A stretch of 36,019 bases of DNA, from the NCBI GenBank assembly GCA_025451785.1, contig JANWJV010000075.1:1-36019 (forward strand), in the 5' to 3' direction. Below, one piece after another: positions 1 to 36,019 of the stretch. The translations under genes were made by a program, and so were the position numbers. The first letter of the stretch is position 1, and every line of letters starts with the position of its first letter. The stretch is from Bacteroidia bacterium. Lineage in GTDB: Bacteria; Bacteroidota; Bacteroidia; JANWJV01. The notes under the pieces are model-generated. The model did not search any database, was not told where the DNA came from, and saw only the letters and a program-made list of their open reading frames with translations.

Positions 1-120
1 CCTTGTTCTAACCTTGATATCATAAAGCGGCTTATCCGTAACCTCATCCAGAGCTACGATAAGCTGGGTTACCCCGATAAATGCAACGAGCTGAAGCTGC
101 TTCTAGAGGTTTTGAAGTAA
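1..120 (+). CDS. C-terminal fragment of a SirB1/transglutaminase-like protein (tentative)
   Basis: The first 120 bases are open in frame 1 and end in TAA. They encode 39 residues starting PCSNLDIIKRLIRNL and finishing in a leucine-rich helix (LKLLLEVLK). The pattern of a short helix with RNLIQSYDKLGYPDK, then a second amphipathic helix, resembles the C-terminal end of SirB1/transglutaminase-like proteins, where a similar 'LI.NLI..Y...GY.ek' stretch follows the core. This is recognition from memory of the family and rests on a short fragment. The gene begins outside the window, and its catalytic part cannot be examined here. Confidence 0.5.
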   Translation, partial: PCSNLDIIKRLIRNLIQSYDKLGYPDKCNELKLLLEVLK

Positions 121-167
121 ATTGCCCAATAATCAATATTCATTAATCAATAATCATTGTTCAATTG
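121..167. repeat. Period-7 array running into the miaE start
   Basis: From 121 the sequence divides into consecutive heptamers that all end in C (attgccc, aataatc, aatattc, attaatc, aataatc, attgttc), followed by aattg. The array fills the whole gap between the upstream stop and the TTG start codon of the next gene. Units are similar, not identical, but the register never slips. Confidence 0.75.
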
Positions 168-746
168 CTTGGATTAAAACTCCCTACAGACCCAAGGTGG
201 GTCAACATCGCTGAAAAGAACATCAGCGATATCCTTACCGATCATGCTTTCTGCGAGCAAAAGGCCTGCTCTAATGCCATTAGCATTATTGTGTTGTTTC
301 CTGAGCTTAGCGGTATGGTAAAAGAGCTGATGCAGATCGCCCAGGAGGAGTTGGATCACTTTAAACAGGTGCATGATAAATTGACAGAGCGCGGTTTTGT
401 AATGGGGCGTGAGCGGAAAGATGAATACGTAAACGAACTTTATTCATTCGTTCGCAAAGGACACGTGCGCGACATCATGTTGGTGGACCGGCTTCTTTTT
501 TCGGCTATGATCGAGGCTCGTAGCTGTGAGCGATTCAAGATACTTTCGGAGAACATTAAGGACCCTGACCTGGCAGCATTCTATCACGAGCTCATGATCA
601 GCGAGGCAGGGCACTATACTACCTTCCTGAAATTAGCCAAGGAAAACGCCAAGGGCCAGGATGTGGATAAGCGCTGGCAGGAGTTCCTGGATTTTGAAGG
701 GAAGATCATAGAGAAGTACGGGAAGAAGCAAACCATGCACGGCTGA
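165..746 (+). CDS. miaE: tRNA-(ms2io6A)-hydroxylase (MiaE-like)
   Basis: A 193-residue four-helix-bundle di-iron protein of the MiaE family. The family hydroxylates the isopentenyl side chain of 2-methylthio-N6-isopentenyladenosine at tRNA position 37. Carboxylate/histidine ligands typical of a ferritin-like di-iron site are visible: E31 (in CEQKA), E62 with H65 (EELDHF), E117 (IEARSCERF) and E147 with H150 (SEAGHY). The length is normal for the family. No ATG is available in frame upstream, and the N-terminus MLGLKLPTDPRW matches the conserved family start, so the gene starts at TTG (165). It stands alone, with a heptamer array on each side. Confidence 0.9.
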   Translation: MLGLKLPTDPRWVNIAEKNISDILTDHAFCEQKACSNAISIIVLFPELSGMVKELMQIAQEELDHFKQVHDKLTERGFVMGRERKDEYVNELYSFVRKGHVRDIMLVDRLLFSAMIEARSCERFKILSENIKDPDLAAFYHELMISEAGHYTTFLKLAKENAKGQDVDKRWQEFLDFEGKIIEKYGKKQTMHG

Positions 747-753
747 TCTACCA

Positions 754-823
754 ATTACTAATACAATAACTAATATACTTATCCTTACTTCTAATTGGTA
801 ATGGATTAGTAATTAGTAGATAA
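754..823. repeat. Period-7 array in a convergent intergenic region
   Basis: AT-rich heptamers (attacta, atacaat, aactaat, atactta, tccttac, ttctaat, tggtaat, ggattag, taattag, tagataa) keep one register between miaE and the convergent thioesterase gene. The right end of the array overlaps the last codons (STNY) of the thioesterase. The two halves are roughly inverted relative to each other, so a weak hairpin is possible. No U-tract terminator is seen. Confidence 0.6.
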
Positions 824-1207
824 CTTTCCTTTCCACTCCTCCGGTACGGGTATCGTTATGTTTTTCTCGTAGTCAAAACACACCACCACGCTAACGCCTT
901 TAGCCACTTCAATGTCCTTTCCATTCTCGGTTTTCACAATGGTATGTGTAAGGTCAAAGCTCTTATTGCCAATGCGGCTGCAGGTGGTCAGTACGCTAAC
1001 CTTGTCTTCGAGGAGGATCGGAACGATATAATCAATAACCACTTTCGCAAGGATCACGCCTTGTTTGGTCCAGTCGATCTTTACTGCCACCACATCCTCG
1101 AAATACATCATGCGGGCCAGTTCCAGGTAAGTGGCATGGTTGGCATTGTTCACGTGGCCCATTTTGTCCACGTCCTTGAAGCGTATTTGTATCGGTGTTC
1201 TATGCAT
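806..1207 (-). CDS. Acyl-CoA thioesterase, 4HBT/hotdog family
   Basis: A 133-residue single-hotdog protein of the 4-hydroxybenzoyl-CoA thioesterase class (YbgC/FadM-like). The signature DVDKMGHVNNANHATYLE sits at residues 12-29. D14 occupies the position of the catalytic aspartate, followed by the GHVNN loop at the start of the central helix. Members hydrolyse acyl-CoA or acyl-ACP thioesters; the substrate cannot be predicted from sequence. Its ATG overlaps the last 8 bases of the sugar dehydratase gene, so the two are co-transcribed and probably translationally coupled. The C-terminal four residues are encoded by a heptamer array and may not be conserved. Confidence 0.85.
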   Translation of the reverse strand: MHRTPIQIRFKDVDKMGHVNNANHATYLELARMMYFEDVVAVKIDWTKQGVILAKVVIDYIVPILLEDKVSVLTTCSRIGNKSFDLTHTIVKTENGKDIEVAKGVSVVVCFDYEKNITIPVPEEWKGKLSTNY

Positions 1208-3071
1208 CCAGTTTCTCGTATACCGAATTATTGCTTTTAAACTCCGGCACTATCGACTTCATCTTCTTTACGATCTCCATATTGTTCTGCCTGCCAAACA
1301 TCCCGATAAGATCATTGATCTCACCTGAAATGCCATTGAAGTCATATTCCTTCACCTTGGCGATCATGATCTGGCTGTGGTGGGTAGGGGTGGTGTTTTC
1401 GGCCGAGTTGAGCAGTTCTTCATAGAGCTTTTCACCAGGACGCAGTCCTGTATGCACGATCTGTATATCGCGGCCCAGCTTAAGTCCCGAAAGCTGTATC
1501 ATCTTCTCCGCTAGGTCGGCGATCCTTACCGATTTGCCCATGTCGAAGATGAAGATCTCTCCGCCCTTGCCCATAGCGCCCGCCTCCAATACCAATTGGC
1601 AGGCTTCGGGTATCGTCATGAAGTAACGGGTAATATCAGGATGGGTGATCGTTACCGGTCCGCCTTTTTCTATCTGTTCTCTAAAGCGCGGGATCACTGA
1701 TCCGCTGGAGCCTAATACGTTGCCAAAACGGGTAGTGATAAAACGGGTCTTTACGGTCTTGCCCAGGGCCTGCGCGTAGATCTCTGCAATGCGCTTTGAA
1801 GCTCCCATTATGTTGCTGGGATTCACGGCTTTATCTGTCGATATCATAACAAACCGTTCAATAGCATGTTCTACCGAAAGATCGGCGATCACCTTGGTGC
1901 CTAAAACGTTTGTCAAAATGGATTCTGAAGGGTTGTTCTCCATCATCGGCACATGCTTATAGGCCGCCGCGTGATATACCAATTGAGGTTTGAAAGTGCG
2001 GAACAGGTTATCCATACGTTCCCTGTTACGTACATCGCCTATCACGATCTCGCAGGAGCGCAGGCTGAACTTGTCCTTCAGCTCCATTTCCATATCGTAC
2101 AAAGGCGATTCGGCCTGGTCGAGCAGGATAAGCTGTGAAGGATTGTATCTGGCAACCTGCCTTACTATCTCGCTGCCAATAGAGCCAGCGGCGCCTGTTA
2201 CCAACACCACTTTGTCCTTTATCTGAGATCGGATGTTCTCTTCGTCGAGCTTAATGGGCGGGCGCTGCAACAGGTCTTCGATCTTAACCTTCTTGATCTG
2301 CCGGAAGCTCAGCTCCCCGTTTATCCAACTGCTAACTGGCGGTACGTTCAATATGCGGGTATTGAACTTCAAACAGGTATCAACGATGTTCTGCTTGCGT
2401 TCGGCAGGCAGGTTTTGTACGGATATGATGACATGCGCCACATCATTGGCCCGCAGCAGTTCCTCCAGCATCTCGAACTTATAGATATTCACACCCTCTA
2501 AGCTTTTGCCGGCCTTGGTCTTATCATCATCAATAAAAGCGATTACATCGTATTTGGTTCCCGCGTCGCGGTCTAAAGTGCGCTTGGTGATGATGCCCGA
2601 TTCTCCAGCTCCGAAAATGATCACGCTGGTCTTTTCCCTTCCGGGATTCTTTAGTTCGAAATAAAGTGCCTTGAACATAACCCGCAGGCTGATCATCAAA
2701 AAGGTGGTGGCCAGGTAATCTATAAGCACGATGGTGGTAGGCACCAGGTAAAGCGGATTGTGCAGGATCTCTGTGTTGAAGAAGTTGGCGGCAAGTATAA
2801 AGGCGCTGCCCAGTGTAACAACGATGAATATTCTTGCCGAATCCTTAGAGCTGGTATAGCGAACAATACCCGCATAGGTCTTCGAAAGCCAGAAACTAAG
2901 GGCCCGTATACCCAACGCGAAAGGAAACGCAATGTAGAAACGCTCTACTTCTGCCTGGGGAATGGTAAAGTTGAAGCGTAAAAGGTAGGCGAGCAGTAGG
3001 GAGGAAACGCAGATGCCGATGTCGATGGAAAAAATGATCCACCGGGGTGTGTTTCGCTCGAAGATCTTCAT
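1200..3071 (-). CDS. Membrane-bound UDP-sugar 4,6-dehydratase, PglF/CapD/WbpM family
   Basis: A 623-residue nucleoside-diphosphate-sugar epimerase/dehydratase. About four hydrophobic helices occupy residues 10-140. A first Rossmann-like domain (VIIFGAGESG) follows, then the extended SDR domain with the nucleotide loop VTGAAGSIGSE and the catalytic block STDKAVNPSNIMGASKR, in which a Met replaces the usual Tyr of YxxxK as in PglF/WbpM enzymes. The likely reaction is UDP-GlcNAc to the 4-keto-6-deoxy sugar, for glycan or O-glycosylation precursors. The reading frame extends to a TTG at 3080, but that codon lies inside a perfect minus-strand -7 element (3078-3085), so ATG 3071 (MKIFERNTPRW) is chosen. 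Partner-type enzymes (DegT aminotransferase, sugar transferase) lie at 20.2-22.0 kb. Confidence 0.9.
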   Translation of the reverse strand: MKIFERNTPRWIIFSIDIGICVSSLLLAYLLRFNFTIPQAEVERFYIAFPFALGIRALSFWLSKTYAGIVRYTSSKDSARIFIVVTLGSAFILAANFFNTEILHNPLYLVPTTIVLIDYLATTFLMISLRVMFKALYFELKNPGREKTSVIIFGAGESGIITKRTLDRDAGTKYDVIAFIDDDKTKAGKSLEGVNIYKFEMLEELLRANDVAHVIISVQNLPAERKQNIVDTCLKFNTRILNVPPVSSWINGELSFRQIKKVKIEDLLQRPPIKLDEENIRSQIKDKVVLVTGAAGSIGSEIVRQVARYNPSQLILLDQAESPLYDMEMELKDKFSLRSCEIVIGDVRNRERMDNLFRTFKPQLVYHAAAYKHVPMMENNPSESILTNVLGTKVIADLSVEHAIERFVMISTDKAVNPSNIMGASKRIAEIYAQALGKTVKTRFITTRFGNVLGSSGSVIPRFREQIEKGGPVTITHPDITRYFMTIPEACQLVLEAGAMGKGGEIFIFDMGKSVRIADLAEKMIQLSGLKLGRDIQIVHTGLRPGEKLYEELLNSAENTTPTHHSQIMIAKVKEYDFNGISGEINDLIGMFGRQNNMEIVKKMKSIVPEFKSNNSVYEKLDA

Positions 3072-3077
3072 GGCCTG

Positions 3078-3085
3078 CAAAGATA
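3078..3085 (-). promoter_or_regulatory. -7 promoter element (TATCTTTG) of the sugar dehydratase gene
   Basis: On the minus strand TATCTTTG matches the Bacteroidota sigma-ABfr -7 consensus TAnnTTTG. Only 6 nt separate its G from ATG 3071, predicting a leaderless or nearly leaderless transcript. It is placed back-to-back with the plus-strand element at 3097-3104. Confidence 0.7.
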
Positions 3086-3096
3086 GCCTAAAATCC

Positions 3097-3104
3097 TACT
3101 TTTG
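3097..3104 (+). promoter_or_regulatory. -7 promoter element (TACTTTTG) of the glycosyltransferase gene
   Basis: TACTTTTG is a perfect TAnnTTTG match, 14 nt before ATG 3119. The two divergent -7 elements are only 11 bp apart, so the -33 region of each overlaps the -7 of the other, and simultaneous firing of both promoters looks sterically difficult. Confidence 0.7.
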
Positions 3105-3118
3105 CGTTGAACAAGAGT

Positions 3119-4204
3119 ATGCCTAAAATACTTTTCATCGCCGCTCATCGTCCGGGGCGCTCTCCCAGCCAGCGCTTTCGCTTCGAACAATACCTCAGCT
3201 ATTTCGAAAGCCAGGGTTATCGTTGTGAGCTTTCATGGCTTATCTCCGAAGCGGATGATAAAGTGCTTTATAGTCCCGGGAAGCTCTTCGCCAAGCTCCG
3301 GCTCTTTCTTTCAAGCATAAGCAAACGTTCTATGGATGTTCGGCGCGCCAAAGACTACGACGTGGTGTTCGTGCAACGCGAGGCCTTCATGACAGGCTCT
3401 TACCGCTATGAGAAGCGCATCAGCAAAAGCGGCGCTAAGCTTGTTTTCGATTTCGATGATGCCCTTTGGCTCCTCGATACCTCTGACGCAAATAAAAAGC
3501 TCGATTGGCTCAAGGACCCTGGAAAAACAGCAAAGATCATTGCGGTTTCTCATGCGGTGATCGCTGGCAACGAATACCTGGCGACTTACGCGCGAAAACA
3601 CAATAAGAACGTTGTTGTTATTCCTACTACCATCGATACATCGGTCCACAAGAAAACACCTTCCGATAAAAAGGATGGGCGTATCTGTATCGGCTGGACG
3701 GGCAGCATCACAACAATCAAACATTTTGAATACGCTGTACCTTTTCTTCTTGAACTGAAGAAAAAATACGGCGATAAGATCTATTTCAAAGTGATCGGCG
3801 ATGATACTTACCGTAACGAAGCATTAGGCATTAAAGGCCATGCCTGGAAAGGAGATACAGAAGTGAAAGACCTTAGCGAGATCGACATTGGCATTATGCC
3901 TTTGCCCGATGATAAATGGGCAAAAGGTAAATGCGGCCTCAAAGGCCTTTCGTATATGGCTATGGAGATACCTGCGGTAATGTCGCCGGTTGGTGTGAAC
4001 GCCGAGATCATTGCTGAAGGCAGGAATGGCTTCTTGGCCTCCACCAATGCTGATTGGGTAGAGAAGATATCGAAGCTCATAGACGATGCCGCTCTAAGGC
4101 AACGCATCGGTGCCGAAGCAAGAAAGACCGTGGAAGAGAGGTACTCATTGAACTCCCAGAAGGAAAAGTACCTCGACTGCTTCCGGAAATTGTTAAGCGA
4201 ATAA
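3119..4204 (+). CDS. Glycosyltransferase, GT-B fold (GT4-like)
   Basis: About 361 residues with a GT-B layout. The N-terminal domain begins MPKILFIAAHRPG and includes the motif RSPSQRFRFEQY. The C-terminal nucleotide-sugar domain contains GWTGS, a DIGIMPLPDD stretch and a KGLSYMAMEIPAVMSPVGVN segment with the family's glycine/proline loop, ending in a GNGFLA-like segment and a C-terminal helix. It probably transfers a hexose from an activated sugar onto a lipid or glycan acceptor; the acceptor is unknown. The frame is open from TTG 3107, but ATG 3119 is preferred because it gives the usual N-terminus and 3107 directly abuts the promoter. It is divergent from the sugar dehydratase gene, consistent with surface-glycan work. 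Confidence 0.85.
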   Translation: MPKILFIAAHRPGRSPSQRFRFEQYLSYFESQGYRCELSWLISEADDKVLYSPGKLFAKLRLFLSSISKRSMDVRRAKDYDVVFVQREAFMTGSYRYEKRISKSGAKLVFDFDDALWLLDTSDANKKLDWLKDPGKTAKIIAVSHAVIAGNEYLATYARKHNKNVVVIPTTIDTSVHKKTPSDKKDGRICIGWTGSITTIKHFEYAVPFLLELKKKYGDKIYFKVIGDDTYRNEALGIKGHAWKGDTEVKDLSEIDIGIMPLPDDKWAKGKCGLKGLSYMAMEIPAVMSPVGVNAEIIAEGRNGFLASTNADWVEKISKLIDDAALRQRIGAEARKTVEERYSLNSQKEKYLDCFRKLLSE

Positions 4205-4207
4205 TTT

Positions 4208-4215
4208 TACATTTG
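4208..4215 (+). promoter_or_regulatory. -7 promoter element (TACATTTG) of gcvT-comB
   Basis: A perfect TAnnTTTG match just after the glycosyltransferase stop, 41 nt before the gcvT ATG. The predicted 5' leader consists almost entirely of the heptamer array at 4219-4257. Confidence 0.65.
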
Positions 4216-4218
4216 CAC

Positions 4219-4259
4219 TTAAATCCTAAATCCTAAATCCTAATTCCTAATTCCTAATG
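4219..4259. repeat. Period-7 array ending in the gcvT start codon
   Basis: Heptamers ttaaatc, ctaaatc, ctaaatc, ctaattc, ctaattc and ctaatgg keep one register. The last unit contains the ATG of gcvT, so the 5' untranslated region and the start codon are built from the array. No Shine-Dalgarno sequence is present. Confidence 0.85.
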
Positions 4260-5357
4260 GAAACCCTCACCACCCTTAAGAACACCGCCCTCACCAATAA
4301 GCACATTTCGCTTGGCGCCAAAATGGTGCCCTTTGCCGGCTACAATATGCCTGTGTCATACACAGGCCTTAACGAAGAGCATCTCACCGTAAGGAACGGT
4401 GTAGGGGTGTTTGATGTTTCACACATGGGTGAGTTCAGGCTCCGCGGCCCTAAAGCGCTCGATCTTATACAGCGCGTTACTTCTAACGATGCCTCCAAAT
4501 TGGGTGATGGCAAGGTGCAGTATTCCTGCCTTCCCAATGAAAAAGGAGGCATTATTGACGACCTGCTGGTATATCGCTACAATGAAGGCGAGTATTACCT
4601 GGTGGTGAATGCCTCCAACATCGAGAAGGATTGGAACTGGATAGAGAAGCACAATACCGAAGGAGTGGACATGAAGAACGTTTCTGAAGTAATGAGCCTG
4701 CTGGCCGTACAAGGTCCCCAGGCGATGGCTACCCTTCAAAAACTTACGGAGGTTGACCTTTCCAAGATGGAATACTACACCTTCACAGTAGATACCATGG
4801 CAGGAGTGGAGCATGTGATCATTTCCAATACTGGCTATACAGGAGCGGGAGGTTTTGAGATATACGTGAACAACGACAAGGCGGAACATATGTGGGACGC
4901 CATTTTTGAGGCGGGAAAAGAGTTCGGAATAAAACCGATCGGCCTTGGAGCACGCGATACCCTGAGGCTCGAAATGGGATTCTGTCTCTACGGAAACGAC
5001 ATTGATGATACTACATCTCCTTTGGAAGCTGGCCTTGGCTGGATCACCAAGTTTACCAAGGTGTTTACCAACTCCAAGTCGCTCATGGAACAAAAGGAAA
5101 AAGGTGTAGCGAAGAAGCTGGTGGGTTTTGAAATGATCGAACGCGGCATTCCCCGTCACGATTACGAGATCGCCGATGCTTCCGGTAATGTGATCGGCAA
5201 AGTAACTTCGGGCACACAGTCGCCCTCCCTTCAAAAGGGCATAGGTATGGGTTATGTGAAGACCGAGTTTTCCAAGGCTGATACTGAGATCTTCGTGAAG
5301 ATCCGCGACAAGGCGCTGAAAGCGAAAGTGGTGAAGGTACCTTTCCTGAAAAAATAA
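4257..5357 (+). CDS. gcvT: Aminomethyltransferase, glycine cleavage system T protein
   Basis: A 366-residue T protein, the normal length. In the glycine cleavage complex it transfers the aminomethyl carbon from lipoylated H protein to tetrahydrofolate, releasing ammonia and 5,10-methylene-THF. Visible family features are the N-terminal block [20 protein letters not shown], the segment [14 protein letters not shown], the folate-binding stretch [11 protein letters not shown], and [20 protein letters not shown] with [10 protein letters not shown]. The C-terminal barrel carries the usual [10 protein letters not shown] segment. comB starts 2 nt after the stop, so the two are co-transcribed. GcvH and GcvP are not in this window, so the complex is encoded at scattered loci. 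Confidence 0.97.
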
Positions 5358-5359
5358 GT

Positions 5360-6091
5360 ATGAGCGAAGGGGCATCAGGAAATCAGAAAATAGAAGTTTG
5401 TTTTACCCCCGGCAATTACCCCATCTATAAAGCCGATGACGCCATTGTGGTGATCATCGATATCCTGCGTGCCACTTCCGCTATTTGCGCTGCCTTTGAA
5501 CATGGGGCAGAAAAGATCATACCCGTGGCTACTGTTGCAGAAGCTACGGAGTATAAAAAGAAAGGCTTCCTCGTAGGAGCCGAGCGCAACGGTCTGCAGC
5601 TCGAAGGTTTTGATTTTGGTAATTCCCCTCTCAGTTATATCAATGGCAATATAAAAGGCGCCACCATCGTGCTTACCACTACCAATGGTACACAGGCCAT
5701 TGATGTATCGAAAGACGCTTACAAAGTGGTGATCGGCTCTTTCCTTAACATCACTGCCTTGCGCGATTGGCTCATTAAAGAAGACCGTCGAGTGCTTTTG
5801 CTTTGCTCTGGCTGGAAAGACCGCTTTAACCTCGAGGATGCTATGTTCGCCGGGGCCTTGGTAGACCAGTTGAGCACTAATCCCGGTTTCGATGACCTTG
5901 GTGACTCGGCCCTCGCCGCGAAATATCTATTCCAAACGGGCTTCAAGAATCCCTACCGTTTCCTCGCCAACTCCTCACACAAGGAGCGTCTTGCCAAGCT
6001 CGGTCTTAAGGACGATATCAAATACTGTCTCCAGGTCGATAAGACCAGCGTCATCCCCATCCTGCGCGATGGCGCTCTGGTAAAGATGTAA
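5360..6091 (+). CDS. comB: 2-phosphosulfolactate phosphatase family protein (ComB-like)
   Basis: A 243-residue ComB-family protein. The conserved N-terminal block VVIIDILRATSAICAAFEHG, the central TTTNGTQAI and the signature CSGWKDRFNLEDAMFAGALV are all present. In methanogens ComB dephosphorylates 2-phosphosulfolactate during coenzyme M synthesis. Bacteroidota do not make coenzyme M, so here the substrate is more likely sulfolactate in sulfonolipid or other sulfonate metabolism, or another Mg-dependent phosphoester; this is inference. ATG 5360 follows gcvT after 2 nt, making a two-gene operon. The pairing with gcvT suggests no obvious shared pathway. Confidence 0.88.
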   Translation: MSEGASGNQKIEVCFTPGNYPIYKADDAIVVIIDILRATSAICAAFEHGAEKIIPVATVAEATEYKKKGFLVGAERNGLQLEGFDFGNSPLSYINGNIKGATIVLTTTNGTQAIDVSKDAYKVVIGSFLNITALRDWLIKEDRRVLLLCSGWKDRFNLEDAMFAGALVDQLSTNPGFDDLGDSALAAKYLFQTGFKNPYRFLANSSHKERLAKLGLKDDIKYCLQVDKTSVIPILRDGALVKM

Positions 6092-6100
6092 GGGATAATA

Positions 6101-6142
6101 TTCGCTTATCCGCTAATTCGCTCATTCACTCATTATCTTTGT
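6101..6142. repeat. Period-7 array containing a promoter
   Basis: Units ttcgctt, atccgct, aattcgc, tcattca, ctcatta and tctttgt hold a 7-bp register between comB and the next gene. The last two units together make the -7 element TATCTTTG (6134-6141), so the array supplies the promoter. Confidence 0.65.
6134..6141 (+). promoter_or_regulatory. -7 promoter element (TATCTTTG) of the S1/P1-like gene
   Basis: A perfect TAnnTTTG match. Its G is 4 nt before the GTG start at 6146, which predicts transcription starting at or next to the start codon. Confidence 0.7.
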
Positions 6143-6145
6143 TCC

Positions 6146-7105
6146 GTGAAAAAGACGGTTCTGATAATGATCGGGTTGTTCTTCGTACCGTATGGTGCAA
6201 AGCCCTGGGGTTTCTTCGCCCATCGCCACATCAACCGCATGGCGGTATTCTCATTGCCTCCTGCCATGGTGGGGTTTTATAAGAAGCACATCGAGTACAT
6301 TACCGATCATGCCGTTGACCCCGACAAGCGCCGCTGCTGTGACCCGGAAGAAGCGGCCAGGCATTATATAGACCTCGATCATTATAATGCCGAACAGGTG
6401 CTGCCCAAGCGCTGGGACCAGGCAGTGGTACTTCATACAGAAGACAGCCTCCAGGCTTATGGTATCTTGCCCTGGAACCTTCAAAGAGTATTCTGGCGTT
6501 TAACAGAAGCTTTCAAAAGACAAGATGTGGATGCCATTTTGCGTTACTCATCTGACATAGGCCATTACCTGGCCGATGCACACGTGCCTTTACATACTAC
6601 GGAGAACTATAACGGACAATTAACCGGGCAGAAAGGCATCCATGCCTTTTGGGAATCACGTTTGCCGGAACTTTTTTCTGGAGACTATGATTACCTGGTT
6701 GGGAGAGCTATCTATTTCGATGATCCTGCTGAAATGGTATGGAAGGCAGTAAGGGAAAGTTTTGCGGCTAAAGATTCGGTGTTGCTGTTGGAGGCGGAGC
6801 TGACAAAGCAATTTCCCACCGACCGCAAATACAGCATGGGGCAAAAAGGAAATAAGAGCGCTGCTGTTTATTCCGAAGAATATTCAGCGGCTTATAGCAA
6901 AAAGCTAAACGGAATGGTAGAACGTCGTATGAAGGCCTCCATCATCACCATCGCTTCTTTTTGGTATAGCGCCTGGGTGAATGCCGGTCAGCCCGATCTT
7001 CAGCGAATGGAGCTCAAGGAGGTTTCGGATTCGCTCAAGAAAGCCAATGAGGCTGAATTGGAGAAATGGAAGAATATGAAGATCAGTAACGACAGGGAGG
7101 AGTAG
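6146..7105 (+). CDS. Secreted zinc-dependent S1/P1 nuclease or phospholipase C-like protein
   Basis: A 319-residue exported protein with an N-terminal hydrophobic signal (residues 3-18) followed by WGFFAHRHIN. In the S1/P1 nuclease and zinc phospholipase C fold the mature N-terminal Trp and spaced His/Asp residues bind three zinc ions. Here W21, H26/H28, D58 or D60, H73 with D76 (RHYIDLD), H140/D144/H146/H150 (GHYLADAHVPLHT) and H166/E170 (GIHAFWESR) fit this scheme. The likely role is periplasmic or secreted cleavage of nucleic acid or phospholipid, perhaps for phosphate scavenging; the two activities cannot be separated from sequence. The start is GTG at 6146, with a promoter 4 nt upstream. 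The C-terminal 30 residues are a charged helix. Confidence 0.82.
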   Translation: MKKTVLIMIGLFFVPYGAKPWGFFAHRHINRMAVFSLPPAMVGFYKKHIEYITDHAVDPDKRRCCDPEEAARHYIDLDHYNAEQVLPKRWDQAVVLHTEDSLQAYGILPWNLQRVFWRLTEAFKRQDVDAILRYSSDIGHYLADAHVPLHTTENYNGQLTGQKGIHAFWESRLPELFSGDYDYLVGRAIYFDDPAEMVWKAVRESFAAKDSVLLLEAELTKQFPTDRKYSMGQKGNKSAAVYSEEYSAAYSKKLNGMVERRMKASIITIASFWYSAWVNAGQPDLQRMELKEVSDSLKKANEAELEKWKNMKISNDREE

Positions 7106-7107
7106 AT

Positions 7108-7149
7108 GATTTTTGATTGTGGATTTTTGATTTTAGATTTGTGATGTGC
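7108..7149. repeat. Perfectly phased period-7 array carrying promoter and start codon
   Basis: Six consecutive units all begin with GAT: gattttt, gattgtg, gattttt, gatttta, gatttgt, gatgtgc. The array begins directly after the stop of the S1/P1-like gene. It includes the -7 element TAGATTTG and the GTG start at 7146. This is the cleanest heptamer array in the window. Confidence 0.88.
7134..7141 (+). promoter_or_regulatory. -7 promoter element (TAGATTTG) of the CHAP gene cluster
   Basis: A perfect TAnnTTTG match inside the heptamer array, with 4 nt between its G and the GTG start at 7146. The spacing equals that of the preceding gene. Confidence 0.65.
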
Positions 7150-7754
7150 GTAGGTTTCTGAAGTATTTCTTGATCTCTCTGACACTGCTGATAGTTGTCT
7201 ATCTCGTCTTCTTTAGCTCCCGTTATCCACTTAAGTACATCGTTCACTCCATCAATGTTGGCGATTCACTCGACTCATTTAACGATGTGGTGGTTTATAA
7301 CAACGGTACGCAGTACGCGAAGAGTCACGGCAAGCATTACGCGAAGGACAGCGCTTATTATTACGGTAAAAAGTGGCAGTGCGTGGAATTCATAAAACGT
7401 TATTATTACGACCACTACAATTATAAATTCCCCGATGGTTCAGGACACGCTAAGGATTTCTTCAACAAGGACCTTGACGGTGGTGCTCTCAATAAACGCC
7501 GGGGTCTTTTGCAATACAGGAACGCTGGCAATGTGGCTCCCAAAGTAGGAGATATCCTGGTGTTCGACGGAAGCTTTGGCCATGTGGCCATTGTTACGAA
7601 AGTGGAGGAGGAGAGCCTCGAGGTGATCCAGCAAAACATCTATATGCGTCCCCGCCAGGAGTTCTCGCTCAAAAAGGAAAAAGGTGATTACTTTGTTGGG
7701 CTGGGCGATAAAGAACCCCTTGGCTGGCTGCGCCTTGCAGCTTCTTCTCAATGA
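7146..7754 (+). CDS. Membrane-anchored CHAP-domain amidase/peptidase
   Basis: A 202-residue protein with one N-terminal transmembrane segment (about residues 7-24) and a CHAP (NlpC/P60-like) domain. The catalytic cysteine is C79 in KKWQCVEFIKRYY; the histidine is H146 in GDILVFDGSFGHVAIV, followed by the usual LEVIQQN strand that normally holds the polar third residue. CHAP enzymes cleave peptidoglycan amide bonds or glutathionylspermidine-type amides. The WQCVEF form resembles the amidase half of glutathionylspermidine synthetase/amidase and related envelope enzymes. The start is GTG 7146 (MRRFLKYF). The stop overlaps the next ATG by 4 nt (ATGA), indicating coupled translation with the CHAT-like protein. 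Confidence 0.85.
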   Translation: MRRFLKYFLISLTLLIVVYLVFFSSRYPLKYIVHSINVGDSLDSFNDVVVYNNGTQYAKSHGKHYAKDSAYYYGKKWQCVEFIKRYYYDHYNYKFPDGSGHAKDFFNKDLDGGALNKRRGLLQYRNAGNVAPKVGDILVFDGSFGHVAIVTKVEEESLEVIQQNIYMRPRQEFSLKKEKGDYFVGLGDKEPLGWLRLAASSQ

Positions 7755-8443
7755 AACAAAAGATCTCCGCAGCGCTAATTGCCTTTTGCCTGTTTGCCCT
7801 TTGCCTGTTTCTCATTGGCTGGCTATCGGACTCACCAAGGAGCATCGTCACACCGGCTAACCGCGCCAGCACCGCTGCCATTGCCATTCGCGACAATGTA
7901 ATTCCCTTTCAGAAGTTCGGAACGCGTCTCTTTACATTGCCCTATCTTGAAAAGTGTTACAACGAGGTAAGTTATTTCACTCAAAGCGGCCGCCTCGATA
8001 AGAAAGAAGAGTTCATCGCTGCCCTCGATTCCTTGCTGGGCAAATACAAGAGCGTCGATATTTTCCTTCTTGCCCATGCGAACTCTTATCACCGATGGCT
8101 GAACGATCTCCCGGAAGCGAAACGGGAACACATCCGCTTGGTATACAATACCGGCTGCGGCAGCAGCAGTCAATGTGCCGACTGGCTTACGCTGGGCGCA
8201 AAGGCCTACGTGGGTCATCCGGGCGAACAAAGTATTTCGCCCGTGTTCTATTTTTTCTTTTTGAGAAGATGGTCGGCAGGAGAGAAGTTGCAGGATGTGA
8301 TCAGGGAAAGCAATGAACTTATGCTCTCAAAGATGAACCGCATCGGTAACCTGAGCTTCGGCTTGTTATGTCCTGAAACGCAGGATATTATTGACTCGCA
8401 AGCCATTTGTTTTGGTGATAGCACGCTAAGTATTGACAATTGA
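7751..8443 (+). CDS. Membrane-anchored protein with CHAT/caspase-like His-Cys pattern (function unknown)
   Basis: A 230-residue protein with one N-terminal membrane segment (residues 5-24). I do not recognise a named family. The middle contains a hydrophobic strand ending in histidine (VDIFLLAHANSYHRW, H109) and a second strand ending in cysteine (IRLVYNTGCGSSSQ, C136). A WLTLGAKAYVGHPGE segment follows, then an aromatic helix and LQDVIRESN. This order of strand-His, strand-Cys, 'GA..YVG' strand and a helix with 'F...W..G..L' is the one seen in clan CD peptidases, notably CHAT domains. The His-Cys spacing (27 residues) is shorter than usual, and the glycine after His is replaced by alanine. 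It is translationally coupled to the CHAP amidase upstream, so envelope or peptidoglycan-linked proteolysis is a reasonable guess. Confidence 0.45.
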   Translation: MKQKISAALIAFCLFALCLFLIGWLSDSPRSIVTPANRASTAAIAIRDNVIPFQKFGTRLFTLPYLEKCYNEVSYFTQSGRLDKKEEFIAALDSLLGKYKSVDIFLLAHANSYHRWLNDLPEAKREHIRLVYNTGCGSSSQCADWLTLGAKAYVGHPGEQSISPVFYFFFLRRWSAGEKLQDVIRESNELMLSKMNRIGNLSFGLLCPETQDIIDSQAICFGDSTLSIDN

Positions 8444-8447
8444 ATCA

Positions 8448-8756
8448 ATGAACTGGCTAACCGACAAACATCTCCTTCTATTAAGCATTGCCTTCGGAAT
8501 CATACCGGCGGTGCTCATCGCTTTCGTTTGTCAAGCCATTTATTCCTGGGACGTTATCAGTGAAGCCTCTTTACATTCTTTCTCTTTCTCCGCGCTCTTT
8601 CTAGAGGGTGTTTGCGGCACGGCGGTTTCTCTTCTGTATGTATATCGCCTGGCCTTACAGAACAGATTTATAAGGATAATAGTTATCGGCTTCCCCTGCA
8701 TGCTGCTCAATGTCATTTTCCTCTACGCACTGCTGCTTTTCATCCCTCTGCTTTAA
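8448..8756 (+). CDS. Small integral membrane protein, function unknown
   Basis: About 102 residues with three predicted membrane helices (around residues 10-30, 45-60 and 72-100). The last two are joined by a short basic loop (YRLALQNRFIR). No motif is recognised. ATG 8448 follows the CHAT-like gene by 4 nt; an in-frame TTG at 8433 would overlap that gene and is less likely. The spacing places it in the same operon as the CHAP and CHAT-like genes, so it could be a membrane partner of either. Confidence 0.65.
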   Translation: MNWLTDKHLLLLSIAFGIIPAVLIAFVCQAIYSWDVISEASLHSFSFSALFLEGVCGTAVSLLYVYRLALQNRFIRIIVIGFPCMLLNVIFLYALLLFIPLL

Positions 8757-8774
8757 GCTTTGCCCGGAATTTTT

Positions 8775-8823
8775 CATCCAAACTCCATTATCCGTTAATC
8801 ATCATCCATTATCCATTTCTTTC
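8775..8823. repeat. Period-7 array upstream of the propeller-phosphatase gene
   Basis: Heptamers catccaa, actccat, tatccgt, taatcat, catccat, tatccat and ttctttc share one register in the 87-bp gap. Beyond it lies TATCCTTTG (8830-8838), a -7 element with one extra base, 5 nt before ATG 8844. Confidence 0.7.
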
Positions 8824-8843
8824 TACCTTTATCCTTTGTTTTT

Positions 8844-11800
8844 ATGAAAAGGAACATACCATTTCTTCTTTTATTTTTTCTTTCCCTTTTACCGGGGAGA
8901 ACAGTCCTTTCCCAGGAGCTGCGTTTCTTCCATATCACCGCCGAACAAGGTCTATCCGAAGCGGTGGTAAACTGCATTATTGAAGACAGCAAGGGTTTTA
9001 TGTGGTTCGGTACCCAGGATGGCCTCAATCGTTACGATGGCTATGGGATGAAGGTGTTCAAGAACAATCCCGACAATACCAATTCGCTTTCCAACAATAA
9101 TATCTATTCACTGTTCGAAGATAAGAGTGGTATTATATGGATAGGCAGCAACGGTGGCGGTCTCGATGCGTTTAATCCGAAGACAAACTCATTTACACAC
9201 TACCTGGGAACAGCTGGTGATCCGGGTTCATTAAGCAACAACAATGTAAGGGCTATTGTTGAAGATGAGAATGGGATCCTGTGGCTGGGCACTGAAGGCG
9301 GGCTTAACGCTTTTGATATGAAAACAGGTAAGTTCAAAAGGTACGTTCACAAGGAAGGCGATCCCCAGAGCATATCTGATGATTTTATCTGGTGTATCGA
9401 AAAAGATAAAAAAGGCAACTTATGGGTAGGCACACAAAGCGGTGGGCTTAATTACTTCGACAGGAGCACAAGTAAGTTCAAAAGTTATGTGGAGTATGAT
9501 GAAAAGGGTATAATAAAATATCTCAATAGCAATAAAACACGTGCCCTTCATCTTACCAGGGATGGATTGCTTTGGGTAGGCTCTTATGGCGGTGGCCTTG
9601 GGGTCTTCAATCCCAATACAGGAAAATACATGGGTTTTTATTGCCAGGATGAAAAGGCGCTAAACTCATTGAGCGATAATCGCATTACCAGCATTGTTGA
9701 AGATGAGAACGGGGTGCTTTGGATCGGCACCTTTTATAGCGGCCTTAACGAGTTCGACCGCCTCACCAATACCTTCATCAATCATTCGCATAACGAGAAG
9801 AACGTGAATGGCCTCAACAATAACGACATCCGCAGCCTCTATTATGACAAGGAAGGAACTATTTGGGTAGGCACGCAGATCGGCGGCGTGAACGTTCACT
9901 TTGCGGCCTCCAGTAAGTTCAAGCATTATAAAAAGGCGGAAAGCACAGACAATACTTTTAAGAACAATACGATCCTGGCGTTGATGCAAGACAGGGACGA
10001 AGTGCTTTGGATAGGCACGAATGGCGGCGGCCTTTCTTCCTGCGACCGCAAGCGGAATATTTATACCCAGTACCCCGCACTTTCTACAGCCACCAACAAT
10101 GCGGTGCTTTCGCTCTATGAAGATTCAGAGGGTATTCTCTGGGTAGGTACTTGGGGAAGCGGACTTAATTCATACGATAAAAAAACAGGTAAATGTACTG
10201 TACATTCCGGCTTGAGCCGCTTCAATAACAACGGCACAGGTACCATACTTTGTATCATCGAAGATAAAAGCGGACTGATCTGGATCGGAACCTATGGGGC
10301 AGGCTTGCTTTCGTATGATAAAAAAACGAACACCTTTTCTGACTATACAACTGCTGACGGCCTAGGTAACAACAATATTTATGGTTTAATGGAAGATAAA
10401 GAGGGCAATCTTTGGATAGGAACTGATGGAGGGGGGCTCGCGAAAAGAGATGCGAAGAGCGGTGCTTTTAAGCTATACCAGAAATCAGAAAACAAGACCA
10501 GTCTGTCTTCCAACTCTGTGTATTGCATTCACCAGGATAAGGCAGGTACGATATGGGCAGGCACACAGAATGGCCTCAATAGAATGGATGCCTCGGGAAA
10601 TTTCAATGCTTATTACGAGAGGGATGGCCTTCCCAATAACAATATCTACTGCATTCTTGAAGACAAGCAGGGGCATTTTTGGATGAGCACCAACAAAGGT
10701 GTTTGCCGCTTTGATCCCTTGGCAGATAATACTGACGGCAAGGCCTTTCATAGTTATGATGAAAGCGATGGCTTGCAAGGGATCGAGTTCAATCAGGGAG
10801 CCTACTTCCAAAACAAAACTACAGGTGAGATATTCTTGGGAGGCGTGAATGGGTTCAACACCTTTTTTCCCGAGAAGATCACGGGCAATACGCACATCCC
10901 TCCTGTATACATTACTTCCTTTAAGAAATTTGGTAAGGAATCGGTGCTCGACACCACCATTTCCGACAAGCACCGCATTGAGCTCTCATGGAAGGATAAC
11001 TTTTTCTCTTTCGAGTTCGTAGGGCTGGATTTTTTGATGCCTTCCAAGAACAAGTATTCATACAAGCTTGAAGGTGTGGATGAAGATTGGTCGCCGCCAA
11101 GCACAATACGTTATGCCAATTATACTCAGGTAGAAGGCGGTGAATATATTTTCCGCGTGAGGGCAAGTAATAGTGATGGTGTATGGAACGAGACCGGGGC
11201 TGTGCTGCACATAACCATCATACCTCCTTTCTGGAAAACGAAATGGTTCTATACCCTTTGTATTCTCGTCACGCTGGGTGGGATCTTTGCGTTTGTCCGT
11301 TTCCGGACCGCGAGCATTAAGCGCGAGAACAGGGTGCTGGAAGCCAAGGTAGAGGAGAGGACCAAAGAGCTTGCGGAAAAGAACCGCGACATCACCAGCA
11401 GTATCCAGTACGCCAAGAGGATCCAGGAAGCGATACTTCCGCCTACCGAGGAGATATTCAAACATTTTCCTGATGCCTTTATCCTGTACAAACCTAAAGA
11501 CATTGTAAGCGGCGACTTCTATTGGTTCGGTATGAAAGAAGGCAAGAGGATCATTGCCGCGGTTGACTGTACCGGCCACGGTGTTCCTGGTGCCTTCATG
11601 AGCATGATCGGTCATAATCTCTTTAACCAGATCGTGAACGAGAATGGGATCACAAGCCCAGGCAAGATACTCGACAGCCTTCACCAGGGCGTACAGTCTG
11701 CCCTCAAGCAAGGCACCAGCAGTATTGATACTAGCGATGGCATGGATGTGGTGGTATGTTCGTATGACCCGGTAACGAATGAATTGGAATACGCCGGCGC

Positions 11801-12143
11801 CTATCGTCCGCTATTTGTAATTAATGATCAGAACGTGGAGAAGATAGATGCTGACAAATTCCCCATTGGCGGTTCCAAGTTCGATATGGGCAGGAATTTT
11901 ACGAACCATACCCGTAAGATGAACAAAGGTGACACCATTTATATGTTCTCCGATGGATATGCCGACCAGTTTGGCGGTGATAAAGGCAAGAAGTTTATGG
12001 TGAAGCGCTTCAATGACCTGCTGCTTTCAATACAGGATAAACCCATGAAGGACCAGGGTCCGCTCCTCGACCAAAGCATTGAAGCCTGGAAGGGCGCGTA
12101 TATGCAGGTCGACGACATCCTTGTAATTGGAATTAGATTTTGA
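8844..12143 (+). CDS. Propeller-sensor SpoIIE-family PP2C phosphatase
   Basis: A 1099-residue membrane sensor. Residues 1-23 are a signal peptide. Residues 25 to about 665 contain 13 or so blades of the two-component-regulator propeller type (repeated forms of LWIGT, IWVGT and LWLGT with SNNNIYS-like turns), enough for two seven-bladed propellers. A Y_Y_Y-type immunoglobulin-like domain follows (KYSYKLEGVDEDW), then one membrane helix (WFYTLCILVTLGGIFAFV) and a short coiled coil (ENRVLEAKVEERTKELAEK). The C-terminal SpoIIE/PP2C domain has metal-binding segments SGDFYWF, VDCTGHGVPGAFMS, TSDGMDVVV and FSDGYADQFGG. Most propeller sensors end in a histidine kinase; this one ends in a Ser/Thr phosphatase. 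SiaB- and SiaC-like genes lie 1.1-1.7 kb downstream, so it probably plays the SiaA role, dephosphorylating SiaC in response to a periplasmic signal. Confidence 0.9.
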   Translation: MKRNIPFLLLFFLSLLPGRTVLSQELRFFHITAEQGLSEAVVNCIIEDSKGFMWFGTQDGLNRYDGYGMKVFKNNPDNTNSLSNNNIYSLFEDKSGIIWIGSNGGGLDAFNPKTNSFTHYLGTAGDPGSLSNNNVRAIVEDENGILWLGTEGGLNAFDMKTGKFKRYVHKEGDPQSISDDFIWCIEKDKKGNLWVGTQSGGLNYFDRSTSKFKSYVEYDEKGIIKYLNSNKTRALHLTRDGLLWVGSYGGGLGVFNPNTGKYMGFYCQDEKALNSLSDNRITSIVEDENGVLWIGTFYSGLNEFDRLTNTFINHSHNEKNVNGLNNNDIRSLYYDKEGTIWVGTQIGGVNVHFAASSKFKHYKKAESTDNTFKNNTILALMQDRDEVLWIGTNGGGLSSCDRKRNIYTQYPALSTATNNAVLSLYEDSEGILWVGTWGSGLNSYDKKTGKCTVHSGLSRFNNNGTGTILCIIEDKSGLIWIGTYGAGLLSYDKKTNTFSDYTTADGLGNNNIYGLMEDKEGNLWIGTDGGGLAKRDAKSGAFKLYQKSENKTSLSSNSVYCIHQDKAGTIWAGTQNGLNRMDASGNFNAYYERDGLPNNNIYCILEDKQGHFWMSTNKGVCRFDPLADNTDGKAFHSYDESDGLQGIEFNQGAYFQNKTTGEIFLGGVNGFNTFFPEKITGNTHIPPVYITSFKKFGKESVLDTTISDKHRIELSWKDNFFSFEFVGLDFLMPSKNKYSYKLEGVDEDWSPPSTIRYANYTQVEGGEYIFRVRASNSDGVWNETGAVLHITIIPPFWKTKWFYTLCILVTLGGIFAFVRFRTASIKRENRVLEAKVEERTKELAEKNRDITSSIQYAKRIQEAILPPTEEIFKHFPDAFILYKPKDIVSGDFYWFGMKEGKRIIAAVDCTGHGVPGAFMSMIGHNLFNQIVNENGITSPGKILDSLHQGVQSALKQGTSSIDTSDGMDVVVCSYDPVTNELEYAGAYRPLFVINDQNVEKIDADKFPIGGSKFDMGRNFTNHTRKMNKGDTIYMFSDGYADQFGGDKGKKFMVKRFNDLLLSIQDKPMKDQGPLLDQSIEAWKGAYMQVDDILVIGIRF

Positions 12144-12232
12144 CACTTGCCGTTCATCTTTCTAAGGCTTCCGCTCAACCTTCCATTTCAACCACCTTTA
12201 AAGCCCCTGCCACCTTTTTATATTAATTTCCG

Positions 12233-12240
12233 TATATTTG
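12233..12240 (+). promoter_or_regulatory. -7 promoter element (TATATTTG) of the lipoprotein gene
   Basis: A perfect TAnnTTTG match in the 156-bp gap, 59 nt before ATG 12300. No clear -33 TTTG is seen. Nothing else was recognised in this gap. Confidence 0.6.
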
Positions 12241-12299
12241 CTCGTCATTAAACCTTTTCGATACTGACAAGTCTTAACGACATCATAAAACAAACGCCC

Positions 12300-13118
12300 A
12301 TGAAAAAACAGGTACTTACCATCTCCCTTTTTATTTCGGCAATCGCCCTTATGCTCAACTCCTGCAAAAAGACTGAAGTTGACACGGAGACCCAATCAGC
12401 TACAGATAACAGCATTTGTGAAGCGGAATTCAACCAGATCGCACCCATGGTGGATGGCTTCGCTATCAAAGACCAGGGAGTGAAGAAAATGCAAAGCACT
12501 TGTTATACCATAACTGTAACAGGCGATACAACTACCTGGAGCTCTACCAATCCTCCCACCATGACCATCGACTTTGGTGTTACCGGATGCGTAGGTAACG
12601 ATGGTAAGACCCGTAAGGGACAGGTGATCGCTAAGTTCTATAAGCCCTGGCATCCTGATACCCTGGGTACCGACGTACTTACGATCGACCTTCAGAACTA
12701 CTATGTTAACTCGATCCATTACGAAGGTATGATGAAGATCAGCAAGCCCGCCAGGTTCGAGCTCAAGACCCAAATGACCAATGGCAAATGTACCGGCGTG
12801 AACAATAACTGGGTACTCGAATGGGCTTCTACCCGTACCATGAAACTGGTAATTGGCGGTGGTGACACTGACGAAACCAATGACGTATATGAACTGAGTG
12901 GTGATGCCAATGGCGTGAACCGCAATGGCAAGAAATATGACATCAAAGTTAAACAGCCCCTTGTTAAGAAGTTTAACTGTCCCTACATTGAATCAGGCAT
13001 TGTTGAGATCACCCCTGAGGGCCTCGCTACCCGTACCGTCGATTATGGCACGGGCGGCTGCGATAACAAGGCCAAGCTCACCATCAACGGCAACACATTC
13101 GATTTTACCCTCAAATAA
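12300..13118 (+). CDS. Predicted lipoprotein, function unknown
   Basis: A 272-residue exported protein. A hydrophobic signal ends in the lipobox LMLNSCKK (C22), so it is probably lipid-anchored to the inner or outer membrane. The mature part is beta-rich and has several cysteines (C40, C68, C96 and others) in short turn motifs such as TGCVG, GKCTG and GGCDNK, which could pair as disulfides. No family is recognised. It has its own promoter and a strong terminator directly after the stop, so it is a single-gene unit. It separates the phosphatase from siaB/siaC, which may mean it is unrelated to that switch or is its envelope partner. Confidence 0.8.
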   Translation: MKKQVLTISLFISAIALMLNSCKKTEVDTETQSATDNSICEAEFNQIAPMVDGFAIKDQGVKKMQSTCYTITVTGDTTTWSSTNPPTMTIDFGVTGCVGNDGKTRKGQVIAKFYKPWHPDTLGTDVLTIDLQNYYVNSIHYEGMMKISKPARFELKTQMTNGKCTGVNNNWVLEWASTRTMKLVIGGGDTDETNDVYELSGDANGVNRNGKKYDIKVKQPLVKKFNCPYIESGIVEITPEGLATRTVDYGTGGCDNKAKLTINGNTFDFTLK

Positions 13119-13141
13119 CCCTTAAAGGGTACCTTGTTACA

Positions 13142-13173
13142 GCCCTGTAGCACCCGCTGCAGGGCCTTTTTTT
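13142..13173 (+). terminator. Rho-independent terminator
   Basis: Arms GCCCTG (13142-13147) and CAGGGC (13160-13165), extended by internal AG/CT pairs, are followed by a run of seven T. It ends the lipoprotein transcript and separates it from the siaB promoter. Confidence 0.85.
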
Positions 13174-13198
13174 GCTTAAAAAATTAAAATTTAAGGTA

Positions 13199-13228
13199 TT
13201 TGTATGTCTAAAGTAATTTTTATATTTG
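13199..13228 (+). promoter_or_regulatory. Promoter of the siaB-siaC pair (-33 TTTG, -7 TATATTTG)
   Basis: TTTG at 13199-13202 and TATATTTG at 13221-13228 are 18 bp apart, close to the known Bacteroidota -33/-7 spacing. The -7 element overlaps an in-frame TTG at 13226, which rules that codon out as the siaB start. The predicted leader is about 20 nt. Confidence 0.8.
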
Positions 13229-13249
13229 CTTTCGCTTAAAAAGCAGAGG

Positions 13250-13792
13250 ATGTTAGACATTTATGATTTCTACGATAAAATGGAGCGTAATAATATTATG
13301 CTGTCATTTAAGGGCGATATCACTTCCGAACTGCTTACGTCTATACTGCAGATCATGGAGTCCAAACTGGACAACCTGCAAGAGGAGCCAAAAATAAAAA
13401 AGAAGGTATATAACGTGCTGGTGGAGTGCCTTCAGAACCTTTACCACCATATGGACGATATGATGATGGATACCAACGACCGCGTTCGTTCGGCCATTTT
13501 TATGATCGGCAAGGTGGATGGACAATATAACATTATCACAGGCAACTACATCAAGGCTGATGGAGTGACCCCGCTTAAGAGCAGGCTCGACGAGATCAAT
13601 AAGCTGAGCAAAGAAGAGCTGAAAGACTATTATAAAGCTGTGCTTAACAACGGCGAGATGTCAGTAAAAGGCGGAGGCGGTCTCGGTATGATCGACATCG
13701 CCCGCAAGACCGGCCAGAAGCTGAACTATAATTTTATGAATGTTGATGACAAATACTCATTCTTTAGCCTGAACATTAAAATCGCACAATAA
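13250..13792 (+). CDS. siaB: SiaB-like atypical protein kinase
   Basis: About 180 residues matching the SiaB family (DUF6272). In Pseudomonas aeruginosa SiaB phosphorylates the small regulator SiaC and opposes the phosphatase SiaA. The protein looks like a GHKL-type ATPase core. A helix with NVLVECLQNLYHHMDD corresponds to the N-box, where the equivalent residues bind Mg-ATP, and KGGGGLGMIDIARKTG near the C-terminus is the glycine-rich ATP lid. It is cytosolic, with no signal or membrane segment. ATG 13250 (MLDIYDFYDKM) is preceded by AGAGG, one of the few Shine-Dalgarno-like sites in the window. The siaC-like gene follows after 19 nt. Confidence 0.85.
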   Translation: MLDIYDFYDKMERNNIMLSFKGDITSELLTSILQIMESKLDNLQEEPKIKKKVYNVLVECLQNLYHHMDDMMMDTNDRVRSAIFMIGKVDGQYNIITGNYIKADGVTPLKSRLDEINKLSKEELKDYYKAVLNNGEMSVKGGGGLGMIDIARKTGQKLNYNFMNVDDKYSFFSLNIKIAQ

Positions 13793-13811
13793 ACAACCTA
13801 AAATAAACAGT

Positions 13812-14192
13812 ATGGAAACAATTTCAATTGAAGGTACTCCCAAGACGCCCACCATCAATTTTGACATGGAGAAAGGTTTTCTGGAGATCAAAGGACGCTC
13901 GATCCCTGAAAACTCTATCGAATTCTATAAGCCTCTTGTTGACTGGCTCGACAAGTATGCCTCCAAACCTAAGGCGAGCACGAACGTGAACATTCAGCTC
14001 GAGTATTTTAACACGAGCTCTTCCAAATGTATCCTGGACGTGTTCAAGAAGCTGGAGTTCATCCACAAGAACGGCAGCGAGATCGTGATCAACTGGTATT
14101 ACGAAGAAGATGATGAGGATATGCTGGAAGCCGGTGAGGACTACCAGGCGATCATCAATGTACCCTTCAAAATGGTTGAGGTACAAGAGTAA
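13812..14192 (+). CDS. siaC: SiaC-like regulatory phosphoprotein (DUF1987 family)
   Basis: A 126-residue cytosolic protein of the SiaC/DUF1987 family with a STAS/anti-sigma-antagonist-like fold. SiaC cycles between phosphorylated and free forms; in Pseudomonas the free form activates the diguanylate cyclase SiaD. The phosphoacceptor block YFNTSSSK is present, and counting from the ATG its threonine is residue 68, the number I recall for the phosphorylated Thr of P. aeruginosa SiaC. The C-terminus contains an acidic loop (EEDDEDMLEAGED). It forms a two-gene operon with siaB, and the propeller phosphatase upstream could complete the cycle. No GGDEF protein is encoded in this window, so the output partner is unknown. 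Confidence 0.88.
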   Translation: METISIEGTPKTPTINFDMEKGFLEIKGRSIPENSIEFYKPLVDWLDKYASKPKASTNVNIQLEYFNTSSSKCILDVFKKLEFIHKNGSEIVINWYYEEDDEDMLEAGEDYQAIINVPFKMVEVQE

Positions 14193-14218
14193 AGTTTAGC
14201 ACCCCATACTGCTAATAT

Positions 14219-14247
14219 AAAAGGGCACCCATTGGGTGCCCTTCTTA
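14219..14247 (+). terminator. Rho-independent terminator after siaC
   Basis: AAAAGGGCACCC (14219-14230), loop ATT, and GGGTGCCCTTCTT (14234 on) form a strong hairpin with a short, interrupted T tract. The right arm is duplicated 52 bp downstream (see the repeat at 14234-14301). Confidence 0.8.
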
Positions 14248-14301
14248 TTTGCCTCAAGCCTCGTCATCCTGAGCCTGCCGAAGGAGGGTGCCCTTCTTAT
14301 T
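14234..14301. repeat. 16-bp direct repeat flanking a dispersed repeat element
   Basis: GGGTGCCCTTCTTATT occurs at 14234-14249 (the right arm of the siaC terminator) and exactly again at 14286-14301. Between the copies lie 36 bp, including the widespread-type repeat that begins GTCATCCTGAGC (14263-14285). The arrangement looks like an insertion with duplication of its target. The same 23-bp repeat occurs inverted at 35816-35838. Confidence 0.8.
14263..14285 (+). repeat. Dispersed 23-bp repeat, copy 1
   Basis: A sequence beginning GTCATCCTGAGC and ending TGCCGAAGGA. It differs at one base from the reverse complement of 35816-35838. Comparable 'TCATCCTGAGC...GAAGGA' repeats are known to be scattered through intergenic DNA of many bacteria. 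Confidence 0.8.
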
Positions 14302-14323
14302 GCTTATACTTAAGTGTCTTTTG

Positions 14324-14344
14324 CCTACTGCCTACTGCCTACTG
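14324..14344. repeat. Three exact cctactg heptamers
   Basis: Three identical 7-bp units lie directly downstream of the ABC transporter stop (on the minus strand). The same heptamer recurs at 26778-26805 and 33695-33708. Confidence 0.85.
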
Positions 14345-14346
14345 GT

Positions 14347-17300
14347 TTACGCCCTCTTCTTGCCGATCCTGCTGAACAGTTCCTCCAGCAGGTTGATGAA
14401 CTTCTTCAGTACATCAAAGTACAGGGTGATGGCCATTACGAGCGACATGGCCCAGATCACAAAGATGTTCACCCAGAAGGTGTCGAAATAGGTTCCGAAG
14501 ATCTTCTTCTGCGCGGCGAAGAAATGCGCCCTGCCAAGGTCGTAGCTCACCGGGTCGTAGAACACCGGGTCGGCACGCTGAATAAGCTCACCGTCCTTCT
14601 CCAGGATCTTGTCGAGCTCATTATGGTTGCGCACCAGGTCCGAAAGGCTTTCGTTCTCGTAATCGTTCTTCTCCTTGATAAAGGCCTCCTTCTCTTCGTT
14701 GCTCTCGTTCCTCGACGATACGATCTTATCTTTCGCGTTGCTGGCGTTATTGTACTTCTTAATGTAATAGCTGTTAAGATCGGTCAGGTAATCCCTTATC
14801 TTATTGGCAAGGCTCGCGCTGAACTTACCGGCAGCAAGACTGTCGAGATCGCCGAACTTCACCACCTTCACCAGGCTGGTCTCTTTCTTCAGTTCGCTTT
14901 CCATGAGCTTCAGGTCTGCCTTAACCTCTTCCTGCGCGTTCTTGTCGCTCAGGTTGGTCTCGCACTTGTCTACCTTGGCCCTCAGTTTGGGTATCCAATA
15001 GTTCTTCTTGAAGTCGGATATGCTCATATCCTTATCGTACTTAAAGAAGTTCTTTTCGTATTTGTTGTTCTTGAACTGGTTGATGGCCAGCGCCTCGAAT
15101 GCCCAGCGGGAAGCCATGATCTCGCCGGCGAACGGAACGGTGTTCTGCGAGGTGATGGCAGGGTTCAGCTTATCGAACTTCACAATAACACCGCTGAGCA
15201 GCAGCTGGGGAATGATAAGGAAGGGGATAAGGATATAAATGGTAACGGCCGAATTGAAGCTCGCTGAAATATTAAGGCCTAGCATGTTTGCGAAGCAAGA
15301 GGTGGTAAACAGCACCAGCCAGTAATCCAGCATCATGCCCTTGATCTCAAGCACCCAGTTGCCGATAAGGCAGAACATAATGGTTTGGATGGCAGAGAGC
15401 ACGAACATGATCGTGATCTTGGAAAGCAGGTAGCTGCTGCGGCTCAGGTTAAGGAACGATTCCCTTTTCAGGATCTTCCTGTCGCGGATGATCTCCTCGG
15501 CGCTTACAGTAAGGCCGATGAAGAGCGCCACCACCACCGACATGAACAGGTAGGCCGGCATGTTCTCGTTCTCACGGAAGATATAACCCGTTTTGTTAGA
15601 GATGTCTGTATTGTAGAACTTCACCAGGTAACTGAGGATGAAGGCCAGCAAAGGCGCTTCAATAAGGTTGATGCTGAGGTATTGTTTGTTGGTAAGCTTC
15701 GAAAGCACGTCGCGGGTGATAAACACTTTGAACTGCTTCAGCTTATTGGGGATCCGGAAGGTGCTTTCAGGGATATCGCCGGTAGTGACGTTGGCGTCCA
15801 CCTTGGGCTCTATTACTTCCTTGTAATGCTTGTTCCACTCAGCAGGGGATATCTTCCTGTTAAGAGTAAGGTTACCGTATTCGTCCAGTACCTTCGACTC
15901 AATGATATTGAATATCTGTTCGGGATTTACGTTACCGCACTCATGACACTCGCTTTGGTCGCTGTTGATATGGTTAACGATCTTCTTGAAATAGATAACC
16001 GCGTCAACGGGGTTGCCGTAATAGATCGGGTAACCGCCCACGTCGAGGATCATCAGCTTGTCGAACATCTTAAAGATCTCCGACGAAGGCTGGTGGATCA
16101 CCACGAACACGAGCTTGCCTTTCAGGGCCAGTTCCTTCAACAGGTCCATGATGTTTTCTGAGTCCCTCGACGAAAGGCCCGAAGTAGGTTCGTCAACGAA
16201 CAGTACCTGCGGCTCACGGATAAGTTCCAGGGCGATGTTCAAACGTTTACGCTGTCCGCCCGAAATGGTCTTTTCCAGGGGGCTGCCCACCTTCAGGTCG
16301 CGGGTCTCCAAAAGGCCGATGCTGGTAAGCACCTCCAGCACCAAGGTGGTGATGGCCTCATCCTTCAGGTTGCCGAAACAAAGTTTGGCGTTATAAAAAA
16401 GATTCTGAAATACCGTAAGTTCTTCGATCAGCAGGTCGTCCTGCGATACGTGGCCGATCACACCCTCTATCTGGTCCTTCTGGGTATGGATGTTCTTGCC
16501 ATTGATGAGAATTGCGCCTCCGCTTGGAACCTCATTGCTGTTAAGTACGTTCAGCAGCGTTGATTTACCAGCGCCTGAGCCGCCCATGATGCCGATAAGC
16601 CTGCCGGAGTCCTCCGAAAAGTTGATGTCCCTTAATCCCAGCTTGCCACCCTTGAACTTGTACTCCACGTTCTTCACTACCAGAGAGATCTTTGATTTCC
16701 CTTTGTCGCTCATGAAGGTGCCGATGATATCGCTGTAATAGATCGGTTTTACCTTGGAGCTGCGGATGGAAGAGCCCTCGGTGAGGATGTAAACCTTACG
16801 GGGTGTGATGATCTGTCCGTTCAGCAGCAATTCGCTGGTGCCGAAGTACTGGATCACGTACATGGTCACGCTCGGGATGTGCAGCACCCGCATCTGGCCG
16901 GTGATGTTCTCCGAGTAAATGTGTTTTGTTTGTGTATAGGGATTGCTGGGGCTGTTGTCAACCACCAGTATCCTGTTCGATTCAGGGACCTTGGTCTCTG
17001 AATCCTGGATGAACTCCTTGCAAAGATGGAATTCCTCGTTGTCAATGTTAAAGGTTTCCGCCACCGTTTGCACGAACTCCAGCTCCTGCTCAGAGATCTC
17101 GTTGCTGGAATGGATGAACTCCAGCAGACGCACCAACACTACTGCCTTCTGCTTTTGTGTAAGTTCCGAGTTGATCTGGGTACAGATCTTCAGCACCTTT
17201 ACCGAGTTGAGGGAGGTTCTCTTCTGAGAGCCGTCCTTTTTCTTGGAAGTTTGGTGGTGGACCTCCAGGAATTCGTCAAATATCTTGAGGTATTGCTCAA

Positions 17301-17427
17301 CAAGTTCTTCGTTAAGCAGCCCGCGGAGGAAGGTTTGCACAATGCCCCTGCTCGAGCTGGTAACGCCATCTACCTTCGCGATGATAGCGAAGAGCTGCAT
17401 AAGGGCCTTTAATATCCGCTCACTCAT
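14347..17427 (-). CDS. TerB-ABCG-type ABC transporter fusion
   Basis: A 1026-residue ABC half-transporter with unusual extensions. Residues 1-145 are helical and resemble a TerB-like domain (AIIAKVDGVTSSSRGIVQTFL). Residues 175-240 are beta-rich and FHA-like. The ATPase is of the ABCG/White type: Walker A GGSGAGKST (about 282-290), signature ISGGQRKRLN, Walker B VLFVDEPTSGL and switch VVIHQPS. A CHECGNVNPEQ linker with a CxxC pair follows, then an ABC2-type membrane domain (about 600-760). Before the final membrane helix a roughly 170-residue charged, coiled-coil-like loop is inserted. The last helix ends in a basic tail. The substrate is unknown; lipids or surface glycans are common for ABCG relatives. 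ATG 17427 is the first start, with no clear -7 element upstream. Confidence 0.88.
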   Translation of the reverse strand: MSERILKALMQLFAIIAKVDGVTSSSRGIVQTFLRGLLNEELVEQYLKIFDEFLEVHHQTSKKKDGSQKRTSLNSVKVLKICTQINSELTQKQKAVVLVRLLEFIHSSNEISEQELEFVQTVAETFNIDNEEFHLCKEFIQDSETKVPESNRILVVDNSPSNPYTQTKHIYSENITGQMRVLHIPSVTMYVIQYFGTSELLLNGQIITPRKVYILTEGSSIRSSKVKPIYYSDIIGTFMSDKGKSKISLVVKNVEYKFKGGKLGLRDINFSEDSGRLIGIMGGSGAGKSTLLNVLNSNEVPSGGAILINGKNIHTQKDQIEGVIGHVSQDDLLIEELTVFQNLFYNAKLCFGNLKDEAITTLVLEVLTSIGLLETRDLKVGSPLEKTISGGQRKRLNIALELIREPQVLFVDEPTSGLSSRDSENIMDLLKELALKGKLVFVVIHQPSSEIFKMFDKLMILDVGGYPIYYGNPVDAVIYFKKIVNHINSDQSECHECGNVNPEQIFNIIESKVLDEYGNLTLNRKISPAEWNKHYKEVIEPKVDANVTTGDIPESTFRIPNKLKQFKVFITRDVLSKLTNKQYLSINLIEAPLLAFILSYLVKFYNTDISNKTGYIFRENENMPAYLFMSVVVALFIGLTVSAEEIIRDRKILKRESFLNLSRSSYLLSKITIMFVLSAIQTIMFCLIGNWVLEIKGMMLDYWLVLFTTSCFANMLGLNISASFNSAVTIYILIPFLIIPQLLLSGVIVKFDKLNPAITSQNTVPFAGEIMASRWAFEALAINQFKNNKYEKNFFKYDKDMSISDFKKNYWIPKLRAKVDKCETNLSDKNAQEEVKADLKLMESELKKETSLVKVVKFGDLDSLAAGKFSASLANKIRDYLTDLNSYYIKKYNNASNAKDKIVSSRNESNEEKEAFIKEKNDYENESLSDLVRNHNELDKILEKDGELIQRADPVFYDPVSYDLGRAHFFAAQKKIFGTYFDTFWVNIFVIWAMSLVMAITLYFDVLKKFINLLEELFSRIGKKRA

Positions 17428-17463
17428 GGGGTGGGTGTTCCTTCTTCTTTAGTTTTTTTGCTG

Positions 17464-17500
17464 AAAAAAAAAGCATTAGTACTGGAGTATAATGCTTTTT
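17464..17500 (-). terminator. Rho-independent terminator of the exported-protein pair
   Basis: AAAAAGCATTA and TAATGCTTTTT form a hairpin with an 11-nt loop. On the minus strand it is followed by about nine T. It lies just after the stop of the gene at 17521-17955 and before the ABC gene, so the latter needs its own promoter or read-through. Confidence 0.75.
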
Positions 17501-17520
17501 CGCACAAATGATCTCCGTTC

Positions 17521-17955
17521 TTATTGTTTGAAGCCTATAAGGACCACCGCACATCCGCCGGTGCCGCTGTTGTCGCCCTTCAGCTGCGCTTCTATCACGC
17601 AATCAAGCGTTGAAATGATCTTGAAGTCCCAGTAGGGTGCATTCTTATAGTCCGAATTCGTGAAAAGCAGGTTACGGGGGTTCTCGTTGTCGTATACCCT
17701 GAAGATCAGGTTGCCGTCGGTAAGGCCATTGCAGGCTGCGATCCTGTAAGTGGTACCGCCATAGAAAGTAGCATGGAACTCAGCGGTCTCCTCAGTGCTC
17801 AGCAGCAGTGCGCGGTATTGCTGCCCGTCGGAAATGAACTGGGAAGTGAGGTGTTTGGCGCAGGTAGTGGCAACGGTGTCGCACTGTGCCTGTGCCTGGT
17901 TGGTCATTACCAGCCCGCAAACGATGAACAGTAAATTGAAAAGTCCTTTTTTCAT
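17521..17955 (-). CDS. Small exported protein, function unknown
   Basis: About 144 residues starting MKKGLFNLLFIVCGLVM, with a signal peptide cut after AQA. The mature part has four or five cysteines (CDTVATTC, AACNG, LDC, GGC) and is beta-rich (YRIAACNGLTDGNLIFRVYDN), suggesting a disulfide-bonded periplasmic or surface protein. The frame extends six codons further to a TTG at 17973, but that overlaps the upstream gene; ATG 17955, 10 nt after the upstream stop, is more plausible. It is the second gene of a two-gene operon with the lipoprotein. Confidence 0.75.
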   Translation of the reverse strand: MKKGLFNLLFIVCGLVMTNQAQAQCDTVATTCAKHLTSQFISDGQQYRALLLSTEETAEFHATFYGGTTYRIAACNGLTDGNLIFRVYDNENPRNLLFTNSDYKNAPYWDFKIISTLDCVIEAQLKGDNSGTGGCAVVLIGFKQ

Positions 17956-17965
17956 AATGCTATGA

Positions 17966-18865
17966 TTATCCAACGATTTGGTTACGAATATTTCTGATTT
18001 TCTCTGTAATGGAATTGATCTGCTCTTCGCTGATCTTCACTTCGCTCTTGCTGTTCACAGTGGTGAGTTGTTTCTCAGGCTCCACGGTGGGTTTCTCGTA
18101 AGAGTATTTGAACTCTACACCGTCAAATACCGTTTGAAGGTCCTTCAGATTGTCGATAAGCTCAGTGTACTCAGGCTGGCTGTAATAGGGGGTAAGCAGT
18201 TTGATGAGGCTGGTAAGCGAGCTCTTTTGTTCCGCTATCCTGCGCTTCACATCGTCATTGGGCTTCATTTTGTAAACTCCTGTAGCGAAGTTGAGACTTT
18301 CGATCCATCCGCCGGCAAGTACCAGGCCGCTTACGTCGTTGCGTTCGTTGTTCTTCAGGTAGGCATCACTAGCCCTGTAAGCCACTGAAACCAAGCCAAG
18401 CAGCGAATCCTGTACGCCAAGGTTCTTCTGGAAACGATCGAGAAGATTCTTATCGAACGCGCCGGTAATACCCAGCTCGTCAGCAAGCTTCCTTACCGCA
18501 TTTAGGTAAGAAACAGCGTCCTGTGTTTGATCGTAAATGGTTACGTAACCAAGGTCGGCACCGTAAATGCCCAGGTTAAGCGCCTTCTGGAAATTGGTGG
18601 AGTAGGAGGTAGACTTAGAAGTGGGGTTAAGGATGTCCTTGGTGTAGTTCGATCCGCTCTGCTTTATCATCAAAGCGGTTTGTATCGGGGAAGGAATGCT
18701 GAAAAGCTCCCCGTTGATAGTGATGATACTTCCCTTGTTAGGGTCTAAGGTGTCGCCTTTCTTGGTATTGTCAACATCCTCGCCGGGACCGCAGCTCGCT
18801 GAAAACAGAGCGATAAGGGCTACGGTAAGGAACGGCTCCCTGAATTTTGAAAGTTTCAATATCAT
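17966..18865 (-). CDS. Predicted lipoprotein, mostly alpha-helical, function unknown
   Basis: A 299-residue protein with a basic N-terminus, hydrophobic core and lipobox LFSASCGPGED (C25). The acidic residues right after the cysteine (GEDVD) resemble known lipoprotein surface-export signals of Bacteroidota; this is inference. The mature part is largely helical (LGIYGADLGYVTIYDQTQDAVSYLNAVRKLADELGI), of a type common as hypothetical proteins in this phylum. It has its own promoter and leads a two-gene operon. Confidence 0.78.
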   Translation of the reverse strand: MILKLSKFREPFLTVALIALFSASCGPGEDVDNTKKGDTLDPNKGSIITINGELFSIPSPIQTALMIKQSGSNYTKDILNPTSKSTSYSTNFQKALNLGIYGADLGYVTIYDQTQDAVSYLNAVRKLADELGITGAFDKNLLDRFQKNLGVQDSLLGLVSVAYRASDAYLKNNERNDVSGLVLAGGWIESLNFATGVYKMKPNDDVKRRIAEQKSSLTSLIKLLTPYYSQPEYTELIDNLKDLQTVFDGVEFKYSYEKPTVEPEKQLTTVNSKSEVKISEEQINSITEKIRNIRNQIVG

Positions 18866-18903
18866 AACAACAAGTGTTTTTTAGTGTTTTTATAAAGAAT
18901 GGT

Positions 18904-18911
18904 CAAAAATA
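18904..18911 (-). promoter_or_regulatory. -7 promoter element (TATTTTTG) of the lipoprotein operon
   Basis: A minus-strand TAnnTTTG match, 38 nt upstream of ATG 18865. The region is A/T-rich, so a chance match is possible. Confidence 0.5.
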
Positions 18912-18946
18912 ATACTTTTTTGTAATTCGCATAAAAAATAAACGAA

Positions 18947-18954
18947 TAGGTTTG
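18947..18954 (+). promoter_or_regulatory. -7 promoter element (TAGGTTTG) of the RNA methyltransferase gene
   Basis: A perfect TAnnTTTG match with 4 nt between its G and ATG 18959. Confidence 0.7.
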
Positions 18955-18958
18955 CGGT

Positions 18959-20158
18959 ATGGGAGAGGGTAAAAAAGCCACATTTTCAGCTGATTACAGG
19001 ATGACAGCCAAGACCCTTTTTGGCCTGGAAGAGGTGTTGGCCTCCGAACTGCTCAAGCTGGGCGCTAAAAACATCGAAAAACACAATCGTGCCGTGAGCT
19101 TTACCGGCGACAAAGGCTTTATGTACAAAGCCAACCTTTGCCTGCGTACCGCCCTCCGTATCCTGGTCCCCATCAGCACCTTCAAGGTAAAGAACGAGGA
19201 AGACCTTTACAACAAAGTGAAAGAGATCGACTGGGAAAAGCACATGAGCGTGCACGATACCCTTGCCGTTGACTGCGCCCTTAACTCCGAGCTTTTCAAA
19301 CATTCGCAGTTCCTGTCGCAAAAAACAAAAGACGCCATTGTGGACCAGTTTCGTGATAAGCACGGAAAGAGGCCCTCGGTCGACCTGGAACATCCATCGC
19401 TGCGCATCAGCCTGTTCGTATACAAAGATACCTGCATTGTTTCCCTTGATAGCTCCGGCGAATCGCTGCATAAAAGAGGCTACCGCGACAAGACCAACCT
19501 GGCCCCACTCAACGAAGTGCTGGCAGCAGGCATGATCATGCTTAGTGGTTGGGAACCGCACCTCAGTTTTGTGGACCCCATGTGCGGCTCCGGTACACTA
19601 CTCATTGAGGCGGCTCTCATCGCCGCCAATATTCCTCCCGGATACTACAGGGAAGAGTTTGGCTTTGAGCGATGGAAGGATTTTGATAAGGAGCTCTGGG
19701 ATACGATCGTTGATGGCTGCCTGGGCCGTATCAGCAGCCGCGACGCAAGGATACTCGGTACCGATATCTCCCGCAACGTGGCCCGCAAGGCCTATGAGAA
19801 CGTTCACCTGGCCAAGGTGGAAGATACAGTGGTGGTGAAAACATCGGGCTTTACTGACCTGGAGGCCCCTGCCGAAAAAGGCACGCTTATCCTGAACCCT
19901 CCTTATGGTGAGCGTATGGACAGCGAGGACATTAATGCCCTCTATAAGTCTATTGGCGATACGCTTAAAAAGAATTGGAAGGGTTACGACGCCTGGATCA
20001 TTACGTCCAATATGGAAGCGGTGAAGCATATCGGGCTTCGTCCTTCACGTAAGATAATGCTTTACAATGGTCCTCTTGAATGCCGCTTCTTGAAATTCTC
20101 CATGTACAGCGGCACAAAAAAGATACACAAGCTCACTGATCAAAAATCTAAAATCTAA
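18959..20158 (+). CDS. THUMP-domain class I RNA methyltransferase (RlmL/YcbY N-terminal type)
   Basis: A 399-residue SAM-dependent enzyme of the UPF0020 family. The N-terminal ferredoxin-like and THUMP domains (about residues 15-165, GLEEVLASELLKLGAKN onward) bind RNA. The methyltransferase domain has the SAM motif DPMCGSGTLLIEAALIA and the catalytic LNPPYGERM. In E. coli the equivalent half of RlmL makes m2G2445 in 23S rRNA, so a base N2-guanine rRNA modification is likely. The start is ATG 18959, with the promoter 4 nt away; M15 (19001) is an alternative if a leader is required. The last residues (QKSKI) are encoded by a heptamer array. Confidence 0.9.
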   Translation: MGEGKKATFSADYRMTAKTLFGLEEVLASELLKLGAKNIEKHNRAVSFTGDKGFMYKANLCLRTALRILVPISTFKVKNEEDLYNKVKEIDWEKHMSVHDTLAVDCALNSELFKHSQFLSQKTKDAIVDQFRDKHGKRPSVDLEHPSLRISLFVYKDTCIVSLDSSGESLHKRGYRDKTNLAPLNEVLAAGMIMLSGWEPHLSFVDPMCGSGTLLIEAALIAANIPPGYYREEFGFERWKDFDKELWDTIVDGCLGRISSRDARILGTDISRNVARKAYENVHLAKVEDTVVVKTSGFTDLEAPAEKGTLILNPPYGERMDSEDINALYKSIGDTLKKNWKGYDAWIITSNMEAVKHIGLRPSRKIMLYNGPLECRFLKFSMYSGTKKIHKLTDQKSKI

Positions 20159-20190
20159 AATCAACAATCCCTATTCCTCATTATCTTTGC
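20142..20190. repeat. Period-7 array bridging two genes
   Basis: Units aaaaatc, taaaatc, taaaatc, aacaatc, cctattc, ctcatta and tctttgc keep one register. The left end encodes the last codons and stop of the methyltransferase; the right end makes the -7 element of the aminotransferase gene. Confidence 0.8.
20182..20189 (+). promoter_or_regulatory. -7 promoter element (TATCTTTG) of the aminotransferase gene
   Basis: A perfect TAnnTTTG match, 5 nt before ATG 20195, formed by the last two units of the heptamer array. Confidence 0.7.
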
Positions 20191-20194
20191 TGAA

Positions 20195-21430
20195 ATGATA
20201 CCTTTTTCTCCACCCCGCTGTGATCAGAAAGTGATCGACGCTGTTGCGGAAGTTCTCCGTTCGGGCTGGATCACCACGGGGCCTAAGACAGCGCTTTTTG
20301 AGAAGAATCTTGCGGCGTACTGCGGTGCTCCTTCGGTGCTTTGCCTTAACTCGGCAACTGCCGGTCTCGAGCTGATGCTGCGCTGGTTTGGTGTGAAGGA
20401 AGGGGATGAGGTGATCGTTCCTGCCTATACCTATGCGGCCACCGCCAACGTGGTAATGCATTGTGGCGCAAAGCCGGTGTTCGTGGATGTGAACCCGGGC
20501 GATTTCAATATCTCATTGAAGGCCATCGAAAACGCGATCACCGAAAAGACCAAAGTGGTAATGCCGGTAGATTTCGGCGGATACCCCTGCGATTACGATG
20601 CCATCAATGCCCTGGTAGCATGGGAGGACATCCGGAAAAAGTTCAAGGCATCTGGCCCTGAGCAGGAAAAGCTTGGGCGCATGCTTGTGCTGTCCGATTC
20701 GGCGCATTCCATTGGAGCCGTATACAAAGGGAAAAAGGCAGGCAGTCTTACTGATATAAGTGTTTTCTCTTTTCACGCGGTAAAGAACTTGAGTACCGCC
20801 GAAGGCGGAGCTGTTGCGCTGCGTCTTCCGGCTCCTTTCGATAATGCCGCCATCCACGCGGCCATGCGCATGAAATCATTGCACGGCCAAAGCAAGGACG
20901 CGCTGGCGAAAAGCCAGAAAGGCAGCTGGCGTTATGATATTGTGGAAGCCGGGTACAAATGCAATATGACCGACCTCATGGCAGCCATCGGCCTCGTGGA
21001 ACTGGAGCGCTACAACGAGACCCTTGCTAAACGAAAGAGCATTCTTGAGAAATATACGAAACTGCTGTCGGGATATTCATGGGCGGAGCTTCCGGAATTC
21101 GATACTGCCGAACGTTCCTCCTCGTATCACCTGTTCCCCTTACGCCTCAAAGGTGTGAAAGAGGAAGATAGGGACAGGATCATTTCTGAAATATTCGCGA
21201 GAGATGTTTCGGTGAACGTACATTTTGTTCCGGTGCCCATGATGAGCTATTATAAGGGACTCGGGTACGACGTGAAGAACTACCCTGTTACATTTGATAA
21301 TTACAGCCGCGAAATATCTCTCCCTGTATTTTACGATCTTAGCCCCGCCCAGCAGGAAACTGTAGTGAAAGCGGTGGCCGATGCCTGTGCGCTCGTAATG
21401 GGCAAACAACATGCTGAAAAGAGCCTTTGA
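20195..21430 (+). CDS. DegT/DnrJ/EryC1/StrS-family sugar aminotransferase
   Basis: A 411-residue PLP-dependent aminotransferase acting on nucleotide-linked keto sugars. The PLP lysine is K197 in FSFHAVKNLSTAEGGA; the cofactor-binding DSAH segment (D168) and the N-terminal GWITTGPKTALFEKNLAAY block are also intact. It would convert the 4-keto product of a PglF-type dehydratase into a 4-amino sugar, as PglE does. A charged insertion (WEDIRKKFKASGPEQEKLGR, about residues 143-162) interrupts the core between FGGYPCDYDAI and LVLSDSAHS and is longer than usual. Its end overlaps the sugar transferase gene by 20 nt, indicating strict coupling. Confidence 0.92.
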   Translation: MIPFSPPRCDQKVIDAVAEVLRSGWITTGPKTALFEKNLAAYCGAPSVLCLNSATAGLELMLRWFGVKEGDEVIVPAYTYAATANVVMHCGAKPVFVDVNPGDFNISLKAIENAITEKTKVVMPVDFGGYPCDYDAINALVAWEDIRKKFKASGPEQEKLGRMLVLSDSAHSIGAVYKGKKAGSLTDISVFSFHAVKNLSTAEGGAVALRLPAPFDNAAIHAAMRMKSLHGQSKDALAKSQKGSWRYDIVEAGYKCNMTDLMAAIGLVELERYNETLAKRKSILEKYTKLLSGYSWAELPEFDTAERSSSYHLFPLRLKGVKEEDRDRIISEIFARDVSVNVHFVPVPMMSYYKGLGYDVKNYPVTFDNYSREISLPVFYDLSPAQQETVVKAVADACALVMGKQHAEKSL

Positions 21431-22001
21431 TCTTCTTTTTTCCCTGCTTGGCCTGCTGCTGCTACTGCCACTGCTACTTGTTATTTCGATCATTGTATTG
21501 GTGAGTTCCCCCGGTGGGATACTTTACAAACAGATAAGAGTAGGAAGGAACAACAAGGATTTTTATCTCTATAAGTTCCGTACCATGCGGGCGGGTTCCG
21601 ACAAAAAAGGCTTGCTTACCATTGGAGCGAACGATAGCCGCGTTACAGGTTCCGGCCGTTTTCTTAGGACATCGAAGCTGGATGAACTGCCACAGTTGTT
21701 CAATGTGCTAATGGGTGATATGAGCCTTGTAGGCCCGCGGCCAGAAGTGAGGAAATATGTGGAGCTATACAATGCGGAACAAAAAAAAGTGCTTAGCCTT
21801 CGTCCCGGCATCACCGATTATGCTTCCATACTTTACAGGAAGGAAAGTGAATTGCTGGCGAAAGCCGAAGACCCCGAACAATTCTACATTATAACTGTGA
21901 TGCCCGAAAAGTTAAAACTTAATCTCGAGTATTTGCAAAAGCGAAGCTTTATAGGTGATGTGGGAATTATATTCAAGACGCTCTTCGCGATCCTGCGCTG
22001 A
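21411..22001 (+). CDS. Sugar-phosphate transferase (monotopic phosphoglycosyltransferase, PglC-like)
   Basis: A 196-residue bacterial sugar transferase that moves a sugar-1-phosphate from a UDP-sugar to a polyprenyl phosphate at the inner membrane, the first membrane step of glycan assembly. It has one N-terminal re-entrant hydrophobic helix (residues 8-35), the FRTMRAGS segment, the catalytic Asp-Glu pair in TSKLDELPQLFNVLMGDMSL, VGPRPE and RPGITDYASI. The size matches the minimal PglC class, with no WbaP-like extra membrane helices. It starts inside the aminotransferase gene. Together with the PglF-like and PglE-like genes it suggests a di-N-acetylbacillosamine-like or related amino-sugar pathway; no PglD acetyltransferase is present here. 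Confidence 0.93.
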   Translation: MLKRAFDLLFSLLGLLLLLPLLLVISIIVLVSSPGGILYKQIRVGRNNKDFYLYKFRTMRAGSDKKGLLTIGANDSRVTGSGRFLRTSKLDELPQLFNVLMGDMSLVGPRPEVRKYVELYNAEQKKVLSLRPGITDYASILYRKESELLAKAEDPEQFYIITVMPEKLKLNLEYLQKRSFIGDVGIIFKTLFAILR

Positions 22002-22003
22002 TC

Positions 22004-22456
22004 TTATTTCAGCTTTCTTGAAGTTTCCCTTTCGGTATCGCGCTTCTTAATGTCCTGCCGCTTGTCGTATAACTTTTTCCCTTTCGCCAGGGCGATCTCC
22101 AGCTTGGCATATCCTTTTTCGCTGATGAACATTCGCAGCGGTATCACGGCGAGGCCTTTGTCCTGTAGCTTTGCCGCCAGCTTCTTTAGCTCATGTTTGT
22201 TGAGAAGGAGTTTCCTGTCGCGGCGGGGCTCATGGTTATAAATATTGCCATGCGAATAAACGGCGATGTCCATGTTGCGTACGAAGAGTTCGGTCGCTTT
22301 GAACACGCAAAAGGCATCGCTGATGGTGGCCTTGCCAACGCGAATGGATTTGATCTCCGTTCCGCTCAGCTGGATGCCCGCGATGTACTTGTCGATGAAG
22401 CTGTATTCGAACGAGGCCTTCCTGTTCTTGATATGGACCTCTTTTTCCCCTGACAT
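22004..22456 (-). CDS. smpB: SsrA-binding protein
   Basis: A 150-residue SmpB, the tmRNA partner in rescue of stalled ribosomes. The family blocks KNRKASFEYSF, GIQLSGTEIKSIR, the HGNIYNHEPRRDRKLLL segment and the basic C-terminal tail KGKKLYDKRQDIKKRDTER (which mimics the decoding stem) are all present. It is convergent with the sugar transferase gene with only 2 bp between the stops. A perfect -7 element lies 5 nt before its ATG. No tmRNA gene was seen in the window. Confidence 0.97.
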   Translation of the reverse strand: MSGEKEVHIKNRKASFEYSFIDKYIAGIQLSGTEIKSIRVGKATISDAFCVFKATELFVRNMDIAVYSHGNIYNHEPRRDRKLLLNKHELKKLAAKLQDKGLAVIPLRMFISEKGYAKLEIALAKGKKLYDKRQDIKKRDTERETSRKLK

Positions 22457-22461
22457 GAGGA

Positions 22462-22469
22462 CAAATGTA
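22462..22469 (-). promoter_or_regulatory. -7 promoter element (TACATTTG) of smpB
   Basis: A minus-strand perfect TAnnTTTG match in the 24-bp gap between smpB and mntH, 5 nt before ATG 22456. It implies that smpB has its own promoter overlapping the end of the mntRH operon. Confidence 0.7.
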
Positions 22470-22480
22470 GGCGAAAAGCC

Positions 22481-24361
22481 TTAAGGTTTTACGATGAGCA
22501 CCGGCACTTTCACTTTGTGGCGCACCGCGTTAACTGTCGTACCCAGGATGATGTCTTTGAGGCCCCGGTGGCCATGTGCTCCCATTACCAGAAGGTCGGC
22601 GCCCGAAGCGTTCACGATCTCGGGAATGCTCTTCTTGGGATCGCCATAGCCCAGTTCGGTACTGACAACGAACCCCATCGAGGCGATCTCCTCCCCGTAT
22701 TTCTCGAGGTTGCTCTTGTCGGTAGAGGTTTCCATGTCCTCGATCTCGGTGTCCATCATATGGGCTCCGGCCGTTTCCACAATGTGAATGAGAAGGTATT
22801 CCGCATTTTTTCCTCCCTGTGATAGGGCGTTGCTGATGGCGGCGCTGTCGGTAGAGGAGAAGTCGACCGTAACAGCCACTTTCTTGTAAGGCTTTTCCGT
22901 AACGATCTGAAGGTTCTTGACAACGCCTTCCGGGGTAAGTGTTTTGCGGTGCAAAAGTTTTTTGAAGAAAGGGAAGAAGGTAATGTATAGCAGGAAGAGG
23001 CCGGTGATGATCGCAAGGGGGATCACTACGAAATAAATGAGACCAGGATAAGGTGATGTTTCTGCCCATCCCGCGATCTGTTCTCCAAGCCATTTGATGT
23101 TGAGCGATATGATGATACCAGCGGCGATCCAGGCGCAAACCTTCATCCAAAGAGGGATGGCGAAACTGCCCATGGTCTTGCGGTCGCTCGTGAAGTGGAT
23201 AAGAGGAACAACAGCGAATCCCAGCTGCAGGCTCAGGATCACCTGGCTGAGGATAAGCAGGTCCATGGTCTTGCCTTCCCCATAAATGGCAATGACAATG
23301 TAAGCGGGAACAATGGCGATGAGCCGCGTGATAAGGCGTCGCAGCCAGGGCTGGATGCGGAGGTTCAGGTAACCTTCCATCACGATCTGTCCCGAAAGTG
23401 TTCCTGTAAGTGTTGAGCTTTGCCCGGCCGCGATAAGCGCGATGGCGAACAGGGCAGGGGCCATGCTGCCTCCTAACAGATCGGTAAGCAAGTGATGTGC
23501 GTCTTTGATATCGGTCACCCCCGTATGTCCATTACTGTAAAAGGCGGAGGCAGCCAGGATAAGAATGGCGGCGTTCACAAAAAGAGCCATGTTAAGCGCG
23601 ATGCCGGTGTCAATAAGATTGAAGCGGATGGCTTCGGCCACCCCGCCCTTGTTGCGTTCGATCCGCCTTGTTTGTACCAGCGATGAATGCAGGTAAAGGT
23701 TATGCGGCATTACCGTTGCGCCAATGATGCCGATGATGATCTCCAGTGATCCTACAGGTACTGTAGGAACGAGCCCTTTCAGAAGCGGTCCTGCTTCCGG
23801 GCTCACAAAAATGAGCTCAGCTACGAACGCGAGGCCTACGGTGGCGACGAGCATCAGGATGAATAATTCCATTTTCCGCATCCCGAAGCGCTGCAGTACA
23901 AGTAACAGGAACGTATCGAGCACGCAGATGGAGACACCGGCCAGGAGAGGCAGCCCGAAAAGCAACTGCAGGCCAATGGCCATCCCGATCACTTCGGCCA
24001 GGTCGCAGGCGGCAATGGCTATCTCGGCGAGTATCCACAGGAAGAAGTTGACCACAGGGTGGTAATTGGCCCTTGATGCCTGTGCAAGGTCCAGGCCCCG
24101 CACCAGGCCCAGCCGCGCGCTGAGGCTCTGCAGCAGCAAGGCCATAAGGTTGCTCATCACCAATACCCAAAGGAGTGAATAGCCAAAGCGGCTTCCGCCG
24201 GCAATGTCGGTCGCCCAGTTACCAGGGTCCATATACCCCACGCTTACCAGGTAAGCAGGACCGGCAAAGGCCATGAGCTTCTTCCAGAAACTTCTTTTGC
24301 CCCTGGTCTCCACCGAGGAATGTACCTCTGAAAGTGATTTGGTATTTGCCGCGCTGTCCAT
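22481..24361 (-). CDS. mntH: NRAMP-family Mn/Fe transporter fused to a universal stress protein domain
   Basis: A 626-residue fusion. Residues 25 to about 465 are an NRAMP divalent-metal:proton symporter with the metal-site motifs DPGNWATD (D45-N48, TM1) and MPHNLYLHSS (M218-H220, TM6) and about 11 membrane helices. Residues from about 480 to the end form a UspA domain (KKVAVTVDFS...; VMGAHGHRGLKDIILGTTV with the G-x2-G-x9-G-[ST] nucleotide motif), so it probably binds ATP or AMP in the cytosol. Ordinary MntH proteins are about 420 residues; the added domain may tie uptake to energy or stress state. ATG 24361 overlaps the mntR stop by one base (TAATG), so the pair is translationally coupled. 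Confidence 0.93.
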   Translation of the reverse strand: MDSAANTKSLSEVHSSVETRGKRSFWKKLMAFAGPAYLVSVGYMDPGNWATDIAGGSRFGYSLLWVLVMSNLMALLLQSLSARLGLVRGLDLAQASRANYHPVVNFFLWILAEIAIAACDLAEVIGMAIGLQLLFGLPLLAGVSICVLDTFLLLVLQRFGMRKMELFILMLVATVGLAFVAELIFVSPEAGPLLKGLVPTVPVGSLEIIIGIIGATVMPHNLYLHSSLVQTRRIERNKGGVAEAIRFNLIDTGIALNMALFVNAAILILAASAFYSNGHTGVTDIKDAHHLLTDLLGGSMAPALFAIALIAAGQSSTLTGTLSGQIVMEGYLNLRIQPWLRRLITRLIAIVPAYIVIAIYGEGKTMDLLILSQVILSLQLGFAVVPLIHFTSDRKTMGSFAIPLWMKVCAWIAAGIIISLNIKWLGEQIAGWAETSPYPGLIYFVVIPLAIITGLFLLYITFFPFFKKLLHRKTLTPEGVVKNLQIVTEKPYKKVAVTVDFSSTDSAAISNALSQGGKNAEYLLIHIVETAGAHMMDTEIEDMETSTDKSNLEKYGEEIASMGFVVSTELGYGDPKKSIPEIVNASGADLLVMGAHGHRGLKDIILGTTVNAVRHKVKVPVLIVKP

Positions 24362-25014
24362 TACCCGATCAGGATGTTCTTGGCCACCTCGTGGCTGATG
24401 TATAGTTCTTTCTTATTGTCTACAGATATCTTCAGGGACCTGTCGTACTCTATTATATCGGTCACCTGGATCCTGCAGCCGAGAGCCAGGCCCTCTTTGT
24501 CAAGGTAACGGAGGAATGAAGGATCGTGGTCGTCCACTCCTTTCATGATGCCTGAGCTTTTTCGTTTTAGTCCCGAAAGCAGTTTGACCTTTTGCGTTTC
24601 TATCCTTCCTTTTGAATCGGGAATGGGATCGCCGTGTGGATCGAACTTGGGATAATCAAGAAGCTTGTCGATCTGCTCGATTAGCTTGTCGGAGTTTATA
24701 TGCTCCAGTTGTTCCGCCACCATGTGCACCTCGTCCCAGCGGAAGCTCAGCTTCTTGACCAGGAACATTTCCCAGAGGCGATGCTTGCGGATGATCATTA
24801 AGGCGGTCTTTTCGCCCCGGCTGGTCAGCCGAACCCCCTGGTACTTCCGGTAATGGATAAGGTCCTTGGCCGAAAGTTTTTTGAGCATGTCGGTTACCGA
24901 CGAGGCCTTGGTGTCCATGGCCTCCGCGATGGCGTTGGTAGTGATGGGGGCATTGTTCTTTTCCCTGAGCTTGTAGATCGCTTTGAGGTAGTTCTCCTCG
25001 CTGAGGCTGTTCAT
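24361..25014 (-). CDS. mntR: DtxR/MntR-family metal-dependent repressor
   Basis: A 217-residue regulator. The N-terminal winged helix (MNSLSEENYLKAIYKL; ITTNAIAEAMDTKASSVTDMLKKL) is followed by the metal-binding and dimerisation domain (HRLWEMFLVKKL; AEQLEHI; LDYPKFDPHGDPIP) and a C-terminal SH3/FeoA-like domain (LALGCRIQVTDI), as in the longer DtxR/IdeR type. It should bind Mn2+ or Fe2+ and repress metal uptake. The frame continues to a TTG at 25035, but that codon lies in the promoter, so ATG 25014 is the start. A perfect palindrome 34 bp upstream (25048-25067) is the obvious operator. Confidence 0.92.
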   Translation of the reverse strand: MNSLSEENYLKAIYKLREKNNAPITTNAIAEAMDTKASSVTDMLKKLSAKDLIHYRKYQGVRLTSRGEKTALMIIRKHRLWEMFLVKKLSFRWDEVHMVAEQLEHINSDKLIEQIDKLLDYPKFDPHGDPIPDSKGRIETQKVKLLSGLKRKSSGIMKGVDDHDPSFLRYLDKEGLALGCRIQVTDIIEYDRSLKISVDNKKELYISHEVAKNILIG

Positions 25015-25032
25015 GGGTAAGAATATTTTCGA

Positions 25033-25040
25033 CAAATATA
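25033..25040 (-). promoter_or_regulatory. -7 promoter element (TATATTTG) of mntR-mntH
   Basis: A minus-strand perfect TAnnTTTG match, 18 nt before ATG 25014. Its centre is 21 bp from the centre of the operator palindrome. Confidence 0.75.
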
Positions 25041-25047
25041 TGAATTA

Positions 25048-25067
25048 TTTTTAGATATGTCTAAAAA
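25048..25067. promoter_or_regulatory. Predicted MntR/DtxR operator palindrome
   Basis: TTTTTAGA (25048-25055), TATG, TCTAAAAA (25060-25067): perfect 8-bp inverted arms with a 4-bp spacer. It resembles DtxR/MntR-family boxes of the TTTAGG...CCTAAA type. It sits midway between the divergent -7 elements (centres about 21 bp to the left and 20 bp to the right), covering both -33 regions, so one bound dimer could silence both operons. Confidence 0.75.
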
Positions 25068-25073
25068 AAATAT

Positions 25074-25081
25074 TAGTTTTG
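25074..25081 (+). promoter_or_regulatory. -7 promoter element (TAGTTTTG) of the oxidoreductase-Rieske-porin operon
   Basis: A perfect TAnnTTTG match, 13 nt before ATG 25095, with the palindrome in the position of the -33 region. Confidence 0.75.
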
Positions 25082-25094
25082 TAAAAAATAGTTC

Positions 25095-26312
25095 ATGTTA
25101 AAGTACATTTCTCTCCTTTTAATCACAGCCATCGCCCTTGTTTCATGCAGTAAGTTAGTGCCCCCCGAGCCGGCCCCCGAAGAGGTGCTGGCAGGCACCG
25201 TGCCTGGCCTTACACAAGCCCAGGAAAAAGAACACCTGGTAGGGGATGCTTTCTTCGGCAAAGTGTTCGGCACGGCCGACGGCCTTGGTCCCGTGTTCGT
25301 GCAAACGACTTGCTCCAATTGTCATGTAGGCAATGGCAAAGGACATCCTTCCACCATGGTGACACGTTTCGGTAATAACCAGGGAAGTGCATTTGATTAT
25401 CTGAATAATAAAGGAGGAGCCCAACTGCAGCCCAGGGCCATCGCGGGCTATGTGCCTGAATACCTTCCTTCAGAAGCGAACGTAATTACCCGCAGGCTGG
25501 CGCCCATCGTCATGGGGCTTGGCTATATAGCTGCCCTCAGCGACCAAAGCATTTTGGCCAATGCCGATTCAGCCGACCTTAACGGCGACGGCATTTCAGG
25601 AAGGCCTTGTTATGTTGATCCTTCCTCCTTCTTTATCCCTCAGTCCTTTCATATTCCCAATAACGGGAAATACATCGGCCGTTTCGGAAAAAAGGCAGAG
25701 AAGGTAACGCTCCTCGACCAGGTGGTGTTTGCCCTCAAGCAGGACATCGGTATTACTTCCGACTTTGATCCGCAGGATATTTTTAACCCTCTTTCAGGTA
25801 ACTTTACCGGCGACCAGGTGGCTGATCCCGAAGTGAGTTCGTATGTGGTGAACAGCCTTGTGTTCTATATGCGTACGCTCAAAGCGCCCGAGCGCCGAAA
25901 CGCGGAGGACCCTGATGTTAAGGAAGGCGAAAAGCTCTTTGGTCAGATAGGCTGCGAGAGTTGCCATAAGCCTGACCACGTAACTGCCGTATCTGACATT
26001 GAAGCGCTCAGCAACAAGACCTTTCATCCCTTTTCTGATTTTCTGTTGCATGACATGGGCCCCGCGCTCGACGACGGTTATCCCGAAGGCGGCGCGGCAA
26101 GCAACGAGTGGAGAACACCGGCATTGTGGGGATTGGGCTTAGCAGAGACCACCCAGGGCGGCAAAATGTTTTTGCTTCACGATGGCAGGGCAACAGGCAT
26201 AGAGCAAGCCCTGAGCTTCCACGGAGGGGAGTCGCAGAACGCGCGTAACGCGTTCTTTACCCTCTCTGAAACGCAGCGGAAGCAGGTCATTAAATTTCTA
26301 ATGTCACTTTGA
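25095..26312 (+). CDS. Di-heme oxidoreductase (DHOR family) lipoprotein
   Basis: A 405-residue periplasmic c-type cytochrome. The signal ends in lipobox ALVSCSK (C18). Two heme-attachment motifs are visible: CSNCH at 73-77 and CESCH at 287-291. A DLNGDGISG loop (161-169) resembles a calcium-binding loop. The arrangement matches the DHOR ('thiol oxidoreductase' or putative peroxidase) family, whose members in other bacteria often lie in iron-regulated clusters. The exact reaction is not established. It leads an operon divergent from mntR-mntH: its TGA overlaps the Rieske ATG by one base, and the Rieske stop overlaps the porin ATG by four. It probably moves electrons at the periplasmic face during metal handling; this last step is inference. 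Confidence 0.85.
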   Translation: MLKYISLLLITAIALVSCSKLVPPEPAPEEVLAGTVPGLTQAQEKEHLVGDAFFGKVFGTADGLGPVFVQTTCSNCHVGNGKGHPSTMVTRFGNNQGSAFDYLNNKGGAQLQPRAIAGYVPEYLPSEANVITRRLAPIVMGLGYIAALSDQSILANADSADLNGDGISGRPCYVDPSSFFIPQSFHIPNNGKYIGRFGKKAEKVTLLDQVVFALKQDIGITSDFDPQDIFNPLSGNFTGDQVADPEVSSYVVNSLVFYMRTLKAPERRNAEDPDVKEGEKLFGQIGCESCHKPDHVTAVSDIEALSNKTFHPFSDFLLHDMGPALDDGYPEGGAASNEWRTPALWGLGLAETTQGGKMFLLHDGRATGIEQALSFHGGESQNARNAFFTLSETQRKQVIKFLMSL

Positions 26313-26743
26313 TGAGCACACGAAGACAATTTCTCAGAACAGGAGGCACCCTCGCTGTGGCTTGCGGGGCCGGATTAATGGGAGCATTGCTCGAAAGCTG
26401 TGGCTCCGCTAAGACCATTACAGCAGTTTCATCGGGCGATAAGCTCATGGTAAAACGTTCGGACCTGGAAGGAAGCAAAAGCTTTGTAGTGGTTCGCGGC
26501 GCTCCCGCCAACTTGCCTGCTGATATTTACCTGCTGGAAGAGGCGGGCAAGTTTACAGCCCTGCCCATGCTTTGCACGCACAAAGCATGCGACCTGAAGC
26601 CAACAGGAAAAACACTTACCTGCTTTTGCCACGGCAGCGAATTCTCCTCTGTTGGCAAAGTGCTTAAAAGCCCCGCTACTGTTGACCTGCAACCTTACAA
26701 AGTAACCACCGACGATACTTCGATCTACATCCATTTGAAATGA
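26312..26743 (+). CDS. Rieske [2Fe-2S] protein with Tat signal
   Basis: About 143 residues. The N-terminus STRRQFLRTGG is a twin-arginine signal followed by a hydrophobic stretch, with a possible lipobox at LLESCGS. The Rieske ligands are present as CTHKACDL (C and H) and CFCHGSEF (C and H), spaced as in small soluble Rieske ferredoxin-like proteins. The folded cluster protein is therefore exported to the periplasm by Tat. The frame also contains a TTG at 26309, but ATG 26312, overlapping the upstream TGA, is the natural start. With a di-heme cytochrome before it and a porin after it, it looks like an electron-transfer partner of the cytochrome and not part of a bc1 complex, whose cytochrome b is absent. 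Confidence 0.9.
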   Translation: MSTRRQFLRTGGTLAVACGAGLMGALLESCGSAKTITAVSSGDKLMVKRSDLEGSKSFVVVRGAPANLPADIYLLEEAGKFTALPMLCTHKACDLKPTGKTLTCFCHGSEFSSVGKVLKSPATVDLQPYKVTTDDTSIYIHLK

Positions 26744-27942
26744 AAAAAACACTCCTGTATTTTGTCTATTCTCTATTGCCTACTGCCTACTGCCTACTGC
26801 CTACAAGTTCTTACTCGCAGCAGGATAGTTCCTCCTCCTCCCAAAACGCCATCTACAACCGCCCCTTTATTTCGCTGGGAAAAACAAATACCGCTGTAGG
26901 CGGATACCTCGAAGGCAATACCAATTACTTTTCTGAAGATGGTGTTACTGAAGGATTCTCTATGGAGCTCAGGCGCTTCAATATATTTCTCTATTCACGA
27001 ATTCATGAGCGCATAAAGTTTATTTCGGAGCTGGAATTCGAACATGGTACTGAGGAGATCGCGCTGGAGACCGCCTTGCTTGACTTTGAGTTCCATCCCG
27101 CTTTCAACCTGAGGGCAGGTATTCTGCTGCCGCAGATCGGCCTGGTGAACGCCAATCACGATTCCCCCAAATGGGATTTTGTAGAACGCCCCATTTCCTC
27201 CACCGCCATTATTCCTACCACACTTTCAGAAGTGGGTGTGGGATTCCACGGTAAGTTTTTTTCAAACGCGGGAACAGTGGCCTATGACGTGTATCTCATG
27301 AACGGCTTGCAGGACGGGATCATTCTCAATGAAGAGGGCAGGACCCACCTTGCCAGTGGAAAGAACCCCGAAATGTTCGGGGAGGATAACAATGGTGTTC
27401 CTATGTTCAATGCCAGGCTGGCCTTTTCTAACAGCAAGTTGGGCGAGATCGGTCTTTCATGGTACGGCGGGGTTTATAACAGCTTTCGCCTGGATGGAGT
27501 AGAGGTGGATGCTAAAAGAAAGCTTTCGCTTACAGCCTTTGACCTTAGCACCGCTATACGCAAGCTGAAGATACAAGGCGAACTTGCGTTTGTGAAAATA
27601 CAAGTACCCGAGGGCTTAGAGGAGTTGTACGGAACAAATCAGTACGGTGCCTTCCTCGAATTGGGCCATCCTATTCTGAAAAAGAAAATGCTTGGCTTTG
27701 AGGACGCGCAGCTCTCAGTACATCTCCGTGCTGAAAAGGCAGACTTTAACCAGGGCACTTTTGTTTTTGATGGGTCTAAAATTGGAGATGAGGTAAGCGC
27801 TCTTTCATTTGGCCTTAGCTGGAGGCCTCTTGCCGGATCGGTGATCAGGGCTAACTACCGGTACCACTGGATCTACGATTTTTTCGGGAATCCTCCCGCG
27901 CACCTTGGAGGCATACAAGTGGGTATCGCCACTTATTTTTGA
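26740..27942 (+). CDS. Outer-membrane beta-barrel porin (phosphate-selective porin O/P-like)
   Basis: A 400-residue outer-membrane barrel. The signal peptide is followed by a Gln/Ser-rich mature start and alternating beta-strands, and the chain ends in aromatic ATYF, the usual barrel C-terminus. Segments such as GGYLEGNTNYFSEDG, SMELRRFNIFLYSRIHERIKFISELEFEHG and LRAGILLPQIGLVN are typical of the OprO/P-like porins of Bacteroidota. ATG overlaps the Rieske stop (ATGA), so it belongs to the redox operon. It may admit or export the operon's substrate, plausibly a metal complex. Residues 9-22 of the signal peptide are encoded by a heptamer array, giving a 7-residue repeat LLPTAYC / LLPTSSY. Confidence 0.85.
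   Translation: MKKTLLYFVYSLLPTAYCLLPTSSYSQQDSSSSSQNAIYNRPFISLGKTNTAVGGYLEGNTNYFSEDGVTEGFSMELRRFNIFLYSRIHERIKFISELEFEHGTEEIALETALLDFEFHPAFNLRAGILLPQIGLVNANHDSPKWDFVERPISSTAIIPTTLSEVGVGFHGKFFSNAGTVAYDVYLMNGLQDGIILNEEGRTHLASGKNPEMFGEDNNGVPMFNARLAFSNSKLGEIGLSWYGGVYNSFRLDGVEVDAKRKLSLTAFDLSTAIRKLKIQGELAFVKIQVPEGLEELYGTNQYGAFLELGHPILKKKMLGFEDAQLSVHLRAEKADFNQGTFVFDGSKIGDEVSALSFGLSWRPLAGSVIRANYRYHWIYDFFGNPPAHLGGIQVGIATYF
26764..26805. repeat. Period-7 array inside the porin signal-peptide codons
   Basis: Units gtctatt, ctctatt, gcctact (three times) and gcctaca keep one register over 42 bp within the coding sequence. Because 7 and 3 are coprime, three units make a 21-bp, 7-codon protein repeat. Confidence 0.9.
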
Positions 27943-28343
27943 CCCTCCAGCTTTACGAACGTATAGGTTCGTTGCGTTACGGCCTTTGATTTACCGTCAG
28001 TAAGATCGAAGGTGATGCTTTGCCCGCTAATGATGCCTTTGTACTCCTGCTCCCCTGTCATCCCTTTTACTTTGAACTTTATCTTGCACTTTTTTACTTT
28101 GTACTTTCCGCTCAGCACCATGTCCACATTTCCCTTGTGGAACCAGGTGATCACTTTTTTATAGTTGTTTACCGAGGTGGAGGCGATCACGCTGCCATCC
28201 TCGTAGAACCGGAGCACCGCCGAATTCTCATTGTCGATCTTGAAAACATAAATGCCCCCGTATTCCGGCCTACAGGTGTCACCCTTAAAGCTTGTCAGCA
28301 GCACGATAAATACCAATCCCAATATGTATTTCATAGTTGTCAT
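27933..28343 (-). CDS. Small exported protein, function unknown
   Basis: About 136 residues with an N-terminal signal sequence (MKYILGLVFIVLLTSFKG). The mature part is beta-rich (AVLRFYEDGSVIAST, VDMVLSGKYKVKKCKIKFKVKG, GIISGQSITFDL), like a small lipocalin- or META-type barrel, but no family is assigned. ATG 28343 and ATG 28334 are both possible; neither has a clear ribosome site, and the second gives a cleaner signal peptide. It is the third gene of a minus-strand operon (10 nt after the TPR gene) and overlaps the end of the porin gene tail-to-tail by 10 bp. Confidence 0.7.
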   Translation of the reverse strand: MTTMKYILGLVFIVLLTSFKGDTCRPEYGGIYVFKIDNENSAVLRFYEDGSVIASTSVNNYKKVITWFHKGNVDMVLSGKYKVKKCKIKFKVKGMTGEQEYKGIISGQSITFDLTDGKSKAVTQRTYTFVKLEGQK

Positions 28344-28353
28344 AATTGTTGTT

Positions 28354-29175
28354 CTAATTACATTTCTCCTTCAAATAGTGTTCCGCGTCTTCATAACCCT
28401 GTTCCAGCGCCTCTTTCCAGTCAGCGCAGGCCCCGGTGGTATCTCCCGCTTTTGACCTGGCCCAGGCCCTGTTCATGTAAACGCCCCTGGCTTCGGGATT
28501 GAGTTTGATCAGCTGGTCGAAGTCGCTGATGGCAGCGGTATAGTCTTTCATCTCGATATGGCACTTACCCTTGTAAAAGATCGCGTCGTTGTATCCGGGG
28601 ATCAGGGTCAGGGTCTTGTCAAAGTCCACAATAGCCTCTTTGTATTTCTCCAGCTGAAACTTGGCCATGCCCCGGTTATGATAAGCATAAGCAAAATCGG
28701 GGATAAGCTGAATGGCTTTGTCGTAATCCTTTATCTCGCCCTTGTAATCTCCGTATTGCCCTCTTGCAAAGCCCCGACTGTAGTAGGCGTCGGCGTTCTT
28801 CGGTTTCAGCTCTATGGTCTTACTAAAATCTTTAATGGCGCTGCGGTACTCTTTCAGTTCGCTGCGGGCGATGCCGCGGTTGAACCAGGCATCGGCATTG
28901 TCGGGCTTCAGCTTAATGGCCATGCTGAAATCCTCAATTGCTTCTTTATAGTTGAGCAGCTTGCCTTTGGAGATGCCCCTGTTCACATAGGTCTTTACCA
29001 GCACCAGGTCCCTGGCGCCCGACTCAATGGCATTGTTGTATGATTCAATGGCGCCGCTGAAATCCTGCTTGTAATACTTCGCTATCCCGGCCGCGAGATG
29101 TTCCTCGGCGGCCTTTTGGGCTGCTACAGGCCAGCTGAAAAGGAAAAGCAATGCGGCCATACAAGCCTGTTTCAT
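28354..29175 (-). CDS. Exported TPR-repeat protein
   Basis: A 273-residue periplasmic protein: signal peptide MKQACMAALLFLFSWPVAAQ, then about seven tetratricopeptide repeats with the classic spacing (for example AIEDFSMAIKLKPDNADAWFNRGIARSEL). It ends in a helix GACADWKEALEQGY and a terminal Cys-Asn, the tail common to exported TPR proteins of this phylum. TPRs mediate protein-protein contacts; the partner is unknown. The open frame extends 70 codons upstream into the neighbouring gene, but that part is a frame shadow; ATG 29175 with the signal peptide is the start. It is a paralogue of the preceding gene, 13 nt away. Confidence 0.85.
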   Translation of the reverse strand: MKQACMAALLFLFSWPVAAQKAAEEHLAAGIAKYYKQDFSGAIESYNNAIESGARDLVLVKTYVNRGISKGKLLNYKEAIEDFSMAIKLKPDNADAWFNRGIARSELKEYRSAIKDFSKTIELKPKNADAYYSRGFARGQYGDYKGEIKDYDKAIQLIPDFAYAYHNRGMAKFQLEKYKEAIVDFDKTLTLIPGYNDAIFYKGKCHIEMKDYTAAISDFDQLIKLNPEARGVYMNRAWARSKAGDTTGACADWKEALEQGYEDAEHYLKEKCN

Positions 29176-29188
29176 AGTACGGTTTCCC

Positions 29189-30115
29189 TTACTTGCAATA
29201 CAGGTTGATGTAATTATAAGCTTCAGAATATCCCAGCTCCCCCGCTTTGCTCCAATCGCTGCAGGCGCCGTCCTTTTCGTTGAGGTTGAGCTTTGCCACA
29301 GCGAGAAAATGCCAGGCTTCGGCCAGTTTGGGATTGGCGTCCACCGCCTTCTTGCAGTCATCGGCCGATCCGCGCTGGTCGCCAAGGTCTCGTTTCAAAA
29401 GTCCGCGTGTAAGATAAGCGTCGGCGTATTTTGCGTCAAGTTCAATGGCGCTGTTAAGGTCTTCCATGCCGCCCTTTGCGTCACGCATCTTAATGCGGGT
29501 AAGGCTCCTGTGATAGAGCACTTCCTTGTTGCTGGCCTTGAGCTTAAGCGCGCTGGCGTAATCATCGAGCGCTCCCTGGTAATCTTCCAACTGGTGTTTG
29601 CAGCGTCCGCGGCTAAGGAAAGCGTTGCCAAGGTTTGGTTTAAGTTCCAGTGCCTTGTTATATTCAACAAGCGCGGCGTTGTAGTCGCCCGACTTGCTCT
29701 TTTCAGTTCCCCTGATCACGTATGATTCGGCGAGGCGCGGGTTGAGCGAGTTGGCTTTGTTGAGGTCCTTGATGCCTCCTGAGAAATCTTCCAGCTTTTT
29801 CTTGGCAAGTCCGCGGTGGAACCAGGCATCAGCATTATCAGGCTTCAGCTCCAGGCTCTTGTCGAAATCGGCAATGGCGCCTTTGAAGTCCTTCATGTCG
29901 AACTTTGCCATCGCCATAAGCGCGTAGGCTTCGGGTATATCGGGTTGTGCTTTTAAGGCCATGGTGCAGTTGAGGATGGCTCCTTCATAGTCACCGGTGG
30001 TATAGCTCGTTTTACCGCTTGCGATATAGTCAAGAGGGCCCGGACCGGGACTTGGCTGCGCAAGTGTAAGCACTGATACAGCCATTAAAACGCCGACAAA
30101 AAGCAATTTTTTCAT
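29189..30115 (-). CDS. Exported TPR-repeat protein
   Basis: A 308-residue protein with signal peptide MKKLLFVGVLMAVSVLTLAQ and about eight tetratricopeptide repeats (for example GAIADFDKSLELKPDNADAWFHRGLAKKK). The C-terminal module GACSDWSKAGELGYSEAYNYINLYCK mirrors that of the next gene, pointing to tandem duplication. ATG 30115 is chosen because it gives the signal peptide; the frame extends 12 codons further without support. A near-consensus -7 element (TATTTTG, one base short, at 30149-30155 on the minus strand) lies 33 nt upstream. It leads a three-gene operon with the second TPR gene and the small exported protein. Confidence 0.85.
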   Translation of the reverse strand: MKKLLFVGVLMAVSVLTLAQPSPGPGPLDYIASGKTSYTTGDYEGAILNCTMALKAQPDIPEAYALMAMAKFDMKDFKGAIADFDKSLELKPDNADAWFHRGLAKKKLEDFSGGIKDLNKANSLNPRLAESYVIRGTEKSKSGDYNAALVEYNKALELKPNLGNAFLSRGRCKHQLEDYQGALDDYASALKLKASNKEVLYHRSLTRIKMRDAKGGMEDLNSAIELDAKYADAYLTRGLLKRDLGDQRGSADDCKKAVDANPKLAEAWHFLAVAKLNLNEKDGACSDWSKAGELGYSEAYNYINLYCK

Positions 30116-30298
30116 GATGAGGGTTTGTATTGGTTCGTTTAAACAAAGCAAAATAGCAGCAAAAAACCCTCCGTTCTTAAGGGGGCTGCGCTAAGTTTTA
30201 AACAGGTGATTGTGTATTGTGAGAAAAAATCGCTGGCATGATTATGGCAGTCAGCAAAACAATCTATACTTTAGAGCTTCCAAAAAAACAAAAAAAAT

Positions 30299-30766
30299 AT
30301 GCTGAAGAAAAGCCTCAATGCAGTAGTGGTAGCGGCCCTGATGCTATATGCGGGAAATGCCGTGGCACAGAAGAAAAAGATCACCCTCGACGGGAAGATA
30401 TTCGATGTGCAGCTGAAGGATGATGCTAAGAAAGGCGAAGGAAAGCCGATCACTGATGAACTTAGTTTCCGTTCAGGCAAGGTACGTTCGATGTACCTGG
30501 CCGATAAAGGCGGCTTTGGCGACGCAAAGCTCAAGATCACTGAAGATTCAAGCTATGTGGACGAGGATACCAAGCAGGAGATACTTAAAATGACATTCGA
30601 AGGGGAGTCCATGAGTTCCGATAACGACAAGTTTGTGCTTTATTTTACCGGCGAAGTGGATGGCGAAGATATTACCGGAACCCTTGTATGGGGCGCCGGC
30701 GGCGACAAGGTGAAAAAGAGCTACACTTACGCTGGCAGCCTCCGCGGGAAGAAGAAGAAAAAGTAA
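30299..30766 (+). CDS. Small secreted protein with lysine tail, function unknown
   Basis: A 155-residue protein with signal peptide MLKKSLNAVVVAALMLYAGNAVAQ. The mature part is predicted beta-rich and hydrophilic (KKKITLDGKIFDVQL, LKMTFEGESMSSDNDKFVLYFTGEVDGEDITGTLVW) and ends in GKKKKK. It may be a small periplasmic or surface beta-barrel-like protein; no family is recognised. The 183-bp gap before it holds no perfect -7 element; a degenerate TATACTTTAG at about 30265 is the best candidate. An oligo-A stretch (caaaaaaaca) precedes the ATG. Confidence 0.75.
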   Translation: MLKKSLNAVVVAALMLYAGNAVAQKKKITLDGKIFDVQLKDDAKKGEGKPITDELSFRSGKVRSMYLADKGGFGDAKLKITEDSSYVDEDTKQEILKMTFEGESMSSDNDKFVLYFTGEVDGEDITGTLVWGAGGDKVKKSYTYAGSLRGKKKKK

Positions 30767-30793
30767 GGACCATCCCTTTATTTGTGTTTCTTT

Positions 30794-30825
30794 TTTGGGA
30801 GGCTTGCACGCTTTTTCTAACTTTG
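30794..30825 (+). promoter_or_regulatory. Promoter of the T9SS cargo gene (-33 TTTG, -7 TAACTTTG)
   Basis: TTTG at 30794-30797, a 20-bp spacer and TAACTTTG at 30818-30825 match the Bacteroidota two-part consensus. ATG 30848 lies 22 nt downstream. Confidence 0.82.
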
Positions 30826-30847
30826 TGCACTAATCAAGCCCCTCACT

Positions 30848-31858
30848 ATGAAAACAAGAACTACTCTCTTATTGGCCCTTCTGTCGGTTTCTGCTACTGC
30901 ACAGATCACCCTTAACGTTGGCACGCATGCCATTTCGCCTGGAGATCAGCTAAGTACCTATGACGCTGACACTTCTGCGCAGCCCGGTGCCGCCGGGGCG
31001 AACATTACCTGGAACTTGTCAACGCTCCCGATCAGCAGCACACTTACCTCTGTCAATATCGTTGCGCCCAACACCACCACCTATTCTTCCAGCTTTCCTA
31101 CTGCGACCGCGGCAGCGGGAAGCGGTACCTCCTGGCAGTATTACAGGGTGAGCGGCAACACTTACAGTTTGCTGGGGACAGGTAATTCAACGCAGATCCA
31201 ATCATACCAGCAATCGCACGACCTTTTCACGTATCCCTTTACCTATAACACTACCACCACCGACAATACCATTCTTTGTAACTATACAGTGAGCGGGTTT
31301 AACTATCAGAGAACAGGAACTTCTCAAACAAAAGGCGATGCGTATGGAACGCTCATCTTGCCATCAGGTACTTTTTCAAACCTATTGAGGGTAAAGGTGA
31401 CTTATACCTACAAGGACAGTATGATCGGTTTCAACTTTACAGGTTATACCAGTTTGGTGCGTTACTCATGGTTTAATGCTACCAGCAAGACTCCTGTTTT
31501 TCAGATCGACTACATCACATTAACTGTATCGGGGAATTCTAATACGACCAAGATCGTTTCTGTAGGTTCTTTTGCGGTAGGAGTGAACGACCTCAGCGTG
31601 GCCGGATTTTCTGCGGACGTTTACCCCAATCCTGCCAACGGTCGTGTGAACGTTTCCTATGAGGTGCGCAATTCAACAGAGCTGAAGGTTCAGCTGCTGG
31701 GTCCCCTGGGACAAGCGGTGCGGGAATATCCTGTATCTGTATTTGCGCCTGGTTCTTATTCGGATGAGCTGGATATTTCGGGTATTGCTCCAGGTGTTTA
31801 TTACCTGCGTATGAATGGAACGGAAGGAAGTGTGCTCAAGAAACTGGTGATTCAGTAA
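30848..31858 (+). CDS. Secreted protein with type IX secretion C-terminal sorting domain
   Basis: A 336-residue protein. The signal peptide (residues 1-18) is followed by a Thr/Ser/Asn-rich beta region of unknown function. A typical type IX secretion sorting domain occupies about residues 258-336, with the VYPNPANGRVNVSYEV strand, VQLLGPLGQAV and the closing GVYYLRMNGTEGSVLKKLVIQ. Such proteins cross the outer membrane through the Por/gliding machinery and are usually anchored to surface polysaccharide. No secretion machinery gene is in the window. The body is low-complexity and could not be matched to an enzyme. It has its own promoter and a shared bidirectional terminator. Confidence 0.88.
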   Translation: MKTRTTLLLALLSVSATAQITLNVGTHAISPGDQLSTYDADTSAQPGAAGANITWNLSTLPISSTLTSVNIVAPNTTTYSSSFPTATAAAGSGTSWQYYRVSGNTYSLLGTGNSTQIQSYQQSHDLFTYPFTYNTTTTDNTILCNYTVSGFNYQRTGTSQTKGDAYGTLILPSGTFSNLLRVKVTYTYKDSMIGFNFTGYTSLVRYSWFNATSKTPVFQIDYITLTVSGNSNTTKIVSVGSFAVGVNDLSVAGFSADVYPNPANGRVNVSYEVRNSTELKVQLLGPLGQAVREYPVSVFAPGSYSDELDISGIAPGVYYLRMNGTEGSVLKKLVIQ

Positions 31859-31874
31859 GAAACTGATATCAAAT

Positions 31875-31908
31875 AAAAAAAGCCCTGGAATTTTCCAGGG
31901 CTTTTTTT
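31875..31908. terminator. Bidirectional rho-independent terminator
   Basis: A perfect 16-bp stem: AAAAAAAGCCCTGGAA, a TT loop and the exact complement ending in seven T. It lies between the convergent T9SS cargo and pntB genes and should work in both directions. Confidence 0.92.
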
Positions 31909-31923
31909 ATTGAGCTTTCAGTG

Positions 31924-33357
31924 CTATTCCATTGTCTTCAGTTCGGCCACCAGTTCGGTGAGCGCCTTCTTGGCATCGCCAAAGAACATAGAGCATTTGG
32001 GATCATAGAACAGCAGGTTGTCGATACCGGCATAGCCCGCGTTCATCGAGCGCTTGTTCACAATGATGTTCTTCGCCCTGTCTACTTCCAGGATAGGCAT
32101 ACCGTAAATGGGGGAGGCGGGGTCTGATTTAGCGGCTGGGTTTACCACGTCGTTGGCACCTACTACCAATACCACATCGGTTTGCTCGAACTCGGGGTTG
32201 ATGTCATCCATCTCCACTAATTTCTCATATGCTACGTTCGATTCGGCCAGCAGCACGTTCATGTGTCCGGGCATACGGCCCGCTACCGGGTGAATGGCGT
32301 ATTTCACTTCCACGCCGCGTTCTTCCAAAATATTCTCCAATTCTTTAATGATGTGCTGGGCTTGCGCTACGGCGAGGCCATAACCGGGAACGATCACTAC
32401 CTTTTTGGAGTAGTTCATCAACACAGCTACATCACTTGTGTTCATGTCCTTGATGCTGCCTTTTACATCTGTTGCTCCAGTCGCAGCACTGCTGCCTCCG
32501 AACGCGCCGAAGATCACATTGCTCAAGGGCCTGTTCATGGCCTTACACATTACAAGGGTAAGAAGCGTACCGGCCGAACCTACCAGGATACCGCCGGTGA
32601 GCATTACTTTGTTATCGTAAAGGAAACCTCCGAAGGCCGCCGCCAGACCAGTGAAGGAGTTGAGCAGTGATATTACCACCGGCATATCAGCGCCGCCGAT
32701 GGGAACGGTGAACATAACGCCGTAAAAGAGCGCCGCCGCGAAGAGCAGCCAGGCAAGGGTCATACTGCCTCCGGCAACAACGATATAAGCGCCGAAGCCG
32801 AACACGCTCAGCATGATAAGCGTGTTGATGATATTGTAAGCGGGAAGACGAATGGGCTTGTTCATCGTTCCGTTCAGTTTCAGAAAGGCGATGATACTGC
32901 CTGAGAAAGAGATGGAGCCGATGATAAGTCCGGCGATAATGGCGATCATCATGCCGGTAGCGGGTGCTGCCGCGCCTTCATGATGGCTATGGCCGAACTC
33001 AATGATCGAGATCAATGCCGCGCAAGCACCACCCATGCCGTTGAACATCGATACAAGCTCGGGCATTTTTGTCATCTGTACCTTTTTGGCGGTGAGCCAG
33101 CCGATCACTGTTCCCAGCGCGATGGCGCCGAAGATCATTCCGTAGATCATGGCGGGGATCTCGACCTTTGTTTCAAAGCCATTCACCACCTGTATATTAT
33201 TCACCAGGAAGATCGTTCCCAGGATGGCGATGGTCATCCCAACTGCCCCGATCAGGTTACCGTTCCTCGCGGTCTTCGCGTTGCCCATCATCTTAAGGCC
33301 GATGATGAAGGTCACCGAGCCGATGAGGTAGCATATCTCCAGTAAATTGTGTTTCAT
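31924..33357 (-). CDS. pntB: NAD(P) transhydrogenase subunit beta
   Basis: A 477-residue beta subunit of the proton-pumping transhydrogenase, which drives hydride transfer from NADH to NADP+ with the proton gradient. About eight to nine membrane helices occupy residues 5-265. The NADP(H)-binding domain III has the fingerprint VPGYGLAVAQAQH, HPVAGRMPGHMNVLLAES, VLVVGANDVVNPAA and KRSMNAGYAG. The length is normal. Its ATG overlaps the pntA2 stop by one base (TAATG). Confidence 0.97.
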   Translation of the reverse strand: MKHNLLEICYLIGSVTFIIGLKMMGNAKTARNGNLIGAVGMTIAILGTIFLVNNIQVVNGFETKVEIPAMIYGMIFGAIALGTVIGWLTAKKVQMTKMPELVSMFNGMGGACAALISIIEFGHSHHEGAAAPATGMMIAIIAGLIIGSISFSGSIIAFLKLNGTMNKPIRLPAYNIINTLIMLSVFGFGAYIVVAGGSMTLAWLLFAAALFYGVMFTVPIGGADMPVVISLLNSFTGLAAAFGGFLYDNKVMLTGGILVGSAGTLLTLVMCKAMNRPLSNVIFGAFGGSSAATGATDVKGSIKDMNTSDVAVLMNYSKKVVIVPGYGLAVAQAQHIIKELENILEERGVEVKYAIHPVAGRMPGHMNVLLAESNVAYEKLVEMDDINPEFEQTDVVLVVGANDVVNPAAKSDPASPIYGMPILEVDRAKNIIVNKRSMNAGYAGIDNLLFYDPKCSMFFGDAKKALTELVAELKTME

Positions 33358-33665
33358 TACTTTTTCTTTTTAAACATTTCAAGCATCCTGTCCGTCACCA
33401 CAAAACCTCCTACTACGTTGAGCGTTCCCAGCAATACCGCCAGGAAGCCTAGTGAAAGGGCCAGCACGTCGTTGGTGTCCATCTTCAACATCACGTAAAT
33501 AGCGCCTACGATCACCACCCCGTGGATGGCATTCGCGCCGCTCATCAAAGGTGTATGAAGCACGGTAGGAACTCCTCCGATCACTTCCACACCTACGAAG
33601 ATGGAGAGGATCACAAAGTAGAACATCTCCCTGTTATCGCTGAAAAACTTGAGTATATCTTCCAT
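33357..33665 (-). CDS. pntA2: NAD(P) transhydrogenase subunit alpha, membrane part (PntA2)
   Basis: A 102-residue membrane subunit with three helices, corresponding to the C-terminal domain II of E. coli PntA. Recognisable features are GGVPTVLHTPLMSGANAIHG and the following VGAIYVML helix. It is separate from the NAD-binding part, as in the three-gene version found in Bacteroidota and Rhodospirillum. It is co-transcribed with pntA1 (45 bp upstream) and pntB (1-nt overlap). Confidence 0.95.
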   Translation of the reverse strand: MEDILKFFSDNREMFYFVILSIFVGVEVIGGVPTVLHTPLMSGANAIHGVVIVGAIYVMLKMDTNDVLALSLGFLAVLLGTLNVVGGFVVTDRMLEMFKKKK

Positions 33666-33680
33666 AATTTCTTTTTTTTC

Positions 33681-33708
33681 TTTCTTAGTTTCTTTGCCTA
33701 CTGCCTAC
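33681..33708. repeat. Period-7 array between pntA1 and pntA2
   Basis: Units tttctta, gtttctt, tgcctac and tgcctac occupy most of the 45-bp gap within the operon. The gcctact heptamer is shared with 14324-14344 and 26778-26805. Confidence 0.7.
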
Positions 33709-33710
33709 TG

Positions 33711-34838
33711 TTACGCAGTCTGCGCTTTCTTCACACTCGGATGAACAGCATCTCCTTTGAAAACAATAAGACTTCCTTTGGTGATCTCTTCTTCCATCTC
33801 CCATTTGAACTTGTCCTTGTCAGCAAGGTGGAGGAGGAGGGTCTGGATATTTTTCGCGTAAAGATCGCTGGCGTTCATGGGAAGGAGTGAAGGGATATTT
33901 CCTTCGCCGATAATGGTGGCGCCGTGTTTTTGTACGGTCTTATTGAGCTCGCTTCCCACCACGTTACCGCCTTGTTCCACTGCCATATCAACGATCACGG
34001 AACCGAAGCGCATGCTCTTTACCATATCATCGGTTACCAATAAGGGGGCTTTCTTTCCCGGAATGAGCGCGGTGGTGATCACCACATCCGCTTCCTTCAC
34101 GTGTTTGGCAACAAGTTCTTGTTGCATCTTGAGGAACTCTTCCGAAACGCCTTTCACATAGCCGCCTTCTATCTTGATGGAGGCATCACTTTTTACCACA
34201 ATGAATTTTCCGCCGAGGGATTCCACTTGTTCTTTTGTCTCAGGACGGATATCGGTCACTTCCACCACAGCGCCCAAACGTTTCGCGGTAGCAATGGCCT
34301 GGAGGCCCGCTACGCCCGCACCAAAGATCACCACTTTGCAGGGACGGATGGTTCCGGCGGCGGTGGTCATCATGGGAAGGATCTTTCCAATGGTATCAGC
34401 AGCCATCAGCACAGCTTTATAGCCGGCCAGGTTGGCTTGCGAGGAGAGGGCATCCATTTTCTGGGCCCTGGAGATACGCGGTACTGCGTCCATGGAGAAG
34501 GCAGAGATACCGGCCTTTTCGCAGGCGCTCACCATTTCAGGATTAGTTGCAGCCCAAAGGAAAGAGATGAGGATCGCTTCTTTCTTCATTTTAGCGATCT
34601 CGGCAGGCTGAGGGGCGTTTACTTTCAATACCACATCGGCATCAGCGTACACTTTATTGCTGTCGCAAAGCTGTGCACCGGCGGCAGTATAGGCTTCATC
34701 GGAGAAAAAGGAGTTCATTCCTGCGCCATTTTCTACCAGCACTTCAAATCCTTTCTTAACCAGGTCCTTTACCACATCGGGCGTAAGCGCCACACGGTTC
34801 TCTTTCAGCTTTGTCTCTTTCGGAACTGCTAATTTCAT
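33711..34838 (-). CDS. pntA1: NAD(P) transhydrogenase subunit alpha, NAD-binding part (PntA1)
   Basis: A 375-residue soluble domain I, related to alanine dehydrogenase. It has the N-terminal PKETKLKENRVALTPDVVK, the VVIFGAGVAGLQAIATAKRLGA Rossmann loop and the mobile-loop segment DVVITTALIPGKKAP. It binds NAD(H) and docks on domains II and III of PntA2/PntB at the inner membrane. It leads the operon. The best promoter candidate is a one-mismatch -7 element (TACTTTCG, minus strand, 34882-34889), about 43 nt upstream. Confidence 0.96.
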   Translation of the reverse strand: MKLAVPKETKLKENRVALTPDVVKDLVKKGFEVLVENGAGMNSFFSDEAYTAAGAQLCDSNKVYADADVVLKVNAPQPAEIAKMKKEAILISFLWAATNPEMVSACEKAGISAFSMDAVPRISRAQKMDALSSQANLAGYKAVLMAADTIGKILPMMTTAAGTIRPCKVVIFGAGVAGLQAIATAKRLGAVVEVTDIRPETKEQVESLGGKFIVVKSDASIKIEGGYVKGVSEEFLKMQQELVAKHVKEADVVITTALIPGKKAPLLVTDDMVKSMRFGSVIVDMAVEQGGNVVGSELNKTVQKHGATIIGEGNIPSLLPMNASDLYAKNIQTLLLHLADKDKFKWEMEEEITKGSLIVFKGDAVHPSVKKAQTA

Positions 34839-34930
34839 TTGTCAGGGTTTTTGATCCTTCGCCCATTGAGCAAAGGAGGCCCGAAAGTAGTAAATTTTGG
34901 GGAAAATGATGCATTGTAAAAAAAGGGTGA

Positions 34931-35746
34931 TTATGGGAGCATAAATTGAGGCTCATCAAAGCCTGGCCTGACAAAGCTCCTTGCATTAGGGAAAAACTCT
35001 TCGGTTTCTCTTCTTGCATTTTCAATGAGGGCCAGAAAGTGGATTATATCATCTGTTTTGTCCGGCAGCAAATCAGCTATTCTCTGCCAAGCGGTGATCG
35101 AGTCGTCCATCGCGATAAGGGCTACTTTGGCAGATCCGTCCGAATCTTTTGGGAAGCCGTTTTCTTCCTGCCAGTCCTCGCCCTCGTGCTTCCCACTTAT
35201 AGCTCTTATGAGCTTTACCCATATTTGTATATGGTGCCAACCGATTACTTCCAGACAATCCTTCAGTTCTGCGGCTTCCTTTTCAACTTCATTTATCCTA
35301 ATACCCATTAGATAACATGATTTCAGGTGGCTCATCTTTTCTTCAAACGAGGTTCTTTCTGATTCAAAAAAAGCGCGCGCCGAATCCATATATTCCATAG
35401 CTGCTTTAGATGCTGGATGCCTCTTGGCATAATTTTCAGCTTCTGCATGCCTGGCCATTTCTTTGTCGACCGCTTCCTGGTCCAGCGCATTCAGATCAAT
35501 TCCCTTTTCTTTCGCAATATGCTCCAACATCTTCCCTGCCATCTTAAAGTTGTTACTTACAATCTCTAATACCTTTTGGTCATCTCTCTCGCCCTTGTCA
35601 TTATAAACGTCTTCTTCCTGGCTCATCTCGAAGTTAAGACATCGGCTTGTGAACTTACATCGTTCACACCATCTGTCACAATAGTTATATACACCGGGAA
35701 TATTATTGGGGTTTTTAGCTTTGTTAAGGAGTTCCTCTGGTTCCAT
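34931..35746 (-). CDS. Protein with N-terminal four-cysteine cluster, function unknown
   Basis: A 271-residue cytosolic protein with no signal or membrane segment. Near the N-terminus a Cys-x3-Cys-x2-Cys-x5-Cys cluster (C23, C27, C30, C36 in NYCDRWCERCKFTSRC) could bind zinc or an iron-sulfur cluster. The rest is mostly helical and acidic (DLNALDQEAVDKEMARHAEAENYAKRHPAS, MEYMDSARAFFESERTSFEEK), ending in a short proline-containing tail. Similar 'YCDRWCERC' proteins occur as uncharacterised proteins in Bacteroidota; no function is known to me. It has its own promoter and is not obviously linked to the transhydrogenase genes. Confidence 0.85.
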   Translation of the reverse strand: MEPEELLNKAKNPNNIPGVYNYCDRWCERCKFTSRCLNFEMSQEEDVYNDKGERDDQKVLEIVSNNFKMAGKMLEHIAKEKGIDLNALDQEAVDKEMARHAEAENYAKRHPASKAAMEYMDSARAFFESERTSFEEKMSHLKSCYLMGIRINEVEKEAAELKDCLEVIGWHHIQIWVKLIRAISGKHEGEDWQEENGFPKDSDGSAKVALIAMDDSITAWQRIADLLPDKTDDIIHFLALIENARRETEEFFPNARSFVRPGFDEPQFMLP

Positions 35747-35755
35747 TTTTTATTT

Positions 35756-35763
35756 CAAAATTA
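35756..35763 (-). promoter_or_regulatory. -7 promoter element (TAATTTTG) of the cysteine-cluster gene
   Basis: A minus-strand perfect TAnnTTTG match, 9 nt before ATG 35746. Confidence 0.6.
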
Positions 35764-35815
35764 AATAATGAAGGGATCGATTTCCATATGAGGGTTGTGA
35801 TTTTGGTCAACGCCA

Positions 35816-35838
35816 TCCTTCGGCAAGCTCAGGATGAC
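35816..35838 (-). repeat. Dispersed 23-bp repeat, copy 2 (inverted)
   Basis: Its reverse complement begins GTCATCCTGAGC and matches 14263-14285 at 22 of 23 positions. In one frame it encodes the ILRQAQDD peptide often seen in spurious intergenic ORFs. Confidence 0.82.
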
Positions 35839-35859
35839 ACGGACGTTTTAAAGTACAGG

Positions 35860-35934
35860 GGAGGGGATGCGGGGGCGGGGGGGTTTGGGGGCGCCCCCCC
35901 CCCCCCCCCCAAAAAAAAAAAAAAAAAAAAAAAA
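35860..35934. other. G-rich tract followed by C17 and A24 homopolymers (probable artefact)
   Basis: A G-rich stretch (35860-35891) is followed by 17 C (35894-35910) and 24 A (35911-35934). Such adjoining homopolymers are unlike anything else in the window and suggest a sequencing or assembly artefact, or a false join. A frame read through it would contain long runs of Lys or Phe. Confidence 0.7.
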
Positions 35935-36017
35935 GGAAGCCAAAGAATGAATATTGCAAAACATACCTCCATGAACCTCAGTGTCTGAATAGCCTCAAAA
36001 ACCTCCTGCAGATGTAT
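35935..36017 (-). other. Possible partial coding region at the window edge
   Basis: One minus-strand frame is open for 27 codons (IHLQEVFEAIQTLRF, then MEVCFAIFILWL) from 36017 to the homopolymer. It is not recognised, and its continuation runs into the A24 tract, so it may be a real fragment cut by a misassembly, or chance. Confidence 0.2.
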
Positions 36018-36019
36018 CC

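Follow-up and report, generated by a model that had tools for sequence, protein, structure and literature searches.

In a Bacteroidia bacterium (GCA_025451785.1), an 80-bp strip separates two divergent operons, mntR-mntH and a trio of genes for a DHOR protein, a Rieske protein, and a porin, and this strip holds one palindrome and two promoter elements. Is this palindrome an operator through which a single metal regulator governs both operons, and, if so, what would a di-heme protein, a Rieske protein, and a porin contribute to a cell short of metal? The window, i.e., the whole stretch of DNA that was analyzed, comprises 36,019 nucleotides, and the features of interest are as follows:

22481–24361, minus strand: mntH, an Nramp Mn2+ importer of 626 aa with a C-terminal universal-stress-protein domain (PF01566, PF00582; NF001923 MntH).
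24361–25014, minus strand: mntR, a DtxR/MntR-family regulator with a FeoA domain (Pfam, NCBIfam, ligand columns).
25033–25040, minus strand: Bacteroidota −7 element TATATTTG of the putative mntR-mntH promoter (sequence).
25048–25067, no strand: predicted operator (MntR box) TTTTTAGATATGTCTAAAAA (sequence and conservation in relatives).
25051–25064: core of the box, TTAGATATGTCTAA (sequence).
25074–25081, plus strand: Bacteroidota −7 element TAGTTTTG of the putative DHOR operon promoter (sequence).
25095–26312, plus strand: short-form DHOR lipoprotein (C18), di-heme cytochrome c peroxidase superfamily (PF06537; invariant columns; AlphaFold/Foldseek).
26312–26743, plus strand: Rieske 2Fe-2S lipoprotein with a Tat-type RR signal and CTHKAC...CFCHGS (PF00355, TIGR01409, alignment).
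26740–27942, plus strand: outer-membrane porin of 16 strands; glutamate ladder E97/E99/E101 and, in addition, E110, all invariant (AlphaFold, Foldseek, ladder columns).

An earlier sequence-only reading had described a perfect palindrome flanked by two opposed −7 elements, and both descriptions were confirmed. The palindrome, TTTTTAGA-TATG-TCTAAAAA, has perfect 8-bp arms around a 4-bp spacer that is not palindromic. Elements of the consensus used, TAnnTTTG, face outward at 25040–25033 (minus strand) and 25074–25081 (plus strand), leaving 7 and 6 bp, respectively, between them and the palindrome. Given these distances and orientations, the palindrome extends into the −33 region expected for each of the two promoters, and this predicted overlap is the place for a shared repressor. 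As expected for Bacteroidota, a sigma-70 scan gave sites no more numerous than in shuffles, and an Rfam scan of the window gave no matches. The same reading had suggested a genome-wide scan for further palindromes; the genome bin (3.04 Mb) has no perfect copy other than that at 25048–25067, and the next best sites have 2 mismatches. Within the window, 2 matches with at most 3 mismatches were found vs. 0.24 expected by chance, and copies with 2–3 mismatches in the organism’s own genome are only in moderate excess (35 forward, 23 in the reversed control).

The genes proposed for the two sides, mntR-mntH on the left and three overlapping DHOR, Rieske, and porin genes on the right, agree with the coordinates, the family assignments, and the barrel model. 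The mntR gene starts with the ATG at 25014, while its stop codon and the start of mntH overlap at 24361; on the other side, the DHOR, Rieske, and porin reading frames overlap end to start. The regulator contains the HTH and metal-binding/dimerization domains (PF01325, 62.6 bits; PF02742, 102 bits), and its metal ligands are N8, H78, E82, H97, E101, E104, and H105, of which N8 is present in 32/34 full-length aligned regulators and the other six in 34/34. E101 occupies the position of Cys102 in DtxR/IdeR, Glu being the MntR-like state, while position 8, Asn here, is Asp in Bacillus subtilis MntR. None of the NCBIfam MntR equivalog cut-offs was reached (best NF047407, 151 vs. 350 bits); thus, the name MntR rests on the ligands and on the linkage to mntH. 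The window genome (bin 84.6% complete) has a single DtxR-family gene, the only one with PF02742. In relatives, mntR lies next to mntH or, alternatively, a ZIP transporter gene. Given the MntR-like state of E101 and these Nramp/MntH or ZIP neighbors, the sensed metal is most likely Mn, with Fe possible. TroR of Treponema denticola, a related repressor, is reported to depend on both Mn and Fe (PMC2628430).

A set of 395 genomes of the class was searched with the DHOR protein, and the neighborhoods of the matches with the window proteins. Short-form DHOR relatives occur in 58 of the 395 genomes, with 46–68% identity over most of their length. The sequence-only reading had asked how well the gene order is kept and how often mntR is adjacent. 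The order DHOR-Rieske-porin is found at 52 of 60 loci, or 52/56 when loci cut by or at contig ends are left aside. Four of the eight exceptions are such contig-end loci, and the other four (L043, L079, L081, and L082, all from one family-level lineage) lack Rieske but keep DHOR-porin; the porin is thus found at each of the 56 loci long enough to show it. A divergent mntR lies within 700 bp of DHOR at 36/60 loci, vs. a chance of about 5 × 10−4 per genome, and MntR is encoded in 57/58 trio genomes vs. 253/337 others (p = 7 × 10−6). Named genomes with this order include Pedobacter, Sphingobacterium, Flavobacterium, Chryseobacterium, Arenibacter, Balneolaceae, Ignavibacteriaceae, and some Gemmatimonadota bins.

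The palindrome was modeled as a symmetric 20-bp weight matrix, iteratively trained on DHOR upstream regions with leave-one-out scoring; its sites score about 9–24.5 bits, and 99% of shuffled regions fall below 10.2. A box with the consensus TTAGRYNNRYCTAA precedes DHOR at 53/60 loci in the class genomes. A divergent pair may share its spacer DNA by accident, so that the box would serve only mntR-mntH and the right-hand operon would be separately controlled. This is most improbable in view of the testable DHOR operons away from mntR, 17 of 22 of which retain the box; about a quarter of the operons unlinked to mntR (L088, L089, L100, L119, and L122) lack a recognizable one. Furthermore, at locus L086, mntH-DHOR-Rieske-porin form a single operon behind a box. 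Conversely, in 20/21 genomes without the trio, this matrix detects a high-scoring box before mntR(-mntH), at about −46 to −74. Only 2 of 617 other upstream regions at the same loci score at least 12 bits, and both contain genuine boxes displaced by one gene, one at L086, as described, and one at L075, where a small extra gene lies between the box and DHOR; these two loci come on top of the 53. The element TAnnTTTG follows the box within 20 nt toward DHOR at 22/53 loci vs. 1.06 expected.

Scores of at least 10 were obtained at 39/48 short-form DHOR loci from named genomes vs. 0/32 long-form (imelysin-type) loci, where the top score was 6.8, with the proviso that named genomes may share species with the training genomes and that related sequences are not independent. 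Genome G043, which is 99% complete and has no DtxR-family gene, carries the trio with no box in its upstream region. Judged by its presence before most short-form DHOR genes and mntR and its absence both from long-form DHOR loci and from this DtxR-less genome, the conserved palindrome is very probably the MntR operator; its retention in linked and unlinked contexts alike would be hard to explain without MntR binding. In most genomes, the strict pattern WTTAGRYNNRYCTAAW is no more frequent genome-wide than its reversed control, so the evidence for a regulon is limited to sites before mntR or DHOR. The earlier proposal that one operator controls both operons thus gains strong comparative support: the gene order is conserved, and the box is common to DHOR operons and mntR(-mntH) promoters. 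Shared MntR control of the two operons is, by this comparison, highly likely.

What the right-hand operon does must be read from its three proteins. DHOR matches PF06537 at 221 bits vs. a gathering threshold of 22. Both of its CxxCH heme sites (C73-H77 and C287-H291) and H319, H362, and H376 are invariant in 44/44 sequences, and M321 is kept in 43/44; the lipobox cysteine is Cys18. The AlphaFold model (pLDDT 82.5) is of low confidence around the first heme site. Its best Foldseek matches are hydrazine synthase gamma and di-heme cytochrome c peroxidases, and comparison with solved di-heme peroxidases gave E values from 3 × 10−4 (BccP) to 4 × 10−3 and probabilities of 0.99–1.0, with low TM scores over the query (0.27–0.37). 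No relative was found by phmmer in the PDB, and a profile search returned only short, weak cytochrome c matches. A surface location of the lipoproteins was also weighed, but no clear acidic export signal follows the lipobox Cys, so a periplasmic face is assumed.

In the Rieske protein, the ligands C88, H90, C104, and H107 (CxH...CxxH) are invariant in 33 sequences, and the closest solved relatives are b6f/bc1 Rieske proteins. The extra disulfide of the bc1/b6f type is present in the window protein (C93 and C106). Across the family, both cysteines occur in 15/33 sequences and neither in 18/33, never one alone; this all-or-none pattern suggests two redox variants. As the disulfide is lost in 18/33 and the whole protein is missing in one lineage, there is no need for a fixed high potential.

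Such a pair could serve in peroxide defense: MntR would induce the trio at low Mn because Mn-dependent protection fails, with DHOR as a Rieske-fed peroxidase and the porin as a general channel that is not specific for metals. The nearest solved folds of DHOR, those of di-heme cytochrome c peroxidases, agree with this, and a Rieske potential is generally suited to a donor for such enzymes. Yet the neighbors of the trio are metal importers (mntH, ZIP, and, at L048, feoB) rather than other stress genes, and neither the glutamate ladder nor the presence of the porin at 56/56 loci is explained. We consider peroxide defense rather unlikely as the role of the operon.

The porin falls below the threshold of Porin_O_P (PF07396; 17.6 vs. 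20.9 bits), and neither a PDB relative by phmmer nor a profile match was found. AlphaFold models it as a barrel of 16 strands (pLDDT 88), with OprP, PorB, and OprO as the top Foldseek matches. E97, E99, and E101 alternate along a single strand, and 46/46 trio porins keep these three residues and E110; the alternation suggests a ladder pointing inward. The ladder is also present in 6/6 porins of long-DHOR/imelysin clusters and absent from 8/10 Porin_O_P paralogues of this and related genomes. The ladder of OprP, which serves phosphate, consists of arginines; speculatively, a glutamate ladder would favor divalent cations. What is otherwise known of Porin_O_P relatives points to anions, against a divalent-metal reading. 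As for the two paralogues that bear the ladder, one is followed by a gene for an FMN-binding domain and the other is flanked by small cytochrome-like genes.

A related arrangement bears on the metal involved. An imelysin gene precedes several of the long-form DHOR genes examined, and in several Bacteroidota (L044, L048, L205, and L220), the order is porin-Rieske-imelysin-DHOR. At L048, dtxR, dtxR-feoA, feoB, porin, Rieske, imelysin, and DHOR follow one another on the same strand. There is thus a second version of the porin, Rieske, and DHOR set, reordered, with imelysin included, and tied to ferrous-iron import. In the window, no M75 (imelysin) gene is found between smpB and a TPR gene among the genes assigned (27933–28343 excepted).

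The second version lends weight to an iron module, with Fe2+ (alone or along with Mn2+) as the signal for the DtxR-family regulator and with a trio that takes up iron like the imelysin/DHOR clusters. Indeed, imelysin (ICMP/IrpA, peptidase M75)-DUF1111/DHOR clusters have been related to iron uptake and compared functionally with EfeUOB (Xu et al. 2011, PMC3143127). In Bizionia argentinensis, the transcripts with the strongest dependence on the iron regulator MliR include those of adjacent genes for a cytochrome c (BZARG_RS03000) and a Rieske protein (BZARG_RS03005) and, besides these, those of an imelysin-like gene and a Feo-associated gene; the authors’ reading was respiratory (PMC9478572). 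On the other side, the short DHOR clusters have no imelysin, and the usual neighbors of the regulator are mntH or ZIP. E101 in place of Cys at the ligand position that distinguishes MntR from DtxR/IdeR also speaks against Fe2+ as the signal. The iron module is thus possible but somewhat doubtful.

Metal efflux or detoxification, with the trio as a part of heavy-metal resistance islands, is a further candidate. Some trio loci stand among genes for CadA and CzcA-type RND heavy-metal efflux, so a role outside uptake is possible; within 7 kb, a CadA-like ATPase is encoded at 11/61 loci and an RND/outer-membrane efflux protein at 13/61. Most loci, including that of the window, have no nearby efflux genes, and an operator common to an importer and its repressor predicts induction at low metal. 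Efflux is therefore improbable.

Judged by comparison, a role of the trio in metal acquisition is quite likely. The earlier suggestion of a metal-responsive unit of electron transfer and outer-membrane transport fits its partners, namely MntH and ZIP here and FeoB and imelysin in the related clusters. More specifically, the trio is fairly likely to be a divalent-metal acquisition module induced by Mn (or Mn/Fe) starvation and equipped with a Rieske/di-heme redox or peroxidase arm. Metal-loaded MntR (Mn2+, possibly Fe2+) would repress both operons from one box; upon metal starvation, MntR would be released and the two would be expressed together. The left operon would provide the regulator and the inner-membrane importer MntH, and the right operon the outer-envelope half. 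The porin with its glutamate ladder would admit divalent metal, and the Rieske protein and DHOR would most likely act as a redox pair that keeps the metal as importable M2+ between the porin and the importer. MntH, ZIP, or FeoB would then import M2+; as all three carry divalent ions, the redox arm should favor this state. It could do so by peroxide removal, with Rieske donating to a DHOR peroxidase, and/or by re-reduction of oxidized metal, Mn(III/IV). Any specific redox direction for Rieske and DHOR can be proposed only tentatively.

The component families are already known; what appears new is their combination, a predicted metalloregulated cluster for metal acquisition in the envelope. The open-access papers searched contain no description of a DHOR-Rieske-porin operon under the control of an MntR box. 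For only a few bacteria is it known how Mn passes the outer membrane and the periplasm; the trio offers a specific case, a conserved operon for which an operator is predicted. Numerous Bacteroidota carry it, among them cultured members of Pedobacter, Sphingobacterium, Flavobacterium, and Chryseobacterium, as do related phyla, and through it metal starvation is linked to an uncharacterized di-heme family and to a free-standing Rieske protein. A bolder version, which we regard as speculative and rather doubtful, is a previously unknown redox-coupled route induced by Mn starvation: a ladder porin with a Rieske/di-heme relay would reduce Mn(III/IV) or protect Mn(II)/Fe(II) and pass M2+ to MntH, ZIP, or FeoB, possibly as an ancestral trait of the Bacteroidota-Gemmatimonadota group. 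If true, this would amount to “reductive manganese uptake” in the periplasm, a system for which we know of no counterpart. The trio may also explain cytochrome c and Rieske genes in metal-regulation transcriptomes that were read as respiratory (PMC9478572); the Bizionia pair is a candidate only.

Several known systems share parts of this design. OprO/OprP have the same 16-strand barrel, but the trio porin lies below the Porin_O_P cut-off and carries a glutamate instead of an arginine ladder. MnoP of Bradyrhizobium is an Mn-selective outer-membrane channel co-regulated with mntH. It thus resembles the trio in having a porin-type channel in an MntH regulon; unlike the trio, it has no known redox partners. 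Di-heme cytochrome c peroxidases (NeCCP, BccP, and YhjA) share the two CxxCH hemes and are among the best fold matches, whereas the DHOR studied here is a lipoprotein without a phmmer match in the PDB, encoded in an operon with Rieske and porin genes. The imelysin-DHOR clusters likewise place a DHOR di-heme protein in a metal-controlled envelope cluster, in some Bacteroidota with a porin and a Rieske protein. They differ in that the DHOR here is short (about 405 vs. 465 aa), the order is DHOR-Rieske-porin, imelysin is absent, and the predicted control is through an MntR box rather than Fur. Recently, a TBDR-pTFP locus beside mntH in Stenotrophomonas maltophilia has been reported to be MntR-controlled and induced by combined Mn and Fe limitation (2026, PMC13217887). 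There, too, an MntR box near mntR/mntH is associated with an outer-membrane protein and a periplasmic protein of a redox fold, although these are a TonB-dependent receptor and a thioredoxin fold and are found in few lineages only (PMC13217887).

Multiple MntR-type genes, two or three per genome, are found in several genomes carrying the DHOR–Rieske–porin trio (G014, G145, G231, G245, G158, and G228). In each of these, one such gene adjoins the trio, which hints at dedicated regulators. The transporter gene next to mntR also varies. In the window, it is mntH, listed here with two other genes.

8844–12143, + strand: two-component-type propeller protein, 1099 aa
14347–17427, − strand: ABC transporter half, 1026 aa, with ATPase and ABC-2 membrane domain
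22481–24361, − strand: mntH, a fusion of Nramp (residues 49–402) and a C-terminal universal stress protein domain (residues 492–625)

MntH proteins of comparable length occur in several relatives (matches of 613–625 aa). mntR is followed by a ZIP transporter gene replacing mntH at L035, L038, L049, L078, L079, L091, and L123. The propeller protein ends C-terminally in a SpoIIE phosphatase domain, with no kinase there, and the ABC transporter half has a weak N-terminal TerB-like domain.

A cluster in another genome, G037, ties the protein set to ferrous-iron import.

L048, 520–8657, all genes on the same strand: dtxR, dtxR–FeoA, feoB, porin, Rieske, imelysin, long (imelysin-type) DHOR

The second dtxR is fused to FeoA domains, feoB is split over two frames, and the porin is of the glutamate-ladder type.

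In a single family (L043, L079, L081, and L082), DHOR and porin are retained and the intervening Rieske gene is missing; the Rieske protein may therefore be replaceable in the system. mntR is present at these loci, as is the palindromic box, the predicted MntR operator, wherever the sequence is readable. Among the aligned trio Rieske proteins (alignment A2), the disulfide cysteines (window residues 93 and 106) are both present in 15 of 33 and both absent in 18, and neither ever occurs alone (0/33).

Finally, an FMN-binding-domain protein stands in tandem with a glutamate-ladder porin at L263/L264 (G314:C1, ~81–82 kb), suggesting a flavin-based analogue of the pairing of porin and redox protein.

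Follow-up and report, generated by a model that had tools for sequence, protein, structure and literature searches.

Part of the signal peptide of a porin-like protein from a member of the Bacteroidia is encoded by a tandem array of 7-bp units, and arrays of the same kind lie between genes elsewhere on the same contig. The locus raises the question, already posed in a first-pass annotation made from the sequence alone, of whether non-coding repeat DNA has become an export signal, whether the true start of the gene lies elsewhere, or whether gain and loss of units could act as a switch for the porin. The window, i.e., the whole stretch of 36,019 nucleotides analyzed here, corresponds to contig 75 in a draft genome of 3.04 Mb (G000; 172 contigs, 84.6% complete), which its relatives and its proteins, among them some with T9SS sorting tails, identify as that of an uncultured member of the Bacteroidota.

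The array and the start of the porin-like gene

The porin-like gene (26740–27942, plus strand, open reading frame from ATG 26740) encodes a precursor of 400 amino acids that matched no Pfam family. An AlphaFold2 model calculated with 33 orthologues is a β-barrel with a mean pLDDT of 86.8, an N-terminal helix (residues 2–18) and a subsequent low-confidence stretch (residues 17–31), and the top Foldseek matches are the porins VhChiP, OprP, OmpT, and PorB, with TM-scores of about 0.5–0.6 and E values of about 1e-12 for VhChiP and OprP. We regard the protein as a predicted outer-membrane β-barrel; the term porin is a statement at the level of the fold, and pore and substrate are putative. Two genes precede it on the same strand, one for a di-haem oxidoreductase/cytochrome c family protein (25095–26312) and one for a Rieske-type protein (26309–26743), the stop codon of which overlaps the porin start (ATGA). 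The three genes probably form an operon, with the di-haem oxidoreductase gene in first position.

The array was delimited by inspection of the sequence, Tandem Repeats Finder and a pattern search with shuffled controls. It occupies positions 26764–26805 on the plus strand, corresponds to codons 9–22 and consists, in the gcctact register, of GTCTATT, CTCTATT, three times GCCTACT, and GCCTACA. Six gcctact-type units encoding residues 9–22 had been proposed in the first-pass annotation; while array and position are borne out, only three units are exact and one is near-exact, and units 1 and 2 (from 26764 on) are degenerate, with two and three mismatches, respectively. Tandem Repeats Finder reports 4.6 copies with 96% matches (26773–26804), and the pattern search, allowing up to three mismatches, returned 12 matches compared to 2.07 expected and a maximum of six in 100 shuffles. 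The seven-residue peptide repeat that had been read from the array (LLPTAYC/LLPTSSY) holds in part: exact repetition is limited to LLPT, and the remaining residues differ.

The putative Sec signal peptide, MKKTLLYFVYSLLPTAYCLLPTSSYS (26740–26817, plus strand), is followed by QQDSS in the precursor. Judged by eye and by comparison with orthologues, it has the predicted anatomy of an MKK n-region, a hydrophobic core and a SYS-QQ end, and is probably cleaved after residue 26, before QQ (QQDSSSSSQNAIYNR). We read the N-termini encoded at about 95 related loci; a collection of named genomes contributed 75 of these. True orthologues carry ordinary Sec signal peptides in the same place that end in ..A/S-Q (e.g., MKTRIILFIFALFGVNAFA-Q and MKKWLIGSVCFIFGVSASA-Q), and L032, at 67% identity the nearest relative found, has no array either. 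The first-pass annotation had considered that relatives might have a non-repetitive signal peptide that starts at another codon; non-repetitive these signal peptides are, but the codon from which they start is the equivalent one. Their median length in 17 clear orthologues is 19 residues compared to 26 in the window porin, and the surplus of seven residues equals three heptamers. The ordinary signal peptides at the same place and the lack of an array in L032 argue that ATG 26740 is the correct start, that the signal peptide as such is ancestral and that the array is a lineage-specific addition.

TGCCTAC arrays in the source genome and beyond

The unit is by no means confined to the porin gene. 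The exact 14-mer TGCCTACTGCCTAC occurs 51 times in the genome, its reversed control not once, and about 38 dispersed TGCCTAC arrays were counted when up to three mismatches per 21 bases were accepted. About 28 of these lie outside signal peptides, nearly all of them between genes or at gene ends. They include the two intergenic copies in the window that had been noted at 14324 and 33695 and that Tandem Repeats Finder places, both on the plus strand, at 14322–14344, beginning 4 nt past the stop of the minus-strand gene 14347–17427, and at 33695–33710, immediately past the stop of a minus-strand alanine dehydrogenase/PNT alpha gene (33711–34838). About 17–18 arrays lie within 12 nt of the stop of an opposite-strand gene or include that stop codon. 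On its sense strand, TGCCTAC is translated into the same stop-free hydrophobic cycle, CLLPTAY or (LLPTAYC)n, in all three frames; on the opposite strand it reads VGSRQ*A, with a stop in every frame. Translation of the two strands thus explains both the sense placement in signal peptides and the antisense placement at 3′ edges of genes. Besides the window copies at 14322 and 33695, the repeat was seen in opposite orientation directly past stops at L110:3915, L125:3959, L126:365, L129:3979, and other sites, and in several opposite-strand genes the stop codon itself is supplied by the repeat. Long sense open reading frames that run through intergenic arrays (e.g., window 14314–15267) were discarded because they shadow genes encoded on the opposite strand.

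TGCCTAC is one of several heptamer families in this genome. In a 758-kb sample made up of contig starts, which served for rates and, the window apart, excludes array-bearing contigs, so that TGCCTAC arrays were not counted from it, we found 17–19 arrays of period 7 and no more than four each of periods 5, 8, 10, 11, and 13. The TGCCTAC arrays are a known kind of dispersed heptameric repeat and resemble the short tandemly repeated repetitive (STRR-like) sequences. TAACTGA heptamers of this type occur in Beggiatoaceae, Cyanobacteria, and five Bacteroidetes (PMC4679880) and G-rich heptamers in Xanthomonas and Nostoc (PMC4692102), and coding copies are described at protein edges. TGCCTAC shares with them a 7-bp unit in short tandem arrays, tens per genome and mostly intergenic, as well as a strand with stops in all frames and an opposite strand that encodes an open cyclic peptide. 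What differs is the unit itself and the fact that a quarter of the copies in G000, and most of those in a distant genus designated g16, reside in signal-peptide cores, a placement that PMC4679880 and PMC4692102, as far as consulted, do not report. A literature search for heptamers in signal peptides of Bacteroidota yielded the TAACTGA paper alone, and the TGCCTAC repeat or its translation was not found in a relevant context.

In G000, 10 of the about 38 arrays encode the predicted cores of signal peptides in exported proteins that are unrelated to each other; every one of the ten is in frame and in the sense orientation. Apart from the porin (window 26764–26805), these are a TonB-receptor-like protein (L107, MRSLALKLLCLLPTAYCQLSFS-Q), a sortilin-like protein (L109, MKKFILPLIAYCLLPTLSNS-Q) and a Kelch protein (L113), both with a T9SS tail, a LolA-like protein cut by a contig end (L121), a GDSL lipoprotein (L128, ...AYCLLPTALLFS-C), and the proteins encoded at L117, L124, L193, and L194. 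The inferred +1 residue is glutamine in eight of the ten and a lipobox cysteine in one. From the share of signal-peptide DNA in the genome, 0.95 such arrays would be expected (P about 2e-8, or 3e-11 when sense orientation alone is counted). Signal peptides were assigned by visual inspection and with a crude filter rather than a trained predictor, and the gene caller was crude as well; since the filter labels 36% of genes as signal-bearing, the enrichment is conservative. The density of arrays in signal-peptide DNA (0.13 per kb) is about equal to that in intergenic DNA (0.15 per kb). Averaged over all signal peptides, lag-7 autocorrelation is not in excess, and lags 6 and 9 are raised, i.e., such DNA is to some degree inherently repetitive. 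Unlike in the mean autocorrelation, the excess of period 7 is visible when discrete arrays are counted: period-7 arrays in signal peptides are rare and not a general property of such sequences.

When 395 genomes of the class were searched for ATGAA a short distance ahead of an array, true signal-peptide cases came to light in three species of g16, and in two further species of this genus 7 of 10 arrays lie in signal peptides, including those of a PorP/SprF-like protein and a lipoprotein. The heptamers at a given site vary between species: the signal peptide of an OmpA-like lipoprotein of g16 contains, depending on the species, TGCCTAC, TGTCTAC-like, TGCTTAC-like or TTCTGTA units or no heptamers, and the same kind of variation is seen in a peptidyl-prolyl isomerase (PPIase). 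In genome G060, the signal peptide of a LolA-type protein (L170:1454-2200) is about 41 residues long and composed of units from two heptamer families (ATTCGTC and TGCCTAC); the orthologue of this protein in G000 (L327) has an ordinary signal peptide of 19 residues. The placement of arrays in signal peptides has recurred independently in g16. No clear case was seen among 16 arrays in G001 and 22 arrays in G012, both array-rich genomes, and tolerance alone therefore does not account for the difference between lineages. In G001, TGCCTAC arrays were also noticed in frame in genes for a histidine-kinase-like protein (L137:2132) and a [2Fe-2S] oxidoreductase-like protein (L139:2298).

Passenger or switch

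Heptamer repeat and signal peptide are each ordinary; it is their repeated combination that is unusual. The array in the porin gene most probably belongs to a dispersed, STRR-like heptanucleotide repeat, one copy of which has come to lie in frame in the core of a Sec signal peptide, as a tolerated passenger and not as an evolved switch. The best reading of the pattern as a whole is that the repeat persists where its translation is tolerated and that signal-peptide cores are one such niche. Arrays may arise and expand genome-wide by a process with a 7-bp period, such as slippage or template switching, and would be retained only at sites that tolerate the encoded peptide or the supplied stop. 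As the core of a signal peptide should require little beyond hydrophobicity and should tolerate changes in length, gains of three units would be nearly neutral and the porin would remain exported, so that the passenger would by now be part of the export signal. The earlier suggestion that a secretion signal was recruited from non-coding repeat DNA is supported, and the phenomenon proves to be general, given the ten signal-peptide arrays among about 38 and the normal signal peptides of orthologues at the same place. Rickettsia palindromic elements offer a parallel: they, too, occur in intergenic DNA as well as in frame within unrelated proteins, at positions where they are tolerated, but they are much longer, palindromic, not composed of heptamer arrays and not known to favour signal peptides.

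The arrays are natural, repeated examples of how repeat DNA may turn into working protein sequence. A 7-bp repeat that yields the same peptide from all three frames fits any reading frame and still gives a hydrophobic core, and signal peptides appear to carry TGCCTAC at about the density of non-coding DNA, which would make export signals a measurable niche for repeats. About 20 natural cases with a 7-bp ruler make it possible to test directly how much change in length signal peptides tolerate, how new signals are gained and whether phase variation occurs.

An alternative that we consider unlikely is phase variation, in which slipped-strand mispairing would add or remove single heptamers and thereby put the reading frame of the porin, and possibly of the other exported proteins with arrays, in or out of register, turning expression on or off. 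In Haemophilus influenzae, 7-bp tandem repeats are likewise located near a surface-protein gene, hmw; these lie upstream of the coding sequence and act on the level of expression, and the porin array is translated. The design under this alternative is exactly that of Neisseria opa, in which (CTCTT)n is a translated repeat located in the signal-peptide region (PMC3960869, PMC13183285, PMC3899988). Opa and the porin gene share a non-triplet tandem unit in the signal-peptide-coding region, near the start of a gene for an outer-membrane protein, the arrangement is common to ten exported proteins of G000, and the frame arithmetic of the first-pass annotation is correct (7 mod 3 = 1). The porin array, however, is a heptamer and not a pentamer, is short, with about four good units only, and belongs to a repeat that occurs in many unrelated genes instead of one family, is also dispersed outside genes and mostly sits where no frame can shift. 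Neither variation nor an OFF state was seen for TGCCTAC: all 20 signal-peptide arrays in six genomes (G000 and the g16 species) are in frame, and a search for out-of-frame arrangements among them found none, with one consensus genome per species and the nearest relatives of the source species belonging to other families. A constant frame is likewise what simple purifying selection yields, and the genes concerned include unlikely contingency genes (for LolA-like, Bat-operon, and, in g16, PPIase proteins). The phase-variation device that had been envisaged thus finds no backing in these arrays. An apparent OFF state at L194, suggested by a nearby out-of-frame ATG, was discarded since another ATG, at L194:2917, is in frame. 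The signal peptide encoded at L312, for which no start was obvious at first, proved to be in frame with a longer n-region.

We deem it quite unlikely that the array originated locally, by slippage of the signal peptide's own Leu/Ala/Thr-rich codons, its likeness to the dispersed repeat being convergence. The raised lags 6 and 9 in signal-peptide DNA and the different heptamers at the same site in different species would fit such an origin, but the identical unit is present in ten unrelated signal peptides and at about 28 other places in the genome, a period of 7 does not correspond to codons, the mean lag-7 signal of signal peptides is not raised, and no arrays form at other periods. Very unlikely in our view is a genome-wide contingency system in which at least 12 unrelated exported proteins (porin, TonB-receptor-like protein, T9SS substrates, lipoproteins) would flip independently and intergenic copies would seed new switches. 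That the start is wrong, the array being non-coding leader DNA with translation beginning downstream, is highly implausible: the majority of TGCCTAC arrays do lie outside coding sequence, but downstream of the array the conserved mature part is reached without any start codon, signal peptides of orthologues run from the equivalent ATG, the porin start overlaps the upstream stop, and the same arrangement exists in nine other genes, all of which speaks against the notion that the true start lies elsewhere.

Other heptamer families and further repeats

Returning to the tolerated passenger, other heptamers appear to be sorted by the hydropathy of their translation. A second hydrophobic family, CATTATA/CATTAAC, forms signal-peptide cores in G000 (L315:1494 and L319:1487; MKKILLTLTIIHYTLTMAAQ and ...NPIIHYTLTIIHAQ). 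Heptamers of other units with a hydrophilic translation lie in frame inside conserved enzymes, at loop-like positions and with small insertions (L210:3398, L211:851, L206:2295, L215:18965, L186:17027, and L240:3510; PyrD, MqnA, rRNA methyltransferase-like and Mfd-like proteins, and others). Compared with solved structures, the array-encoded segment carries an insertion of two residues in PyrD and of four residues in MqnA. Although small in number, these hydrophilic arrays at insertion points support tolerance of the encoded peptide as a filter on array sites.

Within the window, Tandem Repeats Finder detected two further heptamer arrays on the plus strand, one of TAAATCC units that fills the spacer between two genes (4217–4257) and one of ATCAAAA/ATCTAAA units that spans the end of gene 18959–20158 (20138–20169). 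Near the contig end (35894–35934), a stretch of 17 C that passes directly into 24 A is possibly an assembly or sequencing artefact. At 7779–7810, a 15-bp tandem repeat, TTGCCCTTTGCCTGT, encodes the N-terminal hydrophobic stretch MKQKISAALIAFCLFALCLFLIGW of open reading frame 7751–8443.
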